NCBI RefSeq assembly: GCF_009833965.1
Contig: NZ_CP047165.1
Coordinates: 1,674,001-1,738,000, forward strand
Origin: Pelistega ratti
Lineage (GTDB): Bacteria > Pseudomonadota > Gammaproteobacteria > Burkholderiales > Burkholderiaceae_B
DNA length: 64,000 nt
Reading direction: 5' to 3'
In this document: piece by piece, positions 1 to 64,000 of the stretch
Position numbering within the stretch: the first letter of the stretch is position 1
How the letters are laid out: every line of letters starts with the position of its first letter
Position numbers and translations under genes: made by a program
The notes under the pieces: generated by a model
What the model saw: only the letters and a program-made list of their open reading frames with translations
The model's database searches: none
What the model was told of the DNA's origin: nothing

Positions 1-357
1 AGGCACGGTAATTTGAGTAGAGTCTCGCTTAGCGTGTTGGCTTGCTTGGCTTAATTTGACAATTAAGTGTTTCCAATTGGGGTTAAAGTCAATTTTTTGC
101 CGTTCTTCCTGTGTGAAACGTGGTTTTTTGAGTTTGGTTTCATGACAACTGACACAGGCATTTGTATTAAATAAAGGGCCTAACCCATCTCTTGCCGTGG
201 TTGAGCTAGGGGCGGCTACCCATGGTAGGTGAAAAAAGGAGCGCCCTTGAGCAAGAGCGTCCTCTTCGGGGAGTAAGTAGGAGGCATTCGCCCACGCATG
301 GTTCATTAGTGTTAAAAAGCCTACTACAAATGTCCAATATAATGTGCGAAATACCAT
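1..357 (-). CDS. Di-haem oxidoreductase (COG3488/DUF1111-type cytochrome), partial
   Basis: The N-terminal 119 codons lie in the window and the rest is beyond its left edge. ATG at 357 is followed by a hydrophobic signal peptide (about residues 1-24, ending near AWA). The mature start then has the motif GRSFFHLPW and, around residues 65-75, NTNACVSCHE, a covalent haem-c site (CxxCH). This pattern fits the periplasmic di-haem oxidoreductases that accompany imelysin-family proteins in iron-regulated loci. The gene starts only 9 bp after the imelysin stop on the same strand, so the two are almost certainly co-transcribed and presumably under the Fur-like site further upstream. The substrate is not known. 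The family call rests on the haem motif, the N-terminus and the neighbour. The C-terminal half is unseen. Confidence 0.8.
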   Translation of the reverse strand, partial: MVFRTLYWTFVVGFLTLMNHAWANASYLLPEEDALAQGRSFFHLPWVAAPSSTTARDGLGPLFNTNACVSCHETKLKKPRFTQEERQKIDFNPNWKHLIVKLSQASQHAKRDSTQITVP

Positions 358-366
358 CACTTTCTA

Positions 367-1758
367 CTAACCCTCTATTTTGGTTTCTTCTGAATCGGTT
401 ACATCCTCTTCTGATAAATTAATATCAAATGCTTTACCGACCGTAATCATTTGATCACCCAAACGGCGCATCTGATTTTTCATGCTCACAATATTGCGAG
501 ATTCTTTTTCATGCTCTGGTTTGATTTGGTAGTCAAAATGCATCTGAGAAGAGGCTAAGGTATTTATTTTCTGAATACGCGATTGAATATCATCAATCAG
601 TTTACTTATTGTGGCTTTATCGGTATTTGATAAGCCATCCCATAGAGCAGGGCCTACTTTTTTACCATTCATTTCCCCTTTGAGAATATCCACAAAACCT
701 TGGAAGTTCTGGGCAATATCGCGGTGTGTATTATCAGAGAAGCAAGAATGCTCATCTTCTTCACTTGGGGTGAGAACGGCAACGGCAACACGTTCATTGG
801 CTAATTCAGACTTCATAAAAACACCTAAGCCAGCAATAATTTGGCGAAGTGCTTCTTTAGGGGGAATATTTTTATCGGCTTCTGCCCCTTTGAGCTGTCC
901 TAGTAAAGCAGCACGGTATAAACCTGTATTGGTGTCTTTTGTATCACGTTCAGGAGCCCATGCTTGCGTAATAGTCGTTAAATCAGCCACTAATTTTTCG
1001 GCTGCTGCATTAAGGTAGGCTTTGCGGCGATCCGCAAATTGATCACTCGTATAATCGCTAAGTGGTCGCTGACCTGCTGTTGTAGGACCATGTGTGATGG
1101 TATCCGCTACAAAGCTATTATAATCTTGGTCTTGTCCCCATAGTAAGAATTCAATGGCATGGTAGCCTGTTGCGACATTGGCTTCACCACCATTTTCATT
1201 GAGATCAGTGAGGACTTCTGGGGTAATTGTATCAATATTAACGGCTTTAGCCTCTTCACCTGTAGGGGTAAATTTACCTGTACTATCAATAATATTGCCA
1301 GAGGTACGTTTACCATCTGCATCAATGGTATAGTCAATCATCACCTCATCAAGTGGCCATGCATTGATCTGTGATTCAAGGCTACCATAAGCATCTGCTA
1401 CCCAGCCTTCTTCGGCATCAATAGGCCCATTAGAAAGACGGAATGGCTCTGTTAAACCATAAGATTCTCGTGATTGAAGCCACGCTTTTTTGGCAGTATT
1501 CAGCGTGGCTTCAGTCGGTGTTTGTGTAAAGGCTTGTAGAGCAGTTTGTAGGGCTTTAGCATCTTTTAAGCTATCGGCATAGAGTGTATAAGCTTGTTCG
1601 GCATAAGTCCCTAGCACTACTGATGGTGAGATGGCATGTGCATGTTGATGAGCAAAAGCGACTGATGTTGTTGATGGAATAATAGTAGGAACTGTCATTA
1701 AAATACCGCCCATCACTAAGGCAAGGGATAAGCGATGAAGAGTGGTAGAGTATTTCAT
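367..1758 (-). CDS. Imelysin-family iron-regulated protein (peptidase M75 fold)
   Basis: 463 residues. A signal peptide covers about residues 1-36 (cleavage near AFA/HQ), so the product is periplasmic or surface-attached. The family signature GxHxxE appears at 198-203 within GYHAIEFLLWGQD, the conserved imelysin motif and putative metal-binding site. Length fits IrpA/ICMP-type imelysins. Family knowledge: these proteins are induced by iron limitation and linked to iron uptake; a protease role is doubtful. ATG 1758 is preceded by an AGGAG ribosome site. A 19-bp Fur-like palindrome lies at 1776-1794, 18 bp before the start. It is the first gene of an operon with the di-haem oxidoreductase. Confidence 0.9.
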   Translation of the reverse strand: MKYSTTLHRLSLALVMGGILMTVPTIIPSTTSVAFAHQHAHAISPSVVLGTYAEQAYTLYADSLKDAKALQTALQAFTQTPTEATLNTAKKAWLQSRESYGLTEPFRLSNGPIDAEEGWVADAYGSLESQINAWPLDEVMIDYTIDADGKRTSGNIIDSTGKFTPTGEEAKAVNIDTITPEVLTDLNENGGEANVATGYHAIEFLLWGQDQDYNSFVADTITHGPTTAGQRPLSDYTSDQFADRRKAYLNAAAEKLVADLTTITQAWAPERDTKDTNTGLYRAALLGQLKGAEADKNIPPKEALRQIIAGLGVFMKSELANERVAVAVLTPSEEDEHSCFSDNTHRDIAQNFQGFVDILKGEMNGKKVGPALWDGLSNTDKATISKLIDDIQSRIQKINTLASSQMHFDYQIKPEHEKESRNIVSMKNQMRRLGDQMITVGKAFDINLSEEDVTDSEETKIEG

Positions 1759-1775
1759 TTTTTCTCCTTTTGATA

Positions 1776-1794
1776 AATAAGAATTATTCTTATT
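1776..1794 (-). promoter_or_regulatory. Fur-box-like palindrome upstream of imelysin gene
   Basis: The sequence AATAAGAATTATTCTTATT is a perfect 9-1-9 inverted repeat, the geometry of the classical Fur box (GATAATGATAATCATTATC). Twelve of 19 positions match that consensus. It sits 18 bp before the imelysin ATG, where a repressor would block the promoter. Iron-responsive control is inferred from this match and from the imelysin family. Confidence 0.65.
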
Positions 1795-1923
1795 GTATCA
1801 CTTATATTACTAAGCTTTACACTTATCTTTATCTTTGAAACAATAAGTTAGGTTTAAAGTATAAGTATTATTATTTTGTATGAGCAGTGTTTCAGTTATG
1901 CTAGTGGCAGTGATAAGTTGCTA

Positions 1924-1967
1924 TAAAAATTAAAAAGCAGATAAGTGTTGATAGTGCTTATCTGCTT
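1924..1967 (-). terminator. Intrinsic terminator after the prfC operon
   Basis: An 11-bp perfect stem (1935-1945 with 1957-1967) has an 11-nt loop. Read on the minus strand it is followed by a T-rich tail. It lies downstream of the minus-strand hypothetical gene ending at 2013. Confidence 0.75.
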
Positions 1968-2012
1968 GTTTAATGGTGTAATACGGTTGCTATTACTTGT
2001 TATGGGAGCGCC

Positions 2013-2567
2013 TTAACGGCGAGCAGGGCAGTCATTGACGCGTCCCCATGCTTTATTGGGCCCACAATATTGTTCTCGTACCCTACCAACACAAGAAGCA
2101 CGCTCAAAGAATCCTAATTGGCGACATTGTGCCAACTCTTGTCGGAAAGCACCTTCCCAGTTTTGAGTTGTGGCGGTTGTTGTTTCCTGCCGTGCTTGTC
2201 CTATAGGACGTGTTTTAATCGATTGATTAACTGAATTAGAGACCGTTACTGTCGATGTTGTTGTCGGTACAGTCGTTTCAACAGAGGCGGTTTTCGCAGA
2301 AGTAATATTATCTGCTTTGATTGCCCAATCTACCTTAACCTCATTAGTAGGTATGCCCATTAGTCCACTCATCAGTGGTTGAGCGGGCTGTCTCATAATG
2401 GGGAGTCCTTTTTCATCTACTGGTGGTGGAGGGTCATCTTTGCTAACGTTAGGAAGGTTTGCTTGCTTAGGAGCGTGTTCAACCAGCCATTCACCAGCTG
2501 AAAGTCCGCCAACGGTTGCAGCACCAGCAAGTACAAGTAAAGTAAAAAATAATAAACGCCAACTCAT
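2013..2567 (-). CDS. Hypothetical membrane-anchored or secreted protein with Cys-rich C-terminus
   Basis: 184 residues, not recognised as a named family. One N-terminal hydrophobic segment (about 3-24) lacks a clear lipobox, so it is a signal peptide or anchor. A low-complexity Pro/Thr/Ser linker follows (about 40-130). The compact C-terminal part (about 135-184) has four cysteines spaced ELAQC..ASC..QYC..NDC together with aromatic and basic residues, which suggests a small disulfide-stabilised or RNA/peptidoglycan-binding unit. It begins 17 bp after prfC with no terminator between, so it is likely co-transcribed. The C-terminal pattern resembles short conserved proteins of Burkholderiales, but no function can be assigned. 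Confidence 0.7.
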   Translation of the reverse strand: MSWRLLFFTLLVLAGAATVGGLSAGEWLVEHAPKQANLPNVSKDDPPPPVDEKGLPIMRQPAQPLMSGLMGIPTNEVKVDWAIKADNITSAKTASVETTVPTTTSTVTVSNSVNQSIKTRPIGQARQETTTATTQNWEGAFRQELAQCRQLGFFERASCVGRVREQYCGPNKAWGRVNDCPARR

Positions 2568-2584
2568 AGAAAAACCTTTTAAAA

Positions 2585-4201
2585 TCAGTGGTTATCATGA
2601 AAGACTTGACCACCATGCTCTCGCATTGCGTGGAATTTGATGTCAGGATTTAATTCTTCGGCTACTCTTAATTGTGCCATAGAACTGATTAAGAAAGCAG
2701 GTGCATCCACCACATCATAGGCGATATGTTGTGCATTACTTGTCATAAATTTTTTCAAGGCAGCAGGATTATCGCTCGTAAACCAACGTGCCATGGTATA
2801 GCGTGAAGGCATCAAACGAGCATCTACACCGTATTCTGTTTTAAGACGATGCACAACGACTTCAAATTGTAATTGTCCTACCGCGCCTAGTAGCAATGCA
2901 CCACCTGCCGCTTCTGGTCTAAATACTTGAATAGCCCCTTCTTCCCCTAATTGTGTTAGTCCTGTACGGAGTTGTTTACTACGTAAGGGGTCTTTTACCT
3001 CGACTGCTTGGAATAATTCAGGGGCGAAGAAAGGTAATCCTGTAAATTGAAGCTGTTCACCTTCGGTGAGTACATCACCTAAGTGTAATACACCATGATT
3101 AGGAATACCAATCACATCGCCGGCATAGGCTTCATCAAGTAGCTCTCGCCGTTGAGAAAGAAAGGAAACCACATTATTAGGACGAATTTCTTTATTGGTA
3201 CGGCTAACTTTTAGACGCATTCCACGCTCAAATCGCCCAGAACTCACACGGACAAACGCCACTCGGTCTCGATGTGCAGGATCCATATTGGCTTGTACCT
3301 TAAAAACAACCCCTGTGAATTTGGCTTCTTCAGGTTCTACCACACGCTGTAGAGCTTGACGAGAGCCTGGTTTAGGTGCCCATTCTACTAGGGTATCAAG
3401 CACTTCTTGTACCCCAAAATTATTGACTGCTGAACCAAAGAAAACAGGGGTTTGTTTCCCTGCTAAAAAGGCCTCGGGTGAGAAAGAGGGGGTTGCTTCT
3501 TGGATAAGCTCAATTTCTTCAAGGGCTTTTTCGTAGTAAGAACCAAATTTTTCTTTGATTAAGGGGTTATGTAAACCGTCAATGGTTTCTTCATTCTCAT
3601 TTAATCGCTCTTGCCCTGCTTTAAAAAGACGCATACGGTCATGACGAAGGTCAAACACACCACCAAAATGTTTACCCATACCAATAGGCCATGAGAAAGG
3701 AATAGCGTCCATGCCTAGATGGGATTCAATTTCACTGAGTAGGTCAAGGGGTTCTTTTACTTCTCGGTCAAATTTATTCACAAAGGTAATAATCGGTGTA
3801 TTTCTTGCTCGGCAAACTTGTAGTAAGCGAATGGTTTGAGGCTCAATACCATTGGCGGCATCAATCACCATAATGGCAGCATCAACAGCGGTCAGTACAC
3901 GGTAGGTATCTTCAGAAAAGTCTTGGTGCCCGGGGGTATCCAATAGATTGATAACACAGTCCTTATACTCCATTTGCATGACAGAAGAGGCAACAGAAAT
4001 TCCCCGTTGTTTTTCAATTTCCATCCAATCTGAAGCCGCATGACGAGAGGCTTTGCGTGCTTTTACACTACCTGCAATCTGGATCGCACCAGAGAAAAGT
4101 AATAATTTTTCAGTCAGTGTGGTTTTACCCGCATCAGGGTGGGAAATAATTGCAAACGTACGGCGACGTGCAACTTCTTGTGCAATGGACAAAGATGACA
4201 T
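2585..4201 (-). CDS. prfC: Peptide chain release factor 3
   Basis: 538 residues, close to the usual RF3 length. This translational GTPase recycles RF1/RF2 from the ribosome after termination. G1 HPDAGKTT is at 21-28, G2-region RGISV at 66-70, G3 DTPGH at 88-92 and G4 NKFD at 142-145, followed by the EF-Tu-like domain II and the RF3 C-terminal domain (RSKQLRTGLTQLGEEGAIQ region). It is cytosolic. The ATG at 4201 gives the standard start MSSLSIAQEVARRRTFAIIS. The 184-residue gene follows directly downstream. No oddity was seen. Confidence 0.97.
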   Translation of the reverse strand: MSSLSIAQEVARRRTFAIISHPDAGKTTLTEKLLLFSGAIQIAGSVKARKASRHAASDWMEIEKQRGISVASSVMQMEYKDCVINLLDTPGHQDFSEDTYRVLTAVDAAIMVIDAANGIEPQTIRLLQVCRARNTPIITFVNKFDREVKEPLDLLSEIESHLGMDAIPFSWPIGMGKHFGGVFDLRHDRMRLFKAGQERLNENEETIDGLHNPLIKEKFGSYYEKALEEIELIQEATPSFSPEAFLAGKQTPVFFGSAVNNFGVQEVLDTLVEWAPKPGSRQALQRVVEPEEAKFTGVVFKVQANMDPAHRDRVAFVRVSSGRFERGMRLKVSRTNKEIRPNNVVSFLSQRRELLDEAYAGDVIGIPNHGVLHLGDVLTEGEQLQFTGLPFFAPELFQAVEVKDPLRSKQLRTGLTQLGEEGAIQVFRPEAAGGALLLGAVGQLQFEVVVHRLKTEYGVDARLMPSRYTMARWFTSDNPAALKKFMTSNAQHIAYDVVDAPAFLISSMAQLRVAEELNPDIKFHAMREHGGQVFHDNH

Positions 4202-4589
4202 CTTGATATGTGTAATAAATGAAAGAAACGAGTTATTTTAACTCAAAAAAGCTTAGCTGTATAAAGTAAAGAGAAGATGGTTTAAACCTAAGTAATGGTG
4301 GCATGTTATTGCTGTTATGTAGAGGAGGTGGAAGAATAGATAAGGTTGTAGATTTCTGTTGTCTTGATGGGAATCAGTTAGTAAGTGTGTTGGATGAATT
4401 AAGTGGTGGCGGTTGTTAAATTTTTTTGCGTTTATGATGAATGATTTTGTGTTGTATGAGGAGTAGGTTAAGAATATTTTTTAATTAAATTATTTTTATT
4501 TTTATTTTTTTATTTATTTTTTTTTTTTTTGATTTAAAATTATGGACTTTTAGCATTATAGTGTACCTATTTTTGTAGGAAGAGGAATT
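4202..4589. other. AT-rich intergenic region with a T14 homopolymer
   Basis: This gap separates the divergent prfC and YigF-like genes. No convincing ORF or RNA gene is visible. Positions about 4476-4535 are nearly pure A/T and include an uninterrupted run of 14 T at 4517-4530. A -10-like TATAGT lies at 4557-4562 upstream of the 4590 start. Confidence 0.7.
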
Positions 4590-5009
4590 ATGTCTGAATT
4601 AAATCATTCAAGCTATGCTGATTTAAACCCAAAATGGCAAAAACGTTTTGCTTTCTTTGACAAATATGGCACAAAAGAAAGTGCACCAGAATATAAAGAA
4701 GCCTATAAAGCACTTTCTTTTAAGGATCGTCGCATACAGGGAATGAATTTTTATGCTTTCTTTTTTGGGTTAATCTACTTCTTTATATTAGGGCTTTGGC
4801 GAAAAAATCTTGCTTTGATAGGATTGTTTGTTGGTTTATTCCTTGTTTTGGACTTTGGAGTAGATATGTTATCCATTAATATACCAGAGAAAACAATTGA
4901 TAGAATATTTAACTTGGTAATCATGTGGACTTATGGATCAATAGCCAATAAAGCGTATTATCTACATAAAGTAAAAGGTTCTAAAAGTTGGAATCCTTTT
5001 GAGTCATAA
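4590..5009 (+). CDS. YigF-like DUF2628 membrane protein
   Basis: 139 residues. The N-terminal part has the typical DUF2628 pattern (KRFAFFDKYG..SPEYKEAYKAL..FKDRR). A hydrophobic stretch follows with the family-like segment FYAFFFGLIYFFILGLWRKN (about 53-72), and then one or two more membrane segments (about 74-95 and 104-120). Members such as E. coli YigF are inner-membrane proteins of unknown function. A good ribosome site (GGAAGAGG) precedes the ATG. The gene stands alone, with a strong terminator after it. Its upstream region carries a 14-nt T run next to the promoter, which could make expression variable. Confidence 0.8.
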   Translation: MSELNHSSYADLNPKWQKRFAFFDKYGTKESAPEYKEAYKALSFKDRRIQGMNFYAFFFGLIYFFILGLWRKNLALIGLFVGLFLVLDFGVDMLSINIPEKTIDRIFNLVIMWTYGSIANKAYYLHKVKGSKSWNPFES

Positions 5010-5515
5010 TCAGGTTATTTATAGCACGCAAAAGCGTGCTTTTTTATGTTGAGTATAGAGGCAATATTTTTTAGTATCTTGTGATAGTGTGCTTTTTCTC
5101 TTCCCAAAAAAGCAAAAAAACCTGAGGCTCAGTGCAATGTCTGGATAATCGACAAAGCGTATTGCTACAGGGTGGATTACTGGACAGTGTAAAAATAGAT
5201 AGAACAGATGTCAAGTGATTTTTAAAGTTAGGTTAATCTAATTAATATAACCTTTAGGTTTATTATGCTCCATAATGATAGTTGATATTTAGGGGGGTAT
5301 AAAGGGAAGAGGGATAATGGCTGTTTAGTTATGTCTGTATATATTAAGAACCCCTATTCCTTAAAAGATTTTGCAATACGTATCGATAAAAAGTAAAATA
5401 AACTCCATATGTCTTGAATCACTATCATCAAGTAGATATAGTATAGGTGTCAATACAGTATCTGGTTCGCTGAAGTGTGTATTTATTTTAATATTTTGAT
5501 AAAGAGATTTTATTC
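5010..5515. other. Intergenic region between the YigF-like gene and lemA
   Basis: After the terminator at 5023-5046 there is about 470 bp without an ORF that can be supported on either strand. The stretch 5095-5215 is less AT-rich than its flanks and could be decayed sequence, but nothing is recognisable in it. No tRNA or known RNA motif was seen. Confidence 0.6.
5023..5046 (+). terminator. Intrinsic terminator
   Basis: The perfect stem AGCACGC / GCGTGCT (5023-5029, 5034-5040) has an AAAA loop and is followed by T6. It terminates the YigF-like gene. Confidence 0.9.
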
Positions 5516-6124
5516 ATGAAAAAATTCCGTCTTTTACTGGCATTATTTATCACTGCTTTTTTAGCTGGGTGTGGTTATAACCAAATTCAAACATTAGATG
5601 AGAGTGTAAAAGCCTCATGGTCAGAGACATTGAACCAATACCAACGCCGAGCAGATCTTGTTCCCCAATTGGTTTCTAGTGTTAATGCTTATATGGTGCA
5701 TGAGCGTGATGTATTAACGCAAGTGGCTGATGCTCGTTCACGAGTGGGTTCTTTGCAAATATCTGCGGATAAATTACCCACTGAAGAAGAGTTAGCTCAA
5801 TTCCAAGCGGCACAGAGTCAATTAAGCTCGGCGCTTTCTCGTTTATTAGCAGTATCAGAAAACTACCCTGACCTAAAAGCTAATGCTTTATTCCAAGATC
5901 TAAATGTACAACTTGAAGGAACAGAAAATCGTATTGCAACCGCACGAGGACGTTATATCAAAGAAGTACAAACCTATAATACGTATATTCGCCAATTCCC
6001 TCAAGTGATTACGGCAAAAATTTTTGGCTATTCGGTTAAACCTAATTTTGGGGTAGAGAATCAAGCTGAAATTATGAAAGCCCCTACCTTACAATTTGAT
6101 AACCGTCCAGCGACAGCACAGTAA
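5516..6124 (+). CDS. LemA family lipoprotein
   Basis: 202 residues. The signal peptide ends in the lipobox LAGC with Cys19, so the product is a lipoprotein, probably held in the envelope with its helical LemA domain outside the cytoplasm. The LemA hallmarks are visible: YNQIQTLDESVKASWSE, QYQRRADLVPQLV (about 41-53) and LKANALFQDLNVQLEGTENRI (about 122-142). LemA proteins often pair with TPM-domain proteins in possible protein quality control, but their molecular role is unsettled. The stop overlaps the ATG of the next gene by one base, and a second TPM gene follows, giving a three-gene operon. Confidence 0.93.
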   Translation: MKKFRLLLALFITAFLAGCGYNQIQTLDESVKASWSETLNQYQRRADLVPQLVSSVNAYMVHERDVLTQVADARSRVGSLQISADKLPTEEELAQFQAAQSQLSSALSRLLAVSENYPDLKANALFQDLNVQLEGTENRIATARGRYIKEVQTYNTYIRQFPQVITAKIFGYSVKPNFGVENQAEIMKAPTLQFDNRPATAQ

Positions 6125-7023
6125 TGAAACGCATTTTACGATTATTGCTTGGTCTGTTACTACTGGTAAGTGCCAGTAGTCTTTGGGCGCAAGAACCGGC
6201 TATTCCTGCATTAAGTAATTATGCAACGGATACGACAGGGACATTAAGTGCAAGTGAGCTTGAGCGACTTAACAGACAACTCAAAGCACTGGATCAAGAA
6301 ACAGGGTCTCAGATTTTTATCTTAATGATTCCTACGGTGCAGCCTGATACAATTGAAAGCTATGCGGTTCGTGTATTTGAAGCGTGGAAAGTTGGTCGTA
6401 AAGGGATTGATGATGGGGTGCTTTTTGTTATTGCCAAAGAAGACAGACGTAATCGTATTGAAGTTGGCTATGGTTTAGAGGGGGCAATCCCTGATGTGGT
6501 GGCTTCTCGATTATTAAGAAATACGGTTGCCCCTTATTTTCAACAAGGTCAGTTTGCACAAGGTATTGAGGCGGCTGTTGCTGAGATGACCCAGCTGATT
6601 AAAAAAGAAAATTTACCTCAGCAGCAAATACGTAGTGATGATGTTGATGGTTTAGGTTTGGCAGGTCTCGTTATTATTTTCTTTATTGCGTGTATCTTGG
6701 CTGTTTTTATACACCCTATTTTTGGCGCATTTATAGCGGGTCAAGTGGCTTTTGGGCTGTTAGAGTCTGCCGTTATTGCTGTTGGGTTGGCAGCTATTGT
6801 ATTGATTGTTGCTAGTATTTTACGGACTATTTTTAAAGCACCATTAAGTGCAGTCAGTAAGCAACTGAATTCAAGTAATGCACGTCGTCGCCATAATCCT
6901 TGGAAGAATGGAGGTTTTGGCGGAGGCTTTGGCGGCGGTGGTTTTGGTGGTTTTGGGGGCGGCGGCTTCGGTGGAGGCGGTGGCGGCTCAAGTGGTGGCG
7001 GAGGTGCTTCAGGTGGCTGGTAA
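6124..7023 (+). CDS. TPM-domain membrane protein with glycine-rich tail (YgcG-like)
   Basis: 299 residues. A signal peptide (about 1-22, WAQ/EP) is followed by a TPM domain (about 30-150; SNYATDTTGTLS, QIFILMIP, DDGVLFVIAKEDR, RIEVGYGLEG). Two or three membrane segments come next (about 175-235). A C-terminal tail of about 40 residues is nearly all Gly with Phe and Ser. TPM domains are thought to be metal-dependent phosphatase-like or chaperone-like units (the Psb32/TLP18.3 group). The one-base overlap with lemA indicates translational coupling. The poly-Gly tail is usual for this family and explains the long open frame on the opposite strand. Confidence 0.9.
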   Translation: MKRILRLLLGLLLLVSASSLWAQEPAIPALSNYATDTTGTLSASELERLNRQLKALDQETGSQIFILMIPTVQPDTIESYAVRVFEAWKVGRKGIDDGVLFVIAKEDRRNRIEVGYGLEGAIPDVVASRLLRNTVAPYFQQGQFAQGIEAAVAEMTQLIKKENLPQQQIRSDDVDGLGLAGLVIIFFIACILAVFIHPIFGAFIAGQVAFGLLESAVIAVGLAAIVLIVASILRTIFKAPLSAVSKQLNSSNARRRHNPWKNGGFGGGFGGGGFGGFGGGGFGGGGGGSSGGGGASGGW

Positions 7024-7036
7024 GTGGTTAAATCAA

Positions 7037-7504
7037 ATGGGGCTGACACAATTTTATGGGGTATATTTAAAACATAAATTTTTTACAGATGCCCTATTAC
7101 AAAGGCTAAGTGAAGCGATTCAAGCCAGTGAACAAAACCATGCGGGTGAATTAGTCTTAGCGATTGAGGTGCAATCCCCTAAAGATAATTTATTAAGTCA
7201 TGAGCGGGCATTAGAGGTATTTGGTCGCTTAAAGGTATGGGATACACCTTATCGTACGGGTGTTTTGCTGTATCTAAACCTCTCTTTACAAACGATAGAG
7301 ATTATTGCAGATCGTGGTATTGAGGTCTCTAATACGGTTTGGGAAGAGGTTTGTACACAATTATCGCAACATCTGGCGAATAAGGACTATGAGAAAGGCT
7401 TGCAAGAAGCGATAGTAGCGATTGAGCAAGTATTGATTAATGCTTGTGGGCATCTGCCTGTGAATACACCTAATGCGCTATCGGATAAACCCGTAGTATT
7501 ATAG
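7037..7504 (+). CDS. Second TPM-domain protein
   Basis: 155 residues from ATG 7037. A longer open frame runs back to 6878, but that part is a shadow of the neighbour's glycine repeat, so the internal ATG 13 bp after the previous stop is preferred. The protein has a compact TPM-like domain without signal peptide or membrane segment: GELVLAIEVQSP, RTGVLLYLNLSLQTIEIIADRGI and CTQLSQHLANKDYEKGLQEAI. The pattern matches the cytosolic partner often found third in LemA-TPM operons. Function is unknown. A bidirectional terminator follows at 7539-7569. Confidence 0.85.
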   Translation: MGLTQFYGVYLKHKFFTDALLQRLSEAIQASEQNHAGELVLAIEVQSPKDNLLSHERALEVFGRLKVWDTPYRTGVLLYLNLSLQTIEIIADRGIEVSNTVWEEVCTQLSQHLANKDYEKGLQEAIVAIEQVLINACGHLPVNTPNALSDKPVVL

Positions 7505-7538
7505 TGGTAATGGTTACGGCTGTATTTTAGTGATATTT

Positions 7539-7569
7539 TAGGGCTACCATTAAGTGAGAAGTAGCCCTA
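7539..7569. terminator. Bidirectional terminator between convergent operons
   Basis: A 9-bp perfect stem (TAGGGCTAC with GTAGCCCTA) has a 13-nt loop. It lies between the + strand LemA/TPM operon and the - strand DUF3482 gene, and suits both directions. Confidence 0.7.
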
Positions 7570-7602
7570 TTATTTCTTTATCACCTATCAACTATTTAAA
7601 TA

Positions 7603-8973
7603 TTAAAACTGTTTACTCAAGTTATTTATCGCTTGTTCTCTATCAGCACTGTTTTCAAAAGAAGATGACATACTTGACCATGAGGGATAGGCACGAGCCA
7701 GGTGAATGCTTTCAGGGAGCTTGCCTGTTTGCCATTGTGTCAGTGTGGACTGATCTAAGGTGATTTTATGTTGGGCAGCATGACCTCTTTTTTCAAGAAT
7801 ATCTATTAATTGTAATCCCCGTAAACCAAGTAATCGGATAACCGCATCATCAACACTTAATTCTTCATAGCCTTGGATTTTACCGATTAGTCGTTTGCCT
7901 ACTTTATCAAATCCTTGCCATACACTCCCTACAACACCCCCTAATAAAGCGGCTGCTCCTAGACTTAATCCCCCTGTAAAAACATCGATAGTTGCCCCTG
8001 CTGCTGCCCCAGCCGCAAAGCCTTTACCCACTTGAATGCCCATATCGACCAAGGCATCAGGGTGAAATAAGTCCATTCCCCAGCGTTCCCCTTGAATGGG
8101 TAAGGGTTGTGCTGGGTAGTCTTGTTCTGCAAATCGGTAGTGTTTTAGTATATCCTTGATAAATTGATGCTCTCTTTTTCGGATGGTCTCTTGTAGAAAA
8201 GCCGATTGTACTTGTAGGCTTTCAGCATCTGTTTGGGTACTGACTTTGAAAGCCGCCACATCAATTAAGGTGCTTGCTAACATTGTAAAGGCAATGCGTT
8301 TGCGTAATTGACGTTGTTGTTTAATTTGCTCTGCTAGGGTGGTAAGTGATGGTGAGTGTTTATCTAAGACAAGGGCAAGTTTTTGATAGAGTTGTTCCTT
8401 TCCGTCTATGGCAGGTGCAACAGTATCAAATTCAATACTCATGTGAATCCCTAATCGAGCAAGGGTATCTCGCCATGCAGTGAGATGATTTTGAGGACTA
8501 TGAATAAAGTTTAAAATGGCAATCAGTGGTTTACCACATCGGGCAAGAATGGCTAGCTCATCTTTATGTTTTGCCAAAACAGGGTCGCGAATATCGACTA
8601 CATATAGCCCTGCATCACATTGTAATAGCTGACGTAATACGCGTGCTTCTTGTTCAAATCGACCGTGGCTTTCAGGGGAAGTTAAGAAATAGTGAATACT
8701 ATCAGGCCCATCTAGTCGTTTGGGGTGGGATTGTTGTAGTTGATCCAGATAATCCCATAAGCCTATACTGTCTTCTATACCGGGTGTGTCATGCAGTTCA
8801 ATCGTGGCTTGATTATCTATCTGAATTGTTGCCCCTTCTACATGGCGTGTTGTGCCGGGTGCATTTTGTACCTCACCAAAAGCCCGATCTTCTAGTAAGG
8901 TTCGCATTAAAGAGGTTTTACCTGTATTGGTATGACCAACAATAGCAAGACGGAGTAAATCAGGTGTTGTCAT
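7603..8973 (-). CDS. DUF3482 domain GTPase-like protein
   Basis: 456 residues from the ATG at 8973, whose ATGA overlaps the stop of the upstream DUF2868 gene. A second ATG at 8985 would add four residues. The G domain has P-loop GHTNTGKTS (13-21), a switch I threonine in GTTRH, and G3 DTPGIED. Where NKxD would specify guanine, the sequence reads NFIHS, so G4 is not canonical. The C-terminal half contains Gly/Ala-rich hydrophobic segments (GAAAGATIDVFTGGLSLGAA and around it) suggesting membrane insertion. Such proteins pair with DUF2868 membrane proteins in Burkholderiales; the role of the pair is unknown. Confidence 0.88.
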   Translation of the reverse strand: MTTPDLLRLAIVGHTNTGKTSLMRTLLEDRAFGEVQNAPGTTRHVEGATIQIDNQATIELHDTPGIEDSIGLWDYLDQLQQSHPKRLDGPDSIHYFLTSPESHGRFEQEARVLRQLLQCDAGLYVVDIRDPVLAKHKDELAILARCGKPLIAILNFIHSPQNHLTAWRDTLARLGIHMSIEFDTVAPAIDGKEQLYQKLALVLDKHSPSLTTLAEQIKQQRQLRKRIAFTMLASTLIDVAAFKVSTQTDAESLQVQSAFLQETIRKREHQFIKDILKHYRFAEQDYPAQPLPIQGERWGMDLFHPDALVDMGIQVGKGFAAGAAAGATIDVFTGGLSLGAAALLGGVVGSVWQGFDKVGKRLIGKIQGYEELSVDDAVIRLLGLRGLQLIDILEKRGHAAQHKITLDQSTLTQWQTGKLPESIHLARAYPSWSSMSSSFENSADREQAINNLSKQF

Positions 8974-10319
8974 AAGGCTATCCATGAAGAAAGCTGTTGA
9001 GGGTGAGTGAAAAGTCGTGATCGGTCAATACCAATATCGCTTAGTGTTTTTTCCCATAAAGATAGACGGTCTGAAGAAGACGATGTGGTATATAAATAAA
9101 CGGCTATTTGTTGGCTGTATTTTGCTATATCACGTATAAAATAGGCAATTCCACGATCAGGTGTTTGGGTTGCATCACAAACCAATAATAAGTCTTGTAT
9201 AGGTTGTTGGATAAGCTGATCGAGTAGTTGATGGCGATCTTCTCGTGATTCAATATTACCTGCTATACTGACCGAGTGATGAAAGGTTAATGAATGTAGT
9301 ATATCTGGTGTCGGTAGTTCTATGCCAATAACGATGCGTTGCGTTGTCCATTGTGTAATGGTGGAGCTTGGTTCAATCGTTGGTAGTGTATAAGGCGTTG
9401 CTGGACTATCTGTTCCTATCCGTTCTGTCTGTAGCTGAAAGCGTTGTGCCAGTGTGGCATATGCTGGTGAAGAAAGGTCGATAGACAGATGTTGAATACT
9501 TTTTCTGGTGCGTAATAAACAAAAGAGTAAACTGATAAAACGTACGAATACGCCCCAAATAAGGACTTGCCCCAGTAGCCAATAAGACCAGCTTTTTTGT
9601 ATATCTACCGTATTATCAGCAGATGAGATCACCATCGTATCGGGTATCGGAAAACCAAAGAAAGAGGGAACTTTACCGAGTAAGTGGGTGAGTGTTGTAA
9701 ATGTTTGCTGGGATAAGATAGTGGTTTCCCATGCAAAGGTGTAGGATTTGCCTGTCCAGAGTATGAGCAGTGTCAGTGAGGCAGTTGTTAGTATGATAAG
9801 CCAAAAAGCATGGCTCAATGTACCTAGTATCCAGCGAATAGCCTTTGCTTGTTTTAAGGCAGAGATAAAAGAATGCGCCACCAACGAGGTATGGGGGCTA
9901 CGTGCCATTTTTTGGCTTAACCATAACCAGCATTTTCCTAGTGTTGTCTGTGGTGTTTTAAAAAAAGATAATAGCCATAATAAATAGGTAATGGCATGTA
10001 AACCAAGTAGTGCTGCAAGGGCAAGTGCTAGGTTAATATGGTTTTGCTGGGTAGCACTGAGTGCAAGGCTAATACCTGTTATCACTCCAAAAAAGGCTAA
10101 GAGGTAAAGGGCTAAGGAGGCAGATTTTGTCCATTGTTGAATGATGGTTAATATGCCTTCTCGTTGGGCGATAAGCGTGGCTCGGCGTATGATTTTGTTT
10201 TCAATGCTGGGAGAGGTGTCTCGTTGTAATTGACGCATAATGGTGCTGTCATCCAGCGGCCCCCAGTTTTCTTCTTTTTGCCGAATGGTTTCGGTTATCC
10301 AAAAATCGTTAAATTGCAC
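8970..10319 (-). CDS. DUF2868 multi-pass membrane protein
   Basis: 449 residues. Four or more hydrophobic segments can be seen: about 68-92, 95-120, 163-190 and 245-270. The C-terminal third is a soluble mixed alpha/beta part (about 320-449) with VIGIELPTPDILHS and LLLVCDATQTPDRGIAYFIRDIAKY, which looks like a degenerate nucleotide-binding fold. It is the first gene of a two-gene operon, with an ATGA overlap into the DUF3482 GTPase-like gene. Stable pairing of the two families suggests a membrane complex. No function can be assigned from the sequence. Confidence 0.85.
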   Translation of the reverse strand: MQFNDFWITETIRQKEENWGPLDDSTIMRQLQRDTSPSIENKIIRRATLIAQREGILTIIQQWTKSASLALYLLAFFGVITGISLALSATQQNHINLALALAALLGLHAITYLLWLLSFFKTPQTTLGKCWLWLSQKMARSPHTSLVAHSFISALKQAKAIRWILGTLSHAFWLIILTTASLTLLILWTGKSYTFAWETTILSQQTFTTLTHLLGKVPSFFGFPIPDTMVISSADNTVDIQKSWSYWLLGQVLIWGVFVRFISLLFCLLRTRKSIQHLSIDLSSPAYATLAQRFQLQTERIGTDSPATPYTLPTIEPSSTITQWTTQRIVIGIELPTPDILHSLTFHHSVSIAGNIESREDRHQLLDQLIQQPIQDLLLVCDATQTPDRGIAYFIRDIAKYSQQIAVYLYTTSSSSDRLSLWEKTLSDIGIDRSRLFTHPQQLSSWIAL

Positions 10320-10535
10320 GGTGCTTATATGATAAAAATAAAGGTAGGCTTTATTTTAACCTAGAATTTATTTGGGTTTTAGGGGAGAATTGATTATTTT
10401 TTATCAAGAGATAATATTGCTTAATCATAAGATTAACTATTTTAGATATGAAGTATTTTTATCATAAGTATCGTATTTATTAAAAATATGTTTCTACAGT
10501 GTATAACTATTTATAACACTTATAAAAATATACCA

Positions 10536-11450
10536 TTAAAACCCACTCAATAAAAAAGCTAACCAAAAGGGGACAATCAGGCTTAGCACAGCACCAATAT
10601 AAATAGCGAGTGCAATAGCATGATTACCTGCTGCTTTTTTAATAATCGGGAGGGTGGTATCCATGGCGGTAGCCCCTGCAATAGCGATAGAGGGGTTAGG
10701 GTATAATGCTCCCATAAAGAATAAAACAACAATAGCGATAATTTCTCTAAAGAGATCAGTCAATACGGCAATTGCCCCATAAAATTCTCCCCACTCTGCC
10801 GTTACCATTGCCCCTGATAGGGAGAACCAACCAAAGCCACCTGCTAAAACAAGGCCTTGTTGTAACGTGAGATTCATCATCCATGCAAGTAGCATACCGC
10901 CAAGAGAAGAGGTTATCAGAATAGCAATAGGCATTAAGAGGAGGGGTTTATGGATAGTCTTAAATGAAAATGGGGCATTAATAATATCAACCCCTATAAT
11001 AAACAGTAAAAGGTAGAGAAAGGTATTTGATGAGGGCATGAATGAGGTATTCCAACCCAGATACACTAACCCTTGTGCCAATACATCACCTAAGATAATA
11101 GCGAGTAATGCAAAGGCACATTCTTTGAGAATATGCCAAATGCTCAGTAGAGAGACTTTATTTTTCTGTTTTTTAATGGGCTGTGGATATAAGAGATAAA
11201 TACCGATACCGACAAAGAAACTACACCCAATAGAAAAAATAAGTGCTAATTTAATGACATCAACAATATTCTGTAAATTTTCTACCACCAAGCCAAATTT
11301 ATAGCCAATAGCAAAAAGAAGTACCCAGATAAAGGGAGATAATAATTTAACAATTCGACAAGAGAGTTGTTCTGATCCAAATCGTCCTACAATCATACCC
11401 ACGAGAAGGGAAAGAAAAATAGGATACAATGCCATCAGAATATCAATCAT
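10536..11450 (-). CDS. lysO: Lysine exporter LysO family (YbjE)
   Basis: 304 residues, similar in length to E. coli LysO. It has eight or so membrane segments. The C-terminal half carries the conserved region GFGWFSLSGAMVT (about 205-217), LFREIIAIVVLFF and AMDTTLPIIKK, typical of the former DUF340 family. It is an inner-membrane exporter of L-lysine. The GNAT acetyltransferase gene upstream on the same strand ends 10 bp before this start, so the two form an operon. Basic amino acid import is encoded a few kilobases away (14.2-18.7 kb), but shared control is not visible in the sequence. Confidence 0.85.
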   Translation of the reverse strand: MIDILMALYPIFLSLLVGMIVGRFGSEQLSCRIVKLLSPFIWVLLFAIGYKFGLVVENLQNIVDVIKLALIFSIGCSFFVGIGIYLLYPQPIKKQKNKVSLLSIWHILKECAFALLAIILGDVLAQGLVYLGWNTSFMPSSNTFLYLLLFIIGVDIINAPFSFKTIHKPLLLMPIAILITSSLGGMLLAWMMNLTLQQGLVLAGGFGWFSLSGAMVTAEWGEFYGAIAVLTDLFREIIAIVVLFFMGALYPNPSIAIAGATAMDTTLPIIKKAAGNHAIALAIYIGAVLSLIVPFWLAFLLSGF

Positions 11451-11460
11451 AAGTGTCTCT

Positions 11461-12084
11461 TTATAGGGTGTGATGTTGTTCTACTATTGATTTTAAACGT
11501 GTTTTATGGGTGGTAGTCCATTCGTCTTTTGTCATGCTATAGACAACAGAATCCCTGACGGTACCATCTCGCCGTAATTGATCGCCTCGAATAATGCCAT
11601 CTTTTTTAGCCCCAAGACGTTCAATCGCTTTTTGAGAGCGTTCGTTTAGAATATCGGTTCGCCATGCCACGACATTTGCCTTTAGACTTTCAAAAGCATA
11701 ATAGAGTAAAAGATATTTGGCGGCAGTATTTGCAAAGGTACGTTGGTAGGACTGGGCATACCAGGTATAACCAATATGTAAACGCGCACATTCAGGAATA
11801 ATAGAATAATAGCGTGTTGTACCAATAATTTCTTTGGTTTTGGCATCTCTAATTGTAAAAACCAGTGCTTTTCCTTGTGCTTGTTCATGTAAAGCCTGTT
11901 TGATATATTGTGCTTCTTGGTCTGGTGCAGGCACGGAGGCATAATGTATTTTCCATAGTTCACCATCTTCTGCTGCTTTGGCTAATCCCGGCTCGTGGGC
12001 GGGTTTCATTGGTTCTAAAATAAGCCCAAATCCCTCTAATTGCACAGGGTGAAAGGGAAGCGTAAATGGTGTAACGGTGGTCAT
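11461..12084 (-). CDS. GNAT family N-acetyltransferase (RimJ/RimL type)
   Basis: 207 residues. The GNAT fold is recognisable: an N-terminal strand LEGFGLILEPMKPAHEPGL, the core FTIRDAKTKEIIGTTRYYSI, then RLHIGYTWYAQSYQRTFANTAAKYLLLYYAFE, with W108-Y-A-Q-S-Y-Q in the place where this subgroup (W.....QGTGVNTEAK-like) binds acetyl-CoA. NERSQKAIERLGAKKDG is the typical closing motif. The substrate is unknown; relatives are general acetyltransferases acting on small molecules or protein N-termini. It lies just upstream of lysO with a 10-bp gap. Confidence 0.85.
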   Translation of the reverse strand: MTTVTPFTLPFHPVQLEGFGLILEPMKPAHEPGLAKAAEDGELWKIHYASVPAPDQEAQYIKQALHEQAQGKALVFTIRDAKTKEIIGTTRYYSIIPECARLHIGYTWYAQSYQRTFANTAAKYLLLYYAFESLKANVVAWRTDILNERSQKAIERLGAKKDGIIRGDQLRRDGTVRDSVVYSMTKDEWTTTHKTRLKSIVEQHHTL

Positions 12085-12147
12085 GTGAGAGGTTTCCTTT
12101 TGTGAAATATGGATGCTGTCGTGTGGTGGATAGTAAAAAGATAATGA

Positions 12148-12354
12148 CTACGATGTGTATTCTCGAATAATTTCTTCGGCTAAATAGGCATCACTCAAGC
12201 AATGTATATCGGCAATTCCTTCGCTCATTAATTCATAGGTTTTTGAACGCATAAAGTAATCTAGTGCTTGGGCTAATGAGATATGTAATTGCTCTGCAAG
12301 TAATACAATAATTCGGGCATACTTGCGTTGTAAGAGAACAGGATTTGCCATCAT
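12148..12354 (-). CDS. DUF3791-like small protein, third gene of a DUF3791-DUF3990 cassette
   Basis: 68 residues, all predicted helical (KYARIIVLLAEQLHISLAQALDYFMRSKTYELM.. DAYLAEEIIREY). It resembles the short partner found after DUF3990 genes. Its ATG at 12354 overlaps the TGA stop of the remnant DUF3990 frame (12351-12353), so before the insertion it was translationally coupled. The element at 12438-13334 now separates it from the rest of the cassette. It therefore has to be transcribed from an outward or local promoter, if at all. The function is unknown; an antidote or adaptor role for the DUF3990 protein is inference only. Confidence 0.65.
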   Translation of the reverse strand: MMANPVLLQRKYARIIVLLAEQLHISLAQALDYFMRSKTYELMSEGIADIHCLSDAYLAEEIIREYTS

Positions 12355-12430
12355 AATATTTCACTACCTTTGAAAATAAGATGTTGATTTAAAATGGTTT
12401 GATTAAGAAAACAAATTTGTTGATTATTTT

Positions 12431-12437
12431 CTTCATA
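12431..12437. repeat. Target-site duplication, left copy
   Basis: CTTCATA, identical to 13335-13341 on the other side of the insertion element. Inside the original gene it encoded part of codons for Tyr-Glu on the minus strand. Confidence 0.85.
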
Positions 12438-13334
12438 TGTAGAATAAACTAGCGTTGTTTACATTATTTTAAGATAATAGTACGATGAATATACACAAAA
12501 ACACTCGCTTATTACCTCGCCAAAGAGAAGAGATTTGGCTAGCTTACACGCAAAACAAACAAAATGTCACTTCTTTAGCGAAAGAATACAAGGTTTCTCG
12601 CCCCACCATCTATAAGATACTCAAACTCGCTCGTGGTCGATTATTAAAACCTCAGACCAGTATCAATAATCGGTTTAGACAGGCTAAATTTGGGATTAAA
12701 CGCTTAGCCAAAGTAGAAAAGTCCATCCAAGAACGATTAAAAAAACAAGCCAAACGCTATAATAAATCCTATCCTGGCGAGATGGTTCATGTCGATACAA
12801 AACGCTTGCCTTTACTGAAAGGACAACACACGCAAAGTCAAAGGGAATATCTGTTTGTGGCTATCGATGATTACTCGCGTGAATTATATGCGGCTATTAT
12901 GCCAGATAAAACCGCCTTTAGCGCAGCTACGTTCTTAACCCAACATCTGATAGACCCTTGTCCTTATACCATAGAGGTTATTTACTCGGATAATGGAACA
13001 GAATACAAAGGAACAAAAGAACATGAGTTTGGTAAAGCCTGTTATCAACATCATATCAATCAAAAATTTACTAAAGTCGCCAATCCTAAAACCAATGGAA
13101 AAGCAGAAAGGGTGATTAGAACCTTAATGCAAATGTGGCATGATAAACATGAATTTACCGATAGCCAGCATAGAAAACAGGAGCTTACCCGATTTATTAA
13201 TTTCTACAACACCGTAAAACCACATAGTGCTCTTGTTTACCAAGATCAACTTGGTCATAAACGGACACTGACACCTTACGAATATTTAGAAATTTATTTT
13301 GCAAATAGTGTAAACAACGCTTGAGTTTCTAACA
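12438..13334 (+). mobile_element. IS481-type insertion sequence, complete (897 bp)
   Basis: The ends begin TGT and finish ACA. The terminal 32 bases are inverted repeats with 24 of 32 positions matching, including an 11-bp fully conserved block AGCGTTGTTTA. The element carries one transposase gene. A perfect 7-bp direct duplication CTTCATA flanks it (12431-12437 and 13335-13341). Removing the element restores the reading frame of the DUF3990 gene, which confirms the boundaries. Family assignment rests on the transposase pattern, the TGT ends and the single-ORF layout. Confidence 0.88.
12485..13324 (+). CDS. IS481-type DDE transposase
   Basis: 279 residues. An N-terminal helix-turn-helix (about 28-46: VTSLAKEYKVSRPTIYKIL) binds the ends. 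The integrase-like core has the DDE triad at D104 (HVDTKR), D169 (YSDNGTEYKG) and E208 (NGKAERVIRTL), followed by FYNTVKPHSAL, the usual C-terminal block. It is a full-length single reading frame, so the element is probably active. The stop codon lies inside the right inverted repeat. It is oriented opposite to the gene it interrupts. Confidence 0.93.
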   Translation: MNIHKNTRLLPRQREEIWLAYTQNKQNVTSLAKEYKVSRPTIYKILKLARGRLLKPQTSINNRFRQAKFGIKRLAKVEKSIQERLKKQAKRYNKSYPGEMVHVDTKRLPLLKGQHTQSQREYLFVAIDDYSRELYAAIMPDKTAFSAATFLTQHLIDPCPYTIEVIYSDNGTEYKGTKEHEFGKACYQHHINQKFTKVANPKTNGKAERVIRTLMQMWHDKHEFTDSQHRKQELTRFINFYNTVKPHSALVYQDQLGHKRTLTPYEYLEIYFANSVNNA

Positions 13335-13341
13335 CTTCATA
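13335..13341. repeat. Target-site duplication, right copy
   Basis: CTTCATA, identical to 12431-12437. The clean, undecayed duplication suggests that the insertion is recent. Confidence 0.85.
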
Positions 13342-13723
13342 CATTAATCGACCTGATGCTTCCTGTTTTGTAATTAAGTTTTCTGTGAGTAATTCAATTG
13401 TATTAAAAATACGGTCATTGGCTACCCCTCCCAGTATAATATCAAAAGTTTCAACAGCAATACCTATACGATTGGCTAAGATAAAATCAAGCCATTGTTC
13501 ACTATAAGAATAAAATGTTTTAGTGTGAAACTGTGTAAATAAGGTTTCATCAAATTCATAGTAATTAAGTACGGCATTTTTCCTAAGCGTTTGAAACGCA
13601 TCGTCCAATTAATGGCCTGTTGCTTAATCGGTATTGTATAAAAACCTTGTCCGAAGTCTAAGTTTTTGCGTGAAAAGGTAATATTGGGTTGAGTAACTTC
13701 TACTGTTGAGCCATGGTACAAAA

Positions 13724-13966
13724 TCATAATAAATTCTTCTCTTGCATTAAACCAATAATATCTTCCACTAAATAGTCCTTGCCAAGCGTATGTAATATTT
13801 CGTAATTTGCCACAATATAATCTTGTAATAAACCACTTTTTGCTAATTTTTGATAGATTAAAGTAGTTGGCATACAAAGTTTTTTAGCAATAAAATCAAT
13901 GCAAAAGAGTACAAACTCAAGCTCTTGTTGGTGATGAATTTGAAATGTTGTGCCAATGTCTTTCAT
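13724..13966 (-). CDS. DUF3791 protein, first gene of the DUF3791-DUF3990 cassette
   Basis: 80 residues with the typical DUF3791 pattern: FVLFCIDFIAKKL, a leucine-rich helical middle (IYQKLAKSGLL), YIVANYEILHTLG and DYLVEDIIGLM. The TGA stop overlaps the ATG of the DUF3990 gene. The frame is intact although the central gene is broken. DUF3791 genes usually sit directly in front of DUF3990, which has led to suspicion of a toxin/antitoxin-like or effector/adaptor pairing; this is inference. The composition is AT-rich like the rest of the cassette. Confidence 0.78.
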   Translation of the reverse strand: MKDIGTTFQIHHQQELEFVLFCIDFIAKKLCMPTTLIYQKLAKSGLLQDYIVANYEILHTLGKDYLVEDIIGLMQEKNLL

Positions 13967-14190
13967 ACTGTTTTACTAAAAACTAGCCGTAGTGTTTAAT
14001 GGGATATATTTTTATTTATTTTAATGGAATGTTTTTCTTTAAGTTTACCACCTATAGGATATGTTTACTAGCCATTAAGGAAAGGGTATAACTATCTTAT
14101 CAACTTAAATAGGGAATGTAGGCAGAAGGACTTAATTATATGGTATCTACCTAATGCTCTACGCATACAATTAAAAGTAGTTAAGTAAAT

Positions 14191-14218
14191 TTGACTTTTT
14201 GTGAGATGATTTTATAAT
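14191..14218 (+). promoter_or_regulatory. Sigma-70 promoter of the first binding-protein gene
   Basis: TTGACT (14191-14196), a 16-bp spacer and a perfect TATAAT (14213-14218), 34 bp before the ATG at 14253. Confidence 0.75.
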
Positions 14219-14252
14219 GAAATTTTTATAAACAAAAAAGAGAGGTAAGACA

Positions 14253-15032
14253 ATGCGTTCATTATTTATTGCCATCAGTTTAGCCATGGGGGTTTCAAGT
14301 GTCGCCCTTGCGCAATCCTATCAAGAAATCAAAATTGGTACGGCACCAGCCTATGCGCCTTTTGAGTACAAGAATGAACAAGGTGAGTTGGTAGGGTTTG
14401 ATATCGATGTTGCACATGCTATCTGTGAGCGATTAAAAACCAAATGTGTTTGGGTTGAACAACCATTTGAATCGTTGATGCCTGGTTTGCAAGCGCGTAA
14501 GTTTGATATTATCCATTCAGGTCTAACACATAATGCCATGCGAGAAAAGGTGATTAATTTCTCAGAAGATATTTATGCGATTCCCACTCAATTATTGGCA
14601 AAAAAAGGCAGTGGTTTTGAGCCAACGGTAGAGTCGCTTAAAGGCAAACGGGTCGGTGCTTTACAAGGGAGTGCACAAGAAGCCTATGCTAAACAAGAAT
14701 GGGGGAAGAAAGGGGTAAAAATTGTTTCTTATACCGAGCAAGTACAGACCTTTATCGATTTAGCCGCAGGACGAATTGATGCCGCGATTATAGAGAAACC
14801 AAATGGTTATGCTGGCTTTTTGAGTAAACCTGAAGGGCAAGATTATGAATATGTTGGAGAGCCTTTAGAGCATCCTTTATTAGCGAATAAAATTGGTATT
14901 GGTTTGCGTAAACAAGATAAGCAATTAAAAGCGGATATTGATGCCGCTATTTTGGCATTACGTCAAGAAGGTGTTATTGCTAAATTAGCAGAAAAACATT
15001 TTCAAGCAGGTGAGTTAAACCTACTGGATTAG
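14253..15032 (+). CDS. Basic amino acid ABC transporter, periplasmic binding protein (copy 1)
   Basis: 259 residues. A signal peptide (about 1-20, ALA/QS) is followed by a type II periplasmic binding fold: EIKIGTAPAYAPFEYKNEQGELVGFDIDVAHAICERL at the start, then QPFESLMPGLQARKFD and REKVINFSEDIYAIP. These match the lysine/arginine/ornithine and histidine binding proteins (HisJ/ArgT/ArtJ group). Substrate specificity among basic amino acids cannot be fixed by eye. A near-identical paralogue follows at 15587 and the permease/ATPase genes come after it. This copy has its own promoter and a hairpin terminator. Confidence 0.93.
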   Translation: MRSLFIAISLAMGVSSVALAQSYQEIKIGTAPAYAPFEYKNEQGELVGFDIDVAHAICERLKTKCVWVEQPFESLMPGLQARKFDIIHSGLTHNAMREKVINFSEDIYAIPTQLLAKKGSGFEPTVESLKGKRVGALQGSAQEAYAKQEWGKKGVKIVSYTEQVQTFIDLAAGRIDAAIIEKPNGYAGFLSKPEGQDYEYVGEPLEHPLLANKIGIGLRKQDKQLKADIDAAILALRQEGVIAKLAEKHFQAGELNLLD

Positions 15033-15094
15033 TAAGGATAGTCTATTATCTTTTTATACAAAAAGATAGTATAAATTCTTACGGATGTGATAGT

Positions 15095-15134
15095 AAAAGT
15101 GGCTCGTTTAGTCTAACTAAATGTAGCCACTTTT
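15095..15134. terminator. Long hairpin after binding-protein copy 1
   Basis: AAAAGTGGCT (15095-15104) pairs with AGCCACTTTT (15125-15134). The inner TTTAGT/ACTAAA pair extends the stem. It is followed by few T residues, so termination is likely but not certain. Confidence 0.6.
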
Positions 15135-15332
15135 GCTTGATAGCAGATAGGGGTTTTAATAAAAATAATATATCACCTAAATAGGTTCTGGTGAATGCTA
15201 TCTTTTGTCGTATTTTTGATGAGAAATCATCTCTTATGGTTATAGGGATTTTCCCTTAGTTAAGGGTAGGGGTAGCAGATGGGTACCCTTATCCTTTTTG
15301 AGAGGGTAGCAGTGATCTGATAAGAGCACAAA

Positions 15333-15362
15333 AAAGAGAGGACGGTATCCCCTCTTTTTTAT
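15333..15362 (+). terminator. Second terminator-like hairpin
   Basis: A stem of about 12 bp with one mismatch joins an A6GAG-starting arm to a CCCCTCT6 arm, ending in a T run. It lies about 225 bp before copy 2, so it would end a transcript coming from copy 1 or a small RNA starting in the gap. Confidence 0.5.
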
Positions 15363-15524
15363 TAACTCCTTGTTAATATTACGGTATTAGAAAGGTATCC
15401 CTTTAATTTACCCTTGTTGATAAAGCGAATAATAGAGCAGAAGATAGTCGTAAAATCGCTTAAATAATGTGTTTTATGATGTTTTCTTTAGGTATAAAAA
15501 ATAATGTTATGCCAAATAATATAC

Positions 15525-15553
15525 TTGCTCAAATAAATATTGGTTTTTATAAT
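15525..15553 (+). promoter_or_regulatory. Sigma-70 promoter of the second binding-protein gene
   Basis: TTGCTC (15525-15530), a 17-bp spacer and a perfect TATAAT (15548-15553), 33 bp before the ATG at 15587. Confidence 0.7.
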
Positions 15554-15586
15554 GAGACGTTTCCAACCATAAAGTGAGGTCAGACA

Positions 15587-16369
15587 ATGCGTTCATTATT
15601 CATAACTCTTGGCTTGGTGATGGGTTTCACCAGTATGGCTTTTGCAAACCAAGAAAGTAGAGAAATTAAAATTGGTACGGAATCGGCTTATGCCCCATTT
15701 GAGTACAAAAATGAAAAGGGTGAGTTAGTCGGATTTGATATTGATGTGGGTAATGCTATTTGTGAAAAATTAAACGCAAAATGCGTATGGGTAGAGCAAC
15801 CTTTTGAGTCGCTTTTACCGGGGTTACAAGCACGTAAATTTGATATTGTTCATGCGAGCTTGACGCATAATGCAGCCCGTGAGAAAGTGATTAATTTCTC
15901 TGAGAGTGTTTATGCAATTCCTACGCAGTTATTAGCTAAAAAAGGGAGTGGTCTTGAGCCAACGGTAGAGTCGCTTAAAGGTAAACGGGTCGGTGCTTTA
16001 CAAGGAAGTGCGCAAGAAGCGTATGCTAAACAAGTATGGGGTAAGAAAGGGGTAAAAATTGTTTCTTATACCGAGCAAGATCAAACCTTTATTGACCTAG
16101 GTGCAGGACGTATTGATGCGGCCATTCTGGAAAAACCAAATGGTTATGCTGGCTTACTCAGTAAACCAGAGGGTAAAGATTACGAATATGTGGGTGAGCC
16201 ACTTGTCCATCCTTTATTGGCCAATAAAATTGGATTGGGTTTTCGTAAACAGGATAAGCAATTAAAAGCAGAAGTCGATGAGGCAATTTTAGCTTTGCGC
16301 AAAGAAGGTGTTATTGCTCAGTTAGCTGAAAAATATTTCCAAAAAGATGAATTAGATTTGCTTGACTAA
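15587..16369 (+). CDS. Basic amino acid ABC transporter, periplasmic binding protein (copy 2)
   Basis: 260 residues, with signal peptide (about 1-20, AFA/NQ). It aligns end to end with copy 1; roughly four residues in five are identical, including FEYKNE.GELVGFDIDV, CVWVEQPFESL and SLKGKRVGALQGSAQEAYAKQ. The differences cluster in the signal peptide and in ligand-side segments such as IIHSGLTHNAM versus IVHASLTHNAA, which may alter affinity or preference. It has its own promoter and ribosome site (TGAGGT) and is the copy next to the permease genes. Confidence 0.93.
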   Translation: MRSLFITLGLVMGFTSMAFANQESREIKIGTESAYAPFEYKNEKGELVGFDIDVGNAICEKLNAKCVWVEQPFESLLPGLQARKFDIVHASLTHNAAREKVINFSESVYAIPTQLLAKKGSGLEPTVESLKGKRVGALQGSAQEAYAKQVWGKKGVKIVSYTEQDQTFIDLGAGRIDAAILEKPNGYAGLLSKPEGKDYEYVGEPLVHPLLANKIGLGFRKQDKQLKAEVDEAILALRKEGVIAQLAEKYFQKDELDLLD

Positions 16370-16528
16370 TCTATCAATAAGGTATAAAAAGCGATTATGA
16401 TCGTGATAGAATGAAGGGCTTATATTGAGAATATTTTTTGCTCTTCATTTCGATCATTTTAAATGAGGTGGTGTGATACATAACAAGTATGTATCGTGCT
16501 TTTTAAGAGTGTTATTTAAAAGGCGTTT

Positions 16529-17218
16529 ATGTTTTTAGACGGTTATGCCAATCAGGTCTTGACGGGAACGATAGAGACGATTAAGTTGGCTTTCTTTTCT
16601 TTATTAGTTGCTTTTGTTTTGGGGCTTTTAGCCGCAGCAGGCAAATTATTTGGTAATTGGTTTTTTAGAGTATGGGCACAGGTCTATACAACCGTTATCC
16701 GAAGTATTCCTGATTTGGTGTTGATGCTATTGGTATTTTTTGGGATTCAACAACTGCTTAATGCGTTTACAGATGCAATACAGATAGATCAGATTGATCT
16801 TGATCCTTTTGTAACAGGGATTCTAACGATTGGTTTTATTTATGGTGCTTATTTTGCAGAAACCTTCCGTGGGGCTTTTTTAGCAGTACCTAAAGGGCAG
16901 TTAGAAGCTGGAAAAGCCTATGGTCTGACCAAGTACCAAATTTTTATGCGTATTTTATTCCCACAGATGATGCGTTTTGCTTTGCCGGGGATTGGTAATA
17001 ATTGGTTGATTGTCTTAAAAGCAACGGCATTAGTCTCTATTATTGGGTTAGCGGATATTGTGTTGGTATCACAACAAGCTGGGCGAGCAACTGGGAAGAT
17101 GTTCTTTTTTATCCTTGTGGCAGGGGTTATTTATCTTATTCTAACAACACTATCTAATCTGGTATTGTGGTGGTTAGAGAAGAAGTATTCAGCAGGGGTT
17201 CGAGAGGCTAAATTATGA
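16529..17218 (+). CDS. Basic amino acid ABC transporter permease (HisQ/ArtQ type)
   Basis: 229 residues, an inner-membrane permease with about five membrane segments. The N-terminal block TGTIETIKLAFFSLLVAFVLGLL and the EAA loop LEAGKAYGLTKYQIFMRILFPQ (about 130-151) contact the ATPase. Its stop overlaps the start of the second permease by 4 bp. Together with the next two genes and the two binding proteins it forms an importer for lysine, arginine, ornithine or histidine. Confidence 0.93.
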   Translation: MFLDGYANQVLTGTIETIKLAFFSLLVAFVLGLLAAAGKLFGNWFFRVWAQVYTTVIRSIPDLVLMLLVFFGIQQLLNAFTDAIQIDQIDLDPFVTGILTIGFIYGAYFAETFRGAFLAVPKGQLEAGKAYGLTKYQIFMRILFPQMMRFALPGIGNNWLIVLKATALVSIIGLADIVLVSQQAGRATGKMFFFILVAGVIYLILTTLSNLVLWWLEKKYSAGVREAKL

Positions 17219-17949
17219 TCGAAGCTGTTGATAATTTTTTAATGATTTTAAATGACTACTGGAAACCCTTTATCTTTTGGGATGGTACAGAGTTCTCAGG
17301 GTTAGCGGTAACGCTATGGTTATTGGTTCTTTCGGTAAGTCTTGGCTTTGTGCTAGCCTTACCTTTATCGATTGCACGCGTTTCTAAAAACCGTTGGATG
17401 AGTGGTTCGGTTTGGTTATTTACCTATATCTTTCGGGGAACGCCACTTTATATCCAGATTTTGTTAATTTATAGCGGTATGATTAGTTTAGATTGGGTAA
17501 AAAATGAACCAATGCTAAACGATTTCTTCATGAGTGGTTATAATTGTGTCGTTTTAGCCTTAATGTTAAATACATTAGCTTATACGATTGAGATTTTTGC
17601 AGGTTATATCAAATCCACTAATCACGGAGAAGTAGAAGCGGCTTATGCCTTTGGTATGAGTAAAGCAAAGGTTTATCGCCGAATTATTTTACCTTCTGCT
17701 TTACGTCGAGCCATTCCTGCGTATAGTAATGAAGTGATTTTGATGTTGCATTCTACGTCATTGGCGTTTACTGCAACAGTGCCTGATATTTTAAAAGTCG
17801 CTCGTGATGCTAACTCAGAAACCTATCTGACATTTACCTCTTATGGTACAGCTGCACTGATTTATATGGTGATGTCATTTATTATTGTGGCAATATTTAG
17901 AATGATTGAGCGTAGAGCGCTTGCTTTTTTAGCCTACGAAAAGAAATAG
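17215..17949 (+). CDS. Basic amino acid ABC transporter permease (HisM/ArtM type)
   Basis: 244 residues, the partner permease. An aromatic N-terminus (YWKPFIFWDG) precedes the first membrane segment. The EAA loop is VEAAYAFGMSKAKVYRRIILPSALR (about 140-164), and YIFRGTPLYIQ is the usual permease motif. A 4-bp ATGA overlap with the upstream permease supports coupled translation, and the ATPase starts 7 bp after the stop. Confidence 0.93.
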   Translation: MIEAVDNFLMILNDYWKPFIFWDGTEFSGLAVTLWLLVLSVSLGFVLALPLSIARVSKNRWMSGSVWLFTYIFRGTPLYIQILLIYSGMISLDWVKNEPMLNDFFMSGYNCVVLALMLNTLAYTIEIFAGYIKSTNHGEVEAAYAFGMSKAKVYRRIILPSALRRAIPAYSNEVILMLHSTSLAFTATVPDILKVARDANSETYLTFTSYGTAALIYMVMSFIIVAIFRMIERRALAFLAYEKK

Positions 17950-17956
17950 GAAGATT

Positions 17957-18724
17957 ATGTTTAAATTAGATATAAAAGATATTCATAAATCATATGGTGA
18001 AAATGAGGTACTTAAAGGCGTATCTTTACAAGCCAAAGCAGGGGATGTGATTGCGATTATTGGTTCAAGTGGATCAGGCAAAAGTACCTTTTTACGCTGC
18101 ATTAACTTCCTTGAGTTCCCCAATAGTGGTTCTATTTCGCTGATGGGTGAAACAGTAGAGATTATTAAAGATAAACGGGGTAATGGCCGTGTACGAGATG
18201 AGAAAAAATTACAATCTTTCCGTACCAAATTAGCCATGGTGTTTCAGCATTTTAATTTATGGGCACATATGACAGCCCTAGAAAATATTATTGAAGCCCC
18301 TATTCATGTTTTGGGGTTGAGTAAAGAAGAAGCGATTAAACGGGCGCGTCATTATCTTCAAAAAGTGGGTTTGCCAGAAGCGGTAGAGCACCAGTATCCC
18401 TCACAAATGTCGGGTGGTCAGCAACAGCGTGTAGCCATTGCACGTGCATTGGCGATGGAGCCTGAAGTGATGTTGTTTGATGAACCTACCTCAGCATTAG
18501 ACCCTGAATTGGTTGGTGAGGTCTTAAAAGTGATGCAACAATTGGCAGAAGAAGGGCGAACGATGATTGTGGTAACGCATGAAATGGGGTTTGCACGTAA
18601 TTTGGCAACACAGGTGATGTTCTTACATAAAGGTTGTGTAGAAGAACAAGGTACACCGGATGAGGTCTTTAATCATACGAAAAGCCCTCGTCTTCAACAG
18701 TTCTTATCAGGTAATTTAAAATAA
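17957..18724 (+). CDS. Basic amino acid ABC transporter ATP-binding protein (HisP type)
   Basis: 255 residues, close to HisP. Walker A GSSGSGKST is at 36-44, the Q-loop in FQHFNLW, the signature SGGQQQRVAIARAL and Walker B VMLFDEPTSALDP, with the switch His in VVTHEMGFAR. The insertion VEIIKDKRGNGRVRDEKKL between Walker A and the Q-loop is characteristic of the polar amino acid ATPases. It is preceded by AGGAAG and followed without a gap by the TauE-like gene. Confidence 0.95.
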   Translation: MFKLDIKDIHKSYGENEVLKGVSLQAKAGDVIAIIGSSGSGKSTFLRCINFLEFPNSGSISLMGETVEIIKDKRGNGRVRDEKKLQSFRTKLAMVFQHFNLWAHMTALENIIEAPIHVLGLSKEEAIKRARHYLQKVGLPEAVEHQYPSQMSGGQQQRVAIARALAMEPEVMLFDEPTSALDPELVGEVLKVMQQLAEEGRTMIVVTHEMGFARNLATQVMFLHKGCVEEQGTPDEVFNHTKSPRLQQFLSGNLK

Positions 18725-19552
18725 ATGACACTAGCGACTGCCCTCTTTTTATTACTTCTAGGGTGTTTTAGTGGCTTTCTAGCTGGTTTATTGGGGGTTG
18801 GTGGAGGAATGACGATCGTTCCTTTCCTTACCCTGATTTTTGGTATCTATCAATTAGTACCTAGTGAGTATGTCGTGCATTCTGCTATTGCGACAGCAAT
18901 GGCAACGATTGTATTCACTTCTTTGTCCAGTATGCAAGCGCACCACCGTATGGGAGGGGTCATTTGGCGAATTGTTCTACAAATAACACCGGGGATTATA
19001 CTGGGCGGTTTTTTATCGGGTACGCTGATTTTCCAGTGGCTTAATATGGCATGGTTGTCATTTGTATTTGCTTTATTTGTTTTTTATTCTGCCTACAATA
19101 TGTTGATGAATAAAAAGCCTAAACCTAGTCGCCAATTACCCGGTTGGTTAGGTATGACGGGGGTCGGTGTAGTGATTGGGGCTGTTTCTGGGCTTGTAGG
19201 GGCTGGTGGTGGATTTATGTCTGTGCCTTTTATGGTCTGGTCTAATGTTCCTCTCAAAAAAGCGGTTTCTACTTCGGCGGCTATTGGTTTTCCGATTGCT
19301 GTTGCCAATAGTTTTGCCTATATTGTCGGTGGGTGGAATACCTTAGGTGAGCATGACGGTATGATTGGATATCTGTACTGGCCAGCCCTTTTGCTTTTAA
19401 TCTCTATGAGTATGCTATTTGCACCATTAGGTGCAAAATATGCGCAGATATTGCCCGTTGATAAGCTCAAAAAGATTTTTGCTTTATTACTTTTTGTGAT
19501 TGCGTCTATGATGATGCATAAGGCATTAGAGGCTTTCGGTTTAATCGGCTAA
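18725..19552 (+). CDS. TauE/SafE family sulfite or anion exporter
   Basis: 275 residues with about eight membrane segments in two repeats. The family motif GLLGVGGGMTIVPFL occurs near 20-34, and its second copy GLVGAGGGFMSVPFMV near 158-173. The ATG directly follows the stop of the ABC ATPase gene, so it is the last gene of that operon, although a functional link with amino acid uptake is not obvious. Substrates of the family include sulfite, sulfoacetate and other organic anions. The substrate here cannot be read from the sequence. Confidence 0.9.
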   Translation: MTLATALFLLLLGCFSGFLAGLLGVGGGMTIVPFLTLIFGIYQLVPSEYVVHSAIATAMATIVFTSLSSMQAHHRMGGVIWRIVLQITPGIILGGFLSGTLIFQWLNMAWLSFVFALFVFYSAYNMLMNKKPKPSRQLPGWLGMTGVGVVIGAVSGLVGAGGGFMSVPFMVWSNVPLKKAVSTSAAIGFPIAVANSFAYIVGGWNTLGEHDGMIGYLYWPALLLLISMSMLFAPLGAKYAQILPVDKLKKIFALLLFVIASMMMHKALEAFGLIG

Positions 19553-19559
19553 TATAAGA

Positions 19560-19587
19560 AAGGCATGGAGAGGATTCCATGCCTTTT
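19560..19587. terminator. Bidirectional terminator
   Basis: The 10-bp perfect stem AAGGCATGGA / TCCATGCCTT has a 6-nt loop. A T-rich tail is present in the minus direction and a short one in the plus direction. It lies between the convergent TauE-like gene and creA. Confidence 0.85.
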
Positions 19588-19664
19588 GTGTATCATGATA
19601 ATTTAATGATTTAGGCTAAAAATAAACAGCCTACTATATAGGCAAAAATATCAATACAAGCTAC

Positions 19665-20165
19665 TTATTTTTTATTAAAAATCACCAAAGGCTCTTCGCC
19701 ATTCCATGGCATTAAAGGAACGGTTGAAAGGCTATTATAGGGAGAGCCATCAATAATTTTTTCACTTAATACAAGATAAATAATGGCATTATTTTCTATA
19801 TCGGTGAGACGGGTAATATTAAGATCTTTGAATAAGAAACTCATTTTTTGTGTAAAGACTTTTTCCTTTTTAGGCGGAATACCCTTTGTTGATTTAAGAG
19901 GGCCTACTTGATGGCAAGAAAGGGCAAAGCGAGAAGGATTTTCGGCAACCCCTAATGCCCCTGAAATTCCACCTGTTTTGGCATAAGATAGATGACAAAC
20001 AATACCGTCAATATCAGGGTCTTTAAAGGCTTTGACACATACCTTATCATTATTAACAACACGCCAAGTGGTACTAACGCAAGCAAGCTCTTCCTGTGCT
20101 TGTGCTGTTTGAAAAGGACTTAAAAATAAAGTGAGTAAAAAGAACAAAGTGAGGTATTTTTTCAT
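19665..20165 (-). CDS. creA: CreA family periplasmic protein
   Basis: 166 residues. A signal peptide covers about 1-23 (AQA/QE). The CreA core is clear: STTWRVVNNDKVCVKAFKDPDIDGIVCHLSYAKTGG, then FALSCHQVGPL, with conserved cysteines that may form a disulfide pair. The E. coli homologue has no established function. The gene is a single transcription unit, convergent with the TauE-like gene and divergent from hslR. Confidence 0.92.
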   Translation of the reverse strand: MKKYLTLFFLLTLFLSPFQTAQAQEELACVSTTWRVVNNDKVCVKAFKDPDIDGIVCHLSYAKTGGISGALGVAENPSRFALSCHQVGPLKSTKGIPPKKEKVFTQKMSFLFKDLNITRLTDIENNAIIYLVLSEKIIDGSPYNSLSTVPLMPWNGEEPLVIFNKK

Positions 20166-20332
20166 AGCAAATCCTAAGCGATAGAGATAGTCCTTTTATT
20201 ATAGCGTAAGGTGTTGTTTGGTATAGGCTTTTTGAGTAACCCCCTGACTTTGCTAGTCTTAGCGTAGTGAATTAGGTACAATGAAGCAATGATGATAAAA
20301 ATTATCGTAAGAGTATCTGAAAAGACAGTAAG

Positions 20333-20725
20333 ATGAGTACCTTAGAAAAACTACGCATTGATAAATGGTTATGGGCGGCACGATTTTATAAAACACGTTC
20401 GTTAGCCGCAGATGAAATCGGTAAAGGTCGAGTATTGATTAACGGACAATTATGTAAGCCTGCTCGAGAAGTGAAAGTAGGCGATAGTGTTATCATTCGA
20501 CAAACGCAAATGGAACGTGAGGTAGAAGTAAAAGCCTTGAGTAGTGTTAGAGGGCCTGCACCTGTTGCCCAAACACTTTATGAAGAAACGGCTGAAAGTA
20601 TTACCAAGCGAGAAGCCGAGCGAGAGCGCCGCCGTTTTGTCTATGAACCAGCTGATGACTACACCAAAGGGCGACCCACCAAAAAAGATCGCCGAGAGTT
20701 AGAACATTGGCGTAGGGTATTTTAA
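20333..20725 (+). CDS. hslR: S4-domain RNA-binding heat shock protein Hsp15
   Basis: 130 residues, the expected length. The S4 domain occupies about 7-70: LRIDKWLWAARFYKTRSLA, GRVLINGQLCKPAREVKVGD. The C-terminal tail is basic (KREAERERRRFVYEPADDYTKGRPTKKDRRELEHWR). Hsp15 binds 50S subunits carrying a stalled peptidyl-tRNA and helps recycle them. ATG 20333 is preceded by a weak ribosome site. Confidence 0.93.
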   Translation: MSTLEKLRIDKWLWAARFYKTRSLAADEIGKGRVLINGQLCKPAREVKVGDSVIIRQTQMEREVEVKALSSVRGPAPVAQTLYEETAESITKREAERERRRFVYEPADDYTKGRPTKKDRRELEHWRRVF

Positions 20726-20769
20726 TACTTATTATCGATAGATTCTGATGTCATAAGAGGAATATATTT

Positions 20770-21201
20770 ATGCGTACATTGCGTTTTTCAGCAGCCCCTA
20801 CCGTTTTTTTATTTATCGCGTTGCCTGCTATATTGGGTATATTGGTGATGGTGGTATTGTCGATGTATTACGGGATAACAAAAGGGGGATTAACGTCTCT
20901 TGAATGGTATATTAGTCTATTAGTGCTATTACATAGCTTTGGTATGTATGCTGTGCCTTTTTTAGTATTGGGGATTATCACTGTCTTTTTATTGGATAGG
21001 GGATTAGGTTCAACAGGGGTACTCTTACTGAGTGTGATATCGGCGGTTATTCTTGCGGTATGGAATATTATTATTAGTGATGAGGTTGTACCTATTGTAT
21101 TGGTGTTGTTGTTAGGATTTATTGGTGTGTATTGCCTATTACTATGGGCATCTGTACCGATAGAAGAGCGTAAAGTCCCTAAACTCTTTTCTTATGATTG
21201 A
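20770..21201 (+). CDS. Hypothetical four-helix membrane protein
   Basis: 143 residues, not recognised. Four hydrophobic segments (about 10-33, 46-72, 78-98, 104-127) with short polar loops suggest a small inner-membrane protein. RBS AGAGGAA precedes the ATG. It lies 44 bp after hslR and before a strong terminator, so it could share the hslR transcript. No catalytic motif was seen. Confidence 0.7.
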   Translation: MRTLRFSAAPTVFLFIALPAILGILVMVVLSMYYGITKGGLTSLEWYISLLVLLHSFGMYAVPFLVLGIITVFLLDRGLGSTGVLLLSVISAVILAVWNIIISDEVVPIVLVLLLGFIGVYCLLLWASVPIEERKVPKLFSYD

Positions 21202-21206
21202 TTTTT

Positions 21207-21239
21207 AAACCTAGGATTTTCCCTAGGTTTTGTTTTTTT
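21207..21239 (+). terminator. Intrinsic terminator
   Basis: The perfect 9-bp stem AAACCTAGG / CCTAGGTTT has a 6-nt loop and is followed by TG and T7. A second small hairpin (ACCCTTT/AAAGGGT, 21241-21256) comes right after it. Confidence 0.9.
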
Positions 21240-21352
21240 GACCCTTTTTAAAGGGTTTTCCCTCTTATGATAAAAAGTGCTTTATTTATATAATATTTGT
21301 CAATCTTTTATAAATATACGATATTTTCCTCTGGAAAAGGAGAGTTTACCTT

Positions 21353-22735
21353 ATGGAATCTTTAAATGAGTTTATTGCGAATATTGGGGGCTTAGTCTGG
21401 GGCCCCTATATGCTAACGTTTTTGGTGGGTACGGGAGTATATCTCACCCTACGATTAGCTTTTTTACAGGTGCGTATGTTGCCTTTTGCCTTAAAACAGG
21501 CATTTAGTAAACATCCTAATACAGATAATCATGAGGGGGATATTTCACATTTTGGTGCCTTGATGACGGCATTATCAGCGACAATTGGTACAGGTAATAT
21601 TGCTGGTGTAGCGACAGCGGTGGTGCTAGGTGGTGCTGGTGCGGTATTCTGGATGTGGGTGAGTGCTTTTTTTGGTATGGCGACCAAATATGCAGAAGGT
21701 ATTTTGGCAGTTAAGTATCGTGTAACCAATAGCAAAGGTGAAATGAGTGGTGGCCCGATGTATTACCTTGAGAGAGGGTGTAATCTTAAATGGTTAGCCA
21801 TTCTTTTTGCACTTTTTGGGACGATTGCTTCTTTTGGTATTGGTAGTTCAGTACAGTCGAACTCTGTCGCTGCCTCTTTACAAACCAGTTTAGATATTGA
21901 TACATGGAAAACGGGTATTGTGCTCACCATTTTTACGGGTTTAGTAATTTTAGGTGGTATTAAAGGCATCTCTCGTGCAGCATCTATTATTGTTCCCTTT
22001 ATGGCAATTGTCTATGTGGCTGGTGGTATTGTTGTTATGTTTTATCATGCGGACTTAGTGATTCCTGCCATTGAAAAAATTCTGTCAGAAGCCTTTACAG
22101 GGTCTGCGGCATTAGGTGGTGCTGTTGGTTTAGCCATTCGATACGGTGTTGCACGAGGGGTATTCTCTAATGAAGCGGGGATGGGTTCGGCACCGATTGC
22201 AGCAGCCGCGGCTAAAACAGATCACCCTGCTCGTCAGGCTTTTGTATCCATGACCGCAACATTCCTTGATACGATGGTAGTATGTGCGATCACAGGGATT
22301 ACGATAGTCATTGGTTTATTAACAATACCTGAGGGAACAATTGCTGCAGGTACAACAGGAGCATCTCTAACGGTGCAAACGTTTGACTATTTATTACCCG
22401 GGGTGGGTGGTTCATTAGTAACCTTTGGTTTGATCTTCTTTGCCTATTCTACTATTCTGGGTTGGTGTTACTATGGTGAGAAGTGTGCTGGCTATGTATT
22501 TGGTGATAAATCAGTACCCGTTTATCGTGTTATCTATGTACTAACCGTTTTATTAGGTACATTAGAATTCCAAGGTGATGCCAAATCAACAACAGAGATT
22601 GTATGGGGGTTATCAGATGTATTTAATGGTCTAATGGCAATTCCTAATCTCATTGGTTTAGTCTTATTGTCAGGTGTGGTCGTGAAAGAAACAAAAGATT
22701 TCCTTGAGAAACGCCGTAAAGGTGAATTACCTTAA
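21353..22735 (+). CDS. Sodium:alanine/glycine symporter (AGCS family)
   Basis: 460 residues with about ten membrane segments. The AGCS signature is visible: ALSATIGTGNIAGVATAVVLGGAGAVFWMW (about 67-96), GGPMYYLERG and GVARGVFSNEAGMGSAPIAAAAAKTDHPARQ (about 263-293). It imports small neutral amino acids with Na+. A single-gene unit with RBS AAAGGAG and a hairpin terminator after it. It sits near sstT, another sodium-driven amino acid carrier. Confidence 0.94.
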   Translation: MESLNEFIANIGGLVWGPYMLTFLVGTGVYLTLRLAFLQVRMLPFALKQAFSKHPNTDNHEGDISHFGALMTALSATIGTGNIAGVATAVVLGGAGAVFWMWVSAFFGMATKYAEGILAVKYRVTNSKGEMSGGPMYYLERGCNLKWLAILFALFGTIASFGIGSSVQSNSVAASLQTSLDIDTWKTGIVLTIFTGLVILGGIKGISRAASIIVPFMAIVYVAGGIVVMFYHADLVIPAIEKILSEAFTGSAALGGAVGLAIRYGVARGVFSNEAGMGSAPIAAAAAKTDHPARQAFVSMTATFLDTMVVCAITGITIVIGLLTIPEGTIAAGTTGASLTVQTFDYLLPGVGGSLVTFGLIFFAYSTILGWCYYGEKCAGYVFGDKSVPVYRVIYVLTVLLGTLEFQGDAKSTTEIVWGLSDVFNGLMAIPNLIGLVLLSGVVVKETKDFLEKRRKGELP

Positions 22736-22759
22736 TCCAGTTTAGTAATTAAACAAATT

Positions 22760-22789
22760 ATCGGGTTAAAGCAAGGTTTTTAACCCGAT
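22760..22789 (+). terminator. Intrinsic terminator
   Basis: The stem ATCGGGTTA / TAACCCGAT is extended inward by A/T pairs and followed by TTACTT. It ends the AGCS gene. Confidence 0.75.
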
Positions 22790-22999
22790 TTACTTATCTT
22801 GTTAGGTCGAATTTGAGGTTGTACAGGGCTGATAACGTTGTGTTGTACTCAAAAATAGTGTATTGGGTAAATAATTGATAGATATTACTTTTAGCATCAT
22901 AAAAGATAAATCGCTTGCTTTTACGCAATAGGATGGATAAGTTTATTACAGAAAAAAGATAAAACAGACAAAGCAGATTGGTTATTCAATGGTAGAATC

Positions 23000-23028
23000 T
23001 TGACAGTTAATATTAATACTCATTATTA
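23000..23028 (+). promoter_or_regulatory. Candidate promoter of sstT
   Basis: Perfect TTGACA at 23000-23005, 17-bp spacer, then a poor -10 TTATTA at 23023-23028, 48 bp before the ATG. Confidence 0.4.
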
Positions 23029-23075
23029 ACAACATATATTTTTAATTAGGGTCTTTATATAGGGAAAGTATCCAA

Positions 23076-24287
23076 ATGAGTTTTTTAAAGAAATTTTTTT
23101 CAGGTAATCTTGTTCTACAAATTATTAGTGCCTTAATTTTAGGAACAGTATTAGCACTTATCTCACCAGAGTTAGGCTTAAAAGCTGGTTTTTTAGGTGA
23201 ACTTTTTGTAAAAGCCTTACAATCAGTTGCACCTATTTTGGTCTTTGTATTGGTGATTGCGGCTATTGCTCGTCAAAATATAGGTGCGGCATCCAATATG
23301 AAATCGATTATTATCCTTTATCTAGTGGGGACATTTGCCGCATCAGCAATAGCGGTATTGGCAAGTTTTATGTTTCCAACTGAATTAACATTACCTAAGG
23401 ATAAGATTGTAGTAAGTGCACCTGCTGAGATTACCTCTGTATTAAAAACAGTTGTTTTAAATATGGCAGATAATCCTGTTAATGCCTTAGTATCGGCTAA
23501 TTATCTCGGTATTTTGACATGGGCAGTGATGATTGGTATTGCTTTGCGTGTTGCTTTGCCAGAAACCAAAACAGTTGTTGTCGATTTTTCTGATGCTATT
23601 ACTAAGGTGGTTCAATGGGTGATTCGTTTAGCACCTTTTGGGGTATTTGGTATTATTGCTTCTGTTGTGGCAAAAACAGGGATTGATGGGTTCAAGAGTT
23701 ATATACAGTTACTCTTTGTTTTAGTAGGGACTATGCTTTTTGTGGCACTGGTGGTTAACCCTATTATTGTATGGTTTAAAATTCGCCGTAATCCGTACCC
23801 ATTAGTTTTCACTTGCCTAAGAGAAAGTGGGGTAATGGCATTCTTTACACGTAGCTCTGCGGCTAATATTCCAGTAAATATGATGCTCTCTAAAAAGTTA
23901 GGATTAAGAGAAGATTTTTATACGGTATCTATTCCTATTGGGGCAACCATTAATATGGCAGGGGCTGCTATTACCATTGCCGTATTAACTTTGGCGGCAG
24001 TTTATACAATTGGTATTCAAATTGATGTAGGTACAGCCCTAATGCTTAGTCTTTTAGCAACGATTGCTGCTTGCGGGGCATCAGGTGTACCGGGTGGATC
24101 ATTATTGCTTATTCCTATGGCGGCAAGTCTTTTTAGTATTCCTAATGAATATGCTTCGCAAATTGTAGCGATTGGTTATATTATTGCTGTCATTCAAGAT
24201 TCTTGCGAAACAGCCTTAAACTCTTCAACAGATGTGTTATTTACCGCTGCGGTTGATATTGCTGAACGTGAACGTGCCGGTGTGTAA
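23076..24287 (+). CDS. sstT: Serine/threonine:sodium symporter SstT
   Basis: 403 residues, the usual SstT length. It belongs to the dicarboxylate/amino acid:cation symporter family: [20 protein letters not shown] and [16 protein letters not shown] hold the substrate and sodium residues, then [17 protein letters not shown] and [20 protein letters not shown] close the transport core. It takes up serine and threonine with Na+ across the inner membrane. A strong terminator follows at 24329-24367. Confidence 0.95.
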
Positions 24288-24328
24288 TTAATGTAAAAAA
24301 GGTATTACGTATCCTTTTTCTGATGATT

Positions 24329-24367
24329 AAAAACCGTTTAATCTTGATAGGTTAAGCGGTTTTTTTA
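24329..24367 (+). terminator. Intrinsic terminator after sstT
   Basis: An AAAACCG-TTAA arm (24329-24341) pairs with TTAA-CGGTTTT (24352-24366) with one mismatch, followed by T7. A weaker hairpin, AAAAAGG...CCTTTTT, lies just before it at about 24294-24318. Confidence 0.85.
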
Positions 24368-24385
24368 TAGATAATAAGTAGTAAA

Positions 24386-24554
24386 GATAGTTTATTTATC
24401 ATTATAAATTTTTGTAAAAAGCATGGAGAAATAATGATTAAGCAAGCGAGTTTTCTGTAGCGAAGCCAAAGAACTGTTTGAGCGACTTAATATTATTTGC
24501 AGTGTTTTAATCTATGTATTCTCACTATAGATAGTTTATTTATCGTTATAAATT
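24386..24554. repeat. Pair of 25-bp direct repeats flanking about 119 bp
   Basis: The two 25-mers start GATAGTTTATTTATC and differ at one position (A or G at base 16). They bracket the repeat-like stretch at 24421-24486. This may be a small non-autonomous element or a recombination footprint. Confidence 0.65.
24421..24486 (+). repeat. Dispersed repeat, copy A
   Basis: Contains CATGGA, TGATT, AAGCGAGTTTT, GCGAAG and ACTG in the same order as the reverse complement of 37325-37386. Non-coding on both strands. Confidence 0.5.
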
Positions 24555-24636
24555 ATGATAAGAAAAAGTACAATACATAAAAAAGGGACTATGATTAAGT
24601 CCCTATAAGATATTCTTTAAGAAAACAATATGATTG

Positions 24637-25548
24637 CTATAAAACCCCTAAAAGAGTAGCGATAACTAATAATAAACCCGTGTAGATATTGGCTTTAAAT
24701 AAAGCATGGCTTTTTTCAGGGCGTTGTAAATCAAAAGATTTAAGTTGCCAAAAGAGATGAATAGCCACTAAAACCATAGCGACATAGTACAACCAGTGCA
24801 TAGATAGCGTAATACCAGCAAGTACCCAGAATAGAATACTGACCGCGTAAAAACCACTTAACCAATAAATTCCCTTATTACCAAATCGCCTTGCTGTAGA
24901 GCGAAGCCCTAAGCGTTCATCATCTTTAATATCGGTGTAAGCATATAGCGTATCATACCCAATTTGCCATGTTAATGCCCCTAACCACATATAAACAGCA
25001 CCGCAGGGTAGCGTATTGGCGGTGTCTGTCCATGCCATTAACATTCCCCAATTAAAGGCAGCACCGAGTACAGCTTGTGGCCAGTAGGTAAAGCGTTTAC
25101 ATAAGGGATAAATAATTACAAGAGGTACAAGAATAACAGCCAACCATCGACTATAGCTATTAATAAAAAAGAGTAGTAATGCTGCTGCCCCGAGCTGAAT
25201 AAAGAGAAAAATAACGGCTTGTTTTAAGGTAACTTGCCCACTGGTGAGGGGGCGAAACCGAGTTCGTTCAACATGCTTGTCAAAATCCCTATCCCAAATA
25301 TCATTGATTGTTGAGCCAGCACTACGCATGAGTAATGCACCTAAAGAGAAAACCAGTAACCGCCAAAAATCAGGTATGCCATGAGCCGCCTGAATAAGTG
25401 CAGCAATACAAGGAAGTAAGGTTAGCCATGTACCAACAGGTCGATCAAGGCGAGCAAGCCTAGCATAGGGCTGTAAAGAAGGTGGCAAATAGCGATCAAC
25501 CCAGTCATTATGATGAATATCGCTTAAATCTGGTTTCTCAATAGACAT
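24637..25548 (-). CDS. ubiA: 4-hydroxybenzoate polyprenyltransferase
   Basis: 303 residues with about eight membrane helices. The first Asp-rich motif is NDIWDRDFD (82-90) and the second is DIKDD (206-210); both bind Mg-diphosphate. VERTRFRPLTSGQV follows the first motif as in all UbiA enzymes. It attaches the polyprenyl tail to 4-hydroxybenzoate in ubiquinone synthesis at the inner membrane. The gene stands alone; no ubiC is visible next to it. Confidence 0.96.
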   Translation of the reverse strand: MSIEKPDLSDIHHNDWVDRYLPPSLQPYARLARLDRPVGTWLTLLPCIAALIQAAHGIPDFWRLLVFSLGALLMRSAGSTINDIWDRDFDKHVERTRFRPLTSGQVTLKQAVIFLFIQLGAAALLLFFINSYSRWLAVILVPLVIIYPLCKRFTYWPQAVLGAAFNWGMLMAWTDTANTLPCGAVYMWLGALTWQIGYDTLYAYTDIKDDERLGLRSTARRFGNKGIYWLSGFYAVSILFWVLAGITLSMHWLYYVAMVLVAIHLFWQLKSFDLQRPEKSHALFKANIYTGLLLVIATLLGVL

Positions 25549-26019
25549 ATTATTAATTGTTAGTGAAAGAGATAATGGTTTATTGTAACCATTTCTATGA
25601 TAGGGAAATTATTTTTTAAGAAATTAAATGGAAATAGATGATAGGTTGAATGAAAAAAATAAGAGACACTTTACCTATTGTTGAGTAAGAAAGTTTTTGC
25701 TCTCAGATAATTAGGCTAATGTTATACAAGAGAGGGTAGAGAAATAAAAGGCTTATTTTATGCTCTTCTTAATATTTTTTAATAGGACGAATACTCATGT
25801 ATATAACCGGAAGAAAATAAGGAAGAAAGATAAAATATTTGTAAAGTTATAAAGAAATAAAGTAAAAATACATCATTTTATTCATAAACAATTCATAAAA
25901 AAGTCATAAAAAAGCTGATTTTTTGAATATTCTGATGATAGAATGAAGCTCTTTAAATAAAATAAACCCTCTTATATTAGGAAATTCAGTAATGATTTTC
26001 AGATAAGTGGTGAAGTAAT
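25549..26019. other. AT-rich intergenic region between ubiA and the GAF-domain gene
   Basis: Divergent promoters of the two genes must lie here. The longest plausible ORF (30 codons from about 25760) has no support. No hairpin with a T tail, tRNA or riboswitch was recognised. Confidence 0.6.
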
Positions 26020-26514
26020 ATGTTTACATTTGAACCAAGTAATCAATCCTCCTCAACTAAAGTAGAAAGGTATCAACTACTTGCTCAGCAACTCAGTAGT
26101 CTTTTGGCGGGTGAGTCTGATTTGATTGCCAATGCGGCGAATATGAGTGCCTTAGTGTATCATCAAGTAGAAGGTTTAAATTGGTGCGGTTTTTATCTCT
26201 TTGATGGTAAAGAACTGGTGTTAGGGCCATTTCAAGGTAAAGTTGCCTGTGTTCGTATCGCATTAGGTCGAGGTGTCTGTGGTACAGCAGCGAGTATGCG
26301 TGAAGTACAAGTGGTCAAAAATGTACATGATTTCCCCGGACATATTGCGTGTGATGTTGCTTCTCAATCTGAAATCGTCATTCCTTTAATTAAGAATGAT
26401 CAACTTATTGGTGTATGGGATGTGGATAGCCCTTATGTAGCACGTTTTGATAACGATGATAAAGAAGGTATGCTAACCTTATGTAAAATATTCCTAGACT
26501 CACTCCATTCATAA
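26020..26514 (+). CDS. msrC: Free methionine-(R)-sulfoxide reductase (GAF domain)
   Basis: 164 residues, the single GAF domain of the fRMsr family. The three conserved cysteines are present, in GKVACVRIALGRGVCGTAA and in HIACDVASQSEIVIPL. LNWCGFYLFDGKELVLGPFQG is the strand-loop part of the fold and LIGVWDVDSP the C-terminal part. The cytosolic enzyme reduces free Met-R-O with thioredoxin. The antiporter-like gene begins 15 bp later on the same strand, suggesting a shared transcript. Confidence 0.93.
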   Translation: MFTFEPSNQSSSTKVERYQLLAQQLSSLLAGESDLIANAANMSALVYHQVEGLNWCGFYLFDGKELVLGPFQGKVACVRIALGRGVCGTAASMREVQVVKNVHDFPGHIACDVASQSEIVIPLIKNDQLIGVWDVDSPYVARFDNDDKEGMLTLCKIFLDSLHS

Positions 26515-26529
26515 AAGGTAAGAAAAATT

Positions 26530-27804
26530 ATGTCAAGTACTATTGAAATTGTTGCGACAATACTTTTTGTATTAGCGATTATCCATACTTTTTCTGTCCC
26601 TGTATTTGCTAAATTGGCACATAAAGGTGGCCCTCACGCAGGTATATGGCACTTGATGTCAGAAGTTGAAGCTGTATTTGGAATATGGGCAGCTGTTTTA
26701 TTAGTATTTATGGCAATTACTTCTGGTGTCGATTCGGCGGTGTCTTATATGGACTCCCGAAATTTTACCGAGCCACTGTTTGTGTGTGTCATTATGGTGA
26801 TAGCCGGTAGTCGTCCTATTCTTGAAATGGTAAAGAGTATTGTTAGAACGATTGCTAAAAAAGTGCCTGTCCATACAGAGGTTGCTACCTTTTTTATTAC
26901 CTTGAGTTTAGTGCCTTTACTTGGTTCGTTTATTACAGAGCCTGCTGCTATGACGCTAGCTGCATTGATGCTTAGAGAGGCTTTTTTCTCTCGAACAAGA
27001 AGTTTAAGGCTTAAATATCTGGTGATTGGTGTTTTATTTGTGAATATCTCTATTGGGGGGGTATTAACATCATATGCTGCTCCACCCGTATTAATGGTGG
27101 CACAAACCTTTGGTTGGGATAGTACCTATATGGCAACTCATTTTGGTTGGCGTAGTGTGATTGCCGTTTTCATTAATGCAAGCCTTGCTACATTTGCTTG
27201 TTATCGTGATATTATCGATAATGCATCCAAAAGAAAAGTATATACAACGGCAGAGCAAGAGCGTCCTCCCGTACCCTTTATCTTTATGTTGATTCACTCT
27301 TTATTCTTACTCGGGGTTGTTGTCTTTGCACACCATGTAGCAGTCTTTATTGGTTTGCTTATGTTGTTTATTGGTTTTTGTAGTGCTTATAGCAAACATC
27401 AAGATCCTTTAATGATTAAAGAAGGGTTAATGGTTGGTTTCTTCTTGGCTGGGCTGATTATTTTGGGTGGTTTACAAAAATGGTGGCTACAAGATATTCT
27501 AGCGGGTCTATCACCAATGGCATTGTATTGGGGAACAACTATTCTAACCGCAGTTACCGATAATGCAGCGCTAACGTATCTTGGCTCATTAGTTGATGGG
27601 ACAAGCGATATGTGGCGTTATATGTTAGTCGCAGGTGCGGTAACAGGGGGTGGTTTAACAGTGATTGCTAACGCCCCTAACCCTGCAGGTTTCTCCATTT
27701 TACGAACCAGTTTCCCTGAGGAAGCTATTTCGCCTAAGAGTTTAATTCTTGGTGCATTAATTCCTACTCTGATTGCAGCTATTTTATTTTTGATACCAGT
27801 GTAG
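26530..27804 (+). CDS. Putative Na+/H+ antiporter (family formerly DUF1504)
   Basis: 424 residues with about ten to eleven membrane segments. The region SLVPLLGSFITEPAAMTLAALMLREAFF (about 127-154) and the later TAVTDNAALTYLGSLVDG (about 338-355), with acidic and Asn residues inside helices, recall ion antiporters of the ArsB/NhaD superfamily. The family name is from memory, and transport activity is not shown. It follows msrC by 15 bp. Confidence 0.8.
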   Translation: MSSTIEIVATILFVLAIIHTFSVPVFAKLAHKGGPHAGIWHLMSEVEAVFGIWAAVLLVFMAITSGVDSAVSYMDSRNFTEPLFVCVIMVIAGSRPILEMVKSIVRTIAKKVPVHTEVATFFITLSLVPLLGSFITEPAAMTLAALMLREAFFSRTRSLRLKYLVIGVLFVNISIGGVLTSYAAPPVLMVAQTFGWDSTYMATHFGWRSVIAVFINASLATFACYRDIIDNASKRKVYTTAEQERPPVPFIFMLIHSLFLLGVVVFAHHVAVFIGLLMLFIGFCSAYSKHQDPLMIKEGLMVGFFLAGLIILGGLQKWWLQDILAGLSPMALYWGTTILTAVTDNAALTYLGSLVDGTSDMWRYMLVAGAVTGGGLTVIANAPNPAGFSILRTSFPEEAISPKSLILGALIPTLIAAILFLIPV

Positions 27805-27903
27805 TTTTCTAAAGGAAAATGTATCTAAAAGCGGTAAAATAAACGGTTAATTTGATTATGTAGAAAGTTATAGATAACTTTTAATCCTAAAAGAGAGAAT
27901 AAC

Positions 27904-28125
27904 GTGCCTATTTACGCTTATCGATGCACAAACTGTGGCTATAGCAAAGAGGTATTTCAAAAAATGTCGGATGCCCCTTTGCATAAATGCCCAGAATGTC
28001 AAAAAGAAACCTTTACCAAGCAAATTACTGCCGCCAATTTTCAACTGAAAGGAACAGGTTGGTATGTAACCGATTTCCGTGGCGGAAATAAGAGTAGTGG
28101 TGGAAGTAGTGAGGGGAAATCCTAA
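27904..28125 (+). CDS. FmdB family zinc-ribbon protein
   Basis: 73 residues from a GTG start (MPIYAYRC), preceded by AAGAGAGAAT. The zinc ribbon is formed by CTNCGYS (9-15) and CPECQKE (34-40). A Gly/Ser-rich tail ends the protein. FmdB-type proteins are small putative regulators of uncertain function; in Burkholderiales they lie before aspS, as here. The gap to aspS is 156 bp. Confidence 0.92.
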   Translation: MPIYAYRCTNCGYSKEVFQKMSDAPLHKCPECQKETFTKQITAANFQLKGTGWYVTDFRGGNKSSGGSSEGKS

Positions 28126-28281
28126 TTCCACTTAAAAAGTCGTTACCCTTATCGTATGATAAATAAGAGGGTATGCCTTTTCTTTTTAATTTTTCTTTTT
28201 AATTTTAATCGCTGTCTTTGCAGTAATTGACGGATTCCATTTATATATTTTCATTTTTACAATGATTTTCGGAGCATATTC

Positions 28282-30078
28282 ATGACTCGTACTTGTTATA
28301 CAGGTGATGTAAGCCTAGCACAATTAGACCAAACAGTAACTTTATATGGTTGGTGTCATCGCCGTCGTGACCACGGTGGTGTTATTTTTGTGGATTTACG
28401 CGACCGTGAGGGGTTGGCACAAATCGTTTTTGACCCTGATAACCAAGAAGCGTTTAACATTGCTGAGGGTATCCGTAATGAGTATTGCCTTAAAATTACG
28501 GGTTTAGTACGTCGTCGCCCTGAGGGTACTGTCAATGCCGAACTTAAATCAGGCGAAATTGAAGTATTATGCCGTACAGTAGAAATTCTTAATGCCTCTG
28601 TTACGCCTCCATTCCAGCTTGATGATGAAAACCTATCCGAAACGATTCGCTTAACGCATCGTATTATTGATTTACGCCGTCCGGTAATGCAAAACAATTT
28701 AAAATTACGTTACCGTGTTTCGATGGAAGCCCGTAAATATTTGGATCAATTAGGGTTTATTGATATTGAAACCCCTATGCTGACCCGTTCTACACCAGAG
28801 GGTGCGCGAGATTATTTAGTCCCTTCTCGTGTACATGATGGTCAATTCTTTGCCTTACCACAATCACCACAACTCTTTAAACAAATGCTAATGGTGGCAG
28901 GTTTTGATCGCTATTATCAAATTACAAAATGCTTCCGTGATGAGGACCTACGTGCTGATCGTCAGCCAGAATTTACCCAAATTGACTGCGAAACCTCTTT
29001 CTTAAATGAAGTCGAAATTCGCGATATTTTTGAAGGTATGATGCGTCATATTTTTAAAGAGGTAAAAGGCATTGAATTAGCTAATCCATTCCCTATTATG
29101 TCATGGGATGAGGCAATGGCTCGTTTTGGTTCTGACAAGCCTGATTTACGAGTGAAATTAGAGTTTACAGAACTGACGGATGTGATGCGTGATGTTGAAT
29201 TTAAAGTATTCAATAGTGCAGCTAACCTGGCTGGTGGTCGTGTTGTTGCTTTACGTGTTCCCGGTGGTGCTGAATTATCACGTAAAGAAATTGATGAGTA
29301 CACACAATTTGTGGGTATTTACGGTGCAAAAGGATTGGCATATATCAAAGTCAATGAATTAGCAAAAGGACGTGATGGCTTACAATCACCTATCGTCAAA
29401 AATATTCATGATGCTGCGATTGCCGAAGTGCTAAAACGTACAGGTGCTCAAGATGGCGATATTCTTTTCTTTGGTGCCGATAAAGCTAAAGTGGTAAATG
29501 ATGCGATTGGTGCTTTACGCGTGAAAATTGGTCTAAGTGATTTTGCTAAAGCAAAAGGACTGTTTGAGGCGACTTGGAAACCATTATGGGTAGTTGATTT
29601 CCCGATGTTTGAATATGATGAAGAAGAGGGACGCTATTTTGCAGCACATCACCCCTTCACAAGCCCTAAAGATGGTCATGAAGATTTTCTATCGACTAAC
29701 CCAGAAAAAGCCTATGCAAAAGCCTATGATATGGTGCTAAATGGTTGGGAAGTCGGTGGTGGCTCTGTGCGTATTCACCGTGAAGAAGTACAAAGCAAAG
29801 TCTTTAAAGCATTAAATATTGATGCCGAAGAAGCACGTGCTAAGTTTGGATTCTTATTAGATGCCTTACAATATGGTGCGCCTCCGCATGGTGGTTTAGC
29901 CTTTGGTTTAGATCGTCTCGTTACATTGATGACAGGCTCAGAATCTATTCGTGATGTGATTGCTTTCCCTAAAACGCAGCGTGCACAGGATTTATTAGTA
30001 CAAGCACCATCACCTGTTGATGAAAAACAATTGCGTGAATTACATATCCGCTTGCGTAATCCAGTAGATATTAAATAA
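28282..30078 (+). CDS. aspS: Aspartate--tRNA ligase
   Basis: 598 residues, the bacterial length. The N-terminal OB fold (about 1-105) contains [20 protein letters not shown]. Class II motifs follow: motif 2 [18 protein letters not shown] and motif 3 [15 protein letters not shown], with the bacterial GAD insertion between. It charges tRNA-Asp. Whether it is also active on tRNA-Asn (non-discriminating) cannot be settled here. A strong terminator follows. Confidence 0.97.
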
Positions 30079-30092
30079 ATGTAGTGTCAAAG

Positions 30093-30120
30093 AGCCTATC
30101 CATATGGATAGGCTTTTTTC
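30093..30120 (+). terminator. Intrinsic terminator after aspS
   Basis: A 22-bp palindrome reads AGCCTATCCA/TGGATAGGCT with a minimal TA centre, followed by T6. A very strong hairpin. Confidence 0.9.
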
Positions 30121-30216
30121 ATATCAGCATTAGCTTATCCAAAGAGTCGTTTAATTTTAAAATCTAATAAAAGACTACGCTAAAATACATCATCATTCTT
30201 TTTATTTGTATGACCT

Positions 30217-30861
30217 ATGTCTTTTGAACAAATTCTTTTCTTTATCAGTGTTTATATACCTCCCTTACTCTTTGCGATTGCACTACACGAAGCAGCACAT
30301 GGTTATGTGGCACGTTATTTTGGGGATAATACCGCCCATATGTTAGGAAGATTAAGTTTAAATCCTACTAAACATATTGATCCTATCGGAACGATCATCT
30401 TACCTGCTGTATTAATTTTATTAAAAAGTCCTTTTATCTTTGGCTGGGCAAAGCCTGTTCCTGTTGTCGCAAGAAATTTACGTAATCCTAAGCAGGATAT
30501 GATTTTTGTTGCTTTAGCAGGCCCCGGTGCAAATTTAGTGATGGCATTATTATGGGCAGTATTATTAAAAATATGGGTCATATTAGATATTCAATCAGAG
30601 GTGCTGGTTACGATGGCACTATTTGGCATAAGGATTAACCTTTTATTAATGCTTTTTAATCTTATTCCCGTGCCACCTTTAGATGGTGGACGTATTTTGG
30701 TGGGATTGCTCCCTATAAAATTTTCACTGATGCTATCACGTGTAGAGCCTTATGGCATAATGATTGTTTTCGCCTTGATTTTACTGACAGATTTAAGTAA
30801 TTTATTAGGTATGTTTATTTATTATCTACAAAAAGGTATTTTGCAATTATTCGGGTTTTAA
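30217..30861 (+). CDS. Site-2 protease family (M50) membrane metalloprotease
   Basis: 214 residues, the short M50 form without PDZ domain. The zinc motif HEAAH is at about 24-28, the following ARYFGDNTAHMLGRLSLNP is typical of the rhomboid-independent YwhC/YdiL-like group, and the third ligand lies in PPLDGGRI (about 153-160). It has five to six membrane segments. The substrate is unknown. It starts upstream of waaC and may share its transcript. Confidence 0.92.
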   Translation: MSFEQILFFISVYIPPLLFAIALHEAAHGYVARYFGDNTAHMLGRLSLNPTKHIDPIGTIILPAVLILLKSPFIFGWAKPVPVVARNLRNPKQDMIFVALAGPGANLVMALLWAVLLKIWVILDIQSEVLVTMALFGIRINLLLMLFNLIPVPPLDGGRILVGLLPIKFSLMLSRVEPYGIMIVFALILLTDLSNLLGMFIYYLQKGILQLFGF

Positions 30862-30909
30862 TTCGCTACAATAGCAAGTAATTTGCGTTTTAATAAGATT
30901 AGATTATCA

Positions 30910-31863
30910 ATGAGTACAAAAATATTAATCGTTCGTTCCTCCTCCCTAGGAGATTTGGTGCATATGCTACCAGCCATCTCTGATATTGCTAAATATGTTC
31001 CTGATGCGCAAATTGATTGGGTTGTTGAGGAGGTTTTTCAAGAAATCCCTTCTTGGCATCCTGCTGTTCATGAAGTCATTCCTATTGCTCACCGTAAATG
31101 GCGTAAATCATGGTGGTCTCAAGCATCACGTCAAGCACGACAAGCCTTTAAAGAAAAGATGAATCAGCGTCATTATGATGTGGTTTTGGATATGCAAGCC
31201 CTCATGAAATCCATCTGGGTCGTCCGACAAACACATGGTAAAAGACATGGTTTGGATTGGAAGTCTGCCAGAGAGCCTTTAGCATCACTGTTTTACGATG
31301 TGAAACATCGAGTAGAGTTTTGGCAACCTGCTGTTACGCGTCAGCGTTTGTTGGCGAGTTTGACATTTCATTATACCTATGAGGGAGAGCCTGATTTTGG
31401 CTTACAACGGTTTACGGAGGGTGTTGAGATTGAACCTTATGCCGTGATTATGCCTTCTGCTAGCCGTGATGATAAGTTATATCCCGAAAAAGACTGGCAT
31501 GCTATTTTTGATAAATTAACCGAAAAAGGTTTAAGTTTAAAATTATTGGCAGGTAATGAACGAGAAAGTGAGCGTGCAAAAGCCTTGGTAGCACATTATG
31601 ATAATGCAGAAGTGTTACCGCGGATGAATCTAACGGGTGTGGCACAAGTACTAGCAAAATCGCGTATTATGGTAGGTTTAGATAGTGGTTTAACGCATCT
31701 ATCTGCAGCATTAGGTCGCCCAACCATTGGTATCTATTCTGCTTCTACCCCTGTGCGTACGCCATTGGTAGGTGCTGGGTTTACAGCAAGTTTAGGTGAT
31801 AGAGGTGTCCCACCCTCACGAGAAATTGTATTAAATAAAGTTGAGCAGGCACTATCGCTATGA
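30910..31863 (+). CDS. waaC: Lipopolysaccharide heptosyltransferase I
   Basis: 317 residues from ATG 30910. An earlier in-frame TTG at 30883 would add nine residues, but MSTKILIVRSSSLGDLVHMLPAI is the expected family start. Other hallmarks are WVVEEVFQEIP, the GLDSGLTHLSAALGRPTIGIYSAS nucleotide-sugar site (about 262-285) and a GT9 Rossmann pair. It adds the first heptose to Kdo in the LPS inner core, on the cytoplasmic face. Its stop overlaps waaA by 4 bp. Confidence 0.93.
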   Translation: MSTKILIVRSSSLGDLVHMLPAISDIAKYVPDAQIDWVVEEVFQEIPSWHPAVHEVIPIAHRKWRKSWWSQASRQARQAFKEKMNQRHYDVVLDMQALMKSIWVVRQTHGKRHGLDWKSAREPLASLFYDVKHRVEFWQPAVTRQRLLASLTFHYTYEGEPDFGLQRFTEGVEIEPYAVIMPSASRDDKLYPEKDWHAIFDKLTEKGLSLKLLAGNERESERAKALVAHYDNAEVLPRMNLTGVAQVLAKSRIMVGLDSGLTHLSAALGRPTIGIYSASTPVRTPLVGAGFTASLGDRGVPPSREIVLNKVEQALSL

Positions 31864-33161
31864 ATCAGTTTTTTTATACCTTATTGCTTCGGTGTTTTAA
31901 ACCACTTATCCTTAAATTACTTGATCGAAAAGCAAAAAAAGCAGGTGGTGTATGGGATATTTATGCACCAGAACGATTTGGTATTTATACTGAACTAGCC
32001 CATGTACAGCAACAAACAAATAGTGTTAAGTTTGAACGACCTATTTGGATTCATGCTGTTAGTATGGGTGAAACAAAGGCGGCACAACCCTTTATTCGTT
32101 TATTATTAGACCAAGGCTATCCTGTTTTATTAACCCATATGACGGCAACCGCACGTGCCTTGGGTGAAAAACAGTTTATAGCAGATATTCAGCGAGGACA
32201 ATTGGTTCAAGCGTGGCTTCCTTATGATTTGCCAGAGGCGGCAAAAGGATTCTTTGCACATTGGAAACCGCGGTGTGGTATTTTAATCGAACGAGAAGTG
32301 TGGCCAAATATTGTCTTAGAAGCGACTCAGCAAAAGATTCCCACCATTTTAGCGAGTGCGCGTTTTTCAGCTAAAACAGCAAAACAAGTCAAACGGATAG
32401 GCGGTGTTCTCTGTAAAGCCTATCGTTCACTGACTGTTATACTTGCTCAAAGTCATCAAGATGCCGAACGCTTTGAGGAAATAGGTTTGCCTAAACCGAT
32501 GGTATTGGGTAATTTAAAGTTTGATTTAAATATTGTCGCTTCTCAAGTACAGGCAGGTGAAGTCTTACGTACAGCAATTGATCGTCAAGTGATTGTCATT
32601 GCCAGTACACGAGATGGCGAAGAGAATGATTTTATCCAAAGTATTTTAAACCATAAAAATATTCAATACCCTCCACTTTATGTGATTGTGCCTCGCCATC
32701 CAGAGCGATTTGCACAGGTAGAAGGGCTTTTACAAAAATCCTCTTTGCATTATGTAAAACAATCTGATCACCCTTCACAAGAAGAACTGCGTTATGTGGA
32801 TGTTTTATTTGGCGATACATTAGGAGAAATGTTTTTCTACTATGGTTTAGCGGATATTGCGATTGTGGCAGGTAGTTTTGGGGATTATGGGGGGCAAAAC
32901 CATATTGAGGCTTGTGCCGTGGGTGTGCCAGTAATTGTTGGCCCTCATACAAAGAATTTTGAAAAATCCGTTAATGATGCTTTAATTGAGGGAGCGGCAC
33001 GTCGTACAGAAAATCCAGAAAGTGCCTTATTATTAGCCCATCAGTTGTTGGGGGATACAACACAGTTATTACGAATGGGTAAAGCAGGCATAAATTGGCT
33101 TACCTTGCATCAAGGCGTTAGTCAGCGATTATACAAAATGATTCTACCTTATTTGGATTAA
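31860..33161 (+). CDS. waaA: 3-deoxy-D-manno-octulosonic acid transferase
   Basis: 433 residues. One N-terminal membrane segment or anchor is followed by the GT30 domain: WIHAVSMGETKAAQPFIRLL (about 60-79), LTHMTATARALG, IEREVWPN, and the C-terminal VAGSFGDYGGQNHIEACAVGVPVIVGPHTKNF. It transfers Kdo to lipid IVA. ATGA overlap with waaC makes a core LPS operon, continuing into birA two bases later. Confidence 0.95.
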   Translation: MNQFFYTLLLRCFKPLILKLLDRKAKKAGGVWDIYAPERFGIYTELAHVQQQTNSVKFERPIWIHAVSMGETKAAQPFIRLLLDQGYPVLLTHMTATARALGEKQFIADIQRGQLVQAWLPYDLPEAAKGFFAHWKPRCGILIEREVWPNIVLEATQQKIPTILASARFSAKTAKQVKRIGGVLCKAYRSLTVILAQSHQDAERFEEIGLPKPMVLGNLKFDLNIVASQVQAGEVLRTAIDRQVIVIASTRDGEENDFIQSILNHKNIQYPPLYVIVPRHPERFAQVEGLLQKSSLHYVKQSDHPSQEELRYVDVLFGDTLGEMFFYYGLADIAIVAGSFGDYGGQNHIEACAVGVPVIVGPHTKNFEKSVNDALIEGAARRTENPESALLLAHQLLGDTTQLLRMGKAGINWLTLHQGVSQRLYKMILPYLD

Positions 33162-33163
33162 GT

Positions 33164-34033
33164 ATGAATACCACTTTTCTTCCTTCTCCAGATATTATGC
33201 AAAGTAGTTTGCGTAGTTGCTTGCCGGATTTTACCTTTGTGCAATGGTTAAGCCAGATTAATTCTACTAATATCTTTTTATTGCAAGCAGCAAAAGATAC
33301 GCAACAAGAAAGTGTCCGCCCTGCTTTAATAGGGGCACATTATCAAACATCAGGTAAGGGAAGATTAGGACGTAAGTGGGCAAATGAAGCAGGGGGTACA
33401 TTAATGTTTTCCTGTGCCTATGATGTCTTTCTACCTGATAATAAATTACCCATGTTAGCCCCTGTTGCTGGTATTGTTGCCTGTGAAGAATTGCGTAAAA
33501 CTGTTGGTGAACGATTTGCGGATCGTTTAATGATGAAATGGCCTAATGATATTCAATATCAAGAGGCAAAATTATCTGGATTATTGGTAGAAACCGTTAG
33601 ACCCTCATTGTCACGTCAAAATGAAAATCATCGGGTGGTCGTGGTCGGTATGGGAATGAACCTTGCCCATGCGAAAGCATTAAGTATTACACTTGGTCGC
33701 CGAGTGGCAGATTGGACATCTGTTTTACAAGATATGTACCAAGATAATCAAGAAGTCAATGTCTCTATTGCTGTATTGGTCGCGCGTATTGCTAAAGCGT
33801 GGCAAAAGGCTTTTTCCTTATATGAACAAGAGGGTTTTGCACCATTTGTTCAACGACATACCGTTTTGGATGCCTTAGCAGGTAAACAGATTGATGTTTG
33901 GTCAGAAGATAAATTTGTAACACAAGGGATTGCTAGAGGATTAAACGATCAAGCCCATCTATTATTGGAAATGAGTAATGGACAATGTTTACCCTTGATG
34001 ACGGGTGATATTACCGTTAGACCACATGAATAG
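33164..34033 (+). CDS. birA: Biotin--[acetyl-CoA-carboxylase] ligase
   Basis: 289 residues, the monofunctional type. There is no N-terminal helix-turn-helix, so it is not a repressor of bio genes. The catalytic loop GKGRLGRKW (about 65-73), KWPNDIQYQEAKLSGLLVET and VVGMGMNL are present, with a C-terminal SH3-like domain. It links biotin to AccB. The start is 2 bp after waaA, and coaX follows at 16 bp, a pair conserved in Betaproteobacteria. Confidence 0.93.
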   Translation: MNTTFLPSPDIMQSSLRSCLPDFTFVQWLSQINSTNIFLLQAAKDTQQESVRPALIGAHYQTSGKGRLGRKWANEAGGTLMFSCAYDVFLPDNKLPMLAPVAGIVACEELRKTVGERFADRLMMKWPNDIQYQEAKLSGLLVETVRPSLSRQNENHRVVVVGMGMNLAHAKALSITLGRRVADWTSVLQDMYQDNQEVNVSIAVLVARIAKAWQKAFSLYEQEGFAPFVQRHTVLDALAGKQIDVWSEDKFVTQGIARGLNDQAHLLLEMSNGQCLPLMTGDITVRPHE

Positions 34034-34049
34034 TGACTGGTGAGAAAGT

Positions 34050-34883
34050 ATGATGAAAAAGGCATTTATTTTGCTATTAGATAGCGGTAATACCCGTTTA
34101 AAATGTCGCGTTATCTCTACCAATCTATCGCAGCAAACAGCGGAAGAAGCGGTTATTGATAACCATACGCCAGAACAGTTGAAAATATGGCTTGAAAAGT
34201 GTTTAGTACAGTATGGAATTTTACAGGCAGCTTATGGTGTATCAGTTGCTTCAGTAGATTTACAACAAAAATGGGAACGTATTTTACAAACGGTACAACC
34301 CTTATCGCCAGTACAAATAGAATGGTTAAAGGTTGAAGAAAATAGTTTAGGTTTAAAAAATCTATACCATATTCATCAATTGGGTAAAGATCGTTGGTAT
34401 AGTTTATTGGGAAATTTTACTTTTACAGAGAAAAAGCATACCCCCTTTTTATCAATTAGTTTTGGTACGGCAACGACAATTGATGCCGTTGTTAATCAAC
34501 AATTTATTGGGGGGGTTATTCTGCCGGGGATTAAGATGATGCAACAGAGTTTGCACCAAGGTACGGCATTATTACCAGAGGTAGGATTACCTTATCAGAT
34601 TGATGATTTTCCTAAGGCGACACAGCAAGCGATTGAAGCAGGTATTGTACTAGCACAATCGGGGGCAGTATTAATACAGATCCAGAAAGTTTTTCAGCAG
34701 TATCAGCAAATCCCCACGCTATATGTGAGTGGGGGGGCTAAACAAAGTATGCTATCAGCAATACAAGAACAGTATCAACAGTGGTCATCTTATCTATCCT
34801 TACCTCATTTGGTTTTGATAGAACGGCATTCTCCCGTATTAGATGGGATAGCGGCTTATATTGCTAATCGTAATTGTTGTTGA
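34050..34883 (+). CDS. coaX: Type III pantothenate kinase
   Basis: 277 residues. ASKHA-fold motifs are visible: DSGNTRLKC near 11-19, LGKDRWYSLLGN, SFGTATTIDAVV near 138-149 and GGVILPGIKMM. The insert LYVSGGAK near 228-235 is the adenosine part. It makes 4'-phosphopantothenate, the first step of CoA synthesis, and is the only CoA-kinase type seen here. The last 28 bp overlap the 3' end of the opposing hydrolase gene. It pairs with birA as in other Burkholderiales. Confidence 0.94.
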   Translation: MMKKAFILLLDSGNTRLKCRVISTNLSQQTAEEAVIDNHTPEQLKIWLEKCLVQYGILQAAYGVSVASVDLQQKWERILQTVQPLSPVQIEWLKVEENSLGLKNLYHIHQLGKDRWYSLLGNFTFTEKKHTPFLSISFGTATTIDAVVNQQFIGGVILPGIKMMQQSLHQGTALLPEVGLPYQIDDFPKATQQAIEAGIVLAQSGAVLIQIQKVFQQYQQIPTLYVSGGAKQSMLSAIQEQYQQWSSYLSLPHLVLIERHSPVLDGIAAYIANRNCC

Positions 34884-35497
34884 AGAAGATGCTTTAAAAT
34901 GACTAACTTACCATGAAAAAAGTGAGTTGCATTGGGAATAACGGTAATAGGTACTTCACGGTCTTTTAACCATTCATAAGCATCTACCAATGGGATAACA
35001 TCATCTTTTTCACCATGCACAATAAACACATCTTCAGGTAACTTGACCTCTCTATAGGCATAACGCCAGACACCAACCCCCATTAAAATCAATTTTTGTG
35101 GCAATGTGATCGCATGATCTTGTAATTCTGCATACAATTGTGCGGCAACTGCCGTCCCAAAAGAAAAGCCACCAAGTATCCATGGTTGATGACTAAACTC
35201 AGGGTGTTGAGCAAGAAACTGTTGAATAAGTGCGACCATATCTAGGGTTTCGCCATGTGCTTTATCAAATTCTCCTGCGGATTGACCTACTCCTCTGAAA
35301 TTAGGACGTAAGGTGACTAAACCATGTGCAACACAAGCCCGTGATAAGGTAGTGATGACTTTATTGGTATTCGTTCCTTTAAATAAAGGATGGGGGTGTA
35401 AACATAATGCCCACCCTCTTGGTGGTGAGTCAGGATAATCAATGGCACATTCAATTTGACCTATATGCCCAGAGAAAAAAACAGTATCAGTATGCAT
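34856..35497 (-). CDS. Alpha/beta hydrolase
   Basis: 213 residues. LHPHPLFKGTNTNKVI and NFRGVGQSAGEFDK are the oxyanion-hole region, GFSFG (about 106-110) is the nucleophile elbow with Ser, and VHGEKDDVIPLVDAY plus ATHFFHGKL give the Asp and His of the triad. Members are small cytosolic esterases/serine hydrolases of unknown substrate (COG2945-like). It converges on coaX with a 28-bp overlap and is 8 bp downstream of a 54-codon membrane peptide gene. Confidence 0.88.
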   Translation of the reverse strand: MHTDTVFFSGHIGQIECAIDYPDSPPRGWALCLHPHPLFKGTNTNKVITTLSRACVAHGLVTLRPNFRGVGQSAGEFDKAHGETLDMVALIQQFLAQHPEFSHQPWILGGFSFGTAVAAQLYAELQDHAITLPQKLILMGVGVWRYAYREVKLPEDVFIVHGEKDDVIPLVDAYEWLKDREVPITVIPNATHFFHGKLVILKHLLQQQLRLAI

Positions 35498-35505
35498 GAA
35501 TCCTC

Positions 35506-35670
35506 TTAGTTTTTGTTGAGCTGAATATCTTGAGGACGAAATTCTACAAGTGGTTTTGTCTTAACACCCATTGTGGTATCACTTGGGGTGAAACCAAACC
35601 AACCTGAACCTAAACCAAAGAGTAATAGGTTAATCAGAACAAGGAAAAATAAGAATTTAAACACCGTCAT
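35506..35670 (-). CDS. Small single-pass membrane protein (54 aa)
   Basis: ATG 35670 to TAA 35506. Residues about 4-26 are one hydrophobic helix (VFKFLFFLVLINLLLFGLG), followed by a polar tail ending KTKPLVEFRPQDIQLNKN. A short spacing of 8 bp to the hydrolase start and the same strand suggest an operon. N-termini of this sort precede SPOR-type proteins found after birA-coaX in Bordetella, so it may be a reduced relic of such a protein; this is inference. The RBS is weak. Confidence 0.6.
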   Translation of the reverse strand: MTVFKFLFFLVLINLLLFGLGSGWFGFTPSDTTMGVKTKPLVEFRPQDIQLNKN

Positions 35671-36016
35671 TCCTAAATCGTCATGAAATAATGGATTATT
35701 GTACTATAGGATAAGGATGTGTTGGCATTTTATTTTTACCACAACCCAATGGAATAGGAGAAATATTCTTTATGGATATTGATACCTTATTTAGACGGAT
35801 ATTTCTTTTTATTCTGTTGATGATAAAACTTGCTTTTTAGTGGCGATTTAATCGTATAGAATAGATAAGTTTTGTAAATAATGCCTATTTCATATACATC
35901 AGTGTGGAGAGGCTTTTATAATGAAAGGTATTTCCCTTTGCATGACTTTTTTCATTATATAGTGAGCTAAGGCAAAGGGTTTAGTTTATTTATTATTACT
36001 TTTTTAATCCATAGAT
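35671..36016. other. Intergenic region before dacC
   Basis: 346 bp, AT-rich, between the divergent small gene and dacC. No ORF of more than about 30 codons and no recognised RNA motif. Confidence 0.6.
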
Positions 36017-37270
36017 ATGTCTCGTAAACTTACTATTATTGGTGCTGCCATTGTTGTCTTGGCGGCTGGTGGTTATTTTGCCATGAATAAGTCATCTGAT
36101 ACAACGACAACCAATACGGCACAAACAGTTACCTCATCAGCGGCAAGTACACCAATGTTTACTATTCCACTGACAGATGCTAACACACCAACAGTACAAA
36201 GTTTTTCTAATACGATTGCACCAACGATTAATGCGAAAGCATGGATGGTGATGGACGTTAGTAGTGGGCAGATTATTGCTCAATCTAATCCTGATGAACG
36301 TGTTGCGCCAGCGTCATTAACCAAATTAATGACCGCTAGCTTAGTATTTTCTGCGATTGATAATCACCGTTTACGTTTGGATCAGCGAGTAACGGTTTCA
36401 GAGAAAGCGTGGAAAACAGGTGGTTCACGAATGTTTATTGAGGTGAATAAAGAAGTATCTATTGGTGAGCTATTACAGGGTATGATTGTTCAATCGGGTA
36501 ATGATGCTACTATTCAGCTCGCTGAAAGTGTATCAGGTAGTGTGGATGTTTTTGTGGATCAAATGAATAAGCAAGCACAAGCCTTTGGTATGCGTAATAC
36601 CCATTTTGCTGATCCGACTGGCTTACCCTCACCAGAGACCTATACCACTGTACGTGATTTATCTGTTTTAGCACAGCATATTATCAAAGATTATCCAGAT
36701 TATTATCACTATTTTAGCCAACAAGAATTTACCTATAATAAAATTCGTCAGCCTAACCGAAATGGTTTGCTTTCGCGCAATTTAGGGGTAGATGGGCTAA
36801 AAACAGGGCATACAGATGATGCAGGGTATTGTTTAATTTCAACAGCAAAACGTGATGATCGCCGTCTTGTTGTGATTATGATGGGTACAAAAACAATCCG
36901 AGAGCGTGAACAGTTTAGCCAACAATTATTAGATTGGGGCTATCAGAATTTTGAAGCGCGCACTTTTGCACCAGCAGGACAAGCGGTTATTTCTCCTCGT
37001 GTATATGAAGGTGAACTAAAGAATGTGAATTTAGGTACGGCAAATGGGGTGGTGGTAACTGTACCGCGAGATCAAGCACAAAATGTTCAAATGCTAACAC
37101 AACTTAACCGTAAAATGGTAGCGCCTATTGCGAAAGGTGAGGCGTTGGGGACAGTACAATTTGTATTGGATGGTAAGATTGTCAAGCAAGATACCTTGGT
37201 TGCTTTAGAAGATATTCCGCAAGCGGGTTTCTTTGGTCGCTTATGGGATAAGGTTGTGCAGTTATTTTAA
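36017..37270 (+). CDS. dacC: D-alanyl-D-alanine carboxypeptidase (PBP5/6 type)
   Basis: 417 residues. An N-terminal hydrophobic segment (about 5-24) serves as signal or anchor, followed by an unusual Thr/Ser-rich stretch to about 50. The transpeptidase triads are SLTK (Ser100-Lys103), SGN (160-162) and KTG (262-264). The C-terminal PBP5 domain ends in an amphipathic-like helix (GFFGRLWDKVVQLF) that would bind the outer leaflet of the inner membrane. It trims D-Ala from peptidoglycan stem peptides. It is the first gene of the dacC-dat-ybeD-lipB run. Confidence 0.95.
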   Translation: MSRKLTIIGAAIVVLAAGGYFAMNKSSDTTTTNTAQTVTSSAASTPMFTIPLTDANTPTVQSFSNTIAPTINAKAWMVMDVSSGQIIAQSNPDERVAPASLTKLMTASLVFSAIDNHRLRLDQRVTVSEKAWKTGGSRMFIEVNKEVSIGELLQGMIVQSGNDATIQLAESVSGSVDVFVDQMNKQAQAFGMRNTHFADPTGLPSPETYTTVRDLSVLAQHIIKDYPDYYHYFSQQEFTYNKIRQPNRNGLLSRNLGVDGLKTGHTDDAGYCLISTAKRDDRRLVVIMMGTKTIREREQFSQQLLDWGYQNFEARTFAPAGQAVISPRVYEGELKNVNLGTANGVVVTVPRDQAQNVQMLTQLNRKMVAPIAKGEALGTVQFVLDGKIVKQDTLVALEDIPQAGFFGRLWDKVVQLF

Positions 37271-37289
37271 ATATAGATGCTATATTTTT
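37269..37289 (+). terminator. Weak terminator after dacC
   Basis: An 8-bp A/T-dominated stem AAATATAG/CTATATTT has a 3-nt loop and ends in T residues, overlapping the dacC stop. Strength is doubtful. Confidence 0.4.
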
Positions 37290-37571
37290 AAAATATGGTG
37301 GTTGATATAAAGCATGGTAAATAGCGTTGAGTTGCAGTTTCTCACTTCGTTCGTAAAACTCGCTTTGTCAATCACTGTTTTCCATGTTTTACCTATAATA
37401 GCGATATAGATTAAATAGAGTGTTTTATTATCCTCTATTTTTATCAGTTTCATCCTATGAATATATTGCTTAAATAAGCATAGAATGTGCTTATATGCAA
37501 TTTGAGTTAAACTTAAACTATTACTACTTAAAATATAGTAATACGCTAAGTCAATCATAATGGAATCAAAT
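37271..37571. other. Intergenic region between dacC and dat with dispersed repeat
   Basis: Around 300 bp. It contains a copy (37325-37386, reverse) of the repeat at 24421-24486. A 92-codon minus-strand frame (37280-37558) covers it but shows no coding signs. Confidence 0.6.
37325..37386 (-). repeat. Dispersed repeat, copy B
   Basis: The reverse complement contains CATGGA, TGATT, AAGCGAGTTTT, CGAAG and ACTG in the same order as 24421-24486. Lies between dacC and dat. Confidence 0.5.
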
Positions 37572-38450
37572 ATGACGGATTTTTTTATTCAAGGTATTCC
37601 CCACGATATAACGGTCTATCTTAATGGTGAATATCTGCCGTTAAGCCAAGCTAAGGTATCCGTACTAGATAGGGGCTTTATCTTTGGTGATGGGGTGTAT
37701 GAGGTTGTACCAGCCTATCAACGTAAACCTTTTCGATTAAAAGAGCATATTGCTCGATTAGTGCGTAGCCTAGATAAAGTGAGTATTCAAACGGGGAAAG
37801 ATGAGGCTTTTTGGGAAACATTACTCACTGATTTAATCCAACAATCTGATTGGGAGGATAACTATGTTTATCTTCAGGTAACCCGAGGTGTGGCTAAACG
37901 GGATCATGCCTTTCCCAATCCGCCTGTTGCACCGACTATTTTTGCGATGACTTGCCCCCTAAAACGCTTAACAGAACAAGAGCGTCAAGAGGGCGTGAAA
38001 GCCTTGAGTTACCCTGAAATGCGATGGTTGCATTGTGATATTAAATCTATTTCCTTATTGGGAAATGTTTTGGCTAAGCAATATGCGGTTGCACATGGGG
38101 TACAAGAAGTTGTGCAATTTAGAGAGGGAATATTAACAGAGGGTGCTTCTTCTAATATTTGGGTGATTAAAGAAGGTGTCATCTATGCCCCTAAACGGGA
38201 TAATCGTATCTTAGAAGGTATCCGTTATGGTTTAATAGAGGAATTTGCAACGCAACTGAATATCCCCTTTGTTGAGGCGGATATCGCACAATCCTTTGTT
38301 GAAGAGGCGGATGAGTTATTACAAACATCCGCAACACGAGAAGTTGTTGCGATTACAACCTATAATCATAAACCAGTAGGTAAGGGTGTTCCCGGGCCTA
38401 TTTTTCATCAATTACGTCAAACCTATGATGAGGTATTAGCAAAACTATGA
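37572..38450 (+). CDS. dat: D-amino acid aminotransferase (class IV)
   Basis: 292 residues from ATG 37572, chosen because GGA sits 7 bp before it and because MTDFFIQGIP fits the family; ATG 37560 would add four residues. The fold-type IV motifs are YLNGEYLPLSQAKVSVLDRGFIFGDGVYEV, the PLP lysine in HCDIKSISLLGN, and EGASSNIW. It makes D-amino acids such as D-Glu and D-Ala for peptidoglycan, which fits the dacC neighbour. A 4-bp overlap joins it to ybeD. Confidence 0.9.
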   Translation: MTDFFIQGIPHDITVYLNGEYLPLSQAKVSVLDRGFIFGDGVYEVVPAYQRKPFRLKEHIARLVRSLDKVSIQTGKDEAFWETLLTDLIQQSDWEDNYVYLQVTRGVAKRDHAFPNPPVAPTIFAMTCPLKRLTEQERQEGVKALSYPEMRWLHCDIKSISLLGNVLAKQYAVAHGVQEVVQFREGILTEGASSNIWVIKEGVIYAPKRDNRILEGIRYGLIEEFATQLNIPFVEADIAQSFVEEADELLQTSATREVVAITTYNHKPVGKGVPGPIFHQLRQTYDEVLAKL

Positions 38451-38785
38451 GTACAAAACAATTTGATGCAGAGCAGTTATCTGATTTAGTAAAAGACAAT
38501 ACTTTCGGTTTAAAGGAAATTCCACCAGAGCAATCATTGATTGAATACCCTACGGATTTTCCGATTAAAGTGATGGCACAAGCCCACCCTGAATTAATTG
38601 ATGTTTTAACAGAATTGGTGCTTGAGCATGATCCAGAATTTAAAAAAGAAACGATTGAAGTACGCCCAAGTTCAAAAGGTAACTATACAGGATTAACCTT
38701 TATTGTTAGAGCGACTTCACGTGAACAGTTAGATACGATTTATCGTACCTTACATGGACATGAATTAGTGAAAGTGGTTCTTTAA
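38447..38785 (+). CDS. ybeD: YbeD family (DUF493) protein
   Basis: 112 residues. The DUF493 core is [25 protein letters not shown] and [36 protein letters not shown]. This ACT-like fold is thought to be regulatory; no activity is known. It lies between dat and lipB with 4-bp and 2-bp junctions, as in many Proteobacteria where it precedes lipB. Confidence 0.93.
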
Positions 38786-38787
38786 TC

Positions 38788-39429
38788 ATGATTATTCGGC
38801 GGCTAGAGGGATTGGCTTTATATGAGCCAACCTTTGAGGCAATGCAAACGTTTACACAGCAACGTACGGCAGAAACAGAAGATGAAATCTGGCAAGTAGA
38901 GCATTCCCCTGTCTATACACTGGGGCAAGCAGGAAAGCCAGAGCATATACTTAACCCTAAAGATATTCCTATTGTACAAACCAATAGAGGCGGACAAGTT
39001 ACTTATCATGGCCCGGGGCAAGTGGTGTTGTATCCTTTGATTGACTTACATCGAGCAAAACTATTTGTGCGTGCTTATGTCAATATTTTAGAAGAGGCGA
39101 TTATTCAAACCTTAACTTTTTTTGGTATTGAGAACGCACAACGCAAAGATGGTGCTCCCGGTGTTTATGTACCGATGCCAGAAGGGGATTTAGCTAAAAT
39201 TGCAGCCCTTGGGGTCAAGGTAAGTAATGGCTGTACCTATCACGGATTATCACTGAATGTAAAGATGGATTTGTCTCCTTTTTATGGGATTAATCCTTGT
39301 GGTTATGCAGGGTTGCGTACCGTGGATATGGCAACCATGGGTGTTGAGGTAGGATGGCAAGAAGTCGCCGATAAAGTGAGTAGCTTATTAGTGCAGATGA
39401 TAGAGAATCATCAGCAAAGGGGGGCATAA
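38788..39429 (+). CDS. lipB: Octanoyl-[acyl carrier protein]:protein N-octanoyltransferase
   Basis: 213 residues. Motifs are [40 protein letters not shown] (the His-containing lipid site) and the Cys/Lys catalytic pair in [21 protein letters not shown] and INPCGYAG. It moves octanoate from ACP to lipoyl domains. The next gene in most relatives, lipA, is missing here; an AT-rich accessory patch follows instead. A hairpin terminator lies at 39431-39465. Confidence 0.95.
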
Positions 39430-39430
39430 T

Positions 39431-39465
39431 CGTAGAATATGGTATGTAAATGGTTCTACGTTTTA
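39431..39465 (+). terminator. Terminator after lipB
   Basis: CGTAGAA (39431-39437) pairs with TTCTACG (39454-39460) across a 16-nt loop and is followed by TTTTA. The loop is long, so moderate strength. Confidence 0.5.
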
Positions 39466-39477
39466 GGGAAATAAAAA

Positions 39478-39717
39478 ATGGAAGATAATAAAGTTAATAA
39501 AATAATCGTTTTAGGCAAAATTGTGGTACTTGCTATGATTGCCATAGCAGTATTTATTATTACCTTCTTAATTGTTAGTAACCTGCGCTCAACCCACTCT
39601 TTTTGTGGTGTTGGCTGTTTGGGTGATTTAGTTTATTCCTTTTTTTATGCTGGCATCAGTGCTACTATTGCCGTTATACTGGGAATTATCTATTTTGTCA
39701 AAAAGAAAAAACGGTAA
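39478..39717 (+). CDS. Hypothetical small membrane protein (79 aa)
   Basis: 79 residues with RBS AGGGA 9 bp before ATG. Two hydrophobic helices (about 11-33 and 50-73) flank a Cys-containing loop (SFCGVGCLGDL). The tail is Lys-rich (KKKKR), so the C-terminus is probably cytoplasmic. Not recognised. It opens the AT-rich accessory patch between lipB and the ZIP gene. Confidence 0.6.
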   Translation: MEDNKVNKIIVLGKIVVLAMIAIAVFIITFLIVSNLRSTHSFCGVGCLGDLVYSFFYAGISATIAVILGIIYFVKKKKR

Positions 39718-39792
39718 TTTATTGGTATTTTTGTTTATCATTTGATTCTCAACATTATACTTGCACATATAATGAGCTAAAGAAGTAATAAG

Positions 39793-39951
39793 ATGCTAAC
39801 CAAAAATGCGTTATCAAAAAAAGAACAACGTTTAATGCGTCGTTGGTTTAGAAAAACCGGTGAAAATACCATTGAACTGAAAGAAAAGCGGTGGGCAGCA
39901 GTGAAAATTGTTCATTACATGACACCGATTCGGTATCGCTTGGAGAAATGA
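39793..39951 (+). CDS. Small basic hypothetical protein (52 aa), possibly frameshifted
   Basis: ATG 39793 to TGA 39951. The product is Lys/Arg-rich (SKKEQRLMRRWFRK, KEKRWAAVKIVH, RYRLEK). The next frame stays open after the stop, to TGA near 40052, encoding another basic stretch (KPPKPNKWKTQKLKYRKKK), so a single-base slip near 39945 could have split one gene of about 85 codons. RBS AAGAAG is modest. No family was recognised; it may not be expressed. Confidence 0.35.
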   Translation: MLTKNALSKKEQRLMRRWFRKTGENTIELKEKRWAAVKIVHYMTPIRYRLEK

Positions 39952-40239
39952 GGTAAAAAATGTTGAGCCTTGTACTAAACCACCTAAGCCAAATAAATGG
40001 AAAACGCAGAAACTGAAATATAGGAAGAAGAAATTAAAAAGGAGAGTGTGATTACTTTTAAGTATTTTGTATAAAATAGTTGAAAAGCAATCATTAAAAG
40101 AAAAGGATTTGAAACTAAAAAAGAAGATTAAATAAAGTATTATGTAGAATACAATTTTAATTATTCAGAAATAAGATGAGTTGAGTATGATATAAAAACT
40201 GAATATGGCTTTTCAAATTAAAACGAGGAGGATAATAAT

Positions 40240-40659
40240 ATGTTTCAACGTCCTATATCGATAGGTTTGTTATTTTTAATGACATCATGCTTGCCTTTTG
40301 ATCCATTAGAGGGAGGAGGTGTAGTTTATAATTTTTGTGAATACCCTATTGAATGGAGAAGCGATAATATCCCAGAACATTATTATAAAAATAATCAACA
40401 CAAGAAAATTATTTATCCTAATGAAACTAAGTATATATCTTTCATCATACAAGATAACTTAGTAGAAGAACAAAATGAAGACAGAAAAAAACTGTATTTT
40501 GTCCGAAGTAAAAGTAATGTAAAAAATAGATTTTATATTGATGAGTATTCTCAATTTAGAATAAACCTTATTGCTTGCCATGAAAATGCCAAACCCACAG
40601 GTGATGGAAATTGGGTAAAAACTAATTCATCAGAAAATCTGAAAAATATTGAAGAGTAA
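40240..40659 (+). CDS. Hypothetical lipoprotein A
   Basis: 139 residues. A strong RBS AGGAGG precedes ATG. The signal peptide ends in MTSC with Cys17 as lipid site, so it is a lipoprotein. The mature part has VYNFCEYPIEWRS near 29-41 and ends with LIACHENAK near 121-129; the same two anchors, YNFC and IAC-EN, occur in the next gene, so the two are diverged paralogues. The two mature cysteines in these anchors may form a disulfide. No known family was identified. Very AT-rich codon use compared with the neighbouring core genes. Confidence 0.7.
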   Translation: MFQRPISIGLLFLMTSCLPFDPLEGGGVVYNFCEYPIEWRSDNIPEHYYKNNQHKKIIYPNETKYISFIIQDNLVEEQNEDRKKLYFVRSKSNVKNRFYIDEYSQFRINLIACHENAKPTGDGNWVKTNSSENLKNIEE

Positions 40660-40661
40660 GC

Positions 40662-40973
40662 ATGAAGAAAATTATTATATTTTTTAGTTTATTTTTAACA
40701 GCTTGTTTTTCTAACTTTAATAAACCAGTTAGAATCACCACTTTTTATAATTTTTGTAAAAATGATATTAGACTTCACCTAAGAAAAGGTAGTGATTTTC
40801 AATCTACTACCATTCAACCAGAAAAAAGTGTATTTTTTTATGGTTCAAATAAGGATGATAACTTTTTTTATATATCAAATGGAAAAGAATATAATTTTTC
40901 CGTGTATCAAAATTCCTCGGAATCTAATAAGGCCTATATAGCTTGCCCTGAAAATAATGAGACGATTAAATAG
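40662..40973 (+). CDS. Hypothetical lipoprotein B, paralogue of the preceding gene
   Basis: 103 residues, starting 2 bp after lipoprotein A. The signal peptide has lipobox LTAC with Cys15. FYNFCKNDIRLHLRKG (about 28-43) and YIACPENNE (about 91-99) match the two cysteine anchors of the neighbour. The region between them is shorter and otherwise unlike it. It may act with A in the envelope, but its role is unknown. AT-rich composition suggests acquisition. Confidence 0.7.
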   Translation: MKKIIIFFSLFLTACFSNFNKPVRITTFYNFCKNDIRLHLRKGSDFQSTTIQPEKSVFFYGSNKDDNFFYISNGKEYNFSVYQNSSESNKAYIACPENNETIK

Positions 40974-41051
40974 AACCTTTCTACCATATAGTCTCTAAGA
41001 TAACCTAGCCAGTGAAGAAGCATTTAAGAACCAATTTAAAAATATACGCCA

Positions 41052-41891
41052 TCAACCCAATGCGACATCAAGAATCATCATAATTGCAAATCCCAATAAT
41101 AGGCTTAATGTGGCAATATCGGTATTTCCACCACTTTGCGATTCAGGAATTAGCTCTTCGACTACGACAAAAATCATTGCACCTGCTGCAAAGGCTAGGG
41201 CATAGGGTAAGATACTTGACATAGAAATGACAAAGAGTGCACCTAATACCGCACCAATAGGTTCAAATACGGCAGAAAGTGCGCCATACCAGAAAGCCGT
41301 TTTTCGACTTTTACCCTCTGCCCGTAAAGGCATTGATAAAGCTAGCCCCTCAGGAATATTTTGTAATCCAATCCCCAAGGCTAATCCAACGGCACTAAGT
41401 GCAATGGCAGGATTATCACTCGTAAGCCCCATTGTACCAATTGCCCCGAAAGCAACGCCAAGTGCTAAACCCTCTGGAATATTATGGATAGTCATGGCTA
41501 AGAAAAGGAGCATGGATTTTGAGAGTTTTTGACGGGTTTGAGGATTGCTCCCCTCAGCCTCTTCAATACTTTTATCTAAGTGTAAGTGTGGAATAATATG
41601 GTCGATTAAACGTAAGAATAAACCACCCACTAAAAAACCAATCGTAGTCGGTAACCAGTTCCAAGAACCGTATGTTGTTTCACCAAAATCAAGAGAAGGT
41701 TCTAATAATGACCAAAAAGAGGCAGCAATCATCACCCCGGCGGCAAATCCCATCATACTATCTAGCATCTTGCGGTGGATGGTTTTTACAAAAAATACGC
41801 CAGCAGCGCCTACAATCGTACAGAACCATGTAAATAGCCCAGCAATAAGGGCTTGCCAAATAGGGTTTAAGCTAAAAAATGATGCTAACAT
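41052..41891 (-). CDS. ZIP family metal transporter
   Basis: 279 residues with about eight membrane helices. The signature helices IV and V are present: TIHNIPEGLALGVAFG (about 134-149) and GLQNIPEGLALSMPLRAEG (about 175-193), with the histidines, Asn and Glu of the binuclear metal site. A His-containing loop (HIIPHLHLDKS) precedes them. It probably imports zinc or other divalent metals. A single gene with no visible Zur site. Confidence 0.93.
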   Translation of the reverse strand: MLASFFSLNPIWQALIAGLFTWFCTIVGAAGVFFVKTIHRKMLDSMMGFAAGVMIAASFWSLLEPSLDFGETTYGSWNWLPTTIGFLVGGLFLRLIDHIIPHLHLDKSIEEAEGSNPQTRQKLSKSMLLFLAMTIHNIPEGLALGVAFGAIGTMGLTSDNPAIALSAVGLALGIGLQNIPEGLALSMPLRAEGKSRKTAFWYGALSAVFEPIGAVLGALFVISMSSILPYALAFAAGAMIFVVVEELIPESQSGGNTDIATLSLLLGFAIMMILDVALG

Positions 41892-42087
41892 GAATAAAAT
41901 AAAAAGGTGTATTGTAGAAAATCCCTTTTTAAGGGATAAAATAAAACGTGCTATTCTCTCATTTTATAGATAATTAAGAAACAACCGTAATAGAGTGTAA
42001 TAGAAAATAATATATTTATGTTAAAGTGAGAGAAGCATTATTTTTATTCAATGGATTTTTCTTAATGGCGAGGGAGTCTTATTTATA

Positions 42088-42125
42088 TGAAAAAAAGGAC
42101 AAATTAATGTTTAATTTGCCCTTTT
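42088..42125 (-). terminator. Terminator after hemB
   Basis: The arms 42093-42107 and 42111-42125 pair with one A.C mismatch across a 3-nt loop; on the minus strand a T7 tail follows. It lies 51 bp after the hemB stop. Confidence 0.75.
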
Positions 42126-42175
42126 GTCTGTGCTTTCTTTGAAAGAAAGTGTATGTAATAAAATATAGTTGAAAT

Positions 42176-43805
<1,630 letters not shown>

Positions 43806-43979
43806 AATTTCCCTTCTGTGAGTCAAGGATAAACCATTATTGTATAATATCCGCCATAAAAGCAAGTAAATTTCCTCTAATCGGTTTATACTCATACGTT
43901 AAAGGGTTATTTTTTATAAAATAGACACTGTGCATCAGTCTATTAAAACAAACAATTTGATCTGTAATTGAGGGTCTGC

Positions 43980-44684
43980 ATGAAACAAGTTTTTTCTAAA
44001 GTTCTGCTAGCGAGTAGTCTAGTAATGGGTTTGACCGCAACAGTAGCACACGCGGCAGATGTAACACCACCAGATATTCAACGTGGTGAAACACTTTATA
44101 TGCAAGGTGATGTTTCGCGTGGCATCTTAGCCTGTGTTGCCTGTCATGGCGTGGGTGGTAATAGTGCTATTCCTATGTACCCCCATGTAGCAGGTTTACC
44201 TGAAGGGTATATTGTTAGTCAGCTCAAAAATTTCCAAGTACCAGCAGGGCAAAGCAAAAGTGCCCGTATGAGTATAGATGGCGCACCTACTATGATGGCT
44301 CCTGTTGTGGCACAGATGACAGATGCCGATATGCGTGATTTAGCCGCTTATATTTCGCAACAAAAACTCACTAGCCCAGCATTTGCTAAACAGGCTAATG
44401 ATTTAGACTTTGTTCACCGTGGTCGTGAGATTTGGCGCGCAGGTATTCCAGAGCGTAATGTTCCAGCCTGTGCTTCTTGTCATGGTGCTGATGGCAAAGG
44501 TATGCCAGAGCAATTCCCTGCTTTATCAGGGCAACATCCAGAGTACATCTTAGCGCAGTTACAAGCCTTTTCTGAAGGGGCGCGTACAAATGGTGGTGCT
44601 GAGAACATGATGGGTACGATTGCTAATCGTATGAGCAATGCTGATATGAAAGCAGTTGCTGATTATGCGGCAGGTATTCGCTAA
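43980..44684 (+). CDS. Cytochrome c4 (di-haem)
   Basis: 234 residues from ATG 43980 (an upstream TTG at 43968 is less likely). Signal peptide about 1-25 (AHA/AD). Two haem c sites CVACHG (52-57) and CASCHG (164-169) sit in two homologous halves, each followed by a Met-ligand region (GAPTMMAPVV, NMMGTIANRM). It is a periplasmic electron carrier to terminal oxidases. A terminator hairpin at 44731-44760 separates it from resB. Confidence 0.94.
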   Translation: MKQVFSKVLLASSLVMGLTATVAHAADVTPPDIQRGETLYMQGDVSRGILACVACHGVGGNSAIPMYPHVAGLPEGYIVSQLKNFQVPAGQSKSARMSIDGAPTMMAPVVAQMTDADMRDLAAYISQQKLTSPAFAKQANDLDFVHRGREIWRAGIPERNVPACASCHGADGKGMPEQFPALSGQHPEYILAQLQAFSEGARTNGGAENMMGTIANRMSNADMKAVADYAAGIR

Positions 44685-44730
44685 TCTTTTTTAGCGTGAA
44701 TAGTAGCCATTATAAAATTGAAATTTAATC

Positions 44731-44760
44731 AAAGGGATGCCACAGGTGGTGTCCCTTTTA
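44731..44760 (+). terminator. Terminator between cytochrome c4 and resB
   Basis: AAAGGGA (44731-44737) pairs with TCCCTTT (44752-44758), extended inward by two G.T pairs and CCA/TGG, and followed by TTTATTT. The hairpin contains the first in-frame ATG of the resB frame (44737), which argues for a later resB start. Confidence 0.75.
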
Positions 44761-44772
44761 TTTGCGAAATGT

Positions 44773-46872
44773 ATGGGAAAAGCACAACAAAATCATCGAC
44801 ATTGGCGGACAGAACTATTTGAACTTTTTAGCTCAATGCGATTCGCAATTGCTCTTTTAGTCGTTATTTGTATTGCCAGTGCGGTTGGCACACTGATAGA
44901 ACAAAACCGAGAAGAGATTTTTTATATTGATAGATTTGGTACATACTGGTATCAGGTATTTAGCAAATTTAGTATTAATCAGATTTATAACACATGGTGG
45001 TTTTTACTGGTAATGGGATTTTTGGTGATTTCTACCAGTTTTTGCCTTGTTCGTAATGTGCCTAAAATTATTAAAGATATGCGTTCGTTTAAAGAGCATA
45101 TTCGTCAAGGTAGTTTTAGAGCCTTTTCTCATAAATTATCTCTTCAAACAGATTATTCTGCTGAACAAGCCAAACCTATGATACAGGTATGGCTTAAAAA
45201 GCATGGTTATGTATTCAAAGAAAAAGAAGTTGATAATACACTGACCATTGCGGCGAAGAAAGGTAGCAGTAATCGTTTGGGGTATATTTTTGCGCATCTT
45301 GCTATTGTAACTATCTGTATTGGTGGTTTATTGGATAGTGAGTTACCAAATCGCTTGCAATTATGGATGGGTGATAAAGCTCCTATCCCTCCAACCGCAC
45401 GCTATATGTCAGATGTACCTGAACAGTCCAAATTTGGTGTAAGTAATATCAGTTTTAGAGGCAATATCTCAGTGAGTGAGGGAGAAAATGCGAATCATGC
45501 CCTGTTATTATTGAGTGATGATCGTTATTTACAAAATCTACCTTTTGATATTCATCTTAATCGTTTTATTATTGAATATTACGAAACCAATGGTATGCCA
45601 AAACGGTTTGCCAGTGATGTAACGATTACAGATTTTGCAACAGGTAAAAAAGAAAATAAAATTATTGAAGTAAATCACCCATACCAATTGCATGGAATTA
45701 CCCTATATCAATCCAGTTTTCATGATGGAGGCTCTAAGTTAGATTTAACCCTTTATCCAATCAAAGGGAAAAATACTGAAACGCAAACCATCAAAACAAA
45801 AGTTGGAGAAACCACTGAATTAAAAACAACCCTAAATGATGTGGAACAAACATATCAACTGACAATAAATGATTTTAGACCGATTAATGTTGAGAACCTA
45901 TCTAATGCAGGTAGTGCACAGCCTAAAGATTTTGAACATCAAATTTTAGCGGTAACGGGGAGTGCTGCCAGCAAAGTGGCAAATGATAGTGTAAATGTAG
46001 GGCCTCTTTTTCAATATACGCTGACGGATGAAAGTAATCAGTCTGTACAATATCAAAACTATATGCTTCCTGTCCAATTAGATGGACGTTTAGTCTTTTT
46101 GATTGGTATGAAATTACCGACGGATGCTGGGTTTAGCTATGCAAGAATTCCTGCGGATGAAAAAGGCACCATGCAAGAGTTTTTAGCCTTAAAAGCCGCT
46201 TTTGAAAATCCTGAAATGCGCCGTCAAGCGGCACAGGCTTATGCGGATAAGCTAGAAGAAGATCCACGGATAGATAAACAAAATATCGTAGTATTGGCAT
46301 CAATGGCATTAGAAATTTTTGCTAATAATGGTTTTAAAGGTTTAGATGATTATATTGAAGGGAAAGGTATCCCTGAAGCAGAACGTGTACCAGAAGCATT
46401 ACGCGCTCCTATGAAAAGTATCCTTCGTGATTATTTAATCTTTTCAGCGATTGATTTACGCAATATGGCTCGCCAGACGATTGGTTTACCTGCACTTAGT
46501 TATGTCAATCAAAGTGATGCAGAGCAACAGGCTTTATGGTTTGATAGTGCGATTCGGGCTTTATCGGATATGACTTTTTATCCTGCTCCGATGATATTGC
46601 AACTTAATAGTTTTGAGCATATTCAAGCGACTGTCTTACAAGCAACACGATCTCCCGGTAAATGGATTGTGTATTTAGGCTGTCTCTTTTTGATTATTGG
46701 TATTTTCCAAATGTTTTATATTCGTGAGCGACGTCTCTGGATTTGGTTGACCCCACTAGATAATGGTAGTGAAATTAAAGGGGCAATGACTTCTGTTAAA
46801 CGTACGCTTGATTTCCAACGAGAGTTTACACAGTTTCAGCAAGACTTTAGCGAATTAGCAAGGAAAGAGTGA
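44773..46872 (+). CDS. resB: Cytochrome c biogenesis protein ResB
   Basis: 699 residues from ATG 44773; the earlier ATG 44737 lies inside a terminator hairpin. The ResB domain begins with FELFSSMRFAIALLVVICIASAVGTLIEQ and has four membrane segments (about 20-42, 72-92, 175-195, 640-660) around a large periplasmic part. HQLHGITLYQSSFHDGG-like text (HPYQLHGITLYQSSF) is the conserved periplasmic patch. With CcsA it brings haem to apocytochromes in system II. The stop overlaps the next ATG. Confidence 0.93.
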   Translation: MGKAQQNHRHWRTELFELFSSMRFAIALLVVICIASAVGTLIEQNREEIFYIDRFGTYWYQVFSKFSINQIYNTWWFLLVMGFLVISTSFCLVRNVPKIIKDMRSFKEHIRQGSFRAFSHKLSLQTDYSAEQAKPMIQVWLKKHGYVFKEKEVDNTLTIAAKKGSSNRLGYIFAHLAIVTICIGGLLDSELPNRLQLWMGDKAPIPPTARYMSDVPEQSKFGVSNISFRGNISVSEGENANHALLLLSDDRYLQNLPFDIHLNRFIIEYYETNGMPKRFASDVTITDFATGKKENKIIEVNHPYQLHGITLYQSSFHDGGSKLDLTLYPIKGKNTETQTIKTKVGETTELKTTLNDVEQTYQLTINDFRPINVENLSNAGSAQPKDFEHQILAVTGSAASKVANDSVNVGPLFQYTLTDESNQSVQYQNYMLPVQLDGRLVFLIGMKLPTDAGFSYARIPADEKGTMQEFLALKAAFENPEMRRQAAQAYADKLEEDPRIDKQNIVVLASMALEIFANNGFKGLDDYIEGKGIPEAERVPEALRAPMKSILRDYLIFSAIDLRNMARQTIGLPALSYVNQSDAEQQALWFDSAIRALSDMTFYPAPMILQLNSFEHIQATVLQATRSPGKWIVYLGCLFLIIGIFQMFYIRERRLWIWLTPLDNGSEIKGAMTSVKRTLDFQREFTQFQQDFSELARKE

Positions 46873-48215
46873 TGATGTCTTCTCAATTAACCAATCCTTC
46901 AGTGCCATCCGATAAGTGGGTAGAAAATAAATCTGAGAAAAAACGTCTTAATTGGACAGATGCTGCTTTTTTTGCCGTATTGATGGCAGCGGCTATCTAT
47001 ATTTTAAGAACTTGGTCTCAATCAATGGATAGTTATGAAAAATGGATTCTCATTGCCACGACTTTCTTTCTCACTTGGTTAGGGTGGTTATGGCGACCAT
47101 TACGCACATTAAGTATAGCGGTTTTCTTAATCGCATTATTGGCGATAGGTTTATATGATGGGAATCTTAGTCATGCTCAAGAGAAGTTTTTATTAAAGTA
47201 TCTCATCTCTTCACAATCTGCTATTTTATGGATGAGTGCCTTAATGTTTATGGCAACGATTGTCTATTGGGTATCGTATTTCTATCCAAAAGTAGATTGG
47301 ATGGGGACAATATTTACATGGGCTGGGGTTGTTTTTGGTTTTGTTGGGCTGTTGGTTCGTTGGCGTGAGGGGCATCTTATTGCATCCGATATGGGGCATA
47401 TTCCAGTCAGTAATTTATATGAAGTGTTTGTCCTTTTCTGCTTATTAACGGCTTTGTTCTATCTTTATTATGAAAAGCGATATAACACCCGAGCATTAGG
47501 TGGATTTGTTTTATTGGTGATTACTTCGGCAATTATCTTTTTGATGTGGTACACCTTTGAGCGTGATGCGGCAACCATTACACCGTTAAATAATGCACTA
47601 AATAGCTGGTGGATGAAATTACACGTTCCTGCTAATTTTGTAGGCTATGGTACATTTGCCTTATCGGCTATGGTGGGATTTGCCTATCTGGTGAAACATC
47701 ATGGTAATACAAACGCTTGGTTACCGATGACCCCCTTACTACTGATTGGTGCGGCATTAGTGGCAGAAGTATTTATCTTTGGTGGACAACAAGTGCGACC
47801 CAGTGCGGAGTTTTCAGGGTTTTGGTTAGTGTATTTTGGGATTAGTATTATCCTTGTTGCTTTAATCCTAATGATGCGTAAGCGGATTGCTGAAAAACTT
47901 CCCTCTTTTGAAGTCTTAGACGATATGATGTACCGCGCGATTGCAGTAGGGTTTGCTTTCTTTACGGTGGCGACTGTATTAGGGGCATTATGGGCGGCAG
48001 ATGCGTGGGGAACGTACTGGCAATGGGACCCTAAAGAAACATGGGCATTAGTGGTATGGCTAAATTATGCGGCTTGGTTGCATTTACGCTTGATGAAAGG
48101 AATGCGAGGTGTCGTAGCGGCTTACTGGGCTTTAGCGGGTTTAGTGATTACGACCTTTGCTTTTATTGGTGTTAATATTTTTCTCTCAGGATTACATTCT
48201 TACGGGGAATTATAG
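46872..48215 (+). CDS. ccsA: Cytochrome c biogenesis protein CcsA (CcsB/CcmF-like haem handling)
   Basis: 447 residues from ATG 46872 (TGATG junction with resB, AGGAAAGAG as RBS). It has about twelve membrane segments. The tryptophan-rich WWD region is WAADAWGTYWQWDPKETWALVVWL (about 378-401), which binds haem, and conserved histidines lie in neighbouring loops (KLHVPANFVGYG, WLHLRLMKGMRG). It is the partner of ResB and serves cytochrome c4 and the di-haem oxidoreductase at the window start. A strong terminator follows. Confidence 0.93.
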   Translation: MMSSQLTNPSVPSDKWVENKSEKKRLNWTDAAFFAVLMAAAIYILRTWSQSMDSYEKWILIATTFFLTWLGWLWRPLRTLSIAVFLIALLAIGLYDGNLSHAQEKFLLKYLISSQSAILWMSALMFMATIVYWVSYFYPKVDWMGTIFTWAGVVFGFVGLLVRWREGHLIASDMGHIPVSNLYEVFVLFCLLTALFYLYYEKRYNTRALGGFVLLVITSAIIFLMWYTFERDAATITPLNNALNSWWMKLHVPANFVGYGTFALSAMVGFAYLVKHHGNTNAWLPMTPLLLIGAALVAEVFIFGGQQVRPSAEFSGFWLVYFGISIILVALILMMRKRIAEKLPSFEVLDDMMYRAIAVGFAFFTVATVLGALWAADAWGTYWQWDPKETWALVVWLNYAAWLHLRLMKGMRGVVAAYWALAGLVITTFAFIGVNIFLSGLHSYGEL

Positions 48216-48241
48216 GTTTTAGTCAGAAATATAGAGTGAAT

Positions 48242-48272
48242 AAAAGCAGATGTGAATAGCATCTGCTTTTTT
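48242..48272 (+). terminator. Intrinsic terminator after ccsA
   Basis: The 11-bp perfect stem AAAAGCAGATG / CATCTGCTTTT has a 7-nt loop and is followed by T2. Confidence 0.85.
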
Positions 48273-48319
48273 GTTGGTTTAGCAGTAGGTCAGTTTTATC
48301 CTACCTTGATATTACACTA

Positions 48320-48348
48320 TTTAAATATTGAGTAACACTTGCTAAACT
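48320..48348 (+). promoter_or_regulatory. Candidate extended -10 promoter of the STAS-ATPase gene
   Basis: TGC immediately precedes TAAACT (48343-48348), an extended -10, with a poor -35 (TTTAAA, 48320-48325). The 13 bases TTGCTAAACTAAA recur at 57670-57682 before the DUF2335-like pair. Confidence 0.45.
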
Positions 48349-48385
48349 AAAAATAACATGATATCCCAAAAACTATATATTCCTT

Positions 48386-49294
48386 ATGCCTAAAAAATTT
48401 ATTAATATTCATATTCCAGCGTTTTTTACAGAAAAAACAATATATAAAAGTATCTCTAAAATACTTTCTAAAAATAACTTTTTAGAAGATATTGTTCTTC
48501 TAAATATTGATTTAACTTCTTTGAAAACTATAGATATTATTGGGATAACAGCGTTATCTAATTTGATTGAATGGGTGAGACTATATAATATTCAAGTTAA
48601 TTTTTCTTATGATAAAGAAAATATTACTAGGTTACTGGAAGAAAGTGGATTTATAAAACGCTACATAAAGACAGATAATCTATTTTTTAAAAAATGGCAT
48701 ATACTTGCAATAGAAGTAGTCCGTACTGAGGAAGTTGTTAAACATCTATCATATAGAATAGTTCCTTGGTTTTTAGACTGTTTAGAAAAAGAAACACAAC
48801 AAAAAAATCTTTGCTCATATCAATTAAGTTCTATTCAAACAGCACTACAGGAAATCTTTAATAATATTAATGATCATTCATTCAGTAAAATAGCTTGTTA
48901 TTGTGGCTATTATGATGCACAACAACGGATTTTTAAATTATGTATTTCAGATTTTGGAATAGGTATTCCATCAAAAATTATTAATTTAAATCCTACATTA
49001 ACGGATAGTCAAGCTATTGAAAAGGCATGTGAGAATGGATATACTACAAAAAGCACTCCTAATAATATGGGTGCTGGACTTGATATATTATTAAAAAATA
49101 AAGTAATTGCTAACAAAGGTGCATTGACTATTTATTCTCTCAAGGGTGCTTTCTCTGCAAGATTTTATGAGGGGAAAGTGATTCAATTACCTCAAATAGA
49201 AAGAGAGAATAATATTTTCCCGGGAACAATGATTATTATGGAATATCCTATTGATAGGATACAATTAGATGAGGTTCAAGAGTTTTCTTGGTAA
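48386..49294 (+). CDS. STAS-like/GHKL ATP-binding protein (anti-sigma-type regulator or effector)
   Basis: 302 residues. The N-terminal third (about 5-105) is a STAS-like strand-helix fold (INIHIPAFF, DIVLLNIDLTSLKTIDIIGITALSNLIEW). The C-terminal part is a GHKL ATPase: N-box EIFNNINDHS (156-165), G1 DFGIGIP (189-195), G2 NNMGAGLDIL (226-235), and GTMIIMEYPI (280-289). No histidine phospho-acceptor, sensor or membrane segment is visible, so it is not a normal histidine kinase. It is followed 6 bp later by a DUF4325 gene. AT-rich codon use suggests acquisition. Anti-sigma-like switching or a defence-type role is inference. Confidence 0.8.
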   Translation: MPKKFINIHIPAFFTEKTIYKSISKILSKNNFLEDIVLLNIDLTSLKTIDIIGITALSNLIEWVRLYNIQVNFSYDKENITRLLEESGFIKRYIKTDNLFFKKWHILAIEVVRTEEVVKHLSYRIVPWFLDCLEKETQQKNLCSYQLSSIQTALQEIFNNINDHSFSKIACYCGYYDAQQRIFKLCISDFGIGIPSKIINLNPTLTDSQAIEKACENGYTTKSTPNNMGAGLDILLKNKVIANKGALTIYSLKGAFSARFYEGKVIQLPQIERENNIFPGTMIIMEYPIDRIQLDEVQEFSW

Positions 49295-49300
49295 AGAGAA

Positions 49301-49630
49301 ATGATCAGGATTATTGCTAAAAATCATATAAATCGATTCCTTACGAACGAGGATGGATTCTTGCTATTCCATATTATTCACCCTTATTTAGAACAAGGTG
49401 AGCAAGTAATAGTCTCTTTTGATGGTGTAGATAGTCTGCCAAGTTCTTTTGTGAATACAGCATTATTACCCTTACTACACCATTTTTCGTTTAAAACAAT
49501 TAAAGAGTCATTGTTTTTTGAAAATACAAATTCTCAAATTAATACAATGATTAAAGATAGATTCAAAAGTGCGACTGAAAAGCAACTAATAATACCTATG
49601 GTAAGTGAGCCAAAACAGCCACTTGCCTGA
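49301..49630 (+). CDS. DUF4325 (STAS-like) protein, partner of the ATPase
   Basis: 109 residues. The DUF4325 pattern is LTNEDGFLLFHIIHPYLEQGEQVIVSFDGVDSLPSSFVNTALLPLL, a single STAS-like sheet with the conserved SSFVN segment at about 48-52. It starts 6 bp after the ATPase stop, so the two make one transcript. DUF4325 proteins commonly accompany GHKL ATPases in mobile or accessory contexts; their targets are unknown. Ends 38 bp before the convergent cyaY. Confidence 0.82.
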   Translation: MIRIIAKNHINRFLTNEDGFLLFHIIHPYLEQGEQVIVSFDGVDSLPSSFVNTALLPLLHHFSFKTIKESLFFENTNSQINTMIKDRFKSATEKQLIIPMVSEPKQPLA

Positions 49631-49667
49631 TAATAAGTATTGATCAGATGAGTTTTGATAACATAAT

Positions 49668-49994
49668 TTAAATCGTTAAAACCTGCCCTGCTAATCCTGA
49701 ACAGAGTATTGCTACTTGCTCATTGAGTGTAGGTCCTTCTTCTCGAGTATTAACCCATTGTTCCTCTTGGAGACGATAATGAAAAGCACCGCTTGGTGCG
49801 GCTAACCACATTTCTTGTAGGGGTGTCTGTGCATTAATCACCACATGAAATTTAGCATTAAAAATTAAGGTAAGGACATAACCCTCACGTTTTGCATCAA
49901 CGTCAATATCTTTTTCTTCAAACCAATAATCGGCTTTTTCTTGAATATGGCGTAAAATCTTATCTGCACGGACAAGGAATTCTGTTTCTGTCAT
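49668..49994 (-). CDS. cyaY: Frataxin-like iron-binding protein CyaY
   Basis: 108 residues, the usual size. The acidic first helix (MTETEFLVRADKILRHIQEKADYWFEEKDIDVDAK) and the central sheet with VINAQTPLQEMWLAAPSGAFHYRLQEEQWVNTREE are diagnostic. It binds iron and modulates IscS-dependent iron-sulfur cluster assembly. Divergent from the LptM-like gene, as is common in Betaproteobacteria. Confidence 0.94.
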   Translation of the reverse strand: MTETEFLVRADKILRHIQEKADYWFEEKDIDVDAKREGYVLTLIFNAKFHVVINAQTPLQEMWLAAPSGAFHYRLQEEQWVNTREEGPTLNEQVAILCSGLAGQVLTI

Positions 49995-50040
49995 AATAAA
50001 ACTCTTTCATTAATTAGGAATTAAGGCAAAGGTGAATATA

Positions 50041-50253
50041 ATGATACACCGACATAAGCTTATTGTAACGCTCATTTTAATGAGTATTGGTATTTCGGCT
50101 TGTGGATATAAAGCGCCAGTTTACTATCCAACAGAGGCACAACGTCAAGAGCTGGCTGAAAAAGAAGCACGTATTAAAGCACGTAAACAAGCTAAGAAAG
50201 CACAGCAAGAAGCAAACCAAACACAGAAGAAACCATCATCTGTCGCCCAATAA
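50041..50253 (+). CDS. lptM: LptM-like (YifL) small lipoprotein
   Basis: 70 residues from ATG 50041; a GTG at 50032 is possible. The lipobox ISAC precedes the motif CGYKAPVYYP, the LptM hallmark (CG-K-P-Y-P). The rest is a Lys/Gln-rich tail. LptM aids maturation of the LptDE LPS translocon in the outer membrane. It lies between cyaY and lysA, the conserved order, 31 bp before lysA. Confidence 0.88.
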   Translation: MIHRHKLIVTLILMSIGISACGYKAPVYYPTEAQRQELAEKEARIKARKQAKKAQQEANQTQKKPSSVAQ

Positions 50254-50284
50254 ATGATAACCCTTATTTTATCCTGTTCTTTTT

Positions 50285-51571
50285 ATGATGACTACTTTAC
50301 CCATACCCGTAGCTAGCCCTTTTTTTCACTACCACCAAAATCAACTGTTTGTAGAAAATTGTTCAATAAAAGCATTAGCTCAACAATATGGTACGCCGCT
50401 TTTTGTGTACTCTAAAGCTGCCTTAGTACATCAATGGCATACTTACCAAAAAGTGATTGATACTTACCCTAATACGTTGATTTGCTATGCCGTAAAGGCA
50501 AATTCAAATTTAGCCATTCTAAACCTATTTGCCAAGTTAGGGGCAGGTTTTGATTTGGTCTCTGGTGGAGAGCTTTTTCGTGTACTAAAAGCAGGAGGCG
50601 ATCCTGCAAAAGTTATTTTTTCTGGGGTAGCAAAACAAGTCTGGGAAATAGAGGCTGCCTTAGATGCGGGCATTAAGTGTTTTAATGTTGAGTCTATTCC
50701 AGAACTTGATTTAATTGCTCAAGTAGCACAACGATTAGGAAAAAAAGCGCCGATTTCGTTGCGTGTAAATCCTGATGTTGATGCAAAAACTCATCCCTAT
50801 ATCTCAACTGGACTAAAAGAAAATAAATTTGGTATTGATATTAATGTAGCAGCAGCGATATATCAAAAAGCATTGGATAATCCCTTCCTCGAAATTAAAG
50901 GGGTGGATTGCCATATTGGATCTCAAATTACAGAGGTTGCGCCCTTTGTCGATGCGGCGGATAAGGTGATTGCCTTATTACAACAGCTTAAAGAAAAGGG
51001 TATTGCATTAAGCCATATTGATATGGGCGGTGGTTTGGGTATTCGCTATTTGGATGAGGAAGTGGTTGAACCATTAGAAATGGTAAGACAAATTAAAGAT
51101 AAATTGCATAAAGCAGGATTTGATAATTTACAACTTGTTTTAGAGCCAGGACGCTCTCTTGTTGGTAATACGGGGGTGTTACTCACACAAGTGCAGTTTA
51201 TTAAACCTACAGAAGCACGTTGTTTTGCCATTGTTGATGCGGCTATGAATGACTTAATCCGTCCTACGTTATATGATGCCTATCATGGTGTTTTACCAGT
51301 GCTTATTCAAGATATCCCTAAGCAAACCTATGATATTGTTGGGCCTATTTGTGAAACAGGGGACTGGTTAGCCAAACAGCGAGAATTAGCTATTCAATCA
51401 GGTGATTATTTAGTCGTTGAATCAACAGGTGCGTATGGGTTTTCTATGGCGAGCCAATACAATACACGCCCCAGAGCGGCAGAAATATTAGTTGATGGTG
51501 AGCAGTCCTATCTTATCCGAGAAAGAGAAACTTTAGCACAGCTTGTTGCCTTAGAACATATCGTGGAATAA
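50285..51571 (+). CDS. lysA: Diaminopimelate decarboxylase
   Basis: 428 residues. PLP lysine in CYAVKANSN (about 59-67), the HIGSQI strand, GGGLGIRY, and the catalytic cysteine in GPICETGDW are all present. It converts meso-diaminopimelate to L-lysine, the last step of lysine synthesis. Two ATGs, 50285 and 50288, are equally good. A bidirectional terminator follows. Confidence 0.97.
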   Translation: MMTTLPIPVASPFFHYHQNQLFVENCSIKALAQQYGTPLFVYSKAALVHQWHTYQKVIDTYPNTLICYAVKANSNLAILNLFAKLGAGFDLVSGGELFRVLKAGGDPAKVIFSGVAKQVWEIEAALDAGIKCFNVESIPELDLIAQVAQRLGKKAPISLRVNPDVDAKTHPYISTGLKENKFGIDINVAAAIYQKALDNPFLEIKGVDCHIGSQITEVAPFVDAADKVIALLQQLKEKGIALSHIDMGGGLGIRYLDEEVVEPLEMVRQIKDKLHKAGFDNLQLVLEPGRSLVGNTGVLLTQVQFIKPTEARCFAIVDAAMNDLIRPTLYDAYHGVLPVLIQDIPKQTYDIVGPICETGDWLAKQRELAIQSGDYLVVESTGAYGFSMASQYNTRPRAAEILVDGEQSYLIRERETLAQLVALEHIVE

Positions 51572-51721
51572 TATTTTTGGTTTTCATCTGATAGAGGGAT
51601 ATATTTTTACCTATTTTAAAGGGGCTAGTCTTAATGATACATTGTTACGGCTTCCTTGATGGATTTAATCATCGTTTTTGTTGTAGGTAAAATATCATCA
51701 CCCTTTATGATGCGATATTAA

Positions 51722-51760
51722 AAAGCCTTCTCTCTTATAGAAGAAAGAAGGCTTTATTTT
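51722..51760. terminator. Bidirectional terminator between lysA and ponA
   Basis: The 10-bp stem AAAGCCTTCT / AGAAGGCTTT has T-rich tails on both sides. Convergent genes flank it. Confidence 0.85.
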
Positions 51761-51803
51761 CAGACGTGTTTAGTAAAATAATATTTCTACATCATCTCTT
51801 TTT

Positions 51804-54272
51804 TTAGAACCGTACAGGAGGCCCACTAGGTGAGGGAGATTGACTAGGGTTCAACGTTTTTATTAAATTCCCGATATCATCAGAAGAGGTATTTAACTCA
51901 AAAACCTTAGCTTGACCACCTGTTGAGGGACTACTACTGCTGACCCCTGCAGTACCAACTGTGCGAATAGCCTTTCCAGCAGGGAATTCTTTATAGTAGA
52001 AATTATCCCCTACCTTGCTAAGTCCCTCTGGCATTTTACCTTGAGGGGTAACAGGAATATCTTTAAGGGCTTTTCGCATAAAATTTATCCAGATCGGCAT
52101 AGCGGCACCACCGCCTGTTTCACGATCCCCTAAAGAGGTAGGCTGATCAAATCCTAACCATGTAACAGCCACTAATTTAGGTGTATAGCCTGCAAACCAT
52201 GCATCAACAGAGCGATTAGTCGTCCCGGTTTTCCCAGCAATATCTGAGCGACCAAGCGCTTTTGAGGCAGAGGCAGCCGTACCTGAACGAGCTACACCAC
52301 GCAATAAATCATTCATTACATAGGCAGTACGGGCATCAATGACACGGTTTTTCTCATCACCTGCTTTTAAGGGATTCGCTTTCATTACCGTAGCACGGCT
52401 TCCTTCTTGGATATTGATGTCTTCGACATAGTCAATAATATAGGGATTCACACGATATCCACCATTCGCAAAAACAGCATAAGCAGATGCCATCTGGAGA
52501 GGGGTAACATTGCCAGCCCCTAAAGCCATAGTAAGATAAGCCCCTTTAGGTGGTTGACGCTTCATATCAAAGCCTAATCGCTCAATAAAATTGGCGGCAT
52601 AATCAGGGCCTACTGCTTCTAAAATGCGGATAGAGACCATATTTTTAGATTTGTATAAACCTTGACGTAGTGTTAGGCTATCCACATAACTATTACCATA
52701 GTTTTTGGGTGTCCATGCCTTGCCACCAGCGTATTTAGCAGGTAGTACAAAGGGTCTATCAGAAATCTGTGTTTCAGGTGTAAGACCACGTTCTAAACCA
52801 GAGGCATAGACAAAAGGTTTAAATGTAGAACCCGGTTGTCGCCATGCTTGCGTAACACGATTAAAATCACCTAAATAAAAATCAAAACCACCAATCATTG
52901 CCTTGATAGCACCGTCTTGTGGATTAAGAGCAATTAATGCGGCTTGTACCAGTGGAAGGTTAATAATACTCCATTGATTGTTGAGTTTTTCAATATAGAT
53001 AACAGAGCCACGCTTGATCTTGCGAGAAGGGCTTACCTTATCGACAAGTGAACGCTTAGCATTGTTTAGTGATGTTCCTGTTAATTCAATCACTTCATCA
53101 GGGCTTCGCATCACAACAACCTTATCTTTACTGGCGGATAGGACAACCACTGCAAGAATATCATCACTATCAGGGTGTTTTTCTTGCATGGCTTGTAGGA
53201 AAGCAATCATTTTTGAGCGATCATTTTCCATGCCTTCAGGTAAATCAAGCTGTTCGGCTGGCCCTGTATAGGGTTTACGGCGAGTGTAAGAGAGTAAGCC
53301 TTGACGTACGGCTTCATAAGCGGCTTGTTGTTCATCAGAACGAACAGTGGTATATACCTTGAGACCACGACCATAAAGACTATCACCGTATTGAGTGTAC
53401 ATCAGCTGACGTGCTAGCTCTGCCACATATTGCCCATGGCGTGCGGTACGTGCTTCTTTATCATCCTTTTTAGTGCTTTGAACGATGAGTTTTTCGGCTT
53501 TTGCTTGTTCGTATTGCTCTTGCGTGATAAATTTTAAGGCAAGCATACGGTTTAAGACGTAATGCTGACGATTAATAGTGGCATCTAAATTTGTAATCGG
53601 ATTAACGCGAGAGGGTGATTTAGGAATACCAGCTAATGCTGCCGCTTCTGCAATAGAAATCTCTGATAGGGGTTTCCCAAAATAACGGCGAGCTGCTGCC
53701 GCAAAACCATAAGAACGATGTCCCAGATAGATTTGGTTCATGTAGAGCTCAAGAATCTGGTCTTTAGAGAGTTTTTCCTCAATTTTATAGGTTAATAATA
53801 ACTCATAGAATTTACGTGTAAATTTTTTATCCGAAGAGAGGTAAAAATTACGCGCTAATTGCATGGTAATGGTACTTGCCCCCTGTGCTTTAGCACCAGA
53901 GGTGAGATTAACGAGTGCTGCTCGACCGACACCAGCCCAATCAACCCCCCCATGCGTATAAAAACTATCATCTTCTGCTGCCAAAATAGCATGACGCATA
54001 ACCAAGGGAATTTCTTGTAAATTAAGTACATTACGGCGTTCATCACCATATTCGGCGAGTAACACCTTGTCAGCGGAATAAATATAGAGGGGTAAACGAG
54101 GGCGATATTCCGTCATTGCTTTAAGGTCAGGCAGAGAAGACCATGTTAAGCGAATGGCGAGAATACCCAGTAAAAGTAAGCAAACCCCTATGCCACAGAG
54201 AAAAACAAGTGGTTTTAGGATAAATCGACTAAAAATAGAGCTTTGCTGTTTTTTGGGTGTTTTAGTATTCAT
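51804..54272 (-). CDS. mrcA: Penicillin-binding protein 1A
   Basis: 822 residues, a bifunctional class A PBP. Membrane anchor about 20-45. The glycosyltransferase domain contains the catalytic Glu in EDDSFYTHGG (100-109) and QGASTITMQLARNFYL. The transpeptidase domain has GSTFKPF (Ser nucleophile, Lys), the SKN-type KSKN and the KTGTT box. An unstructured C-terminal tail rich in Ser/Pro ends it. It builds and crosslinks peptidoglycan. Divergent from aroK, with no pilMNOPQ genes between, unlike many relatives. Confidence 0.96.
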   Translation of the reverse strand: MNTKTPKKQQSSIFSRFILKPLVFLCGIGVCLLLLGILAIRLTWSSLPDLKAMTEYRPRLPLYIYSADKVLLAEYGDERRNVLNLQEIPLVMRHAILAAEDDSFYTHGGVDWAGVGRAALVNLTSGAKAQGASTITMQLARNFYLSSDKKFTRKFYELLLTYKIEEKLSKDQILELYMNQIYLGHRSYGFAAAARRYFGKPLSEISIAEAAALAGIPKSPSRVNPITNLDATINRQHYVLNRMLALKFITQEQYEQAKAEKLIVQSTKKDDKEARTARHGQYVAELARQLMYTQYGDSLYGRGLKVYTTVRSDEQQAAYEAVRQGLLSYTRRKPYTGPAEQLDLPEGMENDRSKMIAFLQAMQEKHPDSDDILAVVVLSASKDKVVVMRSPDEVIELTGTSLNNAKRSLVDKVSPSRKIKRGSVIYIEKLNNQWSIINLPLVQAALIALNPQDGAIKAMIGGFDFYLGDFNRVTQAWRQPGSTFKPFVYASGLERGLTPETQISDRPFVLPAKYAGGKAWTPKNYGNSYVDSLTLRQGLYKSKNMVSIRILEAVGPDYAANFIERLGFDMKRQPPKGAYLTMALGAGNVTPLQMASAYAVFANGGYRVNPYIIDYVEDINIQEGSRATVMKANPLKAGDEKNRVIDARTAYVMNDLLRGVARSGTAASASKALGRSDIAGKTGTTNRSVDAWFAGYTPKLVAVTWLGFDQPTSLGDRETGGGAAMPIWINFMRKALKDIPVTPQGKMPEGLSKVGDNFYYKEFPAGKAIRTVGTAGVSSSSPSTGGQAKVFELNTSSDDIGNLIKTLNPSQSPSPSGPPVRF

Positions 54273-54742
54273 GCTTTGGAATGCATCTCATGAAAAAGAA
54301 AAAAGACATCCTAGTGTATCCTAGTACATTTATAGGGATTTTACCCGAGTTTAGTGGAAAATGGATGGGTGATTGCGTCTCTATACAAAATTCAAAAAAG
54401 TATAAAATTCAACTTTCTTAAAACAATCATCGTAGACGAGAGGTAGTATAGTTGCTGTTATACAAGTGTTATCTATGTATTGATCATAAGTAATTATATG
54501 AAAAGATATTGATGTGTCAGTCATTTTTTTGTAATAAAGCGAAAGAATTAAAGTCCTATTTTGGGTGTTTATTTTTACACATTGAGTCCCTGTTATTTTC
54601 ATCAGACATAATAGGGTCAGGGTATTGAATGTGTTATTTACCTTTAAAAGCAAAGATTTTTTTGGTGATTAGGTATATTTACCTAAGAAAAGATACGCCT
54701 AATGGTAATATTTCTTTCTATATACCATTTTTATATTTATCC
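54273..54742. other. Divergent intergenic region between ponA and aroK
   Basis: 470 bp, AT-rich. A 90-codon minus-strand frame (54381-54653) has no family similarity or coding signs. Promoters for both genes must lie here, but none stands out. No trace of pil genes is seen. Confidence 0.6.
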
Positions 54743-55294
54743 ATGACAAAAACAGCAGTAAATGAACAAATATATCCCCCATTAATTATTTTTATCGGTA
54801 TGATGGGAGCAGGCAAAACAACGATAGGACGAGCGCTAGCAAGAGAATTGAATATTGAGTTTATTGATTTAGACCATGAAATTGTTCAACGATGCGGTGT
54901 GGCTATCCCCACCATCTTTGATATTGAGGGAGAGGACGGATTTCGTAAGCGTGAAACGGCGGTTTTAGCGGAAGTGATACAACAAAAAAATATTGTTTTA
55001 GCAACAGGAGGTGGCGCTATTTTAGCCACAGAGAATCAAGCCTTACTCAAAAAAGGATTGGTCGTTTACCTTAAAGCCTCTGCAGATGAACTCTTTTGTC
55101 GGATTGCAAAAGACAGTAATCGCCCTTTACTTAAAACCGAGAATCCACAGGATAAAGTGAAACAATTACTTGCTGTGCGTAGCCCTATTTATGAAAAACT
55201 AGCCGATATTACGGTAGAAACAGGTAATCAAACGATTTATGCAACAGTAAAGAAATTAAAAAAAGCTATTATTGCTTTACAGGAGAATACATGA
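54743..55294 (+). CDS. aroK: Shikimate kinase
   Basis: 183 residues from ATG 54743. The frame stays open back to 54629, but the extra 38 residues match no kinase, and normal enzymes are about this length. Walker A is GMMGAGKTT, the shikimate site is DLDHEIVQR, and GFRKRET, ATGGGA and the lid RDSNRPLL-like KDSNRPLL follow. It phosphorylates shikimate. ATGA overlap with aroB. Confidence 0.94.
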   Translation: MTKTAVNEQIYPPLIIFIGMMGAGKTTIGRALARELNIEFIDLDHEIVQRCGVAIPTIFDIEGEDGFRKRETAVLAEVIQQKNIVLATGGGAILATENQALLKKGLVVYLKASADELFCRIAKDSNRPLLKTENPQDKVKQLLAVRSPIYEKLADITVETGNQTIYATVKKLKKAIIALQENT

Positions 55295-56370
55295 GTCTTG
55301 TCAATGTTAATACACTAGGGGGCAACTATCCTATCCGTATTGCCCCTAAAATGCTTCAACAGATAGCGACATCTGTACCTGAAAATGCCAGTAGTGTAGT
55401 GATCATCAGTAATACAACCGTGATGCCACTGTATGGTGAACAGGTGCAACAATCATTGCAAGGGATTCATAAGCCCATATATACATTGGTGTTACCTGAT
55501 GGAGAATCCTTTAAAACCCTAGAAACGCTTAATACCATTTATACCTTTTTATTACGTCATAAGGTTGATCGTAAAGCAGTGATAATAGCCCTAGGGGGTG
55601 GTGTAATAGGGGATATGGCAGGTTATGCGGCGGCGAGCTATATGCGAGGGATTCGTTTTATCCAAGTACCTACCACCCTATTAGCGCAGGTGGATTCTTC
55701 GGTAGGAGGAAAAACAGCGGTGAACCACCCTCTGGGTAAAAATATGATTGGTGCGTTTTATCAACCCATTGCAGTAGATATTGATATTGATGTACTTCAC
55801 ACATTACCCTCTCGAGAAGTGAGTGCAGGGCTAGCAGAAGTAATTAAATATGGCATGATTATGGATGCTGATTTTTTTGCTTGGTGTGAGCGTCATGTTG
55901 AACAATTGCGTGCCTTAGCACCAGAGATAATAAGCTATGCGATTCAGCGTTCTTGTGAATTAAAAGCCTATGTGGTAGAACAAGATGAAAAAGAATCAGG
56001 ATTACGAGCGATTCTTAATCTAGGGCATACCTTTGGTCATGCCATTGAAACAGCACTTGGCTACGGTACATGGTTGCATGGTGAAGCGGTGGGTTGTGGT
56101 ATGGTACAAGCAGCAGAATTATCGGCTCAACTACTGGGTTTTCCGAGAGAATCGGTTGAACGTATCCGTGCTTTGGTGAAAGCGATTGGTTGTCCAACAA
56201 TTGCCCCAGATCTTGGTATGGATAAATGGATAAGTTTAATGCAAGTAGATAAAAAATCAGAAGCAGGTCAGATTAAGTTTGTATTACTTAATCGTATCGG
56301 TGAGGCGACTATTAGCACCGCACCGATTGATGCGATAGAGGCAGTATTAGCCCGCACCGTTGAACGATAG
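55291..56370 (+). CDS. aroB: 3-dehydroquinate synthase
   Basis: 359 residues. NAD-binding [20 protein letters not shown] (about 104-123), metal and substrate residues in [20 protein letters not shown], and [11 protein letters not shown] are present. Second enzyme of the shikimate path to aromatic amino acids. Coupled with aroK by a 4-bp overlap; dgt follows 11 bp later. Confidence 0.97.
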
Positions 56371-56381
56371 AAAGAGGGAAT

Positions 56382-57503
56382 ATGACATTAGCCAGCTATG
56401 CTAGCCACAATGAAGCCAGTAAGGGAAGAGTATATCCTGAACCATCTGATCCCAATAGGGGGCCTTATCAGCGAGATAGAGACCGTATTATTCATTGCAG
56501 TGCCTTTCGCCGATTAGAATATAAAACACAGGTATTTGTAAATCATGAAGGGGATTTGTTCCGCACACGCTTAACACATAGCTTAGAGGTAGCACAGATT
56601 GGACGGGCTATTGCACGGAATTTATCTTTAAATGAGGATTTGGTTGAAGCCATTGCATTGGCACATGATTTAGGTCATACCCCATTTGGTCATGCAGGTC
56701 AGGATGTTCTTAATGAATGTATGCGTGATTATGCCCCTACTATTGGAGGTTTTGAGCATAACCTACAAAGTTTGAGAATTGTAGATGAGCTGGAAGAACG
56801 TTATGCAGATTTTAATGGACTAAATCTTACTTTTGAGACAAGGGCAGGTATCCTTAAACATTGCTCTATTCATCATGCCAAACAGTTAGGTGAAGTGGCG
56901 CAACGCTTTATTGATAAAAAGCAGCCTAGCTTAGAAGCACAATTAACCAATCTAGCGGATGGGATTGCCTATAACAACCATGATATAGATGATGGTTTAC
57001 GTTCAGGCTTAATTACGATTGAGCAGTTGCGAGAAGTCCCTATTTTTAATGAACATTATGAAAGAGTGCTTTGGCAGCACCCTGATTTATACGGTCGTCG
57101 GGTAATTTCTGAAACCATTCGCCGAATGATTAATACCCTTATTGTGGATTTAACACAGACAACATTAGCGAATATTCAGCAATATCAAGTGCGTACGATA
57201 GAAGATGTGCATCATGCCCCTATGCTAGTCGCTTTTTCAGCGGCAGTAAAAGAACAAGAGCGAGAACTTAAAAAATTCTTAATGGATAACCTATATCGCC
57301 ATTATAAAGTGATGAGAATGTCGGCTAAAGCATCAATGATTATTCGTTCCTTGTTTGAAGCCTTTTTGTTAAACCCTAAACTATTGCCAACAGATTACCG
57401 CCGAGAAGATGATATCGAACAAAAAAGAGCAATTGCCGATTATATTGCTGGTATGACAGATAGATTTGCGATACGAGAATATCGGAATTTATTTGAAATG
57501 TGA
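56382..57503 (+). CDS. dgt: Deoxyguanosinetriphosphate triphosphohydrolase-like protein
   Basis: 373 residues, the short (type 2) dGTPase length. HD motifs are [24 protein letters not shown] and the distal Asp in [17 protein letters not shown]. It removes triphosphate from dNTPs, limiting the pools. It is the third gene of the aroK-aroB-dgt run, usual in Burkholderiales. Confidence 0.95.
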
Positions 57504-57650
57504 AGTAATTATTTGTTCATAGATGAGATATAAGTTGGTTTATTGCAAAAAATATAGTAAGTATTCCGTAATGGCGTAAGTAGGGTATTTATTGAGTATA
57601 AAAGATAATGAATAAGAGGCTATGTATTAATCTTAATCGTATGTATTAGT

Positions 57651-57679
57651 TTGAATATTTATACCGTATTTGCTAAACT
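57651..57679 (+). promoter_or_regulatory. Extended -10 promoter of the small DUF2335-like pair
   Basis: TTGAAT (57651-57656), a 17-bp spacer ending TGC, then TAAACT (57674-57679). It has the same TTGCTAAACTAAA core as 48339-48351 upstream of the STAS-ATPase gene. Confidence 0.6.
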
Positions 57680-57716
57680 AAACAGATAACTTACTTTACA
57701 GAGTAAAGGAAATAGA

Positions 57717-57908
57717 ATGAAATTTCTTAGTCGCTTGACAACAAGTTTACAAATTGTTCCCAGTGTTCTTTTAGCTGCTTCAAACTACCGTTCTCTAAAA
57801 GATGGTTTTGTAATAGATAAGAGTAATTTACGAAATGATGCAAAAACAGTAGTGAAATCTTTAAACGATAATATTAAGAAATATGGCTACAAAGAGTACT
57901 CACGTTAA
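57717..57908 (+). CDS. Small hypothetical protein (63 aa), upstream of DUF2335-like gene
   Basis: 63 residues. RBS AAAGGA precedes the ATG. A weakly hydrophobic N-terminal half (about 5-23) is followed by a basic, helix-prone tail (SNLRNDAKTVVKSLNDNIKKYGYKEY). No family was recognised. Its last 26 bp overlap the start of the next gene in another frame, suggesting coupled expression. Confidence 0.6.
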   Translation: MKFLSRLTTSLQIVPSVLLAASNYRSLKDGFVIDKSNLRNDAKTVVKSLNDNIKKYGYKEYSR

Positions 57909-58260
57909 AGCTAAAAGTACATTGGGAGATGAAATTAGCTTATCACACAGCCAAACAGATAGCCCTGTTCTGGATGTTAATGCACTGGAACGTTTGCATC
58001 AGTTTCGTCCTGATATAGTCGATTTTATTATTGAACAGACAAGTAAAGAAGCTGAGTTTCGAAGAAAAGAAGCAAAACGCATAAACTCTTTTACTTTTGT
58101 AGAGCGTATAGGAGCACTAGCTTTAGCTACTATTATTGGCGGTGGAAGCATCTATGGTTCGATTTATGCTGCACAACAAGGTAATAGCAAATTGGGTATT
58201 GCTATTGCTGTAGTAGGGTTAGGATCTTTGGCTGTTGCATTTTTAAGACGTAACAAATAA
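57883..58260 (+). CDS. DUF2335-like membrane protein
   Basis: 125 residues. A polar N-terminus is followed by ALERLHQFRPDIVDFIIEQTSKEAEFRRKEAKR (about 35-66), a charged helix typical of DUF2335, then two membrane helices (about 76-97 and 103-121) and a basic end (RRNK). DUF2335 proteins are common on phage and plasmid-like segments; their function is unknown. It overlaps the preceding small gene by 26 bp and converges on uvrA. Confidence 0.68.
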   Translation: MATKSTHVKAKSTLGDEISLSHSQTDSPVLDVNALERLHQFRPDIVDFIIEQTSKEAEFRRKEAKRINSFTFVERIGALALATIIGGGSIYGSIYAAQQGNSKLGIAIAVVGLGSLAVAFLRRNK

Positions 58261-58301
58261 AAATGTAGCTTATCTTTATAATCGCCCACCTAACCATATT
58301 A

Positions 58302-61196
58302 CTACAAATACTTCTCCAAATATTTTCCTGTCAAACTCTGAGGGTTTTTGACAATATCAGCAGGTATACCTGTTGCTATAATTTGTCCGCCATTTTGCCC
58401 CCCTTCAGGGCCTAAATCAATGATCCAATCTGCGGTTTTGATAACATCTAAATTATGCTCAATAATAACCACCGAATTACCTGCATCAACCAATTGATTA
58501 ATCACTTGAAGGAGTAACTCAATATCCGCAAAATGTAACCCTGTTGTGGGTTCGTCAAGAATATAGAGTGTTTTGCCTGTACTTCGTTTTGACAATTCTA
58601 ACGATAACTTAATACGTTGTGCCTCACCACCAGATAGGGTTGTAGCACTTTGACCAAGTCGAATATAGCCTAAACCAACATCAACAAGGGTTTGTAAACG
58701 GCGAGCAATAGCTGGTACGGCAGAAAAATAAGTCAGGGCAGTACTAACGGTCATATCCAGTACCTCACTGATATTATGCCCTCGATAGCGTATATCTAAT
58801 GTTTCTTGGTTGTAGCGTTTTCCTTTGCACGTATCACAAGGGACATACACATCGGGTAAAAAGTGCATTTCTACCTTGATGACGCCATCACCTTGGCAAA
58901 TTTCACACCGTCCCCCTTTTACATTAAAAGAAAATCGCCCTGCATCATAGCCCCTTGCTCTGGCTTCTGGTGTACCTGCAAATAGCTCACGAATAGGAGT
59001 AAATAAGCCTGTGTAAGTAGCAGGATTACTACGAGGTGTACGACCAATAGGACTTTGATCGACATTGATAAGTTTATCTAATACCTCAATACCTTCAATG
59101 CTTTCATAAGGGGCAGGTTCAGTATGGGCACGATTTAAATCTCTCATAAGAATTGCCGCAAGGGTTTCATTAATAAGCGTAGATTTCCCTGAACCAGATA
59201 CCCCTGTAACACACACTAATTTACCAAGAGGAATGGCTAAATCAACCGATTTAAGATTATTCCCTGTACAACCTTTAAGATGTAACCATTTAGTATGCTC
59301 ATCAATAGGACGAAAATGAGTGGATTGAATCCGTTTACGTCCACTAAGATAATTGCCCGTTAAAGAGTGTTTTTGTTGCATCAACGCCTTAGCCGTTCCT
59401 GTCGCAATAACCTCTCCGCCTAGCTCACCGGCACCGGGGCCCATATCAATCACCCAATCGGCGGATCGAATCATATCTTCATCATGCTCTACAACAATAA
59501 CACTGTTTCCTAAATCGCGTAAATGTTGTAACGTTTGAATTAATCGATCATTATCCCGTTGGTGTAAACCAATAGAAGGTTCATCAAGCACATACATCAC
59601 ACCTGTTAAACCAGAACCAATTTGTGAGGCTAACCGTATGCGTTGTGCCTCTCCTCCTGAAATGGTATCGGCACTTCGATCGAGTGATAAGTAATTAAGA
59701 CCCACATTATTCAGAAAAACCAATCGAGATTGAATTTCTTTTACAATCCTTTCGGCAATCTCTTGTTTAGTACCAGTGAGTGTTAGTTGTTCAAACCATG
59801 CTAAACAATCGGATAGTGATAAGGCTTCTACCTCATAAATCCCTAGTCCTTTTTTCTTGTCATTAGGACGTATATCATTGCCTACCATGACATAGCGAGC
59901 AGCTTCTTTTAAACGTGAACCATGACAAGTAGGGCATATTACCGTTGAACGATATTTCGCCAGTTCTTCCTTAATATGTGTAGATTCACTTTCTGACCAA
60001 CGGCGTTCTAGGTTGGGGATAATTCCTTCAAAAGTATGTTTTTTTATCGTGGTACGACCATCATCGTTTAAGTATAAAAAATCAATTTCTTCTTCACCAG
60101 AACCATGTAATAAGATATGCTGAATCCGTTCGTCCAGTGCATTAAAAGGTGTTTCAATATCAAACTGATAATGTAATGCCAGACTATTTAATAACATTTG
60201 GCTAAAGCGATTTCTTGCATCCCAGCCTGCAATAGCACCACTCTTGAGACTTAGCTCTGGAAAAACAACGATACGTTTCTCATCAAAAACTTGTGTAACC
60301 CCCAATCCATCACAGCTAGGACAAGCCCCTACAGGATTATTAAAACTAAATAGACGAGGCTCTAAGGTATCAATACTGTAGCCACAAATAGGGCAGGCAT
60401 ATTTTGTAGAATAGGCAATCTCTTCTTCTGTATCCATATTAAAGAGAAGAACTTGTCCATCACTGAGTTTAATCGCCGTTTCAATACTATCTGCAAGACG
60501 TTGACGGTTACTTGTGCGTACCTTGAGGCGATCAACAACAACTTCAATCGTATTTTTTTCTTGAGGGTTGGGCAGTGTTACCGTATCAATATCTTGTATC
60601 TCACCATTAATTCTGACACGGATAAACCCTTGTGTTTGTAGTTGGATCAGTTTATCTTCAATATTGCCTTTTTTATGACGAATAATCGGCGCTAGTAAAC
60701 TAATACGCGTATCTTCGGGTAAAGCAAGAATGGTATCTACAATATGAGAGACACTTTGTGCTTCTAAAGGCTCTTGATGAATAGGACAATGCGGCGTACC
60801 AACTCGAGCATAAAGTAAACGCAGATAGTCATGAATTTCTGTTACTGTACCGACTGTGGAGCGAGGATTATGTCCAGCTGTTTTTTGTTCAATCGCAATA
60901 GCGGGTGAAAGCCCTTCAATTAAATCCACATCCGGCTTATCCATGAGTTGTAAAAATTGCCTTGCATACGCAGATAGACTTTCTACATAGCGGCGTTGCC
61001 CCTCAGCATAGAGTGTGTCAAAAGCAAGCGAAGATTTTCCTGAACCAGATAGTCCTGTAAGAACCACTAGTTGATGACGAGGAATATCAATCGAAATATT
61101 TTTGAGATTATGTGTTCTTGCCCCTCGAATACGGATAACTTCTTGTAAAGAAAGAGAGGGTTCATGATCATGAAAAACGGTCATATCAGTAGGCAT
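58302..61196 (-). CDS. uvrA: Excinuclease ABC subunit A
   Basis: 964 residues. Two ABC ATPase halves: Walker [10 protein letters not shown] and GVSGSGKST, signatures [13 protein letters not shown] and [14 protein letters not shown]. Zinc modules are [16 protein letters not shown] and CEICQGDGV...CDTCKGKRY. It finds damaged DNA together with UvrB. No clear LexA box was found upstream. It lies divergent from the MFS transporter gene, with ssb beyond, an arrangement typical of Alcaligenaceae. Confidence 0.98.
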
Positions 61197-61351
61197 ACAA
61201 AATGAATAAGCAACCTATTACTATAACTGAGTAAATCTTTCTGGTAAACCCCATCAGCTCATAAAACATAAAACCCTATGCTTTCAGGGTAGTAAGAAAT
61301 CTCAATACACAATATGGGGTACAATAAATTCTTAATTGATTATGCTTTTAT

Positions 61352-62569
61352 ATGGATATGTCTGATACCTTACATAATACCGATCATACCTCAACACATC
61401 AGCAAGAAGCACGTATGCCATTGACCCCTCAAGAAAGAAAAATTAGTGCAAATTTGGCATTACTTTTTGCAGTAAGAATGTTGGGTTTATTCCTATTAAC
61501 ACCCGTTTTTGCGGATGCCGCTAAACAGTTATCGGGAGGGGATAATACCGCTTTAGTGGGTTTTGCCATTGGTGTTTACGGATTAACACAAGCCGTGATG
61601 CAAATTCCTTTTGGTATGTTATCCGATCGATTTGGGCGCAGACCCATCATTATGATAGGTATGGTGATGTTTATTGTCGGTGGTATCATTTGTGCCATGA
61701 CAGACTCTGTAACAGGTATTATCATAGGTCGTGCCATTCAAGGATTAGGAGCTATATCGGCAGCTATTACGGCATGGATTGCTGATGCTACTCGTCCAGA
61801 AGTGAGAGCAAGAGCAATGGCAATGGTAGGAGGATCAATTGGATTATCCTTTGCCCTTTCATTAGTTTTATCCCCCTTATTAGTAGATAGTGTTGGATTG
61901 AGTGGACTCTTTTGGGTAATTAGTTTACTTGGTTTTGTCTGTTTATTACTCACTACTTTTTTTGTACCAACCGTTCCTATGCATCAGCAAGTGATCGCCG
62001 ATGTTAAAGCCAAAGAAGTTCTCAAAAATCGACAGCTTTTTGGCTTAAATGCAGGCGTATTTTGCCTACATTTTACGCTGATGTCACTTTTTGTGGTATT
62101 ACCCTCTTTATTATTACAGCTAGGTCAAATCCCCCTGGGTGATTTATGGAAAGTCTATCTTCCTGTTATCGTTATTGCCCTAGTATTAATGGTGCCAGCA
62201 GTATTTTGGATAGAGACCAGAAAACAACATATACGAGGATTACTACTATGTGTGGGGGGACTGGTTGGGCTATTGTTTGTATGGCAGTTTGTGAGTGCCT
62301 CTTTCTGGGCAAGCGTTGTGGCACTAGGGGTGTTTTTTGTGATTTTTAATATTTTAGAAGCCCTTATTCCCTCAATGATTTCACGTGCAACACCACCACA
62401 ACATAAAGGATTAGCCCTTGGTTTATACAATATGTTCCAAGCCCTAGGCGTAGCGACAGGGGGGGCTGTTGGTGGCTTATTAGTGCAGTATTTTTCAGCT
62501 AATACCGTTTTCCTCTTAGCGGCAATGTTATGCTTAATATGGTTATGGATAACGTATAAAACACAATAG
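61352..62569 (+). CDS. MFS transporter
   Basis: 405 residues with twelve membrane helices. Motif A is GMLSDRFGRRP (about 89-99), followed by the usual second half starting near 215. The N-terminus is charged and His/Gln-rich. It resembles drug-efflux type MFS members found next to uvrA in Bordetella; the substrate is unknown. The start of translation is clear at the ATG after TTTATATGG. Confidence 0.9.
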   Translation: MDMSDTLHNTDHTSTHQQEARMPLTPQERKISANLALLFAVRMLGLFLLTPVFADAAKQLSGGDNTALVGFAIGVYGLTQAVMQIPFGMLSDRFGRRPIIMIGMVMFIVGGIICAMTDSVTGIIIGRAIQGLGAISAAITAWIADATRPEVRARAMAMVGGSIGLSFALSLVLSPLLVDSVGLSGLFWVISLLGFVCLLLTTFFVPTVPMHQQVIADVKAKEVLKNRQLFGLNAGVFCLHFTLMSLFVVLPSLLLQLGQIPLGDLWKVYLPVIVIALVLMVPAVFWIETRKQHIRGLLLCVGGLVGLLFVWQFVSASFWASVVALGVFFVIFNILEALIPSMISRATPPQHKGLALGLYNMFQALGVATGGAVGGLLVQYFSANTVFLLAAMLCLIWLWITYKTQ

Positions 62570-62742
62570 GTAGTAAGTAGAGCATACCTTACACTCAAAA
62601 TAGAAGTGCAATGATTTAAAAGAAGAATGACATAATGCCCTATGCCATACATGGCTAATTTTGTCCCAGTCTATCCATAAGGGGCTAGTCAAGTCCATAA
62701 AAATCAGCGAGAATAAAGACTGTTTTTTTGGAGGTAATAATT

Positions 62743-63156
62743 ATGGCATCTGTTAATAAAGTGATTCTTATCGGTAATTTAGGTCGAGACCCTGAAATTC
62801 GTTATAACCCAAATGGTATGGGTATGGCAACATTAAATCTGGCGACAACACAAGCGTGGACAGATAAACAAACAGGTACACGCAAAGAGACCACAGAGTG
62901 GCACAGAGTAGTGGCTTTTGGTGGATTAGTTGATGTGATTGAACGCTATCTTAAAAAAGGGAGTGCAGTGTATATAGAAGGACGCTTACAAACCCGTAAA
63001 TGGCAAGATAAAGATGGCAAAGACCAATACACGACCGAAGTGATTACTGAACAATTACAAATGTTAGGCAGTCGTCCAACAGAAGAAGCCCCTAAAGCAG
63101 AAGAAGATACTACTAATAAAGCCGTATTAGAGGATGAAGAAATGCCTCCGTTTTGA
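62743..63156 (+). CDS. ssb: Single-stranded DNA-binding protein (short copy)
   Basis: 137 residues from ATG 62743, with RBS GGAGGT 8 bp upstream; the longer TTG frame is unlikely. The OB fold is [20 protein letters not shown] to TEQLQMLG (about 1-110), with WHRVVAFGG typical of SSB. The linker is short, and the tip EDEEMPPF is the protein-interaction tail. It coats ssDNA in replication and repair. A second ssb follows. Confidence 0.95.
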
Positions 63157-63183
63157 GGTGGATTTTTATAAATATAACCTAAC

Positions 63184-63216
63184 AACCCTCATAATGGTAT
63201 ATAAACAATGAGGGTT
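63184..63216 (+). terminator. Terminator after the first ssb
   Basis: AACCCTCAT (63184-63192) pairs with ATGAGGGTT (63208-63216); a T-rich tail follows. Confidence 0.6.
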
Positions 63217-63402
63217 AGTTATTTAGTCTTTTTTATTTAAGAGACAATAAAAATAAATCACCATCTTATCTATCTATACATAAGTAAACTTAAAAAGAAA
63301 AGAATTTCTCAAGAGTAATTTATCATTGACAGGTTATAATGCCATAATGAGTAGCGAGGTGAGTGTATTGATTCACCCATCAAAATTTATATAGGAAAGA
63401 GA

Positions 63403-64000
63403 ATGGCATCCGTTAATAAAGTAATTTTAGTGGGCAACCTAGGGCGAGATCCCGAAGTAAGATACCAACCCGATGGGTTTAATGTTGCCAATATTAGTTT
63501 AGCGACAACCTCTGTTTGGAAAGATAGAAACACAGGTGATCGCCGAGAAGAAACCGAATGGCATCGAGTCGTTTTTTATAATCGTCAAGCAGAAATTGTA
63601 GGGCAATACCTAAGAAAAGGTAGCTCAATTTATGTTGAGGGTCGCCTAAGAACCCGTAAATATATTGATAACAATAATATTGAGCGTTACACCACAGAGA
63701 TTGTGGCAGAAACCATGCAAATGCTTGGTGGCCGTGGTAATACGGGTGATGCTGAGTTTGCAGGTGGCGGTCAATATCAACAAGGTAATTATCCGAATAA
63801 TGCTGGGGTATCAAGTGGTGCAAGAGCGAACTATCCACAAGATGGTGGTTTTTCTTCTAATACTCCTGCACCAAGTGCTTATGGTAGAGGGGTATCGAGT
63901 CCTCAGCCAACCATGCCACCTAATGGTACTCAACCGACTAGCCCAGCTCCACATACAAACACAGCGACACAAAGTCCTGCTCCTACTATTCCTTCAGCGA
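63403..64000 (+). CDS. ssb: Single-stranded DNA-binding protein (long copy), partial
   Basis: 199 codons from ATG 63403 to the window edge, no stop reached. RBS AGGAAAGAG. The OB-fold part (about 1-110) is close to the first copy ([18 protein letters not shown]), with [12 protein letters not shown] and [10 protein letters not shown] Gly/Pro/Gln/Ser-rich linker follows (about 115-199), much longer than in the first copy. Whether it ends in the acidic PF tip is outside the window. Tandem ssb paralogues suggest a specialised role, such as competence or recombination; this is inference. Confidence 0.93.

What the first reader, a model, noticed from the sequence alone, without database searches (positions are those of the whole stretch)
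12351..13966. A three-gene DUF3791-DUF3990-DUF3791 cassette with its central gene doubly inactivated
The order DUF3791, DUF3990, DUF3791-like is joined by ATGA overlaps at both junctions once the insertion is removed. The flanking small genes stay intact while the central one is broken twice. That asymmetry is what is expected if the central product is costly or toxic. The YHGS and DFGxGFY motifs of DUF3990 look like the H-Y-E ADP-ribosyltransferase pattern, so an effector of that type is possible. Function is not shown.
Basis: partly seen in the sequence, partly recalled or inferred. Interest (0 to 1): 0.72.

Follow-up and report, generated by a model that had tools for sequence, protein, structure and literature searches.

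The report
Toxin-dead three-gene ART defence cassette
A bacterial chromosome carries a three-gene cassette already listed as an anti-phage defence candidate; its middle gene, predicted to make a self-poisoning enzyme, is broken while its two small neighbours, likely the antidotes, stay intact, and the same one-sided loss is seen at many other loci.

Summary
On the minus strand lie DUF3791-A (13724-13966), a DUF3990 gene in two frames that is also split by an 897-bp IS481-like element (12438-13334, 7-bp target duplication), and DUF3791-B (12148-12354), with ATGA overlaps at both junctions. The trio matches the three components of PADLOC candidate PDC-M13, so this cassette type is already catalogued; my searches found no functional study. 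The model of an intact relative has an ADP-ribosyltransferase (ART) fold, nearest to RES-type toxins ParT and MbcT. The trio is near-invariant: all three genes are full length in 75 of 80 named-genome loci, and DUF3990 (over cut-off) and DUF3791 share the same 8 of 140 genomes of the Glaesserella family. Loss is one-sided: in a Lachnospiraceae survey 33 loci keep both DUF3791 domains (80% or more) with a broken or missing ART; no trio-type intact ART lacked its pair. In the three nearest relatives with context in hand, the trio sits between mcrB-like and mcrC-like genes. Best reading: a relic PDC-M13 whose likely intracellular ART toxin is disabled while a likely antidote pair stays. Toxicity, neutralisation and defence are inferred.

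The parts
13724..13966 (-). DUF3791-A (PDC-M13A), 80 aa, intact; likely antidote or toxin-binding subunit
   Evidence: PF12668 64.6 bits; PDC-M13A E 6e-26; all-helical AlphaFold model, pLDDT 91.9
13512..13727 (-). DUF3990/ART N-terminal piece (profile positions 1-73), with the conserved His (YHGS) and Tyr (DFGxGFY)
   Evidence: PDC-M13B E 5e-21
13342..13593 (-). DUF3990/ART middle piece in another frame, ending at the IS insertion site
   Evidence: PDC-M13B E 1.5e-26; 87% identity over 91% of the 104-aa ORF to P0002
13335..13341 (.). target-site duplication CTTCATA, one copy
   Evidence: read
12438..13334 (+). IS481-like insertion sequence, 897 bp; 6 full-length copies in this genome counting this one
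12485..13324 (+). transposase of the IS, 279 aa
   Evidence: rve/rve_3 over their cut-offs; best NCBIfam model IS481, 175.5 bits, under its cut-off of 224
12431..12437 (.). target-site duplication CTTCATA, other copy
   Evidence: read
12351..12437 (-). DUF3990/ART C-terminal remnant with stop, overlapping the start of DUF3791-B by ATGA
   Evidence: junction text compared by eye with P0002
12148..12354 (-). DUF3791-B (PDC-M13C), 68 aa, intact; likely second half of the antidote pair
   Evidence: PDC-M13C E 1.2e-31; 84% identical to a Glaesserella australis DUF3791 protein

Best explanation
This is a disabled, relic copy of the three-gene PADLOC candidate PDC-M13, whose central DUF3990 protein is predicted to be an ADP-ribosyltransferase-fold toxin (nearest to the RES toxins ParT and MbcT) that would be held inactive by the two flanking DUF3791 proteins, likely as an anti-phage suicide module. 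Shown: the trio, its overlaps, the two lesions (the frame change barring a sequencing error), the PDC-M13 matches, and that relatives lose the ART while keeping both DUF3791 genes. Predicted: the ART fold. Inferred: the ART acts on NAD (hydrolysis, phosphorolysis or transfer) inside its own cell; the two DUF3791 proteins form a heteromeric antidote, since A-type can be fused to the ART and A- and B-type to each other; and phage infection, possibly disturbance of a neighbouring restriction system, releases the ART. Here a frame change and an IS insertion disable the ART, and the partners remain because nothing selects against them.
For: PADLOC component matches. ART-clan family (PMC7955679 passage) and ART fold. 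His5 conserved in 80 of 81, Tyr30 in 81 of 81, Gln136 in 81 of 81. DUF3990 is also a C-terminal domain of T6SS Rhs proteins (PMC4524185, PMC10763514 passages). Trio full length in 75 of 80 and present on 4 of 4 viral contigs (three are one identical sequence). Four-base overlap in 78 of 79 and 77 of 81 junctions. Same 8 of 140 genomes in the Glaesserella family. One-sided loss: 33 to 0, 3 to 0 (one locus is also among the 33), 2 to 0. A-ART single-frame fusions at five loci (L149 and L243 shown); A-B in one frame (L166, L187). Trio between mcrB-like and mcrC-like genes in L004-L006. HTH-bearing partner in a related DUF3990 group.
Against: No toxicity, binding or phage data. The third catalytic position looks like Gln rather than Glu, so transferase activity is uncertain. 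Foldseek gave no PDB match at E <= 0.001. DUF3791 has no informative structural match, so neutralisation rests on genetics alone. ART remnants are no more diverged at the protein level than the DUF3791 genes, so lasting selection to keep the partners is not shown. The window copy is not beside any defence gene I recognised. Only 3 of 8 trios in the Glaesserella family lie in an mcrBC-like operon, and neighbours were not compared with a control.
Confidence: 0.66

Rival explanations
1. The ART is a regulatory or housekeeping ADP-ribosyltransferase, not a toxin; the DUF3791 proteins have their own role, and the ART is simply the more dispensable gene.
For: DUF3791 genes persist without an intact ART (33 pairs, and 13 units with a single DUF3791); remnants and partners evolve alike.
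Against: In the samples examined, an intact trio-type ART lacked a DUF3791 gene only at a contig end (L049). Sporadic presence and plasmid carriage fit a conflict gene better.
Confidence: 0.15
2. A plain two-part toxin-antitoxin module: only one DUF3791 neutralises the ART; the other is an accessory (chaperone, regulator or toxin subunit). DUF3791-A would be the toxin subunit because it can be fused to the ART.
For: Five single-frame A-ART fusions, four of them with a separate B seen beside them.
Against: A and B are also found in one frame (L166, L187). Of 13 ART-damaged units with a single DUF3791, 11 keep A and 2 keep B, but the Pfam seed scores A-type higher, so this does not decide which one matters.
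Confidence: 0.3
3. The double lesion is chance decay of a recently acquired, selectively neutral cassette in a genome with an active IS, and says nothing about toxicity.
For: Six full IS copies; cassette absent at this site in three congeners; one locus alone is not significant.
Against: One-sided losses with different lesions in the Lachnospiraceae sample, in the Glaesserella family and on a Parabacteroides plasmid.
Confidence: 0.2
4. The frame change is a sequencing error at a homopolymer, leaving the IS as the only real lesion.
For: Short homopolymer at the frame change.
Against: No second assembly was examined. The IS alone already cuts the gene before its conserved C-terminal part, so the gene would be broken either way.
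Confidence: 0.25

Closest known systems
PDC-M13 (PADLOC-DB phage defence candidate; likely source preprint Payne et al. 2024, seen only as a reference in PMC13356809)
   Same: All three components match, in order A-ART-B.
   Different: The window copy is disabled and stands alone; my searches found no functional study.
PDC-M10 and PDC-M42 (PADLOC candidates)
   Same: Related DUF3990-type ART with a dedicated partner.
   Different: One ~155-aa partner (M10B) or, in two examples, a ~215-aa M42B-like partner with a C-terminal HTH, instead of two DUF3791 genes.
ParST / MbcTA / Xre-RES toxin-antitoxin systems
   Different: About 10% identity, no RES family match; their antitoxins are Xre/DUF2384 type (recalled), and DUF3791 gave no informative structural match.
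CmdTAC (PMC11618068, abstract and outline seen)
   Same: Three-part anti-phage module built around an ART.
   Different: CmdA is an antitoxin and CmdC a chaperone; here both partners are DUF3791-like, and the one modelled is helical.
DUF3990 C-terminal domains of T6SS Rhs proteins (PMC4524185, PMC10763514; passages seen)
   Same: Same Pfam domain in the toxin position.
   Different: Delivered to other cells with other immunity genes; no delivery domain here.

Membership tests
PDC-M13 (PADLOC) | Matches to component models M13A, M13B and M13C | tested here: met
   relatives; window; the ART through its pieces apart
PDC-M13 (PADLOC) | Adjacent genes on one strand in the order A-ART-B (order as seen in relatives; PADLOC's own rule was not seen) | tested here: met
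   window; relatives
Working PDC-M13 system | Intact effector gene | tested here: not met
   Frame change and IS; the window copy is filed as a relic, not as a working system
DUF3990 / ART clan | Profile match over the curated cut-off | tested here: met
   58.2 and 74.6 bits against 32.2, pieces apart
DUF3990 / ART clan | ART fold | tested here: met
DUF3990 / ART clan | H-Y-E catalytic triad | tested here: inconclusive
   His5 and Tyr30 conserved; third position seems to be Gln136 by motif position, without superposition
RES-domain toxins | RES family sequence match | tested here: not met
   No RES family for the window pieces or the A-ART fusion L149, E up to 1
Type II toxin-antitoxin system | Toxin alone arrests growth; cognate protein neutralises by binding | not testable with these tools
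   Only genetic asymmetry and fusions available
CmdTAC | Antitoxin plus separate chaperone partner | tested here: inconclusive
   Both partners are DUF3791-like; no informative structure match for A; B not modelled
IS481 family element | Transposase over the IS481 model's cut-off | tested here: not met
   IS481 is the best NCBIfam model but at 175.5 bits against 224; hence 'IS481-like'
IS481 family element | Terminal inverted repeats and short target duplication | tested here: met
   Repeats; 7-bp duplication at 3 of 3 copies read, of 6

The most novel reading that the evidence does not exclude
PDC-M13 is a new class of tripartite ART toxin system in which two different DUF3791 paralogues together form a heteromeric antidote. 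Modules slotted into mcrBC-like, BREX and Type I restriction loci act as guards that kill the cell when the restriction system is attacked, and repeated toxin loss leaves antidote-only relics that could shield genomes from incoming intact copies.
Probability: 0.27. Interest if true: 0.78.

Novelty: new member of a known kind. Interest (0 to 1): 0.55.

Why it matters
PDC-M13 is among the more abundant candidate defence loci in one rumen genome study (3,324 loci, PMC13356809 passage), but my searches found nothing on how it works. The ART fold, the near-invariant DUF3791 pair, the natural fusions and the one-sided loss turn an uncharacterised candidate into a specific, testable toxin-plus-two-partners model, and suggest that counts of such loci could include many toxin-dead ones.

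Tried and rejected

Literature: full-text searches for DUF3990 (4 papers, passages seen), DUF3791 (1 paper, passage) and PDC-M13 (1 paper, passages) gave no functional study. Searches were seen as listings, with passages of PMC11514479 and PMC11090510. Only open-licence PMC papers are held; the source preprint was not available.

Changed on recheck: the guard reading in the section on the most novel reading went from 0.30 to 0.27, because the unnamed-genome copies in mcrBC-like operons proved to be the same three loci as L004-L006 and five other trios in that family showed no such neighbours.

Full report
WHAT IS THERE. The cassette lies on the minus strand at 12148-13966. DUF3791-A (13724-13966) overlaps the DUF3990 start by ATGA. 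DUF3990 runs in one frame through profile positions 1-73 and in another from 49 to 141, is then cut by an 897-bp IS481-like element (12438-13334), and its last codons (12351-12437) overlap DUF3791-B (12148-12354) by ATGA. The IS has inverted repeats and a 7-bp target duplication. Six full-length copies are in the genome; of the five others, the two read also show 7-bp duplications. The 104-aa middle piece is 87% identical over 91% of its length to an intact 157-aa protein from Pelistega sp. NLN82 (P0002), so the lesions look recent. From this hit I infer that the host is Pelistega or close to it; the genome itself is unnamed.

WHERE IT CAME FROM. Among 150 genomes of relatives, own genome counted, 2 match DUF3990: the own one and one congener, where it lies in a 1154-codon frame of an unrelated large protein. 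In a phylum sample of 398, own genome counted, only the own genome matched. In three congeners the genes flanking the cassette, a GNAT acetyltransferase and an amino-acid-binding protein, are 114-123 bp apart with no trio, against 2,168 bp here; the other three of six congeners had no GNAT match. The nearest relatives with context in hand are Glaesserella australis, Actinobacillus minor and A. porcinus (ART 78-80% identical to P0002); the context of P0002 itself was not seen. Presence here is most simply a horizontal gain, though loss elsewhere is not excluded.

WHAT IT IS CATALOGUED AS. PADLOC-DB has the trio: DUF3791-A matches PDC-M13A, the ART PDC-M13B, DUF3791-B PDC-M13C, for relatives and for the window's genes, the ART as separate pieces. 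PDC stands for phage defence candidate; the term is used in PMC13356809 and PMC11514479 (passages). PMC13356809 counts 3,324 PDC-M13 loci in rumen genomes and cites Payne et al. 2024 for PDC systems, which I could not read.

THE PARTNERS. In 80 named-genome loci (the best 80 of 318 relatives), 75 hold all three genes full length. Three (L034, L044, L048) have an in-frame stop in the ART with both partners complete; L022 has ART and B out of frame near their starts; L049 lacks A at a contig end. All 4 viral contigs have the trio, but three are one identical sequence. The 4-base overlap is seen at 78 of 79 first and 77 of 81 second junctions. In 140 genomes of the family of Glaesserella, DUF3990 over its cut-off and DUF3791 are in the same 8 genomes; Fisher p about 3e-13 without phylogenetic correction. 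Three further genomes, and one of the eight, had sub-threshold DUF3990 matches inside frames of more than 2,400 codons. Three of the eight are L004-L006 again. Order varies: A-ART-B or ART-B-A. A and ART share one frame at five loci (shown for L149 and L243), and A and B share one frame at L166 and L187. DUF3791-A is predicted all-helical (pLDDT 91.9) with no informative PDB match.

ONE-SIDED LOSS. In 299 genomes of the family of Schaedlerella (Lachnospiraceae by that name), 172 have DUF3990 and 91 DUF3791 at E 0.001. I held 30 delivered DUF3990 loci among the best-scoring, 20 chosen DUF3990 regions, mostly long frames, and most of the listed DUF3791 places; both listings were capped. They gave 151 distinct units. 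Of these, 81 have an intact ART with two DUF3791 domains (8 of them PDC-M10-like, with both hits in one partner). 36 have a broken or absent ART with two, 33 of them with both domains at 80% or more of the profile (L204, L221 and L230 dropped). 13 have a broken or absent ART with one (11 keep A, 2 keep B, but the Pfam seed favours A). 1 has a broken ART with none, and 20 an intact ART with none or one. Of those 20, ten have a PDC-M10B partner (10 of 10 tested); ten are long-frame ARTs, of which two were tested and have an HTH-bearing PDC-M42B-like partner. So no intact ART of the trio type was seen without its pair, granted that the eight untested long-frame loci are of the other type. A length-only null gives 2.7e-10 for 33 of 33, but loci are related and the set was not random; one of the 33 (L117) is the same locus as L034. 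Two lesions shown in detail are in-frame internal deletions that keep the ART end overlapping the next gene (L190, L192). In the Glaesserella family 2 of 8 trios have a truncated ART with both partners present, 0 of 8 the reverse. A Parabacteroides plasmid copy has a stop in the ART between two annotated DUF3791 genes, and P0018 is a 100-aa form with an in-frame deletion by comparison with P0004 (its neighbours were not seen).

DEFENCE CONTEXT. In L004-L006 the trio sits between a MrcB_N protein ending about 9 bp before it and a DUF2357-PDDEXK_7 protein overlapping its end, i.e. an mcrBC-like operon. Homologues of these two genes were found at no other locus held then (L007-L270), nor beside the five other trios of that family. 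Among 30 upstream and 30 downstream neighbours chosen for proximity and direction from the 80 loci, ten were then scanned singly: four matched PADLOC families, PglX (L070), PglZ (L077), Type I REase (L023) and PrimPol/mREase_IV-like (L079, probably the TOTE-type primase), and six matched none. No control set was scanned, so enrichment is not claimed. DUF3990 relatives are also on 69 of 72,556 plasmid records, all under 60% identity, 28 of them predicted conjugative; pBF9343 carries DUF3791-DUF3990 followed by a small gene and a zeta-toxin gene. In the window the neighbours are a LysO-type exporter, a GNAT protein and a solute-binding protein.

CONCLUSION. The cassette is a disabled relic of PDC-M13. 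Best-supported mechanism: an intracellular ART-fold toxin under control of a DUF3791 pair. Architecture and loss pattern are shown; the fold is predicted; toxicity, neutralisation and defence are inferred.

Noticed in passing
window 14253-15032 and 15587-16369: Two adjacent, very similar solute-binding proteins (the first is SBP_bac_3), followed by what read by eye as ABC permease and ATPase genes: a recent-looking duplication.
   Followed up: no
   Followed up: no
L003 (congener): A DUF3990-like domain inside a 1154-codon frame of a large, possibly polyvalent protein in the same genus, unrelated to the trio.
   Followed up: partly
L280-L283 (family of Glaesserella): Sub-threshold DUF3990 matches inside frames of 2,408-2,946 codons, possibly giant secreted proteins.
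   Followed up: no
L127: Tandem double cassette ART-B-A-ART-B-A in which only the second ART is in two frames.
   Followed up: partly
L166 1486-1960: A and B DUF3791 domains in one 168-codon frame with no ART found beside them.
   Followed up: partly
L184/L196 (G627) and L198 (G774): Both DUF3791 genes present in genomes that are not among the 172 with a DUF3990 match.
   Followed up: partly
L271 3502-4615: On pBF9343 the DUF3791-DUF3990 pair is followed by a small gene and then a zeta-toxin family gene.
   Followed up: no
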